Assembly: GCA_017549335.1 (NCBI GenBank)
Contig: JAFYVB010000027.1
Coordinates: forward strand, 1 to 35,841
Direction: 5' to 3'
DNA length: 35,841 bases
From: Clostridia bacterium
GTDB taxonomy: Bacteria; Bacillota; Clostridia; Christensenellales; Aristaeellaceae
This document shows, piece after piece, positions 1 to 35,841 of this stretch. Positions within the stretch are counted from its first letter, which is position 1. Each line of letters starts with the position of its first letter. Under the pieces are notes generated by a model. That model did no database searches and was not told the DNA's origin. It saw only the letters and a program-made list of their open reading frames with translations. The position numbers and the translations under genes are program-made.

Positions 1-2
1 AT

Positions 3-65
3 CAAAATGGCGAACTGGTTTTGACGGATGTTACAGAAGCGATTGTTAAGTGTAAGATTTCATAA
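3..65 (+). CDS. C-terminal end of an unknown protein, cut by the window edge
   Basis: An open frame enters from the left edge and stops at TAA 63-65, giving only 20 residues (ends EAIVKCKIS). Nothing upstream is visible, so neither the family nor the start can be judged. It is followed by GTGCA-type inverted repeats and a terminator, which fits the end of a gene. No function is proposed. Confidence 0.3.
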   Translation, partial: QNGELVLTDVTEAIVKCKIS

Positions 66-68
66 AGC

Positions 69-106
69 GGGTGCATTGCACCCATTCCTGCACCCGACAA
101 GGTGCA
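69..106. repeat. Cluster of GTGCA/TGCAC inverted repeats
   Basis: GGGTGCA (69-75) and TGCACCC (77-83) form a perfect 7-bp inverted repeat with one base between. TGCACC (89-94) and GGTGCA (101-106) form a second inverted repeat. Four copies of the same core lie within 38 bp. This could be an RNA hairpin pair after the first gene or a protein binding site for mobile-element proteins; the sequence does not decide. Confidence 0.4.
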
Positions 107-142
107 ACCGTCCCTTGTATCATAATCAACCGGATTAGCCAG

Positions 143-176
143 AAGAACCAGTTTCGAAAGAGACTGGTTCTTTTCA
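143..176 (+). terminator. Rho-independent terminator
   Basis: AAGAACCAGT (143-152) pairs perfectly with ACTGGTTCTT (163-172), followed by TTTTC. It closes transcription coming from the left edge, just before the next gene. Confidence 0.75.
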
Positions 177-203
177 TATTAAAATGCAAATAGGGAGAAT
201 CCT

Positions 204-674
204 ATGAGAAACAAAAGCTCTGTCGAACTAATGAATATGTATGCGGAGATTCTTGGTGAACTTAATCGACGCAACGTTGTTCGTACATACAATAGCCCTG
301 TCGGAGACTATGCCGAATGGCTTGTTGCCGAGAAGTTGTCTTTGCGATTGGAACACAATTCAAAAAAAGGCTACGATGCCATTGATTTGAGCACTGGATA
401 CAGATACCAAATCAAAAGCAGATGGGAACGAGGAATTCCCACGAACCAAAGCCGCGAACTGAACGTAATTCGCAATTATGACGAAAATCAATTCGATTAT
501 CTTGTTATTCTAATATTTGATGAGCACTTTGACGTGAAAGAAGCTTATTTGCTGCCACATCACATTATCAAAAAGCATGCTCAGTATAACAAACATCAAA
601 ATGGGTATATCGTTATTGCAAAGGGTTCAATCCTGAATGATCCAGAAACAAAGAATATCACTTCCAGCTTTTGA
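204..674 (+). CDS. Orphan PD-(D/E)XK restriction-endonuclease-like protein
   Basis: This 156-residue protein starts at ATG 204 behind AGGGAGA. The middle reads SPVGDYAEWLVAEKL, then KKGYDAID (about residues 54-61), then YRYQIKSR (about 67-74). A D followed by a strand ending in QIK is the usual layout of the PD-(D/E)XK nuclease core, with Q in place of the usual E/D. It resembles restriction-endonuclease-like domains of the DUF6998 kind, recalled from memory and not searched. No methyltransferase or specificity gene is nearby, so it stands alone, between two terminators at the edge of mobile-element debris. It may be a solitary nuclease, a remnant of a restriction system, or a DNA-binding relative without cleavage. 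The fold is moderately supported; activity is unknown. Confidence 0.6.
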   Translation: MRNKSSVELMNMYAEILGELNRRNVVRTYNSPVGDYAEWLVAEKLSLRLEHNSKKGYDAIDLSTGYRYQIKSRWERGIPTNQSRELNVIRNYDENQFDYLVILIFDEHFDVKEAYLLPHHIIKKHAQYNKHQNGYIVIAKGSILNDPETKNITSSF

Positions 675-678
675 TGGT

Positions 679-716
679 AAAGAGTACAGATTCTTCGGAG
701 TCTGTGCTCTTTATTT
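679..716. terminator. Strong hairpin terminator with cUUCGg loop, between convergent genes
   Basis: AAAGAGTACAGA (679-690) pairs with TCTGTGCTCTTT (701-712) with one G-U pair. The stem continues inward to C693-TTCG-G698, a very stable tetraloop. It lies between the nuclease-like gene (plus) and the integrase remnant (minus), and can serve both, with the better T-tail on the plus strand. Confidence 0.8.
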
Positions 717-911
717 ACATAGTGCAGAATACATTTCGTCAAACCCATCGCCGTATAAATGAATGTATATGTTGTATGTGATGTTCACATCGGCGTGACC
801 GAGCAAATTTGATAAAATTTTAATATCTATGCCCCTGTAATAGCAGTTGGTCGCAAAGGTGTGCCGAAAGACGTGTTCGCCCCGGTATTCCACCTTTGCC
901 TCCCTGCACAA
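711..911 (-). pseudogene. Tyrosine recombinase (integrase), C-terminal remnant
   Basis: The 66 residues match the C-terminal catalytic part of phage/ICE integrases. They contain H-V-F-R-H-T-F-A-T (HxxR box, R16), LLGHAD (His 39), and Y49-I-H as the likely nucleophile region. A complete enzyme has about 300-400 residues. Upstream, in the same frame, I find only a few plausible residues before a TGA near 945, so the N-terminal binding domain and the first catalytic Arg are gone. The reported start is a TTG inside the domain and not a real start. Together with the broken fragment beside it, this marks the decayed end of an integrated element. Confidence 0.8.
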
Positions 912-964
912 GCATTGCGTTTGATAGCGTAAGAAAAGCAGGAGCTTGTGTCAAGTTATATCCA

Positions 965-995
965 ATGAAAATGCCTCCCTCGATGTGAGGGAGGC
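965..995 (-). terminator. Rho-independent terminator on the minus strand
   Basis: GCCTCCCTC (973-981) and GAGGGAGGC (987-995) form a perfect 9-bp stem with a 5-base loop. On the minus strand it is followed by ATTTTC and lies just after the stop at 1004. It probably ends the 3626-to-1004 minus-strand transcript. Confidence 0.65.
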
Positions 996-1003
996 AGAAT
1001 AGT

Positions 1004-1190
1004 TTACTTCCGTCCAACAGTAATGGTTTGCGTGACCGCCATCTTATGAGCATTAGGCATCTTACCCATGCCCACATAGCGGCGAATGGTAGACGCAGAG
1101 AATCCCGTGCGACGGGCTACCTCGGCGTATGTGCGTGCTTTTCATAGAGGTTGTGAAAATTCTTCACGTCCTCGGGCGCAACGCACTTTC
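1004..1190 (-). pseudogene. Frame-broken small helix-turn-helix protein
   Basis: Read on the minus strand, one frame gives APEDVKNFHNLYEKH and then runs to a TAG. The next frame picks up directly with TYAEVARRTGFSASTIRRYV and ends at TAA 1004-1006. The second piece is a typical HTH (EVARRTGFSASTIRRY). The two parts join sensibly if about one base was lost or gained near 1125-1140, so I read this as a small DNA-binding protein damaged by a frameshift. It follows the 85-residue gene without a gap and precedes a terminator. A sequencing error cannot be excluded. Confidence 0.45.
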
Positions 1191-1448
1191 TTACTTGTCC
1201 TCACCCTTGGCTTCTTCCTGCGCCTTGGCTGCGGCCTTCTTTTTCTTATGGAGAGTCAGGGTGCCAACGTCGCTCTGACGGACAATCTTGGTTTCCACTG
1301 CAAGCTTGAAACAATCCTTGATGTACTGCTCGTAATCCAGCTTTTTACCGCCTGCAGCCAGAATAACATCATTCAGCTTGTCAATCTGGTTGTAGTAGGA
1401 ATTGGGAACGATGATGGCCTGCAGTTCAGTGTCGATGGTAATACGCAT
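1191..1448 (-). CDS. Small conserved-looking protein of unknown function
   Basis: This 85-residue protein starts at ATG 1448 with GGAGG eight bases upstream (1457-1461). It is mixed alpha/beta at the start (MRITIDTELQAIIVPNSY) and ends in a highly charged tail rich in K, A and E. I do not recognise the family. It lies last but one in a minus-strand gene string (3626 to 1004), before the broken HTH fragment. Small proteins of this sort are common in conjugative and prophage elements of Firmicutes, which fits the adjacent integrase remnant. Confidence 0.65.
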   Translation of the reverse strand: MRITIDTELQAIIVPNSYYNQIDKLNDVILAAGGKKLDYEQYIKDCFKLAVETKIVRQSDVGTLTLHKKKKAAAKAQEEAKGEDK

Positions 1449-1511
1449 TTGTGTTTCCTCCTAAAATTTCCATCTGCATCATTGTGCAAAGGGATGATGG
1501 GATTAGGTGTA

Positions 1512-2279
1512 TTATTCGCTGTCCTTTTGGCTGTCAAGCAGCATTTGACGAATCTCGGTGCGAGTGGCTACCGTGTGGTCGTACGTTGCACCAACTGTAT
1601 AGAGAAGCAGACTGAAAGCAACTGCAGCCAAAAAACCACCGACAACAATCGCCAGGATAATCAGAATATCCCAAAGTTCAAAACCATGTTCCCACGCAGT
1701 TAAGGCGTAAGAAAAACCACCCATTACGCTTGCAGCAATTTCAATATAGTAGCTGAAAACAGCAAAAGACTTTAACGTAGAACCAGGGCGCGGAAATAGC
1801 CTGTGCTCTTGCTCAACAGGTGGCAGATTGCCGGCTTTCCTCCCTGCATTAGACTTCTGCTCCGAACATTCTTTGCGCTCCGCATAAGAACTTGTGCGCA
1901 ATCCGCCAGACGTTTCATAATTCCGGTATCCGTTTTGCTTTGCCTTTCGCTCTTTTTCCTCCTGCCAGCGGCGTTCTTCCGCAAGGGCTTGTTCTTCTTT
2001 GTATGCACTATTGCCTTTAAGAATCATTACAAGTGCGACAATCAGTACGAACAATGCCGGAAACAGCAGAATTGGCCAATTACTGATATGATGTTCGGGG
2101 GTCTTCTGGATAAACCAAACAACTGCCGCAGCAAACGCCCCAATACCACACACAATAGAACGTTTGAAGAAAGGTGTTTCCTTGTTTTTCCTATACATGA
2201 CAGAAAAAACAATGCACATCAGCAACATTAACGCAGAGGCAATCCCGAAGATTCCTGCAAGCTCAAGTAGTTCTTTCAT
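1512..2279 (-). CDS. Multi-pass membrane protein of unknown function
   Basis: This 255-residue protein starts at ATG 2279 behind AAGGAG. Hydrophobic segments lie at about residues 7-29 (GIFGIASALMLLMCIVFSVM), 41-57, 67-87, 177-197 and 205-229. The order is therefore three membrane spans, then a charged cytoplasmic stretch of about 90 residues rich in K, R and E (KEEQALAEERRWQEEKERKAK), then two more spans. No enzyme motif is visible. It sits between a small lipoprotein-like gene and a small soluble gene in one minus-strand string. Its function is unknown. Confidence 0.65.
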   Translation of the reverse strand: MKELLELAGIFGIASALMLLMCIVFSVMYRKNKETPFFKRSIVCGIGAFAAAVVWFIQKTPEHHISNWPILLFPALFVLIVALVMILKGNSAYKEEQALAEERRWQEEKERKAKQNGYRNYETSGGLRTSSYAERKECSEQKSNAGRKAGNLPPVEQEHRLFPRPGSTLKSFAVFSYYIEIAASVMGGFSYALTAWEHGFELWDILIILAIVVGGFLAAVAFSLLLYTVGATYDHTVATRTEIRQMLLDSQKDSE

Positions 2280-2319
2280 TGTGTATCACTCCTTCGTGTT
2301 TTTCAGTTTCCAAACGTGT

Positions 2320-2610
2320 TCAGTACCGTTCTTCTGCAACCCCTGTGCAGATGTTCTCTTGGTCGAAGCCAAGCGTGATGGAATATCCCGCCTCACTCCA
2401 TGTTCGCAGCGTACCACCCTGCGGCGTGCGCTGTGTCTTGTGCGGCAAGACCTTCATCCTGTGCAGAATGTCGTCATACCGCAACCCTTGGTAATGGTCG
2501 ATGACAGAAAACCGCTGGCGCAAGGTTGGCTTTTTATTCCGGCTTATCAGCCAGAGTGTGAGAAGAATACCGCCCATGAACGCCGCAGCAATCCAGCCAA
2601 GATATAGCAT
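2320..2610 (-). CDS. Small membrane-anchored protein with a BamE/SmpA-like region
   Basis: The start is placed at ATG 2610 (MLYLGWIAAAFMGG), because GGGAGG sits just upstream; a longer reading to 2634 would place this ribosome site inside the gene. The result is 96 residues with one N-terminal span (about 3-22) and then a short extracytoplasmic or cytoplasmic domain. The pattern YDDILHRM, LPHKTQ, TWSEAGYSITLGF resembles the small BamE/SmpA-type fold, but only loosely. It shares the minus-strand string with the membrane protein 40 bases downstream. Confidence 0.5.
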   Translation of the reverse strand: MLYLGWIAAAFMGGILLTLWLISRNKKPTLRQRFSVIDHYQGLRYDDILHRMKVLPHKTQRTPQGGTLRTWSEAGYSITLGFDQENICTGVAEERY

Positions 2611-2669
2611 GGAACCTCCCTTCTTTCTATACAACCTTCCTTACGACTCTGTCCTTTATGGCAGAATAC

Positions 2670-3626
2670 TCAAAACTTGATAAATGTTGTCTTGAAGCCG
2701 CCAAGCGTCTGATCATTCACAAGTTCAATATACATATCGCCATCCACGTAAAACTCAGGAGTTGCTTTGTTATCCTTGGAAAGAACCAGCTTGATTCCCC
2801 AGAAGTTAAACTCGATTCTGTTCATACCATGCTTGACACACAGTTTTTTGATCTCACCGGGAGCAAGATCAAGCTTTTCGCCGGTTTTAAATATACATTC
2901 AAGATTGCCAAGCTTTTTGAGCATTTCGGGCTGTTTCTGGTTGTTGGGAAGTGCTGATCTTTTGATGAAAAGCGTCGCCATTCCGGGTACGGACTGCGTG
3001 TCGCTTGCAGCCATGTCGATCCCGTAAAGTTCCTTGCAGTCATAGTATTCCTGCGTATGATCCATATAGGTAACAACGGCATGGTCGAGCTTTGCTGCGG
3101 TAATCGCAGGATTTTTCCACATGGTTTCGATAATACCCGTCTGTTCCTTGCCGATACCTAACGGGCCTTCCACATTCATTATGAACATGGAACGTCCGCT
3201 GAGCTCGCAATACATTTGTTCACCCATTGCATTCAACGGCAGAAGATATACATCCACATACTTGACCGTTTTTCCGGCAAGGTTCTTCACAAGAATCTCC
3301 GCACCGATGGTTTTTGACACGGGATGCGGGCCTTCGGCAAAATACGGTTGCATAAAGGGCAGACGGAAATCTTTATGACCAACCTTCACAAGTGTTACAG
3401 ACAGTTTGTTCGGTGAGTCAGACGTGTGCATGGGGACGTTTTCTTCTTCGTCAACATCCTCGCTGGCAGGTGCAGATGTTGATCCCGCCGGAGCTTCGTC
3501 AACTTCTTTCATCATTTTCTTTGCATCCTCCGAGGAATATTTGCAGCCGCAACCCTGACATACAAACAAGCCGTCTTCCTTGACAAACTCTGTGCTCTCG
3601 CACATTTCGCATACAATTTTCTTCAT
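2670..3626 (-). CDS. Zinc-ribbon protein of unknown function
   Basis: About 318 residues. I prefer ATG 3626 over ATG 3635: for 3635 the GAAGGG touches the start codon, while for 3626 it has normal spacing. The N-terminus is a zinc ribbon with C6-x2-C9 (CEMC) and C23-x2-C26 (CQGC), followed by YSSEDAKKMM, a common clostridial zinc-ribbon ending. After an acidic, low-complexity linker comes a beta-rich domain of about 230 residues with no motif I can name. Such proteins often carry the ribbon on varied C-terminal domains. The upstream region has five GCTCTT/AAGAGC half-sites, suggesting control by a dimeric regulator. Confidence 0.65.
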   Translation of the reverse strand: MKKIVCEMCESTEFVKEDGLFVCQGCGCKYSSEDAKKMMKEVDEAPAGSTSAPASEDVDEEENVPMHTSDSPNKLSVTLVKVGHKDFRLPFMQPYFAEGPHPVSKTIGAEILVKNLAGKTVKYVDVYLLPLNAMGEQMYCELSGRSMFIMNVEGPLGIGKEQTGIIETMWKNPAITAAKLDHAVVTYMDHTQEYYDCKELYGIDMAASDTQSVPGMATLFIKRSALPNNQKQPEMLKKLGNLECIFKTGEKLDLAPGEIKKLCVKHGMNRIEFNFWGIKLVLSKDNKATPEFYVDGDMYIELVNDQTLGGFKTTFIKF

Positions 3627-3687
3627 ATGCTCCATCCCTTCTTTGCCTGATGGCGTTTTTGATACCTCAATTTTAGGGGAAAATAAC

Positions 3688-3744
3688 GCTCTTGTAACGC
3701 TCTTATCAAGAGCATTTGGCCTGTTTTATGCTCTGAATAAGAGC
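3688..3744. promoter_or_regulatory. Cluster of five GCTCTT/AAGAGC half-sites upstream of the zinc-ribbon gene
   Basis: GCTCTT occurs at 3688-3693 and 3699-3704. AAGAGC occurs at 3708-3713 and 3739-3744, with a partial GCTCT at 3730-3734. They form two hairpin-like inverted repeats (GCTCTT-ATC-AAGAGC and ATGCTCT-GAATA-AGAGCAT). On the minus strand TAAAAT at 3671-3676 could be a -10 box, with GTTACA 17 bases upstream as a weak -35 falling among the half-sites. This reads as an operator region for the zinc-ribbon gene string. Confidence 0.45.
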
Positions 3745-3792
3745 ATTTCCGTTCTTTTGCCTGCTTCTGGTATAAACCAGCAGCAGACGCAT

Positions 3793-3820
3793 AAAAAAAT
3801 CGCCCCCGGCTGGGAGCGAT
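3793..3820 (-). terminator. Rho-independent terminator of the XRE gene
   Basis: On the minus strand ATCGCTCCC pairs with GGGGGCGAT (one G-U), followed by seven T. It lies 16 bases after the stop of the regulator gene. Confidence 0.85.
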
Positions 3821-3835
3821 TGAAAAGCTGTGAAA

Positions 3836-4615
3836 TTATTCCGCAAGCTGCTTGGAGAAGGGCATGAACTGTTCCATGATGATGCTGTTTCCCTTCGCGT
3901 CCGTTCCGTAAACCGTCACGCGAAGTCCCTTCAAGGGCTGGTTGGGCATGCCGCCACCAAAGGCAAGCTTGCCCCAAGGTACAATTACGCCATCAGAGAG
4001 GAACAGTTCCTGGGGCGTGAAGGTGCGAGGCTGCTCTTCCTGCCCCTGCTCGTTGATGTATACCTGAAATACCTTTTCAATGGTAAACTGAACGCCCGCA
4101 GTTTCCTCAATGTTGACATTGTAGAACCACACAGCCGTTTCAGCATCTTCGGAAGGATAGCGCAGCAGCACCGGGCTTTCATCGGTATAAATAGAAAGTT
4201 CAGCCTGTGCCGCATCGGAGGAACGGTTGCTGACAGGAATCGCCAAGGTCTGATTGACAAACTTGGGTGCCGCCAGATAGCCCATCAGGAATCCAACAGC
4301 CAAACCAACAGCAAGGCAAATGATGCACAACACCGTGGTATGCTGCTTGCGGTCAGCCTTGGGAACCTCCAGCGGATCTGCGGTTTCCTCCACAGGGGTC
4401 TCCACCGCCTTTTCTTCTACGACGGGCATGGAATCCTCAATAAAGTTATAATTCAATACCTGCGACAGCTTCTTCAAGGTTTCCGCATCGGGAAGCGTTC
4501 TGCCGTTTTCCCAATGGCTGACACCCTGTCGGGACATATTCATCAGGTTCGCCAACTGTTCCTGTGAAAGACCTGCGGCCTTTCGTGCCTCATGAAGTTG
4601 CTCTTGGAATGTCAT
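3836..4615 (-). CDS. Membrane-anchored XRE-family transcriptional regulator
   Basis: The start is ATG 4615 (MTFQEQLHEARKAAGLSQEQ), giving 259 residues; AGGCGG lies upstream. Residues about 5-58 are an HTH_3 (Cro/CI) domain with GLSQEQLANLMNMSRQGVSHWENG. After an acidic, proline-containing linker there is one membrane span at about 92-114, then an extracytoplasmic domain of about 140 residues with no motif I recognise. DNA-binding domains tied to the membrane this way occur in Firmicutes as sensors of envelope or external signals. The gene has its own promoter, and the region upstream carries helically phased 10-bp repeats that are candidate binding sites. The inferred role is one-component sensing; the ligand is unknown. 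Confidence 0.8.
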   Translation of the reverse strand: MTFQEQLHEARKAAGLSQEQLANLMNMSRQGVSHWENGRTLPDAETLKKLSQVLNYNFIEDSMPVVEEKAVETPVEETADPLEVPKADRKQHTTVLCIICLAVGLAVGFLMGYLAAPKFVNQTLAIPVSNRSSDAAQAELSIYTDESPVLLRYPSEDAETAVWFYNVNIEETAGVQFTIEKVFQVYINEQGQEEQPRTFTPQELFLSDGVIVPWGKLAFGGGMPNQPLKGLRVTVYGTDAKGNSIIMEQFMPFSKQLAE

Positions 4616-4654
4616 AATCATACCGCCTGTTCTTGTTTTGATGAGTCGCGAAAC

Positions 4655-4683
4655 ATTATAACAAATTCTCAAAAATTATTCAA
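4655..4683 (-). promoter_or_regulatory. SigA-type promoter for the XRE regulator
   Basis: Minus strand TTGAAT (4678-4683), 17 bases, TATAAT (4655-4660). The spacing is ideal and the -10 is consensus, 40 bases before the start codon. Confidence 0.8.
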
Positions 4684-4730
4684 GATTCGCAGGAAATGAG
4701 CCAAAACAGCAGAAGCAATCTCGCAATTTA

Positions 4731-4810
4731 TGATAATTTGCAAGATTTCCGTCGAATTTGTGATATTTTATGATATTCTACGATATTTTGATAAATTGCA
4801 CGATATTCTG
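4731..4810. repeat. Phased 10-bp repeats (GATATT type) in a gene-free region
   Basis: Between the XRE gene (minus) and the SGNH hydrolase (plus) lie 446 bases without a convincing gene. Consecutive 10-base blocks at 4761, 4771 and 4781 read TGATATTTTA, TGATATTCTA and CGATATTTTG; a fourth at 4801 reads CGATATTCTG. Looser relatives start at 4731 (TGATAATTTG), 4741 and 4751. The exact 10-base step puts them on one face of the helix, as in operator arrays or intrinsically bent DNA. A 78-codon frame through this area has no ribosome site or sensible protein and is not called. Confidence 0.6.
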
Positions 4811-4872
4811 ACAGAACGCGTGCAAATCTATGCTTCATCAAGTCTCGCATCGGGCGCACAGACACCGGCAAA

Positions 4873-4889
4873 CGAAAAAATTTTTTTCG
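4873..4889. repeat. CGAAAAAA/TTTTTTTCG palindrome
   Basis: CGAAAAAA (4873-4880) is followed directly by TTTTTTTCG (4881-4889), and TTTTTTTCG recurs at 4898-4907 before a second CGGTGG. Repeated A/T tracts edged by CG suggest bent DNA or a binding site about 50 bases upstream of the hydrolase promoter. Confidence 0.35.
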
Positions 4890-4933
4890 ACGGTGGAATT
4901 TTTTTCGCGCGGCGGTGGCCTAACCCCCTTCAT

Positions 4934-4962
4934 TTGATAATTTCCAAAATTTTTGGTATAAT
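4934..4962 (+). promoter_or_regulatory. SigA-type promoter for the SGNH hydrolase
   Basis: TTGATA (4934-4939), 17 bases, TATAAT (4957-4962). It leaves a leader of about 90 bases before ATG 5062. A second TATAAT at 5021-5026 has no good -35. Confidence 0.8.
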
Positions 4963-5061
4963 ATAGGTACAAGGTAAGAGATTACAGAAAAGTACTTTAT
5001 GTTATACGATGCCTTGCTATAATCAAACACAGATATTTTGATATAAAAAAAGGAGATTCAC

Positions 5062-5688
5062 ATGAAAACGTTTCTTCTTCAGGGAGATTCCATTACCGAT
5101 GCGGGAAGAAACCGCGAGATTGACCGGGCGCGCGGTCACGGCTATCCCACGCTGGTGGCGTCGGAGCTGACGTATGATTATCCCGGACAATTCAACGTGA
5201 TCAACCGCGGCATCAGCGGAAACCGTATTGTGGATCTGTATGCCCGCATCAAAAAAGACTTTCTGAATCTCAAGCCCGATTATCTGTCCATCCTCATCGG
5301 CGTGAACGACGTATGGCATGATTACATCGGCGAGCCCAACGGCATATCGGACCAGCGTTTCCGCAGGATTTACGATATGCTGATCGAAGAACTGCGCGCC
5401 GAACTGCCGGATGTGAAGATCTACATTCTGGAGCCCTTCGTGCTGCGCGGAACCGCTACCGAAGAGCACTGGGAGGACTTCGCCCGCGAAGTACCTCTGC
5501 GGGCAAAGAGCGCTAAATGGATCGCCGAAAAGCACGGCTTGCCCTTCATTCCGCTGCAGGAGAAGTTTGATGAAAAATGCCGTCTTTGCGAAGCCTCCTA
5601 CTGGCTTTGGGACGGCGTTCATCCCACGGCAGCCGGTCACGAATTGATCGCCCGCGCCCTGCTGGAAAGGGTCAAAAAGGATCTTTAA
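5062..5688 (+). CDS. SGNH/GDSL-family hydrolase (intracellular esterase type)
   Basis: This 208-residue protein starts at ATG 5062 behind AAGGAGA. It carries the four SGNH blocks: GDSIT with Ser10 in block I, GISGN with Asn54 in block III position, GVND with Asn82, and DGVHPT with Asp184 and His187. The family hydrolyses acyl esters, often removing acetyl groups from sugars or polysaccharides. There is no signal peptide, so it acts in the cytoplasm. Size and motifs fit the short lipase_GDSL_2 type. It has its own promoter and terminator, so it is probably a single-gene unit. The substrate is unknown; deacetylation of an imported glycan is a reasonable guess. Confidence 0.9.
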   Translation: MKTFLLQGDSITDAGRNREIDRARGHGYPTLVASELTYDYPGQFNVINRGISGNRIVDLYARIKKDFLNLKPDYLSILIGVNDVWHDYIGEPNGISDQRFRRIYDMLIEELRAELPDVKIYILEPFVLRGTATEEHWEDFAREVPLRAKSAKWIAEKHGLPFIPLQEKFDEKCRLCEASYWLWDGVHPTAAGHELIARALLERVKKDL

Positions 5689-5740
5689 GCAGTTCAGTCG
5701 CGTACTCTTTCCTGCTATGTTCCCTGCAATTCGAATCGAT

Positions 5741-5776
5741 AAGAGCCTTTCCGTCCGAAAGGCTCTTTCTTTTTTA
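5741..5776 (+). terminator. Rho-independent terminator after the SGNH hydrolase
   Basis: AAGAGCCTTTC (5741-5751) pairs with GAAAGGCTCTT (5757-5767), followed by a T-rich run. Confidence 0.9.
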
Positions 5777-5829
5777 GCATATTCCTTCCGCATCTGCCGC
5801 ATACTAAACGGCAGAGAAGGAGGGATTTT

Positions 5830-6264
5830 ATGATCGAACAGGATACCGTACGGCTTTTAAGGGAATGCGACGCGGGCATTAAAATGGGCGTGGAGTCTAT
5901 CGAGGAAGTGGTGGACAGAGTGCATTCCAAGGATTTCCGTCAGGTGCTGGTGGATAGCCGCCAGAAGCACAATGAACTGGACCGCGAATTGCAGCAGATG
6001 CTGAATCGCTATCAGGACGAGGGCAAGAACCCCAATCCCATGGCGCAGGGAATGTCATGGCTGAAAACCAACGCCATGCTGATGATGAAGCCCGATGACC
6101 GCACCATCGCCGATCTGATGACCGACGGTTGCAACATGGGCGTAAAATCACTGCACAAGTACCTGAACGAATACAAGGCCGCCGATGAAAAATCCAAGGA
6201 TATCGCCAAAAAGCTGGTCAATCTGGAACAAAAGCTGGCAGTGGATATCCGAACCTATCTGTAA
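5830..6264 (+). CDS. Four-helix-bundle protein resembling DUF2383
   Basis: This 144-residue protein starts at ATG 5830 behind AAGGAGGG. It is almost wholly helical and amphipathic, with recurring E/H/D positions. The layout resembles the PA2169/DUF2383 group of ferritin-like four-helix proteins: it opens with a helix in the style of LLRECDAGIKMGVESIEEVV and ends KKLVNLEQKLAVDIRTYL. Members are poorly characterised and have been linked to stress or spore coats. There is no signal peptide. It stands alone between two terminators. The assignment rests on pattern only. Confidence 0.65.
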   Translation: MIEQDTVRLLRECDAGIKMGVESIEEVVDRVHSKDFRQVLVDSRQKHNELDRELQQMLNRYQDEGKNPNPMAQGMSWLKTNAMLMMKPDDRTIADLMTDGCNMGVKSLHKYLNEYKAADEKSKDIAKKLVNLEQKLAVDIRTYL

Positions 6265-6265
6265 T

Positions 6266-6297
6266 AAAAAACGGTGGATCATTTCCACCGTTTTTCT
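6266..6297 (+). terminator. Rho-independent terminator
   Basis: AAAAACGGTGGA (6266-6277) pairs perfectly with TCCACCGTTTTT (6284-6295); the loop is 6 bases. Confidence 0.9.
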
Positions 6298-6298
6298 C

Positions 6299-6327
6299 TT
6301 GCAACTCAGCAGACATTGGTATATAAT
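6299..6327 (+). promoter_or_regulatory. SigA-type promoter for adenine deaminase
   Basis: TTGCAA (6299-6304), 17 bases, TATAAT (6322-6327). The -35 begins in the T-tail of the preceding terminator. Confidence 0.8.
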
Positions 6328-6396
6328 TTTTGATTAAGATCACAAAAAACGATCCCCTTTTATCCCTGACTTTCTATTGACGGAGGCAAACGATCC

Positions 6397-8094
6397 ATGA
6401 AAACGCTGCTGAAAAACGGCCTGATCGTAAATGTTTTTACCGACACGCTGGAAAAGGAAAATATCCTGATCTGCGACGGCCGTATTATCGGTGTGGGCGA
6501 TTACACAGACGCCGATGCGGATATTGTGGAGGACGTCAGCGGCAAAATCATCTGCCCCGGTTTTATCGACGGGCATATCCACATCGAAAGCACCATGCTT
6601 TCCCCCTCCGAGTTTGCCAAGGCTGCGCTGCCCCATGGCATGACAGCCATCGTGGCCGATCCCCACGAGATCGCCAATGTGGCAGGCGTTCGGGGCATTC
6701 AGTATATGCTGGACGCCAGCGAAGGGCTGCCCATGGACATGTACTTTGTGCTTCCCTCCTGCGTACCCGCCACAGCGCTGGACGAAACAGGCGCGGTGCT
6801 GAATGCAGAGGATCTGCGCCCCTTCTACGATCATCCCCGCGTACTGGGCCTTGGCGAAATGATGAACTACCCCGGCGTTTTGGCAAACGACCCGCCGGTA
6901 ATGGAAAAGATCGCCGACGCCCGCAGGCTGGGCAAGCTGATCAACGGTCACGCGCCCATGCTCACAGGCAAGGCGCTGGATAAATACATCGCCGCAGGCA
7001 TCAGCGACGATCACGAATGCTATGACGCCCAGGAAGCCATCACCCGTATCCGCAAGGGACAGTGGGTGATGATCCGTCAGGGCACGGCCGCCCGCAATCT
7101 GGAAGCGCTGCTCCCCCTCTTTGACGAGCCCTACTGCCGCCGCTGCATTCTGGTCACCGATGACCGTCATCCTGCCGATCTGATCGGCGAGGGCGACATC
7201 GACAACGTCATCCGGCTGGCTGTGAAAGCCGGCAAATCCCCCCTTGCCGCTATCCGCATGGCCTCGCTGCAGGCGGCGGAATACTTCGGCATCCGCTCCG
7301 CAGGCGCCATCGCTCCCGGCTATGCCGCCGACCTTGTGATTACAGACGATCTTGAATCGCTCAACATTCGCACCGTTTATAAGAACGGAAAGAAAGTGGT
7401 CAGCGAAGGCGTTGTTTTGCCCTTTGATATTCCCCGCACACAGGAGAGCATCTGGTCCTCCATCAAGCATTCCTTCAACACCGGCGTGCTGGCGCCTCAG
7501 GATTTCCATATTGCGCCGCAAAACGGAAAATGCCGCGTGATCAAGCTGGTGCCCAATCAGCTTTTGACCGAAGAGCAGCTCGAAACGCTGGATTTCACCC
7601 GCGCAAACGGCATTGACACCGGGCGCGATATCCTGAAGCTGGCCGTGATCGAACGGCATATGAATACCGGACACAAGGGCGTGGGCTACATTGCGGGCAC
7701 GGGCATGAAGCGGGGAGCCATCGCCTCCTCCGTTTCCCATGACAGCCACAATCTGATCGTCATCGGCGCCAACGATGAGGACATGGCTTCGGCCGCCAAT
7801 CGCATCCGCAGCATGGGCGGCGGCAACGTGGTGGTCGCCGACGGCGAGATCTTAGCCGAAATGCCTCTGCCCATCGGCGGCTTGATGAGCACCCTCCCCG
7901 CCGAAGAAGTTGCGGAGCAAAATGAAAAGGTGCGCCGCGCTGCGGACAGTCTGGGTGTAAGCGAGGGCATTGAGCCCTTCATGCACATGGCGTTCATCAG
8001 CCTGTCGGTCATCCCGAAGCTGAAAATGTCCACCGTGGGGCTGGTCAATGTGGAAAAGCAGACCATCGTTCCCCTGTTTACCGATTTACGCTGA
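6397..8094 (+). CDS. ade: Adenine deaminase
   Basis: This 565-residue protein starts at ATG 6397 with GGAGG at 6382-6386. It is the bacterial adenine deaminase of the metal-dependent amidohydrolase superfamily, converting adenine to hypoxanthine and ammonia for purine salvage. Visible motifs are PGFIDGHIHIEST with metal ligands H60 and H62 and E64, ADPHEIAN, GHAP, GISDDHE, LVTDDRHP, and the late GYAADLV strand. The C-terminal domain (about 370-565) ends in the conserved CVP-like dimer part. Length matches the family (about 570-600). It has its own promoter and terminator, is cytoplasmic, and has no purine transporter next to it. Confidence 0.95.
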   Translation: MKTLLKNGLIVNVFTDTLEKENILICDGRIIGVGDYTDADADIVEDVSGKIICPGFIDGHIHIESTMLSPSEFAKAALPHGMTAIVADPHEIANVAGVRGIQYMLDASEGLPMDMYFVLPSCVPATALDETGAVLNAEDLRPFYDHPRVLGLGEMMNYPGVLANDPPVMEKIADARRLGKLINGHAPMLTGKALDKYIAAGISDDHECYDAQEAITRIRKGQWVMIRQGTAARNLEALLPLFDEPYCRRCILVTDDRHPADLIGEGDIDNVIRLAVKAGKSPLAAIRMASLQAAEYFGIRSAGAIAPGYAADLVITDDLESLNIRTVYKNGKKVVSEGVVLPFDIPRTQESIWSSIKHSFNTGVLAPQDFHIAPQNGKCRVIKLVPNQLLTEEQLETLDFTRANGIDTGRDILKLAVIERHMNTGHKGVGYIAGTGMKRGAIASSVSHDSHNLIVIGANDEDMASAANRIRSMGGGNVVVADGEILAEMPLPIGGLMSTLPAEEVAEQNEKVRRAADSLGVSEGIEPFMHMAFISLSVIPKLKMSTVGLVNVEKQTIVPLFTDLR

Positions 8095-8098
8095 ATAT

Positions 8099-8138
8099 AA
8101 AAAGCTTTCATGCACTCAGGATGCATGAAAGCTTTTTT
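8099..8138. terminator. Bidirectional terminator between ade and the M14 peptidase
   Basis: AAAGCTTTCATGCA (8101-8114) pairs perfectly with TGCATGAAAGCTTT (8122-8135), with T-runs on both sides of the stem. It serves both convergent genes. Confidence 0.9.
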
Positions 8139-8139
8139 G

Positions 8140-8907
8140 TTACTGCAGGCAATAATCGATCCACGCGTTGATGCCTTCGATCAGCTTACCGCCGTTTTTC
8201 GTCACATAACCGTCTTTATTGGGGCGGGGAGGCAATTCGATCATGATCGCTTCCTCCGTCACCTCGTCCAGCCAGCGGCACAGCATGCCGCCTGCGCTGG
8301 GCTTTTTGACTTGAAAGCCAAAGGGCTTGGCGAAGATTTTGGCCATTTTTCCCGTACCGTAGGACGCCTTGATCCAGCCGTGAATATCCATGCCGTAGAT
8401 GGGCTTAACCGTTTCTACCAGATCGCGGATGGCTCTTGCCTCCGCCGTAGAGAAGGGCTCTTTGCCCGTTTTGTTTCGTGCCGTGGTCTTTTTTGTCCAG
8501 CCCACGGGAAAATCGCGGTTGATATCCAGCCCCTTTGCATTGCAGCGCCCGAAGCCGTCCTTGCTCTTGCCCGCCAAAAGGCCGTCGGGATTGGCGGTGG
8601 GAACAATGTACAGGCAAAAATCCTTAAGCTGCCCGGGATTGAGGCTATAGTGGGCTATGATATGCTCCGCGATCAGCTTCAGCACCTCTCCGTCGCGATC
8701 AAAATCGTCCTCATAGCCATGAAGTCCGAATACCATCAGGATCGAGTGTGCAGCATTTACGTCCCCGATGCGGCGGCAAATCAGATCCCGCCCCTGTTCG
8801 GACGTTCCGTATACAAACTCCTCCGTCAGAACCGGTTCCTCGCATACGCCCGATGCGCTCCCGCACAGCAGGAACAAAAGCATGAGCGCAATGATTCTTT
8901 TCAGCAT
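8140..8907 (-). CDS. Exported M14-family zinc carboxypeptidase
   Basis: 255 residues. A signal peptide is clear: MLKRIIALMLLFLLCGSASG, cleavage near residue 22. Zinc ligands H63 and E66 lie in GLHGYEDD, the third His is probably in MDIHGW (about 172-177), and the general base is Glu in MIELP (about 226-230). NRDFP supplies the substrate Arg region. M14 enzymes of this small type cleave C-terminal residues or the gamma-D-Glu to diamino-acid bond of peptidoglycan peptides. The start lies 5 bases after the stop of the D-aminoacylase gene, so the two are co-transcribed. A peptidoglycan-fragment or D-amino-acid peptide scavenging pair is the likely meaning. Confidence 0.85.
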   Translation of the reverse strand: MLKRIIALMLLFLLCGSASGVCEEPVLTEEFVYGTSEQGRDLICRRIGDVNAAHSILMVFGLHGYEDDFDRDGEVLKLIAEHIIAHYSLNPGQLKDFCLYIVPTANPDGLLAGKSKDGFGRCNAKGLDINRDFPVGWTKKTTARNKTGKEPFSTAEARAIRDLVETVKPIYGMDIHGWIKASYGTGKMAKIFAKPFGFQVKKPSAGGMLCRWLDEVTEEAIMIELPPRPNKDGYVTKNGGKLIEGINAWIDYCLQ

Positions 8908-8912
8908 ATCCT

Positions 8913-10475
8913 TTACCTCTTATTCTCTCTGAGCAGCACTTTCCCCCGCCTTACGCCTGTATACACGGCGTTTTCAGCTGCGATCTCTCCGCCGACAAAC
9001 ACATAATGCAGCCCCTTCGCCCGCTGATGACAGGCAGCATACTCAGCGCAGTCGATGATCGCATCGGCGTCAAACACGCACAGATCGGCGTCATAGCCTT
9101 CCGCCAGTTTACCTTTGGTATGCAGGCCGTACACCTGTGCAGGAAGACTCGTCATTTTCCGGATCATCTCTTCAAGGGGCATCAGTTTTTCTTCGCGCAC
9201 ATATCTGCCCAGCGCGCGCGGGAAGGTACCGCGCAAACGGGGATGATAGGCCTTTTCCTTGCCGGCAACCGATGCATCCGTGCAGATCATCGCCCGCGGA
9301 TAGCAAAGCACCCGCTTCACATCCTCCTCGCACATCATAAAGTAGCAGGCGCCGCAGACGTTTCCGCTGTCGCGGATCATATCCATGGCAGCATCATAGG
9401 CGTCGCTGCCGTGCAATTCTGCAATTTCATCAAGGCGCTTTCCAATGTACTCGGGATACGCTGCGCAGGAGCTGACAAGGATCCAGCTCAGGTCGTCTCC
9501 CCACTGGCTTCTTCCGTATTCCTTGATCTGTGCGCGGATGCTTTCATCCTTCAATCTTTCCACAAGGCCCTGCGAGCCGCGGTCGTGCAGTTCTTTCGGA
9601 ATAAGCCGTGACGACAAAGAGGTGTGGGAAGCCGTGTAGGGATAGACGTCGCAGTAGATATCGATGCCCTCCGCCACCGCTTCGTCCAGCATACGCAATG
9701 TTGTTTCCACTTTGCCCCAGTTGGTTTTTCCGCCGGCCTTGTGATGGGACAATACGCCCCGGGCGCCCGAGCGGCGGAGAATCTCAATAAATTCCGCCGT
9801 GGACTCCAAAAGCTTATCCCGTTCATCACGGATATGAGCGGCAATAATGCCGCCGTGCTCGTGAGCCGTATGCGCAAGCGCAACAAGCTCTTCCATGGCT
9901 GCGTAACTGCTGGGCGGATAAAACAATCCAAAGGATACGCCCATGGCGCCGTGCTCCATGCCCTCGATGAGCAGTTCTTTCATCTTTTCCAGTTCATCCG
10001 GCGTGGACACGCGGTTATCCGGGCCGCAGACGGCTCTTCTCAACGCCCTGTGCCCCACAAAAACAGCAATATTGGAGCCCTGCGGTACGTCCTTTGCGGT
10101 ATCAAGAAGCGAACCCATGGTGCGCAGAATATCCTTTTCCTTGCCCATGCCCGCGATATCCTTCTCAGAATCCGCCTTTTCTTTGGCAATCGGCGCATCC
10201 GTGCCGCCGCACTGGCCGGCGATCGCCGTGGTAATGCCCTGTTCCACCTTTTCGATCTGGTCGGGATAGGTGAGCATGGCATTATCCGAATGGGAGTGGG
10301 AATCAATAAACCCCGGCGTAACGCAAAGCCCGGAGGCATCGATCACCTTGCCTTCGGCAGAAATATTTTCCGCAATACGGGCGATCTTTCCGTCCTTCAC
10401 CGCAAGATCGGCTTGATAGGGCGCTGCACCTGTGCCGTCGATCAGCAAACCGTTTTTAATGATATAATCGTACAT
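8913..10475 (-). CDS. N-acyl-D-amino-acid deacylase family amidohydrolase
   Basis: This 520-residue protein starts at ATG 10475 with GGAGGG at 10482-10487. It belongs to the amidohydrolase superfamily, D-aminoacylase branch: the N-terminal beta-sandwich has DYIIKNGLLIDGTG, metal ligands H60 and H62 lie in PGFIDSHSHSD, the conserved Cys is in AGQCGGT, then HIRDE, LSHHKAGG and a C-terminal TKGKLAEGYDADLCVFD. Family enzymes remove the acyl group from N-acyl-D-amino acids. Length and motif order fit well. It is the first gene of a two-gene unit with the exported M14 peptidase. The precise substrate (D-amino acid or D-glutamate type) is not readable. Confidence 0.9.
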   Translation of the reverse strand: MYDYIIKNGLLIDGTGAAPYQADLAVKDGKIARIAENISAEGKVIDASGLCVTPGFIDSHSHSDNAMLTYPDQIEKVEQGITTAIAGQCGGTDAPIAKEKADSEKDIAGMGKEKDILRTMGSLLDTAKDVPQGSNIAVFVGHRALRRAVCGPDNRVSTPDELEKMKELLIEGMEHGAMGVSFGLFYPPSSYAAMEELVALAHTAHEHGGIIAAHIRDERDKLLESTAEFIEILRRSGARGVLSHHKAGGKTNWGKVETTLRMLDEAVAEGIDIYCDVYPYTASHTSLSSRLIPKELHDRGSQGLVERLKDESIRAQIKEYGRSQWGDDLSWILVSSCAAYPEYIGKRLDEIAELHGSDAYDAAMDMIRDSGNVCGACYFMMCEEDVKRVLCYPRAMICTDASVAGKEKAYHPRLRGTFPRALGRYVREEKLMPLEEMIRKMTSLPAQVYGLHTKGKLAEGYDADLCVFDADAIIDCAEYAACHQRAKGLHYVFVGGEIAAENAVYTGVRRGKVLLRENKR

Positions 10476-10510
10476 CCCGTTCCCTCCGCATTCTCCCGTA
10501 CCTTTTCTCT

Positions 10511-10539
10511 ATTATAGCAAGCGGCAGCGCATTTCACAA
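10511..10539 (-). promoter_or_regulatory. SigA-type promoter for the D-aminoacylase operon
   Basis: Minus strand TTGTGA (10534-10539), 17 bases, TATAAT (10511-10516), 36 bases upstream of the start codon. It is divergent from the SGNH promoter 21 bases away. Confidence 0.8.
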
Positions 10540-10560
10540 GAAGAAAGCCATCGATTTCTC

Positions 10561-10589
10561 TTGCGAAATTGCGCCGTACATTGTAAAAT
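10561..10589 (+). promoter_or_regulatory. SigA-type promoter for the second SGNH hydrolase
   Basis: TTGCGA (10561-10566), 17 bases, TAAAAT (10584-10589), 38 bases before ATG 10627. Confidence 0.7.
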
Positions 10590-10626
10590 ATTCTTATCAA
10601 ACCATAAATACAAGGAGCGTTTCATT

Positions 10627-11706
10627 ATGGAAAACTTTATCAATCTGGATAAGAATATGATCGTCAACAAAACCATCGGCGACGTACCCGTAACGTGGCA
10701 TGACGTGCGAAACGATCCCTTTGAAATCCACGGTTTGTATCAGCCCAAAACCGAAAGCTTTTTCCACCGTCTGCCCATGGACGTGGCTGCCGCCACCAGC
10801 CCTGCGGTGGAGCGTCTCAGTCAGGAAAGCGCCGGCGGCCGCGTGCGCTTTACCACCGACTCCCCCTTCATCGCCATCCGCGCCACCTACCGCGTTGTAG
10901 GTCGCTCCTCCCACCTGACACTGGTATCCAGCGCCGGCTTTGATCTGTACATGGACGATGATTTCGGCAGCCGTTTCGTCAAGGAATTCCGTATGCCCTA
11001 CGATATGGAATCGGAATACGAGCAGATTTACCAGATGAAAAACCGTCCGGGCATGCACAGCTATACCATCAACTTCCCCGTGCATTCCGTAGTGGAATCG
11101 CTGTGGGTGGGTCTTGCTCCCGAAGCCAGACTGGCTTCCCCCAAGCCCTACCGCGACCTTGCGCCCATCGTGTTCTACGGCTCCTCCATCGTTCACGGCA
11201 CCGCCGCCAGCCGCCCCGGCTACATCTACGAAAACTTTATCTGCCGTATGCTGAATATGGACTACGTCAACCTCGGTTTCTCGGGCAACGCCAAGGGCGA
11301 GCAGGTGCTTTCCGATTATATGGCCACTCTGCCCATGAGCATTTTCGTGTGCGATTACGATCACAACGCTCCCTCCCCCGAGTTTCTGGAGGAAACACAT
11401 TATCCCATTTATGAAACCATCCGCAAGACCAATCCTGACGTGCCCTATATCATGATCACCCGCCCCAATTTCTACACCAATCAGAATACCGAGGATACCC
11501 TCCTCCGCCGCGACGTGGTGATGCGCTCCTACCTCAAAGCCCGTGAAACCGGCGACAAGAATGTGTATTTCATTGACGGTACCGGCTTCTTTGCCGATGC
11601 GCAGGTGTATGAGTGCACCATGGATCACATCCACCCCAACGACACCGGCTTCATGCGCATGGGCGAAACCATCGCTACCCTCATCCGCTATATTCTGGAG
11701 CATTGA
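10627..11706 (+). CDS. Two-domain SGNH/GDSL hydrolase
   Basis: The start is ATG 10627 with AAGGAG upstream; a longer frame to 10561 would include the promoter, so it is rejected. 359 residues. The N-terminal beta-sandwich (about 1-170) carries GFDLY at 104-108, typical of the GxDLY domain found beside lipase_GDSL_3. The C-terminal SGNH domain has YGSSIVHG with Ser187, GFSGN with Asn221, the block III region DYDHN, and DHIHPN with Asp333 and His336. No signal peptide. Such two-domain enzymes are carbohydrate esterases that remove acetyl groups from glycans. It is a single-gene unit with its own promoter and terminator. Confidence 0.9.
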   Translation: MENFINLDKNMIVNKTIGDVPVTWHDVRNDPFEIHGLYQPKTESFFHRLPMDVAAATSPAVERLSQESAGGRVRFTTDSPFIAIRATYRVVGRSSHLTLVSSAGFDLYMDDDFGSRFVKEFRMPYDMESEYEQIYQMKNRPGMHSYTINFPVHSVVESLWVGLAPEARLASPKPYRDLAPIVFYGSSIVHGTAASRPGYIYENFICRMLNMDYVNLGFSGNAKGEQVLSDYMATLPMSIFVCDYDHNAPSPEFLEETHYPIYETIRKTNPDVPYIMITRPNFYTNQNTEDTLLRRDVVMRSYLKARETGDKNVYFIDGTGFFADAQVYECTMDHIHPNDTGFMRMGETIATLIRYILEH

Positions 11707-11715
11707 TCCCCATAT

Positions 11716-11743
11716 AAAAAAGCGCCTTACGGCGCTTTTTTTA
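11716..11743. terminator. Bidirectional terminator
   Basis: AAAAAGCGCC (11717-11726) pairs with GGCGCTTTTT (11731-11740), with TTAC loop. It lies between the SGNH gene and the stop of the cysteine peptidase gene on the other strand. Confidence 0.9.
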
Positions 11744-12340
11744 TTATGTTCTCCAGAACAGATAGAAGCCCGGGCTGCGGTTGGAGGCATCCTCCGCCAG
11801 CACCTGCAGCTCGCACAGAGCGATCACGCCCTCCTTCATTTCCACCTTGCCTTTGCGGCCTTCCTCTTCATACTTGCCTTCCTTATAGGAGGGATCCAGC
11901 ACCGCGATGCGGCCGTCCGCTTCCTCGGAAATGGCCGTCACATAGTGCCCGCCGTGGGTGAACACGCCGATGTAGCCATCCTTGTCGCCGCCGGAGTTCA
12001 CCACAGCCGCGCCGCCCGTGCGCAGGCACACCCGCAGCCGCTCGGCGTCATCGGTCATTTCCAGCTTTAGACCGCACTTTTCGGCAAAAGCGGGAGCGTA
12101 GATATGATAATCCGTTCCGCCCTCGTGATTGGCTTTGCTGTCATAGGACAGCTGCAGGGCAGCCTTCAGATCAAAATCGGTATTGGGCAAAAGACGATCC
12201 GCCACCATCACCGCAGCGCACAGGCCGCAGCCGGAGGAAGCCACGGTCGTCTTCTGACCCTTCAGCATTTCTTCGGGCTCCAGATTGGTTTTGGTCACAT
12301 ACAGCCAGTGGCGGTAATCATACTGATTGACGTATTTCAT
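11744..12340 (-). CDS. C39-like (papain-fold) cysteine peptidase
   Basis: This 198-residue protein starts at ATG 12340 behind AAGGAG. SSGCGLCAAVMVADRLL (about 35-51) matches the nucleophile helix of Peptidase_C39_2, with Cys in GCG. His follows in THGGHYVTAI (about 128-137) and the third position in VLDPSY. No signal peptide and no ATPase partner are present, so this is a free cytoplasmic peptidase-fold protein and not a bacteriocin exporter domain. It starts 11 bases after the histidine phosphatase gene and is probably translated from the same message. The substrate is unknown. Confidence 0.75.
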   Translation of the reverse strand: MKYVNQYDYRHWLYVTKTNLEPEEMLKGQKTTVASSGCGLCAAVMVADRLLPNTDFDLKAALQLSYDSKANHEGGTDYHIYAPAFAEKCGLKLEMTDDAERLRVCLRTGGAAVVNSGGDKDGYIGVFTHGGHYVTAISEEADGRIAVLDPSYKEGKYEEEGRKGKVEMKEGVIALCELQVLAEDASNRSPGFYLFWRT

Positions 12341-12351
12341 GTTTTGCTCCT

Positions 12352-13056
12352 TTATACTTCAAATTTATTGCAGTGCTTCAAATCCAGCCCCTCGGCATAC
12401 AGATGAGAGGTATCGGAGAAGGCAAGGCAGCGGGGCGCGGTATAGCCCTCGGGCTCGTTTTTGAATTCAAATACCGTAATGCCCGTATGGGTCACCGAGA
12501 AAGACGCCCATGTGGTATTCAGGGGAATATGCAAAAGCACGCTCACCATTACACGCATGAGCCCGGCGTGGCAGAACAGCGCCACACGGTCCTCATTGGG
12601 CTCAAGGATGCGGTAAATGCCGTTTTCCTCCTGATAGCCCAGCCTGCGCAGAAAATCAAAGCAATTTTGAGTGATATAATCCACGCTCTCGTTCATCCGC
12701 GACTGGCTGATGCCCGGGCAGGTAAACGCATCGTCATAGGACAGATCCATCCGCCCGTCTTTGCGGAATTCAATATTATTCAGCAGCGTGATGGATTTCA
12801 TCACCCCGTCGGGATAGGGCGTTTTCACTTCATCGCCGATCTCATGGGACCACTCTTCAACAGGGCAGGGAAGCTGTAGCAGCCGGCGGGTGGGCTCTGC
12901 CGTCTCCCGGGCGCGACCCATGGGCGAAGTAAACATTTTGTTGATCCCTGCCCGCGCCATGCGCTTGCTCACTGCTTCTGCCTGCAGCTTGCCGCGCTCG
13001 GTCAGCGTATCGGTGGTATAATCGGGATCTCCGTGCCTGACAACATATAAAAGCAT
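12352..13056 (-). CDS. Histidine phosphatase superfamily protein
   Basis: This 234-residue protein starts at ATG 13056 with AAAGGAGG upstream. The catalytic RHG lies at residues 7-9 (YVVRHGDPDY), SPMGRARETA (about 44-53) provides the second Arg, and FCHAGLMR (about 160-167) the second catalytic His. This is branch 1 of the family (phosphoglycerate-mutase-like). The neighbour gives no clue to the substrate; it could be a broad phosphatase or act on a sugar phosphate. First gene of a two-gene unit with the cysteine peptidase. Confidence 0.85.
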   Translation of the reverse strand: MLLYVVRHGDPDYTTDTLTERGKLQAEAVSKRMARAGINKMFTSPMGRARETAEPTRRLLQLPCPVEEWSHEIGDEVKTPYPDGVMKSITLLNNIEFRKDGRMDLSYDDAFTCPGISQSRMNESVDYITQNCFDFLRRLGYQEENGIYRILEPNEDRVALFCHAGLMRVMVSVLLHIPLNTTWASFSVTHTGITVFEFKNEPEGYTAPRCLAFSDTSHLYAEGLDLKHCNKFEV

Positions 13057-13080
13057 TCTGCCGCCTCCTTTGCATAGATC

Positions 13081-13119
13081 GATTATACACCATTTTCCTC
13101 AGGCTTTATAGGTATAATC
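13081..13119. promoter_or_regulatory. GATTATAC...GTATAATC inverted repeat with opposed -10 boxes
   Basis: GATTATAC (13081-13088) and GTATAATC (13112-13119) form a perfect 8-bp inverted repeat. The left arm holds a minus-strand TATAAT (13082-13087) placed correctly for the phosphatase gene at 13056, but no good -35 lies 17 bases upstream. The right arm holds a plus-strand TATAAT. The site may combine a promoter and an operator. Confidence 0.4.
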
Positions 13120-13130
13120 AGGTACCGTTT

Positions 13131-13159
13131 TTGACATCCTCCGTCGTATATGTTATAAT
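13131..13159 (+). promoter_or_regulatory. Perfect-consensus SigA promoter
   Basis: TTGACA (13131-13136), exactly 17 bases, TATAAT (13154-13159). Both boxes are full consensus. It drives the 62-residue protein at 13192, 32 bases downstream. Confidence 0.9.
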
Positions 13160-13191
13160 AGTACTGTAAGAAACGAAAGGAGACTGAAGCA

Positions 13192-13380
13192 ATGAAGAAA
13201 TTTGTTCCTTACGAAAAGCTTTCCAAAAAGCAAAAGGCCGCTCTTGACCGCAGCCGCCGCACCACCTGGGGAGAATTGAGTCCCGTCACCCGCAAGCCCC
13301 TTTCCTCCCGCGCATACAACCGTAAAAAGGCACAGTCGTGGAAATGTGATCCCAACGCTGTGCCTTTTATATTTGCCTGA
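13192..13380 (+). CDS. Small, strongly basic conserved protein, function unknown
   Basis: This 62-residue protein starts at ATG 13192 behind GAAAGGAGA. The composition is very rich in K and R, with LSKKQKAALDRSRRTTWG and AYNRKKAQSW as likely conserved blocks. I recall similar short proteins in Clostridia (pattern: LSKK, RRTTWG, NPVTRK, AYNRKKA), all without known function. The perfect promoter and strong ribosome site imply high expression. Its stop (13378-13380) directly abuts the stop of the convergent HAD gene at 13381, and no terminator separates them. Nucleic-acid or ribosome binding is a guess from charge alone. Confidence 0.75.
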   Translation: MKKFVPYEKLSKKQKAALDRSRRTTWGELSPVTRKPLSSRAYNRKKAQSWKCDPNAVPFIFA

Positions 13381-14058
13381 TTATTTATTCAGTTCCGCAA
13401 ATGCCTGACGCATTTCGATGTGATTGTTGAAATAGCGGTGCGCCGTCTGCTTGATCTCTTCCACATGGCTGACGTGCTTGGGGTCTTCAATGGCCCATAC
13501 CGTGCAGCCGGCTTCCCGGCCGGACTTCATGGAATAGAGGGAATCCTCCACCAGCAGACATTCTTCCACCTTCACGCCCATGCGTTCCGCCGCCAGACGG
13601 AAGATCTCCGGATTGTCTTTCTTCATGCCGGTGGCCGTAGACTGCCAGAAGCAGAAATAATGATCGATGTGCAGACGATCCAGTGTGTATTCCACCACAG
13701 GGGCGATGGTCGCCGTAAGCAGACACATGGGGATACCGATGGAATAGGCTTCCTCCAGCGTCGCCGGCGCATCGGGCTTGAACTTTACATATTTGTCGCC
13801 CTGATAAATGGTGCCGTACATATAATCCTTGCACCACTGCACGGCTTCGTCCAAAGGCTCGGGATCCTTGACGATATCCATGGCATAAATATTTTTCAGC
13901 ATGGTACGGAAGCTGACAGCACGCCAGGGCGCGGTATTCCATTCTTCATCCGTCAGTTCGATACCGTGATGCTTCAGCCATACGCGGGGCGTCAGCGTCC
14001 AGTAGTCCTCGCTGTTGAGGAACGTACCATCCATATCCCAGATAATTGCTTTGATCAT
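13381..14058 (-). CDS. HAD-superfamily phosphatase (beta-phosphoglucomutase-like)
   Basis: 225 residues. Motif I is IIWDMDGTFLNS with D9 and D11, motif II is LLTAT, motif III Lys lies in GMKKDNPEIF, motif IV is LLVEDSLYS. The helical cap follows motif I, as in subfamily I phosphatases. It starts 2 bases after the stop of the epimerase gene, so the two are one unit, driven by the promoter at 14984-15012. A sugar-phosphate substrate would fit the epimerase partner. Cytoplasmic. Confidence 0.88.
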   Translation of the reverse strand: MIKAIIWDMDGTFLNSEDYWTLTPRVWLKHHGIELTDEEWNTAPWRAVSFRTMLKNIYAMDIVKDPEPLDEAVQWCKDYMYGTIYQGDKYVKFKPDAPATLEEAYSIGIPMCLLTATIAPVVEYTLDRLHIDHYFCFWQSTATGMKKDNPEIFRLAAERMGVKVEECLLVEDSLYSMKSGREAGCTVWAIEDPKHVSHVEEIKQTAHRYFNNHIEMRQAFAELNK

Positions 14059-14060
14059 GT

Positions 14061-14948
14061 TCAGTTTCCCAGCTTTCGTTTCTTCTCTTCCACCATATCC
14101 GCCAGATGACGGGCAGCTTCCGCCGCCATCTTCAGCGCAGCAGGCACCATATTTTCGGGGAACTTGCGGTAGAAGCCCAGCACCTCCAGGTTCATGTAGC
14201 CCTGATAATCGATCTCCGCCAGCGCGTCGGTAATCTTATCCCAATCGTGCTTGCCCAGATAAGGAATGGTGTGGCTGTCGCTCATGTAATCGGTATCATG
14301 CACGTGAAGCATGGTCAGGCGATCCTTTTTCATGCCGCGGATATAATCCTCCGGCTCCCTGCCGGTCAGGGCGCAGTGACCCAGATCGCAGCAGGCGCGG
14401 AAACGGGGGCTGCCCAGCGAATCGACGAAAGCATTGACTTCTTCGGGGGTGCCGTTATGGCCTACGTAGCGAGCGCGCTTCTTATCGCGGATAAAGAGGT
14501 TTTCAATGCCGATCACCAGATCAAACTTTTCGGCATAGGGCAAAAGCGCCAGCATGAACGCGCGGTTAAAGCCCCAAACGTCGGCCGTGAGATCCTCAAG
14601 CGGGAATTTGACCGTGTGCACCACGATCTCCTTGCAGCCCAGGATCGCGGCAAATTCAAAGCTGCGCACCACTTCTTCAAAGCTTTCGCTTTCAAAGGTA
14701 TCGGTATGCTTAAAGCCAAAGGGCGCGTGGGCCTGCTTGATGACAATGCCGCAGCGGTCGGCGCAGGCACGCACTTCACGGGCCAGCGCGCGCATTTCCT
14801 CAATGGGCAGCATCAGGATATTCTGATCCTTGGGAATATCATAAAAGGTATAGTCAATGCCGTCAAAACCGGCGGCTGCGATCATCTCCACCGCCTTCAC
14901 GTCGCCGAACATATTGCGAATGGGGCCGTTATCCGTTGAAATCTTCAT
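14061..14948 (-). CDS. Sugar phosphate isomerase/epimerase (xylose-isomerase-like TIM barrel)
   Basis: 295 residues. The start is ATG 14948, with GGAGG at 14957-14961. Strands end in metal-binding positions typical of the AP-endonuclease-2/IolE fold: IGIENLF with Glu, CCDLGHCALTG with Asp and His, LHVHDTDY with His and Asp, and NLEVLGFY with the last Glu. AAAGFDGIDYTFYD opens the barrel. Such enzymes isomerise or epimerise sugars and inositol derivatives using a divalent metal. Operon with the HAD phosphatase. Exact substrate unknown. It resembles the 24928 gene in fold and first strands, so the two are probably distant paralogues. Confidence 0.85.
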   Translation of the reverse strand: MKISTDNGPIRNMFGDVKAVEMIAAAGFDGIDYTFYDIPKDQNILMLPIEEMRALAREVRACADRCGIVIKQAHAPFGFKHTDTFESESFEEVVRSFEFAAILGCKEIVVHTVKFPLEDLTADVWGFNRAFMLALLPYAEKFDLVIGIENLFIRDKKRARYVGHNGTPEEVNAFVDSLGSPRFRACCDLGHCALTGREPEDYIRGMKKDRLTMLHVHDTDYMSDSHTIPYLGKHDWDKITDALAEIDYQGYMNLEVLGFYRKFPENMVPAALKMAAEAARHLADMVEEKKRKLGN

Positions 14949-14983
14949 AAGGGTTCCTCCTCATGCGTATTTTCCTTTATATT

Positions 14984-15012
14984 ATCATAGCATTTCAGGC
15001 AATTCCGTTCAA
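14984..15012 (-). promoter_or_regulatory. Promoter of the epimerase/HAD unit, extended -10
   Basis: Minus strand TTGAAC (15007-15012), 17 bases, TATGAT (14984-14989), preceded by TGC, an extended -10. Confidence 0.75.
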
Positions 15013-15060
15013 TACTTTTTCGCATTTTTCTGTTTTTTTACTGTTTTTGCAATTATGCTG

Positions 15061-15089
15061 TTGCAATTTCTCCGATATGGTGCTAAAAT
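15061..15089 (+). promoter_or_regulatory. Promoter of the T-box operon
   Basis: TTGCAA (15061-15066), 17 bases, TAAAAT (15084-15089), with TGC before the -10 (extended -10). It places the transcript start at about 15096, just before stem I. Confidence 0.8.
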
Positions 15090-15096
15090 CCATTTC

Positions 15097-15357
15097 ATAG
15101 TAACGCGATGACGAAATCAAGTAAGCTGTGGCTCAGCCCTTCAGAGAACTGCCGGTTGCTGCAAGGCAGCAGGGACGCCAAAGCCGAATACCTTTCCGAG
15201 CGGCAGGCTGAACTTTCAGTAGGCCTTGACGGGCGCGCCCGATACAGCGCCGGGGTCTGATGGGATCCTATGAGACCGTTTTATGCGGTAAATTGAGGTG
15301 GTACCACGGGGAAACTCGTCCTCTGCTGTTTGTGTAGCAGACGACGGGTGATTTTTT
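15097..15357 (+). promoter_or_regulatory. T-box leader, aromatic amino acid class (Tyr or Phe)
   Basis: The leader has the T-box sequence GAGGTGGTACCACGG at 15295-15309, the AAGTA specifier-loop motif at 15119-15123, an apical stem I hairpin CTGCC/GGCAG (15149-15168) with the CAGAGA bulge, and stem III GGTCT/AGACC (15254-15277). A terminator stem (15314-15327 with 15336-15349) is followed by six T. The tRNA-binding bulge is TGGT (15299-15302), which pairs with A73 tRNAs; Tyr and Phe tRNAs have A73, while bacterial Trp tRNA has G73. Specifier candidates are TAC at 15189-15191 (in CCGAATACC, my preference) and TTC at 15215-15217. Uncharged tRNA should favour readthrough into the operon. Confidence 0.9.
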
Positions 15358-15376
15358 ATTTACGGAGGTTATTTCA

Positions 15377-17011
15377 ATGCTGATCATGGATTATCTGGAG
15401 CGCAACGCTCGTTATTACGGTCAGGAGACCGCGCTGGTGGAATTCAGCCCCACCGACGCCCATGACAACGCTGCCACCTGGCGGGAATACCGCCTGATCG
15501 AAAGCGCTGCGGATGCCCCGCTGCGCCGCGAAATCAGCTGGCAGGACTTTGACCGCCGTGCCAACCGTTTTGCCAACCTGCTGCTCAGCCGCGGCATCAA
15601 GCGCGGCACCAAGGTAGGCATCCTGCTGATGAACTGTCTGGAATGGCTGCCGCTGTACTTTGGCATCCTCAAGGCGGGCTGCATCGCCGTGCCGCTGAAC
15701 TTCCGCTATTCCAGCGATGAAATCAAATACTGTCTGGAGCTGGCCGACGTGGAAGTGCTTTTGTTCGGACCTGAGTTCATCTCCCGTATGGATGTGATCG
15801 CCAACGATCTGCCTCAGGTGCGTATGCTCTTCTTCGTGGGCAAAAACAGCCCCGCCTACACCGAAGACTGCCTTGCGCTGACGGCGTACTGCTCTTCCAA
15901 TCCCCCGCCCATTGAAATGAAGGAAGATGACTACGCCGCCATCTACTTCTCCTCCGGCACCACCGGCTTCCCCAAGGCGATCCTGCACGATCACCGCTCG
16001 CTTCTTTGCGCGGCGGACGTGGAGCAGAATCACCACAGCCAGAGCCGTGAAGACGTGTTCCTGTGCATCCCGCCGCTGTATCACACCGGTGCCAAAATGC
16101 ACTGGTTCGGCTCCCTCAAGTCCGGCAGCAAAGCCGTTTTGCTGCGCGGTGTCAAGCCCAAGTGGATCCTGCGCACCATCTCCGAGGAGCATTGTTCCAT
16201 CGTATGGCTGCTGGTACCGTGGGCACAGGACCTGCTGGATGCCATCGATTCCGGCAAGGTCAAGCTGGAAGACTACGAGCTTTCCCAGTGGCGCCTGATG
16301 CATATCGGCGCGCAGCCCGTCCCCCCCAGCCTGATCCACCGCTGGAAGAAAGTTTTCCCCCATCATCAGTACGACACCAACTACGGTCTGTCCGAATCCA
16401 TCGGCCCCGGCTGCGTGCATCTGGGTGTTGAAAACATTCACAAGGTGGGCGCCATCGGTAAGGCCGGCTACGGCTGGGAAACCAAGATCGTCCATCCCGA
16501 CGGCACCAAAGTGGAACGCGGCGACGTGGGCGAGCTGATCGTCAAGGGCCCCGGCGTCATGCTTTGCTACTACAAGAATCCCGAAGCCACCGACGAAGTG
16601 CTCAAAGGCGAATGGCTCTATACCGGCGACATGGCCCGTGAGGACGAAGACGGTTTCATTTATCTGGTTGACCGCAAGAAAGACGTTATCATTACCGGCG
16701 GTGAAAACCTCTATCCCGTACAGATCGAAGATTTCCTCCGCTCCCACGATAAGATCAAGGACGTGGCCGTCATCGGTCTGCCCGATGCCCGCCTTGGCGA
16801 AATCGCCGCCGCTATCATTGAGATCAAGGAAAACGAAACCTGTACGGAAGAAGAGATCAACGCGTTCTGCGAAGGCCTTCCCCGCTACAAGCGTCCCCGC
16901 AAAATCATCTTTGAAAAGGTTCCCCGCAATCCCACGGGCAAGATCGAAAAGCCCGTTCTGCGCGAAAAGTACTGCCGCGGCCGGCTGGTGGAATCCCAGA
17001 TCACCGGTTAA
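15377..17011 (+). CDS. AMP-forming acyl/aryl-CoA ligase
   Basis: This 544-residue protein starts at ATG 15377 behind GGAGG. It is a class I adenylate-forming enzyme with all core motifs: P-loop YFSSGTTGFPKA (190-201), A5 YGLSESIGP, A7 YTGDMA, A8 DRKKDVIITGGENLYP, and the catalytic Lys in NPTGKIEK near the end. It activates a carboxylic acid through an acyl-AMP to the CoA thioester. First gene after the T-box terminator, so its transcription depends on tRNA-mediated readthrough. In this operon an aryl or branched acid is the likely substrate; the sequence alone does not fix it. A second ligase (paaK) closes the operon. Confidence 0.9.
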   Translation: MLIMDYLERNARYYGQETALVEFSPTDAHDNAATWREYRLIESAADAPLRREISWQDFDRRANRFANLLLSRGIKRGTKVGILLMNCLEWLPLYFGILKAGCIAVPLNFRYSSDEIKYCLELADVEVLLFGPEFISRMDVIANDLPQVRMLFFVGKNSPAYTEDCLALTAYCSSNPPPIEMKEDDYAAIYFSSGTTGFPKAILHDHRSLLCAADVEQNHHSQSREDVFLCIPPLYHTGAKMHWFGSLKSGSKAVLLRGVKPKWILRTISEEHCSIVWLLVPWAQDLLDAIDSGKVKLEDYELSQWRLMHIGAQPVPPSLIHRWKKVFPHHQYDTNYGLSESIGPGCVHLGVENIHKVGAIGKAGYGWETKIVHPDGTKVERGDVGELIVKGPGVMLCYYKNPEATDEVLKGEWLYTGDMAREDEDGFIYLVDRKKDVIITGGENLYPVQIEDFLRSHDKIKDVAVIGLPDARLGEIAAAIIEIKENETCTEEEINAFCEGLPRYKRPRKIIFEKVPRNPTGKIEKPVLREKYCRGRLVESQITG

Positions 17012-17057
17012 GCAGCAGTCAAGAATAACTAATTTTTGAGAAAAGGAGTGCCCGACC

Positions 17058-18602
17058 ATGCTGATTAAATTCGCCTTGCTGTTCGTTTTCTTCGCTGTAA
17101 CCGTAGGTATCGGTCTGTATTGCCGCAGGCATGCAACTGACGTGAACGGCTTTGTTCTGGGCGGACGCAGCGTGGGCCCGTGGCTTACCGCTTTTGCATA
17201 CGGCACTTCCTATTTCTCTGCCGTGGTATTCGTGGGCTATGCCGGTCAGTTCGGATGGAAGTACGGCATCGCCGCCACCTGGGCCGGCATCGGCAACGCC
17301 ATCATCGGTTCGCTGATGGCCTGGTCTGTGCTCGGCCGCCGCACAAGGGTGATGACCCAGCACCTGAACAGCGCTACCATGCCCCAGTTCTTTGAAAAGC
17401 GCTTCAACTCCAAGGCGCTCAAGCTGGCGGCTTCGGCGATCATCTTTGTTTTCCTGATCCCCTACACCGCCTCGCTGTACAACGGCCTTTCCCGCCTGTT
17501 CGGCATGGCTTTTGATATCGATTACAGCGTCTGCGTCATCGTCATGGCTGTGCTTACCGGCATTTACGTGATCGCCGGCGGCTACATGGCCACCGCCATC
17601 AACGATTTCATTCAGGGCATCATCATGATCGCGGGCATCATCGCGGTCATCGGCGCTGTGCTGAAAGGACAGGGAGGCTTTATCGAATCGCTGAACAAGC
17701 TGGGTCAGGTATCCGATCCTGCCGTTTCTTCTACCCCCGGCGTGTTCGCCTCCTTCTTCGGCCCCGATCCCGCAGGCCTGCTGGGCGTGGTGATCCTCAC
17801 CTCCCTGGGCACGTGGGGTCTGCCTCAGATGGTGCAGAAATTCTATGCCATCAAGAGCGAAAGCGCCATCAACAAAGGCATGATCATTTCCACCGTCTTT
17901 GCGTTGATCGTCGCAGGCGGCTGCTATTTCCTGGGCGGCTTTGGCCGACTGTTTTCCGGTATGGTGGACGTAGCCGCACAGGGCTATGACGCCATCATCC
18001 CCACCATGCTTTCGGGGCTTGGCACTGTTTTGATCTCCGTTGTGGTCATTCTGGTACTGTCCGCTTCCATGTCTACCCTCTCTTCTCTTGTACTTACTTC
18101 GTCTTCCACCTTGACGCTGGACTTTATTAAGGGTACACTGGTAAAGGACATGGATGAAAAGAAGCAGCTCTTCATCATGCGTGTGCTGATCGTGGTATTC
18201 ATCCTCATTTCCGTGGTGCTTGCCATCATCCAGTATAACTCCAACATCACCTTCATCGCCCAGCTGATGGGCGTCAGCTGGGGCGCGCTGGCCGGCGCAT
18301 TCCTCGCGCCTTTCCTGTACAGCTTGTACTGGAAGCGCGCCACCAAGGCAGGCGTGTGGACAAGCTTCATTTTCTCCACTGTTGTCATGCTGGCTAACAT
18401 CGCTTGCAAGCCCCTGTTCCCCGCGCTCCTGCAATCCCCCATCAACGCCGGTGCTTTCTGTATGATCGCAGGCATCCTCATCGTTCCCATCGTCAGCCTG
18501 CTGACCAGAAAACCCGATCAGGCGCTGATCAATCTCGTTTTCTCCTGCTATGAAAAAACTGTCGTGGTCACCGTAAAGGATTCGATCGGCGACAAAGAAT
18601 AA
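17058..18602 (+). CDS. Sodium:solute symporter (SSS family)
   Basis: This 514-residue protein starts at ATG 17058 behind AAGGAG and has about 13 hydrophobic segments. Family marks include GGRSVGPWLTAFAYGTSYFSAV near the N-terminus (unwound TM1 region), GGYMATAINDFIQGIIM, and the sodium-site stretch VLSASMSTLSSLVLTSSS. It sits in the cell membrane and takes up a small organic anion with Na+. Its place between a CoA ligase and iorA points to uptake of an aryl or other organic acid. Phenylacetate permeases of other bacteria (PaaL) belong to the same family, which fits, but the substrate is inferred. Confidence 0.9.
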   Translation: MLIKFALLFVFFAVTVGIGLYCRRHATDVNGFVLGGRSVGPWLTAFAYGTSYFSAVVFVGYAGQFGWKYGIAATWAGIGNAIIGSLMAWSVLGRRTRVMTQHLNSATMPQFFEKRFNSKALKLAASAIIFVFLIPYTASLYNGLSRLFGMAFDIDYSVCVIVMAVLTGIYVIAGGYMATAINDFIQGIIMIAGIIAVIGAVLKGQGGFIESLNKLGQVSDPAVSSTPGVFASFFGPDPAGLLGVVILTSLGTWGLPQMVQKFYAIKSESAINKGMIISTVFALIVAGGCYFLGGFGRLFSGMVDVAAQGYDAIIPTMLSGLGTVLISVVVILVLSASMSTLSSLVLTSSSTLTLDFIKGTLVKDMDEKKQLFIMRVLIVVFILISVVLAIIQYNSNITFIAQLMGVSWGALAGAFLAPFLYSLYWKRATKAGVWTSFIFSTVVMLANIACKPLFPALLQSPINAGAFCMIAGILIVPIVSLLTRKPDQALINLVFSCYEKTVVVTVKDSIGDKE

Positions 18603-18620
18603 TACGAAGGAGGCCCCTTC

Positions 18621-20363
18621 ATGAAAACGCTCATGCTTGGCAACGAAGCCGTTGCCCGCGGTCTGTACGAAGCCGGATGCGATTTTGTTTCCAGCTATCC
18701 CGGCACCCCCAGCACCGAAATCACCGAAGCCATCGCCAAATACAAGGAAGTTTATGCCGAGTGGGCGCCCAATGAAAAGGTGGCCATGGAGGCTGCTTTC
18801 GGCGCCTGCCTTGCCGGCAGAAGAAGCTTTTGCGGTATGAAGCACGTTGGTCTCAACGTGGCTGCAGACCCGCTGTTTACCATCGCCTACACAGGCGTGA
18901 ACGCCGGCATGGTGATCGGCGTTGCCGATGACGCAGGCATGCACTCCTCTCAGAACGAGCAGGATTCCCGCCATTATGCCCGCGCCGCCAAAATCCCCAT
19001 GCTGGAGCCTGCGGATTCTGCGGAAGCGCTGCATTTTGCCAAGCTGGCGTATGAGCTTTCCGAAACCTTCGATACCCCCGTGCTGCTGAAAATGTGCACC
19101 CGCGTTTCCCACTCCCAAAGCGTGGTGGAATTAGGCGAGCGCATCGAAGCCCGCAAGACCTACGAAAAGAATCCCCAGAAATATATCATGATGCCCGGCA
19201 ACGCCAAGAAGCGCCATCCCTTTGTGGAAGAGCGCACGAAAAAGCTGACCGAGTGGGCAGAAAATTGCGAGATCAACCGTCTGGAAGAGGGCCGCGATCA
19301 CGCCGTCGGCATCATCACTTCTTCCACCGCTTATCAGTATGTGAAGGAAGTTTTGGGCGATACCTATCCCGTGCTCAAACTGGGCATGATTTTCCCCATG
19401 CCCGAAAAGAAGATCCGTGATTTTGCCGCTTCCGTGGAAAAGCTGATCGTGGTGGAAGAATTGGATTCCTTCATTGAAGCTCACTGCAAAAACATGGGAC
19501 TCACCGTATCCGGCAAGGATATCTTCCCCTGCATCGACGAATTCTCCCAGAATCTCGTAGCCGATAAGCTGCAGATCGAAAAGGACGCCGCCGGCATCCC
19601 CCTTGACGAAGCCATCCCCGCCCGTCCTCCCGTGATGTGCGCCGGTTGTCCTCACAGAGGTCTTTTCTACACGCTGGCCAAGAATAAGATCACTGCCCTT
19701 GGCGACATCGGCTGCTATACCCTGGGCGCAGTACCGCCGCTGGGCGCACTGGATACCACCATCTGCATGGGCGCTTCCGTTTCCGGTCTGCATGGCTTTA
19801 CCAAGGCGCTTAAAGGCGCTGCGGACGGCAAGGCCGTAGCCGTGATCGGCGATTCCACGTTCATGCACTCGGGCATCACCGGTCTTGTAAACGTGGCCTA
19901 CAACGAATCCAACGCCACCGTCATCATCGTGGACAACTCCATCACCGGCATGACGGGACATCAGCAGAACCCCACCACCGGCTTTAATCTCAAGGGCGAT
20001 CCCGCCACCAAGATCGATCTGGAAACGCTGTGCCGTGCCGTTGGCATCCGTCGCGTACGCGTGGTGGATCCCTACGATCTGAAGCAGACCGAGGACGCCA
20101 TCAAGGAAGAGCTGGCGGCGAACGAGCCCTCCGTGATCATCTCCCGCCGTCCCTGCGCACTGCTCAAGTACGTCAAGCATAACAAGCCCGTCAGCATTGA
20201 TGCAGCGAAATGCGTAGGCTGCAAAATGTGCATGAAGATCGGCTGCCCGGCCATCAGCATGGAAGGCGGCAAGGCCATGATCGACACCACGCTGTGCACG
20301 GGCTGCAACGTATGCACCCAGCTGTGCAAGATCGGCGCAATGAAGAAGGGCGAGGAGGCGTAA
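18621..20363 (+). CDS. iorA: Indolepyruvate ferredoxin oxidoreductase, alpha subunit
   Basis: 580 residues, start ATG 18621 behind AAGGAGG. The N-terminal pyrimidine domain has SSYPGTPSTEITE and the acidic residue in WAPNEKVAMEAAFG. The TPP-binding domain has CAGCPHRG, DIGCYTLG and GDSTFMHSG followed by NSITGMTGHQ. The C-terminus is a 2x[4Fe-4S] ferredoxin: C531, C534, C537, C542 and C559, C562, C565, C569. With IorB it interconverts aryl pyruvate plus CoA and aryl-acetyl-CoA plus CO2 using ferredoxin. Family length and domain order are complete. The T-box upstream suggests the reductive carboxylation direction in this cell. Confidence 0.96.
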   Translation: MKTLMLGNEAVARGLYEAGCDFVSSYPGTPSTEITEAIAKYKEVYAEWAPNEKVAMEAAFGACLAGRRSFCGMKHVGLNVAADPLFTIAYTGVNAGMVIGVADDAGMHSSQNEQDSRHYARAAKIPMLEPADSAEALHFAKLAYELSETFDTPVLLKMCTRVSHSQSVVELGERIEARKTYEKNPQKYIMMPGNAKKRHPFVEERTKKLTEWAENCEINRLEEGRDHAVGIITSSTAYQYVKEVLGDTYPVLKLGMIFPMPEKKIRDFAASVEKLIVVEELDSFIEAHCKNMGLTVSGKDIFPCIDEFSQNLVADKLQIEKDAAGIPLDEAIPARPPVMCAGCPHRGLFYTLAKNKITALGDIGCYTLGAVPPLGALDTTICMGASVSGLHGFTKALKGAADGKAVAVIGDSTFMHSGITGLVNVAYNESNATVIIVDNSITGMTGHQQNPTTGFNLKGDPATKIDLETLCRAVGIRRVRVVDPYDLKQTEDAIKEELAANEPSVIISRRPCALLKYVKHNKPVSIDAAKCVGCKMCMKIGCPAISMEGGKAMIDTTLCTGCNVCTQLCKIGAMKKGEEA

Positions 20364-20365
20364 CC

Positions 20366-20938
20366 ATGAAAACGAAAAACATCATGATCGTCGGCGTCGG
20401 CGGACAGGGCAGCCTGCTGGCTTCCAAGCTTCTGGGCCGTCTGCTTCTCACCCGCGGCTATGACATCAAGGTATCCGAAGTTCACGGCATGTCCCAGCGC
20501 GGCGGCAGCGTAGTGACCTATGTACGCTTCGGCGATAAGGTATACTCTCCCGTCATCGACAAGGGAGAAGCCGATTATATCGTATCCTTTGAGCTTCTGG
20601 AAGCCGCCCGCTGGACGGAATACCTGAAAAAAGGCGGTACCATCGTCACCAACACCCAGCAGATCAATCCCATGCCCGTTATCACCGGCGCTGCGCAGTA
20701 TCCCGCTGAATTGGTGGAAAAAATGCAGTCTGCCCAGCTGAAGGTTGAAGCCATCGATGCGCTGAAGCTGGCCAACGAGGCAGGCTCGGCCAAGGCTGTC
20801 AATATCGTGCTGATGGGTCATCTGTCCCGTCACTTTGACTTTGAACTCACCGAATGGATGGACGCCATCGAAAAGAGCGTGCCCGCCAAGTTCCTGGATC
20901 TGAACAAAAAAGCCTTCCTTTTGGGCAGAGAAGCCTGA
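20366..20938 (+). CDS. iorB: Indolepyruvate ferredoxin oxidoreductase, beta subunit
   Basis: 190 residues. The start is ATG 20366, 2 bases after the iorA stop, with GAGGAGG at 20352-20358 inside iorA; an upstream in-frame extension is only the shadow of iorA. Motifs: IMIVGVGGQGSLLASKLLG at the start, and VHGMSQRGGSVVTYVRFG (about 43-60), the gamma-type domain of 2-oxoacid oxidoreductases. It forms the complex with IorA and is translationally coupled to it. Confidence 0.95.
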   Translation: MKTKNIMIVGVGGQGSLLASKLLGRLLLTRGYDIKVSEVHGMSQRGGSVVTYVRFGDKVYSPVIDKGEADYIVSFELLEAARWTEYLKKGGTIVTNTQQINPMPVITGAAQYPAELVEKMQSAQLKVEAIDALKLANEAGSAKAVNIVLMGHLSRHFDFELTEWMDAIEKSVPAKFLDLNKKAFLLGREA

Positions 20939-20962
20939 TACACAAAGAAAGAAGATACGTTT

Positions 20963-22261
20963 ATGGCGAATTATTATCAGCCGGAGATCGAAACCGCTTC
21001 GCGGGAGCAGATGCTTTCTCTGCAAAACGAACGCCTGGTCAAGCAGGTCCAGCACGTTTGGGATAACGTACCCTACTACCGTCAAAAGATGGAAGAAAAG
21101 GGGCTCACTCCCGACGATATCAAAGGCGTTGCGGATCTGCACAAGCTGCCTTTTCTGACCAAGACCGACCTGCGCGACGCCTATCCCTACGGGCTTTTGG
21201 GCGCCCCGCTGGCCGATTGCGTGCGCATCCACTCCACTTCCGGCACCACCGGCCGCCGCGTCGTGGCCTTCTATACCCAGCATGACGTGGATCTGTGGGA
21301 AGATTGCTGCGCCCGCGCCATCACCGCTGCCGGCGGCACCCGGGAGGACGTTGTTCAGGTTGCCTACGGCTACGGTCTGTTCACGGGCGGCTTTGGCGTT
21401 CACGGCGGCGCTGGCAAGGTCGGCTGTCTGGCGCTGCCCATGTCCTCGGGCAATACCGACCGTCAGCTGCAGTTCATGACCGATCTGGAATCCACCATCC
21501 TGTGCTGCACCCCCTCCTACGCCGAATACCTGGCGGAAGCCATTGAGGAACAGGGGCTGCGGGACAAGATCAAGCTCAAGGCCGGCATTTTCGGAGCCGA
21601 AGCCTGGAGCGAGGAAATGCGCCGGGATATCGAAATCAAGCTGGGCATCAAGGCCTACGATATTTACGGTCTGACCGAAACCACCGGCCCCGGCGTAGCC
21701 TACGAGTGCTGCGAACAGACGGGCATGCACATCAACGAAGACCACTTCCTGCCTGAGATCATCGATCCCGACACCGGCGAAGTGCTTCCCGAAGGCGAAA
21801 AAGGCGAGCTGGTGTTCACCGCGCTCACCAAGCAGGCCTTCCCCCTGCTGCGCTACCGCACCCGCGATATCTGTGTGCTCACCCGCAAAAAATGCTCCTG
21901 CGGCCGCACGCTGATCAAAATGAGCAAGCCCATGGGCCGCAGCGACGATATGCTCATCGTAAAGGGCGTCAACGTCTTCCCCTCCCAGATCGAAACGGTC
22001 TTGCTGGAGCAGGGCTATCCCGCCAACTATCAGATCATCGTTGACCGCGTCAATCATTCCGACAAGCTGGAAGTGCTGGTGGAAATGCCGCCGGATAAGT
22101 TCTCCGACTCGCTGGCAGACATCGCCGAGCAGGAAAAGAATCTGGTGGAAGAACTCAAAAACATGCTGGGCATCTACGCCCGCGTCAAGATCGTATCGCC
22201 CAAATCCATCATCCGCAGCGAGGGCAAGGCTGTGCGCGTGATCGACAAGCGCAAGATTTAA
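20963..22261 (+). CDS. paaK: Phenylacetate-CoA ligase
   Basis: 432 residues, start ATG 20963 behind GAAAGAAG. The P-loop is STSGTTGRR (91-99), followed by YGYGLFTGGFG, IYGLTETTGPG, YRTRDIC and the zinc or Cys region KKCSCGRT, then GRSDDMLIVKGVNVFPSQIE, all hallmarks of the PaaK branch of adenylate-forming enzymes. It makes aryl-acetyl-CoA from phenylacetate, indoleacetate or hydroxyphenylacetate, ATP and CoA. Linked to iorAB in many archaea and clostridia, where the pair can run either way. Here it supplies or consumes the IorAB substrate. Confidence 0.93.
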   Translation: MANYYQPEIETASREQMLSLQNERLVKQVQHVWDNVPYYRQKMEEKGLTPDDIKGVADLHKLPFLTKTDLRDAYPYGLLGAPLADCVRIHSTSGTTGRRVVAFYTQHDVDLWEDCCARAITAAGGTREDVVQVAYGYGLFTGGFGVHGGAGKVGCLALPMSSGNTDRQLQFMTDLESTILCCTPSYAEYLAEAIEEQGLRDKIKLKAGIFGAEAWSEEMRRDIEIKLGIKAYDIYGLTETTGPGVAYECCEQTGMHINEDHFLPEIIDPDTGEVLPEGEKGELVFTALTKQAFPLLRYRTRDICVLTRKKCSCGRTLIKMSKPMGRSDDMLIVKGVNVFPSQIETVLLEQGYPANYQIIVDRVNHSDKLEVLVEMPPDKFSDSLADIAEQEKNLVEELKNMLGIYARVKIVSPKSIIRSEGKAVRVIDKRKI

Positions 22262-22273
22262 GGAGGCGACAAA

Positions 22274-22705
22274 ATGAACGTGCATCAGATTTCCGTTTTT
22301 CTGGAAAACCGCGCCGGACAGCTGGCGGAAATTGCCGCCGTACTGGCTGAGAATCACGTTGACCTGCGCGCCATCTCCATTGCCGAAACGGCGGACTACG
22401 GCGTACTGCGCATGATTGTGGAGGACGCTGAAAAGGCCACTGCCATCCTGCGCGATCATGGCTATATCTTCTCCATGACCCCTGTAACCGTGATCGCCGT
22501 TCCCGACCAGCCGGGCGCGCTGTCCCTCGTGCTGACCCTGCTGGCGCAGGCGCAGATCGATATTGAGTATATGTACTCTCTCTTCACCCACATGGACGGC
22601 AAGGCCTATATGGTTTTCCGCATTTCCGATGAAGAGAAGTTTATCGCCAAGCTGGCCGAGCACGGCGTGCATGCCGTCAGCAAGGAAGAGCTGGGACTGA
22701 AGTAA
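22274..22705 (+). CDS. Tandem ACT-domain protein
   Basis: 143 residues, start ATG 22274 behind AAGGAGG, 12 bases after paaK. Two ACT repeats: residues about 4-66 (ISVFLENRAGQLAEIAAVL) and about 73-135 (TVIAVPDQPGALSLVLTLL). ACT domains bind amino acids and control nearby enzymes. This stand-alone pair is commonly found beside paaK in clostridia. It probably senses an aromatic amino acid and adjusts the ligase or IorAB. Last gene of the T-box operon. Confidence 0.88.
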   Translation: MNVHQISVFLENRAGQLAEIAAVLAENHVDLRAISIAETADYGVLRMIVEDAEKATAILRDHGYIFSMTPVTVIAVPDQPGALSLVLTLLAQAQIDIEYMYSLFTHMDGKAYMVFRISDEEKFIAKLAEHGVHAVSKEELGLK

Positions 22706-22716
22706 GAGAAGGACGA

Positions 22717-22752
22717 TCGGGAGGCTGCTTTGGAGGCCAAAGCCCCTCCCGA
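22717..22752. repeat. G/C-rich hairpin after the operon, no T-tail
   Basis: TCGGGAG (22717-22723) pairs with CTCCCGA (22746-22752), and GCTTTGG with CCAAAGC inside. No T-run follows, so it may protect the message 3' end or be a repeat element and not a terminator itself. Confidence 0.4.
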
Positions 22753-22795
22753 AAGCCTGCGTTTTGTGCACATGAATACTACGGCAGGCAATACG

Positions 22796-22856
22796 AAAAA
22801 GAGAGCGACTATCACGGCTTCGAGCACGCCCCGATGATATTCCCTCTCTTTTTTCT
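22796..22856 (+). terminator. Long imperfect hairpin terminator
   Basis: AAAAAGAGAG (22796-22805) pairs with CTCTCTTTTT (22844-22853), and GACTATCA (22807-22814) with TGATATTC (22835-22842, one mismatch). Six T follow the stem. It is the best candidate for the end of the 7-kb T-box operon. The span 22706-23201 (about 500 bases) otherwise contains no convincing gene, only hairpins, one repeat copy and the promoter for the next gene. Confidence 0.6.
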
Positions 22857-22874
22857 TGTCCGTTTCACGAACGC

Positions 22875-22892
22875 GATCACGCAAGCGTGATC
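22875..22892. repeat. GATCACGC-AA-GCGTGATC palindrome
   Basis: Perfect 8-bp arms with a 2-base centre. It is in the gene-free stretch between the long hairpin and repeat copy 1. The role is unknown; possibly part of a small mobile or repetitive element. Confidence 0.45.
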
Positions 22893-22944
22893 AGCCTGCC
22901 GTGTACTTGGACGGTATCGCCCGCGAGGGCTCCGCATTGACCGT

Positions 22945-23011
22945 GCAGACCGGCAAAAAACAAACACGGTGACGCTTGCGAAAGCTTGCCCATGCTGGTA
23001 GAATTTCTGGA
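22945..23011. repeat. Repeat copy 1 flanking the leucine-rich-repeat gene
   Basis: The segment from GCAGACCGGCAAAAAACAA onward matches 24700-24764 at about three bases in four over the first 46 bases, and both end near AATTTCTG. It is non-coding in both places as far as I can see. The two copies bracket the AT-rich BspA-like gene in the same orientation. Confidence 0.5.
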
Positions 23012-23094
23012 TATTAGGGGGCGTACTGTAATGGTGAGGAAGAGGCTGTTTTAGGAGCAAAAGTCTCTTGTTCCTTTTTACAATCCTCATTCAG

Positions 23095-23123
23095 TTGACA
23101 AAACTATCTAAATATTGTAATAT
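23095..23123 (+). promoter_or_regulatory. Promoter of the leucine-rich-repeat lipoprotein
   Basis: TTGACA (23095-23100), 17 bases, TAATAT (23118-23123). The surrounding DNA is much more AT-rich than the operon upstream. Confidence 0.7.
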
Positions 23124-23201
23124 CAACAAAAGTACTATCAAAGAAATAAACAATATATAGAATGAATTTATCTTGCAGCATTGAGAAAGGACACTGTCAT
23201 T

Positions 23202-24608
23202 ATGAGAAAATTACTTCTTATCCTAATGCTTTTATTATCCGTTTGTTTGTGCAGTGCATGCTCTACAAGTGAGGACTACGTTCAAACACCCGAAGTTACG
23301 AGTGTTGTGGCAACAAAAAAACCGAATAGCGATGGAACATACGATTGTGATTTGTTTCGGTATCGAATCCTGGAAGATGGCACGGCAGAAATCCGTGAGT
23401 TTATTGGTACAAGCAAGTACCTTACTACTGTAAACATTCCGGATAGTCTCGATGGATATACGGTTACTTCTATCGGTTCACGTGCTTTCGTTGATCGTAC
23501 AATTCCGCACAATATCAGCATTCCTGACAGTGTTACCACGATTGTTGGTAATCCCTTCCGCAGCAGCGGCATTACCAATATAAGCGTGTCGCCTGATCAT
23601 CCGGTATTCGCCGTCATTGACAATGTATTGTTCTCTAAAGCAGATAAACGGTTGGTATTTTATCCTTATTCCGAAGCAACTTCTTATTCAGTTCCTTACG
23701 GCATCCAAATAATCGGCGAAGATGCTTTTAATAATTGCGATAATTTGAAATCTGTCAGCATCCCTGACAGCGTTGTTCTTATTGAAGACTCCGCTTTTGG
23801 AGGGTGTTCTAATCTTGCTTACATCGATATTCCCAAAAACGTTCATACGATCGGTGCTTCTGCCTTTGAGAGGTGCGAGGTTCTTAAAGAAATCAATTTG
23901 CCAAGCAGCTTGACAAGTATCGGAGAATCAGCCTTCTCACAATGTAAAAAGCTCACCAATATTACCATCCCCGCTGGAATAACCACCATTGAAGAGTCTA
24001 CCTTTAGTATGTGCTATGGTCTCAAAAGCGTTACCATCCCAGACAGTGTTACAATGATCGATACATACGCATTCCTCGGTTGTGATGCTCTCACTGATAT
24101 CAATATTCCAAACAGTGTAATTTCTATTGGTAAGGGTGCTTTTTCCTCGTGCTATGGCTTAACCCGCATTGTTATTCCTTATGGTGTGACTACTATTGGA
24201 GAAAAAGCATTTTCGCTTTGCACTAAAGCAACGAATATTTCCATCCCCAACAGTGTGGTTTCCATTGGGGCGCGTGCGTTTTCGTCATGCACTAATGTGA
24301 CGAATATTACTATCCCCAATAGTGTGGTTTCTATTGGGGAAGGCGCATTTTCTCTCTGTTCTAATGCTACCCAAATCACAATTCCAAACAGCGTGACTTC
24401 CATCGAAGCTTATGCATTTGAGAGTACAGCGCTAACGGAATTAACAATTCCGGAAAGTGTTACCTTCATTGGAAGAAAAATACTAGATGATTGTCCTAAT
24501 CTCAAAAACGTCATCGTTTCCCGCGGTTCCTACGCTGCCCAATATTGTAAAGATAACGGGTATCCTTACACTTACCCCGATGCTAACAATGATTGGCTTA
24601 CTAATTAA
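23202..24608 (+). CDS. BspA-type leucine-rich-repeat surface lipoprotein
   Basis: The start is ATG 23202 (MRKLLLILMLLLSVCLCSAC) with AAAGGA upstream; an in-frame TTG at 23181 is less likely. 468 residues. A hydrophobic signal ends at the lipobox-like LCSAC, so the protein should be lipid-anchored outside the cell. Then come about 13-14 repeats of about 23 residues with the LRR_5 pattern (SITIPDSV, SIGxxAF, CxxLT). Such proteins mediate binding to host or bacterial surfaces. Codon use is AT-rich, unlike the GC-rich neighbours, and the gene lies between two related repeats: signs of a transferred cassette. The ligand is unknown. Confidence 0.9.
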   Translation: MRKLLLILMLLLSVCLCSACSTSEDYVQTPEVTSVVATKKPNSDGTYDCDLFRYRILEDGTAEIREFIGTSKYLTTVNIPDSLDGYTVTSIGSRAFVDRTIPHNISIPDSVTTIVGNPFRSSGITNISVSPDHPVFAVIDNVLFSKADKRLVFYPYSEATSYSVPYGIQIIGEDAFNNCDNLKSVSIPDSVVLIEDSAFGGCSNLAYIDIPKNVHTIGASAFERCEVLKEINLPSSLTSIGESAFSQCKKLTNITIPAGITTIEESTFSMCYGLKSVTIPDSVTMIDTYAFLGCDALTDINIPNSVISIGKGAFSSCYGLTRIVIPYGVTTIGEKAFSLCTKATNISIPNSVVSIGARAFSSCTNVTNITIPNSVVSIGEGAFSLCSNATQITIPNSVTSIEAYAFESTALTELTIPESVTFIGRKILDDCPNLKNVIVSRGSYAAQYCKDNGYPYTYPDANNDWLTN

Positions 24609-24633
24609 AAGATTCACATAATTAAAAACATTC

Positions 24634-24677
24634 AAAAACAACCTATGGAAAGTCCATAGGTTGTTTTTGTTTATTTT
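24634..24677 (+). terminator. Strong terminator of the leucine-rich-repeat gene
   Basis: A 16-bp perfect stem (24634-24649 with 24653-24668), with 3-base loop and T-rich tail. Confidence 0.95.
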
Positions 24678-24699
24678 GGGTTAAAGTGATGCTGTTTGT

Positions 24700-24764
24700 C
24701 CAGACCGCCAAAAAACAAGCATGATGACACTTGTGATAGTCTGTCTGCTCAAATTTCTGCGATT
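24700..24764. repeat. Repeat copy 2 flanking the leucine-rich-repeat gene
   Basis: Begins CCAGACCGCCAAAAAACAA; partner of 22945-23011. The gene-free span 24609-24927 contains only this repeat, the terminator, a palindrome and the next promoter. Confidence 0.5.
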
Positions 24765-24832
24765 TCCTATCCTTATCATAGACTGCCGCGTCAATCACGC
24801 AGCCAATTATCGGTATAACGCAGGTTCTTTGG

Positions 24833-24855
24833 TACTTTCTTGACTCAAGAAAGTA
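24833..24855. repeat. Perfect 23-bp palindrome
   Basis: TACTTTCTTGA (24833-24843), C, TCAAGAAAGTA (24845-24855). The arms are perfectly complementary. It sits between repeat copy 2 and the promoter of the next gene, and resembles REP-type palindromes scattered in clostridial genomes. An operator is the other reading. Confidence 0.55.
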
Positions 24856-24871
24856 ACGTCCCCTCCCCCCC

Positions 24872-24900
24872 TTGCAATCCCTCATAAAAAGGCGCATAAT
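24872..24900 (+). promoter_or_regulatory. Promoter of the second epimerase
   Basis: TTGCAA (24872-24877), 17 bases, CATAAT (24895-24900), directly after a C7 run; 27 bases before ATG 24928. Confidence 0.65.
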
Positions 24901-24927
24901 AACACTGTACACGAAAGGAGAAGCCCT

Positions 24928-25833
24928 ATGAACCTTTTAACAAGCATCAATCTCGGCGTGTTCCTGCACACCTACAATTTGTCCGATTCGCTGAAAATGA
25001 TCCGCGAATGCGGCTTTGACGGCGTAGACTTTTCGCTGTGGTATTTTTGTCAGGGCGAGGATGCGCCTCTGTTTCGGGATGACTGGCGGGAGTTCATCAA
25101 GGATGTGCGCCGCATGCTGTATGAAAACGGTCTGACCGTTCCGCAGGCGCATGCCCATTGGCGGCACGACGGACAGATCCGAGAGGATTTTTCTTTTGAC
25201 CTTCCCGGCGAGATCTTCCGCCGCAATATCGAAGCCTGCCGGATGCTGGGCTGCAGCAAGCTGGTTTTCCACCCGATTCAGCATTTTTACCCCATCGAAA
25301 ATGAAGAAGAAACCCGCCGAAAGGTGATCGCCGCCAACGCCGCATGGTTTTCCGCGCTGACGGATACCGCCGAAGAATTCGGTGTTCAGCTGCTGATCGA
25401 GAATCTCTTTGACTATAAGCATATCCAGCCCGACAGCGCGCCGCCCCCCCCCCTGTCCCGGGGCGAGGATATCATGGAAACGCTTCGTCTGATCCGTCAT
25501 CCCCTGGTCAATACCTGCCTGGATACCGGGCACGCTCACATTGCAGGCTGCGATATCCCCGCCATGATCAGGCTGTACGGCAAGCGCCTGCAAGCGCTGC
25601 ATCTGCAGGATAACTACGGCAGGATCTACCCCATCTATGAAGATATCCACCAGTTCCCCGGCACCTGCTCCATCGATTGGAAAAACGTCTTCGCCGCGCT
25701 GAAAGAAACAGATTGCGATTGCCATCTTAATATGGAGCTGAGCGCAAAGCTGGCCGGCCAGCCCAAGGCTATCCAGTTGCTGCGATGCCAAAACGGCAGA
25801 ATGCTGCTTTTGAAGATGGCCGAAGTTTATTGA
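24928..25833 (+). CDS. Sugar phosphate isomerase/epimerase (TIM barrel), with a C10 tract
   Basis: 301 residues, start ATG 24928 behind AAAGGAG. TIM-barrel metal enzyme of the xylose-isomerase-like group: ECGFDGVDFSLWYF, HAHWRHD, KLVFHPIQH, LLIENLFDY with Glu, TCLDTGHAHIAG with Asp/His, LHLQDNYG with His/Asp, and NMELS with the last Glu. The metal set is complete. Residues about 173-176 are four prolines encoded in part by ten consecutive C (25444-25453), a slippage-prone tract in the middle of the gene. Own promoter and terminator. Substrate unknown. Confidence 0.85.
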   Translation: MNLLTSINLGVFLHTYNLSDSLKMIRECGFDGVDFSLWYFCQGEDAPLFRDDWREFIKDVRRMLYENGLTVPQAHAHWRHDGQIREDFSFDLPGEIFRRNIEACRMLGCSKLVFHPIQHFYPIENEEETRRKVIAANAAWFSALTDTAEEFGVQLLIENLFDYKHIQPDSAPPPPLSRGEDIMETLRLIRHPLVNTCLDTGHAHIAGCDIPAMIRLYGKRLQALHLQDNYGRIYPIYEDIHQFPGTCSIDWKNVFAALKETDCDCHLNMELSAKLAGQPKAIQLLRCQNGRMLLLKMAEVY

Positions 25834-25841
25834 GCATAAGC

Positions 25842-25870
25842 AAAGCCGCCGATTCCTCGGCGGCTTTTTG
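25842..25870. terminator. Bidirectional terminator
   Basis: AAAGCCGCCGA (25842-25852) pairs with TCGGCGGCTTT (25857-25867), TTCC loop, T5 tail. It lies between convergent genes. Confidence 0.9.
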
Positions 25871-25872
25871 AT

Positions 25873-27030
25873 TTATTTCCAGTCCGTATTAAACAGGAGA
25901 TCGGCGATCGCACCGCACACAGCGTAAATACCGTAGCTGTCCCTCCCGTAAGCGCCGGTGCTGAGCACCACAACGCCGTCCTTCCTGACAGGGTCGTAAG
26001 CAATGAGATTAAACTCGCCGCTATTGCTTCCCGTGTGATAATACAGGCCCTGTCTGCCGTACATATTCTTGCGGTAGCGCAGCGGCTGTGCCTGATAGAA
26101 TTTTTCGTCGGGAACAATTTGAGGAATATACTTTTCAAGCGCCGCAACAACGCTTGCACTGATGATGCGCTCGCCGTCGTAGCAGCCGTCATTGGCCAGC
26201 ATGGCAACCACCTTGCCCAGATCGTAGGCGCTTGCGCGGTAGCTGCCCGCAAAGGCGCCGCCGTTCTTGCCGGGCCCGGGAGCATGGGCTTCCATCTGCG
26301 ACTCCTTCGACGCCGTCACCTTGCGGTCGTTATTGTAAATGGTTGCGATCTTCTCGGGCGCTTTCAGATCTCCGCCCCAGAAGGAGCCGTCCATTTTCAG
26401 TTTGTCGGCAAAGGCCTCCTCCAGAATCTGATCCATGGTTTTGTTATTGGCCCGTTCCACCGCCATACCCAGCACGTAGAAGGCATAATTGCTGTAGGAC
26501 CAGTTTTTGATATCCCCGGAAGCGTAGGCTAAAACGGCCTTTTTACCCGTAAGATGTTCCTTTACGTCGCTGTATCTTCCGCTGACTTTATCGTCCGGCG
26601 TATCGATGGAAGACGTATGCGTCAGAATGGAGCGTGCCGTTACCTTATCCTTGCTGTTGCGCAGGCGGATCTTAAAGCCCAGATACTGATCAATGCCGGC
26701 ATCCAGATCCATCAGCCCTTTTTCAGCCGTCAGATGCGCCGCAAGCCCCACCATCACTTTGGTGATCGACGCCGTACGCACCTTGGTATCGGGCTTCATC
26801 TTCACTGTTTTCCGCGTAGCATGACCATACACAAAGGTATCCGCTACAACGCCGCCACGCACGTAAGCCACGGTAACGCCCACAGCATCATATTTTTTGC
26901 TGATGGCTGTGATCTTATCCTGAATCTCCTTATGCTGCTTCGTATTTTGCACAACGGCGGTCGCCGAAACCTCCGCCGTCGCCTGCGAAAACAGCAGGCA
27001 CAGCAGCATAAGTATGCTCAACAAACGCAT
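25873..27030 (-). CDS. Exported beta-lactamase-fold serine hydrolase
   Basis: The start is ATG 27030 with GGAGGAAG upstream; the longer reading to 27090 would overlap the promoter. 385 residues. Signal peptide MRLLSILMLLCLLFSQATA. Active-site motifs of the class C beta-lactamase/penicillin-binding family: S88-I-T-K91, Y-S-N (in NWSYSNYAF), and HTGS in place of KTG late in the protein. Such enzymes are D,D-peptidases, esterases or D-amino-acid amidases outside the cell; clinical beta-lactamase activity cannot be assumed. Single-gene unit. Confidence 0.88.
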   Translation of the reverse strand: MRLLSILMLLCLLFSQATAEVSATAVVQNTKQHKEIQDKITAISKKYDAVGVTVAYVRGGVVADTFVYGHATRKTVKMKPDTKVRTASITKVMVGLAAHLTAEKGLMDLDAGIDQYLGFKIRLRNSKDKVTARSILTHTSSIDTPDDKVSGRYSDVKEHLTGKKAVLAYASGDIKNWSYSNYAFYVLGMAVERANNKTMDQILEEAFADKLKMDGSFWGGDLKAPEKIATIYNNDRKVTASKESQMEAHAPGPGKNGGAFAGSYRASAYDLGKVVAMLANDGCYDGERIISASVVAALEKYIPQIVPDEKFYQAQPLRYRKNMYGRQGLYYHTGSNSGEFNLIAYDPVRKDGVVVLSTGAYGRDSYGIYAVCGAIADLLFNTDWK

Positions 27031-27061
27031 TTTGCTTCCTCCACTCGCAACATGTACCGCA

Positions 27062-27090
27062 ATTATATAGAAAAGCGAAAATATCGTCAA
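27062..27090 (-). promoter_or_regulatory. Promoter of the serine hydrolase
   Basis: Minus strand TTGACG (27085-27090), 17 bases, TATAAT (27062-27067). Its -35 overlaps the last codons of the GTPase-endonuclease gene. Confidence 0.8.
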
Positions 27091-29753
27091 TCACACGCTC
27101 TGGAATGCTTCTTTTTCCACGCATCCATCATGGCTTTTTCAACCTTTTGGGAGCTTTCCGGACGGTTGTTGTTCCAGAGAATGCGCTCGATTTCCACCTG
27201 TGCAGCCTCTACCTCACGGCGGAATTCCTGTGCCGTCACGCGCAGAGCGCCTGCGCCGAGGATAATGCGCTGTTCCAATCCATCGCTTGTGGCAACGCGC
27301 ACCCGATGACGGCGGCTGATCTCGTAACTGGCTTTTTCGATGAAGCTGTCCGCGGTTTCGGCTTCCTTCGTATAGATCACATAGATATTATTGTACTTTT
27401 CCACCGATCCCACATTGCCCTGCACCTTATAGGCGTCAAATACCAATATGACCTCAGCTCCCTGCATGGCGCGGTAATTGCACAGGACGTCCATCAAAGC
27501 CTGACGGGCATGATCCAGATTCTGCGCCGCCTGCTGCTTAAGGTCTTCCCACGCAAAGATGATATTGTAGCCGTCCACCAGCAGATATTCCCTGACGGGT
27601 TCCTGTTTCCGATATGCCTGAGGCGCAGGTGTTTCCTTGCGCACGCCGTCAAAGAACGTGCGGTTTTTGACAGGACCGTAGGTGCGCTCAAATACTGCCA
27701 TCAGCGCCTTGTCTTCCTCCAGCGTTCCGCGGTAGGCGGCGCTTTTGCGCTCCACCGCCTGTGGCGCCCGGGCAGCAGGTTCTCTTTTCTCTTCGGGACG
27801 AACATGCATATATTCCGCCGCTTCGCGCCACGGAATCACTACGCCGGCGCCATGGGAGCAAAAAACGGAATCCGCCGTATTCTCCACATCGCGTTCGCTG
27901 TCATAGCCTCTTTCAAGGATGATCTTTTCCTGCTCGGCACAGGGCTCGTACCCCTTCAGCGCGCAGCTGATGCGCCCTCTGCCGCGGGTGTAAGCCGTCA
28001 CCTGGCGGGCATAATTGCGCGCCTTGGCAACGGGCACGGTGCATTGCAGGCTTGCCATATCCCCCTGTGTTTTCGGCGGTTCAAAGCTGCCGCCCATCTG
28101 CTGGATATCGCTCATGGCACGGCCTACCGCGTCCTGAGGCACGTCAAGGCGCATATCATACCAGGGCTCAAGAAGAACAGATTTCGCCTGCATCAGTCCG
28201 TGACGAACGGCGCGGTAGGTGGCCTGTCTGAAATCGCCGCCCTCGGTGTGCTTGAGGTGCGCTTTCCCAGCCAAAAGAGTGATCTTCATATCGGTGACGG
28301 GCGAGCCCGTCAGCACGCCCACGTGCTGTTTTTCGGACAGATGCCCCATGATCAGCCGCTGCCAGCCCCGCTCCAAATCGTCCACGTGGCATTTGGAATC
28401 AAAATGCATCCCGCTGCCCCGCGGCGCAGGCTCCAGCAGCAGATGTACTTCGGCATAATGGCGAAGCGGTTCATAATGTCCCGAACCCATGACGGGCGCG
28501 GCAATGGTTTCACGGTACAGCACACTGCCCTCGCTGAAGGTTACGGGGATACCAAAGCGATCGCGCATCACGCGGCTGATGATCTCAAGCTGCACGTCGC
28601 CCATCAGCTGCACGTGGATCTCCTGCAATCTTTCCTGCCATACAACGCGCAGCATGGGGTCTTCTTCCTCCAGCTGCTTTAAATTCCGCAGCGCCGTATG
28701 CACGTCGCACCCTGCAGGCAAAAGCACCTGATAGGTAAACGCAGGCTCCATCAGCGGCGCCTGACCGTCGTTTTCCGCCCCCAGCCCTTCGCCCGGGCGC
28801 GTGAAAGAAAGCCCCGTCACGGCGCAAACCGTGCCTGCCGCCGCGCTGTCAACCGTGGTATATTTCGCACCGGAATAAAACCTGATCTGATTGACTTTCT
28901 CCGTCCATACATTGTCATCAGGCATGCCCGGCCGCTTGTTGGTCAGCATCTCCCTGACGTTCAGACAGCCGCCGGTGATCTTCATATAGGTCAGCCGCGC
29001 CCCTTGCGGATCGCGGGCAATTTTATAAATACGCGCGCCAAAGGACGCGGGATACTGCTTTTCGGGAGCAAAACGCATCAGAGCATCCAGCAGTTCTTCC
29101 ACGCCCTGAATTTTCAGCGCAGATCCGAAAAACACCGGGAATACGCTGCGCTTACCGATCTCCATCGCCACGGTGGCGTCGGGGATCTCCCCGTTATGGA
29201 GGAAGCGGCTGAGCAGCATTTCCGAGCACATCGCCAGATTTTCCGAAAGGTTTTTATCGGCAAAATCAAGGCAGTTTTCGCTCAGCTCTTCCTGCAGCTG
29301 GGCAAGCAAACGCGCTCTGTCCGCGCCCGCCTGATCCATTTTATTGATAAATATAAATGTGGGTACCCGGTATCTTTCCAGCAGACGCCACAGCGTCAGG
29401 GTATGCCCCTGTATACCGTCCGCGCCGCTGATGAGCAGCACGGCGCAGTCCAGCACCTGCAGCGTGCGCTCCATTTCGCTGGTAAAATCAACGTGGCCGG
29501 GGGTATCCAGCAATGTGATCTGCATATTCTTCCACGCAAACCGCGCCTGCTTGGAAAAGATGGTGATCCCCCGCTCCTTTTCCTGCACGTCGGTATCCAG
29601 GAAAGCATCGCCGTGATCCACACGGCCAAGCTTCCTGATCTCGCCGCCCAGATACAGCATGGCTTCCGAAAGCGTGGTTTTTCCGGCGTCCACATGGGCC
29701 AAAACACCCATGCAAAGAGGCCTTTTACAGCCGTTGTTTCCCTGTGCGCCCAT
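27087..29753 (-). CDS. TetM/EF-G-like ribosomal GTPase fused to a Rae1-like (YacP/NYN) endonuclease
   Basis: The start is ATG 29753, since AAAGGAGG lies 6 bases upstream; a reading from 29771 would place that site inside the gene. 888 residues. Residues about 12-650 are a translation-factor GTPase of the ribosomal-protection type: AHVDAGKTT (G1), RGITI (G2), DTPGH (G3), NKMD (G4), then domains II-V. In domain IV the loop that reads SPV in TetM/TetO reads HLKHTEGGDF here. After a linker with FERTYGPVKNR, residues about 723-862 match Rae1/YacP: LLVDGYNIIFAW, LVFDAYKVQG, EAETADSFIEK, VATSDGLEQ, GAGALRVTAQEFRREVE, with the acidic residues kept. Rae1 cuts mRNA in the ribosomal A site. A ribosome-clearing GTPase that also cleaves mRNA is the inference; tetracycline resistance is possible but unproven. 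Confidence 0.93.
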   Translation of the reverse strand: MGAQGNNGCKRPLCMGVLAHVDAGKTTLSEAMLYLGGEIRKLGRVDHGDAFLDTDVQEKERGITIFSKQARFAWKNMQITLLDTPGHVDFTSEMERTLQVLDCAVLLISGADGIQGHTLTLWRLLERYRVPTFIFINKMDQAGADRARLLAQLQEELSENCLDFADKNLSENLAMCSEMLLSRFLHNGEIPDATVAMEIGKRSVFPVFFGSALKIQGVEELLDALMRFAPEKQYPASFGARIYKIARDPQGARLTYMKITGGCLNVREMLTNKRPGMPDDNVWTEKVNQIRFYSGAKYTTVDSAAAGTVCAVTGLSFTRPGEGLGAENDGQAPLMEPAFTYQVLLPAGCDVHTALRNLKQLEEEDPMLRVVWQERLQEIHVQLMGDVQLEIISRVMRDRFGIPVTFSEGSVLYRETIAAPVMGSGHYEPLRHYAEVHLLLEPAPRGSGMHFDSKCHVDDLERGWQRLIMGHLSEKQHVGVLTGSPVTDMKITLLAGKAHLKHTEGGDFRQATYRAVRHGLMQAKSVLLEPWYDMRLDVPQDAVGRAMSDIQQMGGSFEPPKTQGDMASLQCTVPVAKARNYARQVTAYTRGRGRISCALKGYEPCAEQEKIILERGYDSERDVENTADSVFCSHGAGVVIPWREAAEYMHVRPEEKREPAARAPQAVERKSAAYRGTLEEDKALMAVFERTYGPVKNRTFFDGVRKETPAPQAYRKQEPVREYLLVDGYNIIFAWEDLKQQAAQNLDHARQALMDVLCNYRAMQGAEVILVFDAYKVQGNVGSVEKYNNIYVIYTKEAETADSFIEKASYEISRRHRVRVATSDGLEQRIILGAGALRVTAQEFRREVEAAQVEIERILWNNNRPESSQKVEKAMMDAWKKKHSRACD

Positions 29754-29781
29754 AAAAAGCCTCCTTTCCATTATCTTATTT

Positions 29782-29810
29782 ATTATATAATTTCACGCGC
29801 AAATCGTCAA
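29782..29810 (-). promoter_or_regulatory. Promoter of the GTPase-endonuclease gene
   Basis: Minus strand TTGACG (29805-29810), 17 bases, TATAAT (29782-29787). The leader to ATG 29753 is only about 20 bases, so there is no room for a tetM-type attenuation leader. Confidence 0.85.
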
Positions 29811-29816
29811 CCGCTG

Positions 29817-29846
29817 TCGACGGTTTGGGACAGATTGTGCTATAAT
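29817..29846 (+). promoter_or_regulatory. Promoter of ylmH, extended -10
   Basis: TCGACG (29817-29822), 18 bases, TATAAT (29841-29846) preceded by TGC. The inverted repeat AACCG/CGGTT (29809-29825) covers both -35 boxes of this divergent pair. Confidence 0.6.
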
Positions 29847-29874
29847 AAGGAAAAGACCGAAACAGGAGCTTTTT

Positions 29875-30609
29875 ATGGCCGAAAGTAAGCATTTGAACGA
29901 ACTGTGCAGCCGCGCTGCGGGAAGAAGCTTTCCCCTGTTCAGCCGTTTTCTGAACCTTGCGGAGCAAAAAGATGCAGAAATAGCCGCCCGCAAGGCAGGG
30001 GCGGCATATTTGCTGTGGGGCGGCAATGAAGATTGCGAACGCAAAATGCTGGGTGTATGCGGAGAAGATGCTCCTTTGGCCCATGAATTTCCGCTGGAGT
30101 GCATTAAAATTACCGCCAGAAGCGCCAAGTTTTCCTCTCCCTTGCAGCACAGGGATGTTCTGGGATCGCTGATGGGGCTTGGCTTTGAACGCGAGCTGAT
30201 CGGCGATATCGTGCTGCGTGAGGATGCCGCCTATGTATTTTGCACCGATAAAATGGCGCTGTTCATCTGCGAAAACCTGCCGAAGATCGGCAATACCGCC
30301 GTCCGCTGCGAGCTGTCCCTCCCGCCCGAAGGCCCGCTGCGCGCCTATCGTGAAGTGCGCATTCAGGTATCCTCCCCGCGAATTGACGCCGTAGTAGCGC
30401 ATTTGTATAAGCTCAGCCGCACCGATGCGCAAGCGCTGTTCCGTCAGGGGCGCATCATGGTGGATGACGCCGTGTGCGAGCGCACCGATTACGCTTTGCG
30501 GGAGGGGCAGGTGCTTTCCGTTCGCGGTTTCGGACGCGCCCGGTACGTCGGCGTGGAAAGCCTGAGCAAAAAGGGCAAAAGCAACGTGATCATGGCGCAA
30601 TACGTTTAA
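29875..30609 (+). CDS. ylmH: YlmH-type S4-domain RNA-binding protein
   Basis: 244 residues, start ATG 29875 with AGGAG upstream. The N-terminal part (about 1-165) has FPLFSRFLNLAEQ and GLGFERELIGDIVL, typical of the YlmH family. The C-terminal S4 domain (about 168-235) reads SSPRIDAVVAHLYKLSRTDAQALFRQGRIMVDD. The protein binds RNA; the Bacillus homologue has been reported to act on stalled 50S-nascent chain complexes in ribosome quality control. It normally lies in the sepF-divIVA cluster; here it is divergent from a ribosomal GTPase-nuclease, which suggests a shared theme of stalled ribosomes. Confidence 0.88.
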   Translation: MAESKHLNELCSRAAGRSFPLFSRFLNLAEQKDAEIAARKAGAAYLLWGGNEDCERKMLGVCGEDAPLAHEFPLECIKITARSAKFSSPLQHRDVLGSLMGLGFERELIGDIVLREDAAYVFCTDKMALFICENLPKIGNTAVRCELSLPPEGPLRAYREVRIQVSSPRIDAVVAHLYKLSRTDAQALFRQGRIMVDDAVCERTDYALREGQVLSVRGFGRARYVGVESLSKKGKSNVIMAQYV

Positions 30610-31268
30610 CGCTTGCGTTTTTTCGGCAAAGCCGGCATGGGGATTCCGCCGCAGTTCACCACCCATTCGGAGGAATCCTCCTCCGTTTGCCGTGCTGCGG
30701 TGACCGCTTCGCACATCATCCGGAAGCTTTCCCGGGTACCCTTCGGATCGCTGATGTATTCCACCGCGTGGTCTGCATCAATGCCGATATCCTCCGCCGC
30801 CTCCACCACGTCGATGTTCGCGCCAAAGAAAATAAATTCCCAGCCGTTTTTTTCTTTCTTTTCTTCAATCATCTTTTTCACGTCAGCAGCGGTATACCGC
30901 CTGCTGGCGTTTTCCATGCCGTCGGTAGTGATGACAAACAGCGTGTGTTCGGGCACGTCCTCTTCCCGGGCATACTTGTGAATGTCCGCAATGTGCTTTA
31001 CCGTTTCTCCTACCGCATCCAGCAGCGCCGTACAGCCGCCTACGGTATAATCCTTTTCCGTCATGGGCGAAATCTGCTGAAGATCCACTCTGTCGTGCAC
31101 GGTGACGAGCCTGTTGTTAAAAAGCACCGTGGTCACATAGGCTTCACCCTCCGCCTTCTTCTGCTTTTCCAGCATGGCGTTAAAGCCGCCGATGGTATCG
31201 CTCTCCAAGCCGCTCATGGAGCCGCTGCGGTCGAGGATGAAAACCAGTTCCGTCAGATTCTTTTTCAT
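30606..31268 (-). CDS. VWA-domain protein
   Basis: 220 residues, start ATG 31268. The von Willebrand A domain is complete: MIDAS D13-x-S15-x-S17 (FILDRSGSMSG), T80 in GGCTALLDA, and D116 in ITTDGMEN. No signal or membrane segment, so cytoplasmic. Stand-alone VWA proteins of this size often work with MoxR-type AAA ATPases or TerD-type systems, but no such partner is visible. The Shine-Dalgarno (31277-31282) is inside a hairpin arm, so translation may be controlled. The stop overlaps the ylmH stop by 4 bases (convergent, no terminator). Confidence 0.88.
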   Translation of the reverse strand: MKKNLTELVFILDRSGSMSGLESDTIGGFNAMLEKQKKAEGEAYVTTVLFNNRLVTVHDRVDLQQISPMTEKDYTVGGCTALLDAVGETVKHIADIHKYAREEDVPEHTLFVITTDGMENASRRYTAADVKKMIEEKKEKNGWEFIFFGANIDVVEAAEDIGIDADHAVEYISDPKGTRESFRMMCEAVTAARQTEEDSSEWVVNCGGIPMPALPKKRKR

Positions 31269-31270
31269 TG

Positions 31271-31325
31271 AAAAAACCTCCTGTCATGTTGTGTACTGAG
31301 TACATGTACATGATAGAGGTTTTTT
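31271..31325 (-). promoter_or_regulatory. Hairpin that traps the ribosome binding site of the VWA gene
   Basis: AAAAAACCTC (31271-31280) and GAGGTTTTTT (31316-31325) pair perfectly, with further pairing of TCATG/CATGA and GTAC/GTAC inside. On the message, AGGAGG (31277-31282) and the following U-run form the 3' arm, 8 bases before the start codon. It can act as a terminator for incoming transcripts or as a translational switch. Confidence 0.6.
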
Positions 31326-31336
31326 GCTTGCATTGG

Positions 31337-31360
31337 GTCGCTTGGAAAGCGACATTTTTT
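31337..31360 (+). terminator. Hairpin with T-tail on the plus strand
   Basis: GTCGCTT (31337-31343), GGA, AAGCGAC (31347-31353), then ATTTTTT. On the minus strand it lies right after the hydrolase stop at 31359, where it gives only a hairpin without T-tail. Confidence 0.5.
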
Positions 31361-32102
31361 ATCCCAACGTTTCTCTTATTTTTCGGATGCAAGCATCGGT
31401 TTGCTGCAGCAGAAATTCGCCGTGTCCCAATCCCGGCATAATTTCCTCGGTATAGTGTTTCAGATGCTTTTTCAATTCTTTATGGGATTTAAGGGCGTAG
31501 GGTTCTTTGCTTCCGCACCACAAATGCACCATGGAAGGCCATGCCGCAATTTCGCTGCGAACGCGATAGGTATAGGTTTCTATCATATTACGGCGGATGC
31601 TTTCCTCGGACGCATCGAAGTACAATGTTTTCAGACTGCCCATCAAATCTTCCGGTTTTGCGCCCATCAGCTTTAATGTTACATAAATAAACGCAGGAAA
31701 TTTTCCTGTTCTTTTGTATTTGCAGAACATCCATGCCGTCACCCTGCCGGCTATTTTTCCCTGATGCGCCACATAGCAGCCGTCCATAACGGTATTTTTG
31801 ATGCCGATCTTTCCCCTTGTCAGAATCTCCGTTAGCAACAGGCCGCCCTGAGATGCGCCGTATGCGCCGTGCAGCTGCCCGCCACAGTTCTTTTGTACAT
31901 ATTCTTCAATCTGCCTTGCCTGATCAGCAAAGGAAGTGAACGTGCCGCTTCCTTCATAAAACCCGTCCTGCGCGATAAATATCAGGCGATATTGCTCCGC
32001 CAGGGGATGCAGCAGATCATACATACTGCCCCAATGCTGCACCATTCCGTGCATAATCAGCACCGAAGGGGCATCTTTTCTTCCAAACTCATGAAACTCC
32101 AT
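31359..32102 (-). CDS. Alpha/beta hydrolase
   Basis: 247 residues, start ATG 32102 behind GGAGG. Fold marks: LIMHGMVQHWG (oxyanion HG), nucleophile elbow GASQGG with Ser (about 84), acid probably Asp or Glu in LWCGSKEPYA, His in GLGHGEF (about 226). Cytoplasmic esterase or lipase type; substrate unknown. It follows the TetR gene, which probably controls it, but a terminator-like hairpin at 32142-32172 separates them. Confidence 0.85.
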   Translation of the reverse strand: MEFHEFGRKDAPSVLIMHGMVQHWGSMYDLLHPLAEQYRLIFIAQDGFYEGSGTFTSFADQARQIEEYVQKNCGGQLHGAYGASQGGLLLTEILTRGKIGIKNTVMDGCYVAHQGKIAGRVTAWMFCKYKRTGKFPAFIYVTLKLMGAKPEDLMGSLKTLYFDASEESIRRNMIETYTYRVRSEIAAWPSMVHLWCGSKEPYALKSHKELKKHLKHYTEEIMPGLGHGEFLLQQTDACIRKIRETLG

Positions 32103-32141
32103 GGTATACCTCCGCTTAACACATTGCCTGAATTGTTATTT

Positions 32142-32174
32142 AAAAGACCCGGCTTATTCAGCCGAGTCCTTTTT
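32142..32174 (-). terminator. Terminator or attenuator between the TetR gene and the hydrolase
   Basis: On the minus strand GGACTCGGCT and AGCCGGGTCT pair (one G-U), followed by TTTAAAT. It overlaps the TetR stop at 32154. No clear promoter follows, so it may allow partial readthrough into the hydrolase. Confidence 0.65.
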
Positions 32175-32756
32175 CATCTGATGATACTTTTCCATCATAC
32201 CGCTAAAGCCTGACTCTCCGTAAGCGCCCAGCAAAACGGTATAACGCACAGTCGTTTGCAGATCATATCTGCGGGAAATCAAACTGAGCATAGCAAAAAC
32301 CCGCTGTTCCACCAAAAGACGGATCAATTTGTCATCCTTTGGATCGCCGCCTGCACGAAGGAAGAAGGCCATAAATCCCTTTTCCAGCAGCGCAACAATC
32401 TCATTTCGGAAAGCAGCCATGGGCGAATCCTGAGCCTTTTCCAACAAAATGACCGCCTCCTCGGGATAGCAGTGCAGCGTTTCTATAAAAGCGCGGTCAT
32501 TCTCTTCCCCCGTTGCTTCGCCGGAAAGCTCCTTCTCTGTGCCGTTGATCAGCAGTGTGTGCAGCGCATCGGCCGCCTCATCCACCACCGCATGAAAAAG
32601 CTCCTCTTTGCTGCCAAAGAAGAAATAGACCGAGCCGGTGGACACGCCAGCAGCCTGAGAAATATGCCGAAGGGATGCCTTTTGATAGCCGCTTTTCAAG
32701 AATTCTGCCTTCGCGGCGAGCTTCAGTTTTTGGCGCACATCCATATCCTTTTCCAA
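32154..32756 (-). CDS. TetR-family transcriptional regulator
   Basis: I place the start at TTG 32756: AAAGGAGGG lies about 6-8 bases before it, while the in-frame ATG at 32744 has only a poor site. 200 residues. The N-terminal HTH reads LKSGYQKASLRHISQAAGVSTGSVYFFFGSKEELF, the canonical TetR DNA-binding domain. The C-terminal ligand domain is unassigned. The palindrome TAACAGTTGTTA lies in its promoter spacer, so it probably represses itself and the hydrolase. Confidence 0.9.
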   Translation of the reverse strand: MEKDMDVRQKLKLAAKAEFLKSGYQKASLRHISQAAGVSTGSVYFFFGSKEELFHAVVDEAADALHTLLINGTEKELSGEATGEENDRAFIETLHCYPEEAVILLEKAQDSPMAAFRNEIVALLEKGFMAFFLRAGGDPKDDKLIRLLVEQRVFAMLSLISRRYDLQTTVRYTVLLGAYGESGFSGMMEKYHQMKKDSAE

Positions 32757-32783
32757 GGTTCTCCCTCCTTTCCCCGTACCAAA

Positions 32784-32813
32784 ATCATAACATAACAGTT
32801 GTTAAGTTGTCAA
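32784..32813 (-). promoter_or_regulatory. Promoter and likely TetR operator
   Basis: Minus strand TTGACA (32808-32813), 18 bases, TATGAT (32784-32789). The perfect palindrome TAACAGTTGTTA (32793-32804) occupies the spacer, a usual place for a repressor of the TetR class. Confidence 0.75.
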
Positions 32814-32823
32814 GAACAAAATA

Positions 32824-32849
32824 CTTCCGTGACGTTTCCGTCACGGAAG
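32824..32849 (-). terminator. Hairpin terminator after the 183-residue protein
   Basis: CTTCCGTGACG (32824-32834) and CGTCACGGAAG (32839-32849) pair perfectly; on the minus strand TATTTTG follows. Confidence 0.7.
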
Positions 32850-32856
32850 CTTTAGA

Positions 32857-33408
32857 TTACATCCTTCCTCCCAGCAGCGGCTGATCGTAATGATACAACA
32901 CGGCGTTGATCTCCATGATATCGTAGGTTCCCTGACGGATGAAATACTCCGCGATCACGTCCGCCTTGCTGCTACGGGAAAGGGCAAAGCCCGCCTTTTC
33001 AAGCAGCTCACGCACTTCGTCTATGGGCAGTTCCAGTGCGATGGCAATCGACAGCGCCGTTTGTTTTCCGGGACGATAGTGCGCGTCGGTACGGATTTTT
33101 GAAAACAGTTTTCTGTCCAGATGCGCTTTTTTATAGCATTCCGGGTCGGTCATGCCCTTTTCATCGATCTTGCGCAAAACCATCTGGGAAAAGCTTTCAT
33201 CCAGCCTTTCCAGCGCATCGTCCAGCGCCGCATCCTCCATACAGATGCTTTCCCTGCAAACACAGGGGCTTGGCGCGGCGATGAAATCAATCCCCGCGCA
33301 AGGCATCATGAGGGAGTCTGTTTGTTCCTCATATACCTCGCAGATATAGGCTTCCACGGCTTTCAATACCGAAGGCGCAATCGTGTATTTCTTTACATCA
33401 AACAGCAT
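32857..33408 (-). CDS. Helical protein with a conserved clostridial C-terminal domain, function unknown
   Basis: The start is ATG 33408 (MLFDVKKY) with GGGGAG 5 bases upstream; the longer reading from 33426 lacks a site. 183 residues. The C-terminal two thirds match a pattern I know from many clostridial proteins: [59 protein letters not shown], and [19 protein letters not shown]. This block is attached to different N-terminal partners and looks like an HTH-type binding or signalling module. No function is known to me. Confidence 0.65.
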
Positions 33409-33439
33409 GAACGCTCCCCTTTTCATATTCTATGCGTCC

Positions 33440-33445
33440 ATTATA
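33440..33445 (-). promoter_or_regulatory. Extended -10 element for the 183-residue protein
   Basis: Minus strand TATAAT preceded by TGT (extended -10). The -35 position falls in the terminator of the upstream gene and is weak. Confidence 0.5.
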
Positions 33446-33449
33446 ACAC

Positions 33450-33483
33450 AAAAACCGCCGGAAGAAATCAAACTTCCGGCGGT
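33450..33483 (-). terminator. Terminator of the methylaspartate operon
   Basis: ACCGCCGGAAG and CTTCCGGCGGT (33454-33464 with 33473-33483) pair perfectly, followed on the minus strand by TTTTTG. Confidence 0.9.
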
Positions 33484-33494
33484 AAGCAGTTTAT

Positions 33495-34754
33495 TTACTT
33501 TTTCAGCGCAGCCTTGGCCTGACGCATGGCGAGAATACGCTCCATCTCGTTGTAAACGATCATGTAGCCCTCGTCCACGCCCATGCCGGGCTTGGCCAGA
33601 ATCTGCACAGGCTGGGTCGCCATGGCGCAGTGTACGCACACCTGAGCGCTGCGGTCGGTCTCATTGCAGGTACCGCCCTGATAGGCGCCGATGCCCTTTT
33701 CCTTGCAGTACAGAACAGCTTCGATGGTGTTGTTCACGCCGCCCAGATCGGGGGTTTTGATCTGTACCATGTGGCCGGCCTTGGCGTCGGCGAACAGCTT
33801 GATATCCTCCAGCGTGTTGCACCATTCGTCGGCAACCAGTTCCACGTCACAGCCGCGGCTGTCCAGTTCACGGGTCAGTCCGGCCAGCGCTTCGATCTGC
33901 GCTTCGCGATCACTGTCGCAGTCCATGGGGCCTTCAATGCGCAGCAGGAAGGGCTTGGCGATTTTGCCCAGCTCTTCGATATAGTCCGCCATATCCTTGT
34001 AGTTATGGTTGCCGAAGATCTGACCGATGGTGCCGTAGCAGTCAATATGCAGCACGGGAGCGTAATCCTCCTCGGTGCGGAAGGCCAGAATGCGGTCGCG
34101 CAGCCACTTGACGTATTCCGCCAGCTTTTCGCCCTTCAGACCCAGCTTGTCCTTTACGTTGTTGATCAGCGCATGGGGCAGCACCTGCGCGCCCTTGATG
34201 ATCATCTTGTCGGCGTTGTCGTAGCGATTGTCGCCGGACTGGGTGAAGATGGCGATGGGCTTATCGGCCACGGTGCAGCCGTATTCGTCGGCTACCACTT
34301 CGCACATCAGACGGCCGGTGGCCTTGGCAACGGCGTCCAGCAGCGCCTGGGAAACGCCGTAGCGGATGGCGGTGTGCAGACGCTTGCCGTCGATCTGGAT
34401 GCTTTCCATATCAGCCGCCAGCTTGCGGAAGTTATCGGCATCCTTGCCCACCAGCGTGGGCTTGATGTGCTTTTCGATCAGGGGAATGAACTCGGTGGCA
34501 AGGAACAGTGGATCACGTCCGCCCGCGCCGGAATACTGCACGGCAGCGCAATCGCCGTAGGCGATCTGGCCGTCCTCCAGTACCAGCATCACGGAAATGG
34601 ATTCGCCCGCCTGACGAATGGCCTTGAAGCCTTCGGTCACAGGAGCGCCCACATAGAAAGTGCCGTCATGACCTGCGCCCTGCTTGATGGCGCGCTGGTC
34701 GTCAAAGTAGAAGCCCGTACGGCCCTTGGAGCATACAACATCAATAATCTTCAT
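33495..34754 (-). CDS. mal: Methylaspartate ammonia-lyase
   Basis: 419 residues, start ATG 34754 behind GGGGAGG. Enolase-superfamily enzyme that removes ammonia from (2S,3S)-3-methylaspartate to give mesaconate, step two of glutamate fermentation. Visible marks: LPHALINNV, with the His known from the Clostridium tetanomorphum enzyme; HIDCYGTIGQIF, RIEGPMD and VADEWCN (metal carboxylates); and VQIKTPDLGG, with the catalytic Lys. Length equals the family norm (about 413). It is directly downstream of the glutamate mutase epsilon gene, with 32 bases between, and a terminator follows. Confidence 0.96.
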   Translation of the reverse strand: MKIIDVVCSKGRTGFYFDDQRAIKQGAGHDGTFYVGAPVTEGFKAIRQAGESISVMLVLEDGQIAYGDCAAVQYSGAGGRDPLFLATEFIPLIEKHIKPTLVGKDADNFRKLAADMESIQIDGKRLHTAIRYGVSQALLDAVAKATGRLMCEVVADEYGCTVADKPIAIFTQSGDNRYDNADKMIIKGAQVLPHALINNVKDKLGLKGEKLAEYVKWLRDRILAFRTEEDYAPVLHIDCYGTIGQIFGNHNYKDMADYIEELGKIAKPFLLRIEGPMDCDSDREAQIEALAGLTRELDSRGCDVELVADEWCNTLEDIKLFADAKAGHMVQIKTPDLGGVNNTIEAVLYCKEKGIGAYQGGTCNETDRSAQVCVHCAMATQPVQILAKPGMGVDEGYMIVYNEMERILAMRQAKAALKK

Positions 34755-34786
34755 GGTATTTTCCTCCCCTTATCTGTTTATGTGCC

Positions 34787-35841
34787 TCAACGCGGTCTGC
34801 CCACCAGGAAGCCCTTGCCGATGGCGTAAACGTCGTCGATCACCATCTGGAAGGACGCCTTACGCTTTTCGGCAGCGGCGCGTTCTTCGATCTTGGCAAT
34901 ATGGAAGTCTTTCAGCTCCTGGGTGAAAGGCAGGTTACCGAAGTTCAGGATGCGCACGGCGCCGTTGTTGTCACGGGCGGGAAGCATCAGGCCGGCATTG
35001 AAGCGGCAAGGCGCGAAGGGCACGTCCAGCGCGCCGGATTCCACGCCGCGGCACACGCCCACGGCGATATCGCCGTTGCCCAGTTCGAAGCACTTGTCCA
35101 CGATGGCGCGGGTCTCCAGACGGATGATTTCCTTTTCTTCTTCCAGTTCCTTGCCCTGATAGGTCTGGTCGCGAAGCATGTTGACCACCTGCTTGGTGCA
35201 GCGCAGGCCCTCGGCATTGGCTTCCATGGTGGGAATGCCAACGGCCTCGTGGGGCGTTTTGACGATGACCTTGGTGGCCTTGGACAGCGCGGCGATCATG
35301 GAGCCCATGGAGATCACGCCAAAGGCCTTGGCTTCGTCGGCGGGGAAGCCGCCCATCCACTGATGCAGCACGGTGGTGACTTCCACGTCGTTGTAGCCGT
35401 ACTTATGCAGGTATTCGTCGGTCAGCTCCTCCAGCGTCTGGATGGCGGCAATATCCTGCACCAGATTACCGCACTGGCCGTAGCCCACGGTAATGTTCTT
35501 CACGCCCTGCTCGGCGGCCAGCAGCGCTTCGATGATGGCCGCGGCATGGGAGATGCAGGGAGGCACCAGCGTGCCCGTCAGCGGGCCGTAGGGCTCGCGG
35601 TTGATGGAAACGCCCATTTCCTCGTACAGACCGGTGAGGCGGTCTACGTACTGCCAATCGCGGATGGTGCGCTCCATGGGAATGTTTTTGCAGTAGGGCA
35701 GGTTGTAGGAAATACCGCCGCCCTCATAGCTGGTGAAGCCGCCGGCATAGGCGATTTCCGCCAGCAGACGGGCGTCGGGCGTGCCGTGACGCACCTGAAC
35801 GGGCACATTCACACTTTCGATGACCTGACGGCACTTGGCTA
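34787..35841 (-). CDS. glmE: Glutamate (methylaspartate) mutase epsilon subunit, truncated by the window edge
   Basis: The frame is open to the right edge, giving 351 residues of the usual about 483; the N-terminus lies outside. Marks: [59 protein letters not shown] and [10 protein letters not shown], all typical of the barrel-forming GlmE/MutE subunit. With the small B12-binding subunit GlmS it converts glutamate to 3-methylaspartate using adenosylcobalamin. An apparent GTG start at 35812 is internal. GlmS and the GlmL reactivator are expected just beyond the edge. Confidence 0.96.

Follow-up and report, generated by a model that had tools for sequence, protein, structure and literature searches.

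A translational GTPase fused to a Rae1-type NYN domain, the probable sole Rae1 of many Clostridia

Gene architecture at the locus

The window, that is, the whole stretch of DNA analyzed (35,841 nt; positions 1 to 35,841 of contig JAFYVB010000027.1 in the Clostridia bacterium assembly GCA_017549335.1, Aristaeellaceae), carries one continuous minus-strand open reading frame (ORF) at 27087-29771, encoding 894 amino acids counted from its first ATG. The ATG at 29753 (888 amino acids), where the original prediction had placed the start, is preferred, because an AGGAGG sequence sits 6 nt 5' of this codon but 3' of the ATG at 29771. Residues are numbered from the ATG at 29771, and positions in the likely protein equal these numbers minus 6. 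The features are as follows:

27087..29753, minus strand: fusion gene, likely 888 amino acids (ORF call; start by Shine-Dalgarno spacing)
29760..29765, minus strand: Shine-Dalgarno sequence AGGAGG, 6 nt 5' of ATG 29753
29064..29714, minus strand: GTPase (G) domain, ORF residues 20-236 (Pfam GTP_EFTU, 1.5e-53)
28785..29036, minus strand: EF-G domain II, residues 246-329 (Pfam, 24.8 bits, cut-off 27)
28533..28688, minus strand: EF-G domain III, residues 362-413 (Pfam, 26.7 bits, cut-off 27)
28182..28529, minus strand: EF-G domain IV, residues 415-530 (Pfam, 3e-17)
28437..28487, minus strand: domain IV loop I, residues 429-445, family signature GHFEPLRHYAEV
28221..28265, minus strand: domain IV loop III, residues 503-517, family signature HTEGGDFREA where TetM has SPVSTPADF
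27930..28178, minus strand: EF-G domain V, residues 532-614 (Pfam, 1.3e-18)
27792..27929, minus strand: family-specific C-terminal extension, residues 615-660, SVFCxxGxG...VPWxE...MH type
27591..27791, minus strand: linker, residues 661-727, mostly of low model confidence (AlphaFold model, alignment)
27678..27722, minus strand: conserved linker helix, residues 684-698, DKELxAIFERTYG type
27111..27584, minus strand: NYN_YacP/Rae1 domain, residues 730-887 (Pfam, 6.8e-49)

The ORF encodes a five-domain EF-G/Tet-like translational GTPase continuous with a complete NYN_YacP (Rae1) domain, as had been predicted from the letters of the window. In the G domain, the P-loop, switch, DTPGH, and NKMD motifs are all intact; domains II and III fall barely under their Pfam gathering scores, and the AlphaFold model aligns with entire EF-G structures. 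In a Foldseek search with the full model, the best 50 matches listed were structures of the EF-G and EF-2 type, the top PDB matches being EF-G; the NYN part was identified by sequence instead (166.5 bits versus a Pfam gathering score of 24.6, and 1.4e-26 over chain residues 2-141 of Bacillus subtilis YacP/Rae1, 5mq8). With its GTP-binding motifs and domains I to V present, the GTPase is, as judged from sequence and model, of the EF-G type, and ribosome binding and ribosome-stimulated GTP hydrolysis would be expected from its family.

The acidic residues of the NYN domain, which had been described as intact, were confirmed by alignment of 67 fusions (66 of the best 80 named loci plus the window): D733, D779, D808, and E812 are invariant in 67/67 and D830 is found in 66/67, these including the catalytic residues. 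In the same alignment, domain IV is the most conserved domain. The linker (about 78 amino acids; range, 69 to 111) is mostly unconserved in sequence apart from its helix, with a conservation of 0.70 versus 0.27-0.28 around it. The original prediction had proposed a survey of this architecture across genomes, and the same join was found in 32 other aligned genomes (chosen because fused), while a frame with both parts was present in 80/80 best-matching named loci, six of which end at a contig edge and one of which (L298) is split into two frames. A chimeric assembly artefact was rejected, since the join recurs in other genomes and named records, as were two separate proteins, given a single frame without an internal stop.

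A GTPase family apart from TetM and TetW

In a tree where TetM and TetW represented the Tet proteins (TetQ, TetP, and OtrA left out; L149-L151 removed as duplicates of L322-L324; bootstrap not settled), the fusion GTPase and its unfused relatives grouped apart from TetM and TetW with a support of 100/100. Support within the fused group was low, and an unfused protein of L. salivarius was placed inside it. Identity to TetM and TetW is ∼28%, roughly equal to the EF-G value, and identity to the two EF-G-like proteins of the same genome is 24-28%. The best NCBIfam model, tet_protect, scored 413.9 bits, under its curated cut-off of 775; the scores were 379-437 for all five other family members scanned (two fused and three unfused) and 614 for L320, a member of the other group. 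Loop III of domain IV is of the HTEGGDFR type and lacks the SPV tip, where TetM and TetW have SPVSTPAD; Pro509 of the SPV tip overlaps the drug site (PMC7456112). Seven unfused relatives stop at the C-terminal extension, before the linker, and none of their genes adjoins rae1. Two of the six unfused members in a 398-genome phylum sample (G416 and G371) belong to genomes without any NYN_YacP match, so the GTPase serves some purpose even where Rae1 is absent.

On the sequence comparisons above, the GTPase is not of the TetM/TetO kind and forms a separate group with unfused members. The missing SPV tip and the doubt about simple tetracycline protection in the original prediction are borne out by the loop, the separate grouping, the low identity, and the missed cut-off, whereas its assignment to ribosomal-protection GTPases of the TetM/TetO kind does not hold. 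Database names in this family vary: one annotated fusion is called neutrally "translation factor GTPase family protein," and an unfused relative carries a TetM/TetW/TetO/TetS family label.

The surroundings of the gene were also surveyed. Across 35 fusion loci (window included; crude ORF calling), the most frequent neighbor family reached 7 loci, and it was also present in a stand-alone locus. Searching 11 fusion loci against Rfam gave no leader adjoining the gene; a T-box in L099, at 2003-2245, lies >1.6 kb from the gene. By eye, nothing obvious was common to the seven unfused loci. A plasmid-borne resistance gene was rejected: among 1380 matching plasmid records, only two have a region spanning at least 80% of the query, and one of these two is a 518-kb Monoglobus replicon.

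These observations bear on whether the protein confers resistance to tetracycline or another A-site drug, with the GTPase dislodging the drug like TetM and the NYN domain adding RNase activity. Such a role would agree with the Tet annotation of an unfused relative, with the placement of the fusions in the Tet subfamily by Atkinson 2015, and with tet_protect being the best model, which counts against a surveillance function. It is nevertheless improbable in our judgment, because the score lies far under the curated value, the identity is near that to EF-G in a group of its own, the SPV tip is replaced by a different and strongly conserved loop, neither a recurrent neighbor nor an adjoining leader accompanies the gene in the loci surveyed, and the fusion takes the place of a lost housekeeping enzyme (described below).

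Replacement of free rae1 by the fusion

In a profile search, the fusion was the sole NYN_YacP match in its own genome and in all 28 fused genomes from the phylum sample, while an over-cut-off match was present in 187 of the 370 non-fused genomes; by simple arithmetic that ignores phylogeny, independence of the two would predict a second match in ∼14 of these 28. Two NYN_YacP rows without a fusion were seen in G264 (two equal free copies) and G359 (contig fragments). Since many of the genomes are drafts, absence by itself is weak, and the slot of the free gene therefore matters. Genomes with free rae1 have the order rlmB-rae1-sigH (rlmB located by Pfam PF08032; sigH and mrnC named by their sequence and by the gene order of B. 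subtilis), with an rlmB-sigH gap of 537-764 bp and rae1 inside in 11/11 measured. By comparison, in all 33 fused genomes where the two flanks could be located together, rae1 is missing between rlmB and sigH and the gap is 1-345 bp (median, 108), the gap in the genome of the window being 99 bp, on contig 27. The 33 combine the phylum set, with 24 of 28 resolved (G403, G124, and G451 without sigH near rlmB; G279 without a clear rlmB), and the set from the same family, with 10 of 13 intact fusions resolved (G007 and G010 not resolved; G035 outside the search), the genome of the window being in both; outside the 13 intact fusions are G001 (fusion in three frames), G003 and G005 (contig fragments), and G009 (fused, cut by the contig end). 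Adjacency of rlmB and rae1 is also reported for B. subtilis (PMC6613710).

The empty rlmB-sigH slot led us to reject the fusion as an accessory second Rae1. Many Clostridia, gut species included, are on this genomic evidence without a free Rae1 and carry Rae1 as the tail of a GTPase, a replacement unseen in the original prediction, whose overall interpretation was right on the fusion, the acidic residues, the SPV tip, and the doubt about tetracycline, wrong on the TetM kind, and incomplete here. Two genomes look transitional: G722 has the fusion together with an intact 174-amino-acid rae1 in the rlmB-rae1-sigH site, and G807 has the fusion with only fragments of rae1, carrying an in-frame stop, in the same rlmB-sigH site. 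Neither form was present in 5 of 36 genomes of the family, and 179 of 398 genomes in the phylum sample lacked an NYN_YacP match; with so many genomes doing without both forms, the function is dispensable.

The fused NYN domains formed one group (support, 91/90) in the NYN tree, from which eight small fused loci were struck, if present, from the stand-alone rows. On the RlmB tree, in which nine genomes with neither label stayed unlabeled, the fused/free label has to change eight times, and at least three of these changes are forced. The trees thus indicate more than one switch to the fusion, or more than one loss of one of two forms, and the repeated changes could stem from ancestors with both forms, one of which was then lost.

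It might be argued that the chain holds two independent enzymes, an EF-G2/EF4-like stall-relief or recycling GTPase with Rae1 along for co-expression only. This would fit the existence of unfused members, including those without any NYN_YacP, the unfused L. salivarius copy within the fused group, and a linker sequence mostly unconserved; however, one fused lineage has persisted across wide divergence with free rae1 gone from its slot, and the conserved linker helix suggests coupling. We regard this explanation as unlikely, although slightly less so than resistance.

Proposed function in ribosome surveillance

B. subtilis Rae1 has been described as a translation-dependent mRNA endonuclease of the ribosomal A site (PMC12320835, PMC6613710). 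Considering its sequence, the fusion is probably the only Rae1 of the cell, an A-site mRNA endonuclease flexibly linked to a translational GTPase carrier of its own family. A GTPase with EF-G-like domains and specialized domain IV tips would enter the factor/A site of stalled ribosomes whose A site is empty or blocked; GTP hydrolysis would free domain IV while the linker holds the NYN domain at the same ribosome, and the NYN domain would next occupy the A site and cut the mRNA as Rae1 does, leaving the truncated message to tmRNA rescue and exonucleases. Because domain IV and the NYN domain should occupy the same space, the steps would have to be sequential, and a linker of this length permits such sequential use of the A site. 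tmRNA was above cut-off in 27/28 fused genomes. Weighing against this view are the unfused GTPases in genomes lacking NYN_YacP, the distance of unfused genes from rae1, the retention of both forms in G722, the L. salivarius protein inside the fused group, and the frequency of genomes with neither form. Delivery to stalled ribosomes and GTP gating would be the carrier's part, and a single protein that senses a blocked ribosome, clears it, and cuts the message, as first suggested for this gene, is a reasonable mechanism to propose.

Alternatively, the NYN domain may act on rRNA or tRNA, in maturation or ribosome turnover, with the GTPase selecting immature or defective ribosomes. Genes for rRNA modification (rlmB) and rRNA maturation (mrnC) are relevant here, as free rae1 adjoins rlmB and a gene read as mrnC. 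In addition, an older proposal for the YacP NYN domain is cited in Atkinson 2015 (PMC4342817), and efp suppression by loss of YacO/RlmB and by loss of Rae1 runs through a single pathway (PMC6613710). The later work, however, has B. subtilis Rae1 attacking mRNA in the A site (PMC12320835, PMC6613710), and the fusion gene lies outside the rlmB-sigH stretch, so an rRNA or tRNA target seems as improbable as drug resistance.

Going beyond A-site cleavage by the fusion itself, we tentatively suggest, at somewhat less than even chances, that this unnamed GTPase family is a Rae1 loader, a separate factor in relatives that was joined once, after which the fused form repeatedly displaced free Rae1 across Clostridia and made A-site cleavage a GTP-gated surveillance. 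If so, the unfused proteins would be unrecognized partners in Rae1 or stalled-ribosome pathways. The evolutionary tie between Rae1 and an A-site-type GTPase names a candidate loader and makes testable the question of how Rae1 reaches particular stalled ribosomes. Rather than belonging with tetracycline resistance, where it has been classed, the protein more likely serves as an intrinsic factor for ribosome surveillance, and since the evidence points to a housekeeping role of this kind, Tet labels on the GTPase family need checking.

Comparison with known systems

The architecture itself is not new. In open-licence full text, the one paper found to describe the fusion was Atkinson 2015 (PMC4342817), which reports it in ten clostridial species under the term Tet proteins and suggests RNase-based resistance; the original prediction had likewise expected the architecture to be known and its function undescribed. 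The "Tet proteins with YacP-like NYN RNase domain" of that study are identical in architecture but were considered Tet class and a possible resistance variant, whereas here they appear as a distinct GTPase family standing in for free Rae1. What is new is the distinctness of the GTPase from TetM/TetO, the replacement of Rae1, and the single fused NYN lineage with more than one switch, all as read from the genomes. TetM, TetO, and TetW, the source of the nearest curated model, are also EF-G-like five-domain translational GTPases but lack an NYN domain, and the fusion has other domain IV tips and an added C-terminal extension. EF-G is alike in fold and domain order but has different domain IV loops. 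Rae1/YacP of B. subtilis (5mq8, 5mq9) has the same NYN_YacP domain and acidic residues but is free, with 181 residues in the PDB chain and no GTPase; the gene for free Rae1 lies in the rlmB-rae1-sigH stretch, a slot empty when the fusion is present, and the fused NYN domain represents a separate lineage.

Gene structure and domain composition of the fusion

The fusion lies in one open frame, and its start is likely ATG 29753 (an 888-residue protein), the start favored in the original prediction, because a well-placed ribosome-binding site precedes it; residue numbers are counted from ATG 29771. The features in and around the gene, and two others in the window, are as follows.

27087-29771, minus strand: fusion ORF, single open frame of 894 codons
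29765-29760, minus strand: ribosome-binding site AGGAGG, 6 nt before ATG 29753
27792-27941, minus strand: C-terminal extension (residues 611-660) after domain V, common to fused and unfused members
27678-27722, minus strand: conserved linker helix (residues 684-698), DKELxAIFERTYG (D-x-E-L-x-x-I-F-E-R-T-Y-G)
29875-30609, plus strand: YlmH-type RNA-binding protein gene, divergent from the fusion (YlmH_RBD over cut-off, S4 under)
25873-27090, minus strand: beta-lactamase family protein (family search), downstream of and codirectional with the fusion
15099-15326, plus strand: T-box leader, 115.9 bits
23181-24608, plus strand: BspA-type leucine-rich-repeat protein (LRR_5, 468.5 bits, five matched stretches)

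Pfam analysis recognized GTP_EFTU, the EF-G domains II, III, IV, and V (the first two of these scoring marginally under the cut-off), and NYN_YacP at residues 730-887, confirming the predicted union of a GTPase and a C-terminal NYN_YacP domain in one gene. The NYN domain was aligned with Bacillus subtilis YacP/Rae1 (PDB 5mq8, 1.4e-26), while the top NCBIfam model, tet_protect, reached 414 bits versus a cut-off of 775, with OtrA and TetQ scoring lower still. Confidence in the AlphaFold model, built with 67 sequences (mean pLDDT, 87.8; pTM, 0.69), was high for the domains and, apart from the surroundings of helix 684-698, low over much of the linker; the best structural matches of the model were EF-G structures.

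Among 67 fusions, the linker between residues 656 and 728 comprised 69-111 residues (median, 78), and the helix showed a conservation of 0.70 versus 0.27-0.28 for the surrounding linker. Seven unfused relatives stop ahead of this helix, ending at the C-terminal extension that follows domain V; ribosome or partner binding is a possible role for the helix. The extension carries recurring Cys/His residues (GYxxCHN, VFCxHG, and MH), a possible metal site, and some of these positions are missing in certain members of the alignment.

The YlmH-type protein belongs to another ribosome-associated family, and its gene was not found as a common neighbor in the comparison of fusion loci. The mechanical TTG start of the beta-lactamase family ORF overlaps the fusion stop by 4 bases; its true start is probably further in.

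Distribution of fused and free Rae1

The fusion is best read as a GTPase-tethered Rae1 that substitutes for the free enzyme in a large share of the sampled Clostridia. In its own genome (41 contigs, 86% complete), it was the sole NYN_YacP match, accompanied by two further EF-G-like genes. Across a phylum sample of 398 genomes, the GTPase was detected at E ≤ 1e-80 in 36, 28 of which carried it in a frame of >850 aa, and exactly one NYN_YacP match was present in all 28 fused genomes. Over-cut-off NYN_YacP matches occurred in 215/398 genomes overall and in 187/370 nonfused ones, the weakest of the latter being counted by score alone. When frames were checked in 36 Aristaeellaceae genomes, 13 had an intact fusion, 14 had the free form, 5 had neither, and none (0/36) had both; the special cases were a fusion cut by a contig end (G009), a broken fusion (G001), and unresolved fragments (G003 and G005). 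Some observations weigh against this reading of the fusion. Genomes with neither form are common, so the function is not essential, and the GTPase can serve without Rae1, because two of the six genomes with unfused members in the 398 (G416 and G371) have no NYN_YacP.

Split fusion genes were observed in a same-genus genome (L103, 2965-5574, three frames) and in a named metagenome assembly (L298, 3348-5952, two overlapping frames), reflecting decay or assembly error.

Free rae1 is located between rlmB and sigH, and mrnC usually precedes rlmB (the names mrnC and sigH being those we presume for this locus). In the 11/11 free-rae1 genomes measured, the rlmB-sigH gap was 537 to 764 bp with rae1 inside. 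Among the observations on the opposing side, G343 kept a free rae1 that did not adjoin rlmB within the stretch read. In the 33 fused genomes where both genes were found together, the gap was 1 to 345 bp (median, 108; 99 bp in the window's genome), and none (0/33) had a rae1 match between them; G403, G124, and G451 (sigH not near rlmB), G279 (rlmB unclear), G007, G010, and G035 were excluded.

In a class sample of 393 genomes, 250 had a match, with at least 80 frames of >800 aa among the matches listed, and five had more than one. Among these five, G722 combined the fusion with an intact 174-aa rae1 between rlmB and sigH, and G807 combined it with only rae1 fragments there, bearing an in-frame stop and matching residues 1-33 (Rae1 query) and 96-132 (window NYN query); the remaining three genomes had a second match that was partial and below the curated cut-off. 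The series from G722 through G807 to the empty site follows the order predicted by functional replacement (both, decay, empty).

Origin and spread

Fused NYN domains formed one group relative to 43 free Rae1 proteins (91/90; 90% of 200 bootstrap trees). The free Rae1 of Aristaeellaceae fell outside it, and therefore the NYN part of the fusions in this family did not come from the family's own rae1. When the fused/free label of 60 genomes was placed on an RlmB tree, RlmB being a neighbor that stayed behind, 8 changes were required, with well-supported branches forcing at least 3 of them, versus a mean of 18.9 for shuffled labels. The exact number is soft, because the tree rests on a single short gene, the rows were not drawn at random, and the loss of one form from ancestors that held both would produce the same pattern.

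A genome scan yielded at least 592 confirmed stretches, which is not a fusion count because the NYN domain contains one of the two patterns used. In 80/80 kept loci, both parts were present in one frame; their titles named Oscillospiraceae, Lachnospiraceae, Ruminococcus, Monoglobus, Butyricicoccus, Intestinimonas, and similar Clostridia, and many were animal-gut metagenome assemblies.

Proposed mechanism

As described in passages of earlier reports, mRNA located in the A site of the ribosome can be attacked by B. subtilis Rae1 (PMC12320835, PMC6613710), and TetM-type GTPases bind there too, at a position that overlaps with that of EF-G (PMC7456112, PMC8161019). Their joining suggests that the GTPase would recognize ribosomes whose A site is empty or blocked and then hand this site to the tethered nuclease. 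With a linker of this length, the two could alternate, as would be required if they share one space. tmRNA was over the cut-off in 27/28 fused genomes (the exception being G149) in a search whose control passed in 9/14 genomes, which provides a pathway by which cut messages can be rescued.

Comparison with TetM/TetW and EF-G

The original prediction supposed that the architecture was already known, and it has been since 2015, appearing in a passage of Atkinson 2015 (PMC4342817); no other paper describing it appeared among the records listed in searches of an open-licence full-text library. The published resistance reading is not favored.

In a tree of 45 proteins, with TetQ, TetP, and OtrA proteins left out, 30 fusions and seven unfused proteins (639-670 aa, 41-46% identical to the fusion) were separated from TetM/TetW and EF-G by a 100/100 branch, suggesting a GTPase family of its own at the sequence level. 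Six unfused proteins clustered (100/98), and the fused group (98/95) included one from a 192-kb Ligilactobacillus salivarius plasmid (L152, 5524-7908), adjoining a ribosomal protein S14 gene. L152 is annotated as TetM/TetW/TetO/TetS family despite having no SPV tip.

Distant unfused hits (G441 and G270, 32-34% identity) grouped with TetM/TetW at 93/89 and were not counted as members. A second Tet-like group (L320, 5746-7680; L321, 5721-7703), 32-34% identical to the window protein with HTHPQDF in loop III, appears to be a further unnamed group close to TetM; L320 scored 614 bits against tet_protect, likewise below the cut-off.

Domain IV was the most conserved domain in the 67 fusions (mean consensus fraction of 0.81, with 0.69 for the G domain and 0.70 for NYN), suggesting that it has a specific task at the decoding site. 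Its loop I (GHFEPLRHYAEV-type) is common to fused and unfused members. The fusion is 28% identical to each of TetM and TetW and 24-28% identical to the two EF-G-like proteins of its own genome. As predicted, the SPV tip is absent: loop III is HTxGGDFREA-type in both fused and unfused members, whereas TetM/TetW have SPVSTPADF at this position, where Pro509 of the TetM tip overlaps the drug site, according to part of one report (PMC7456112).
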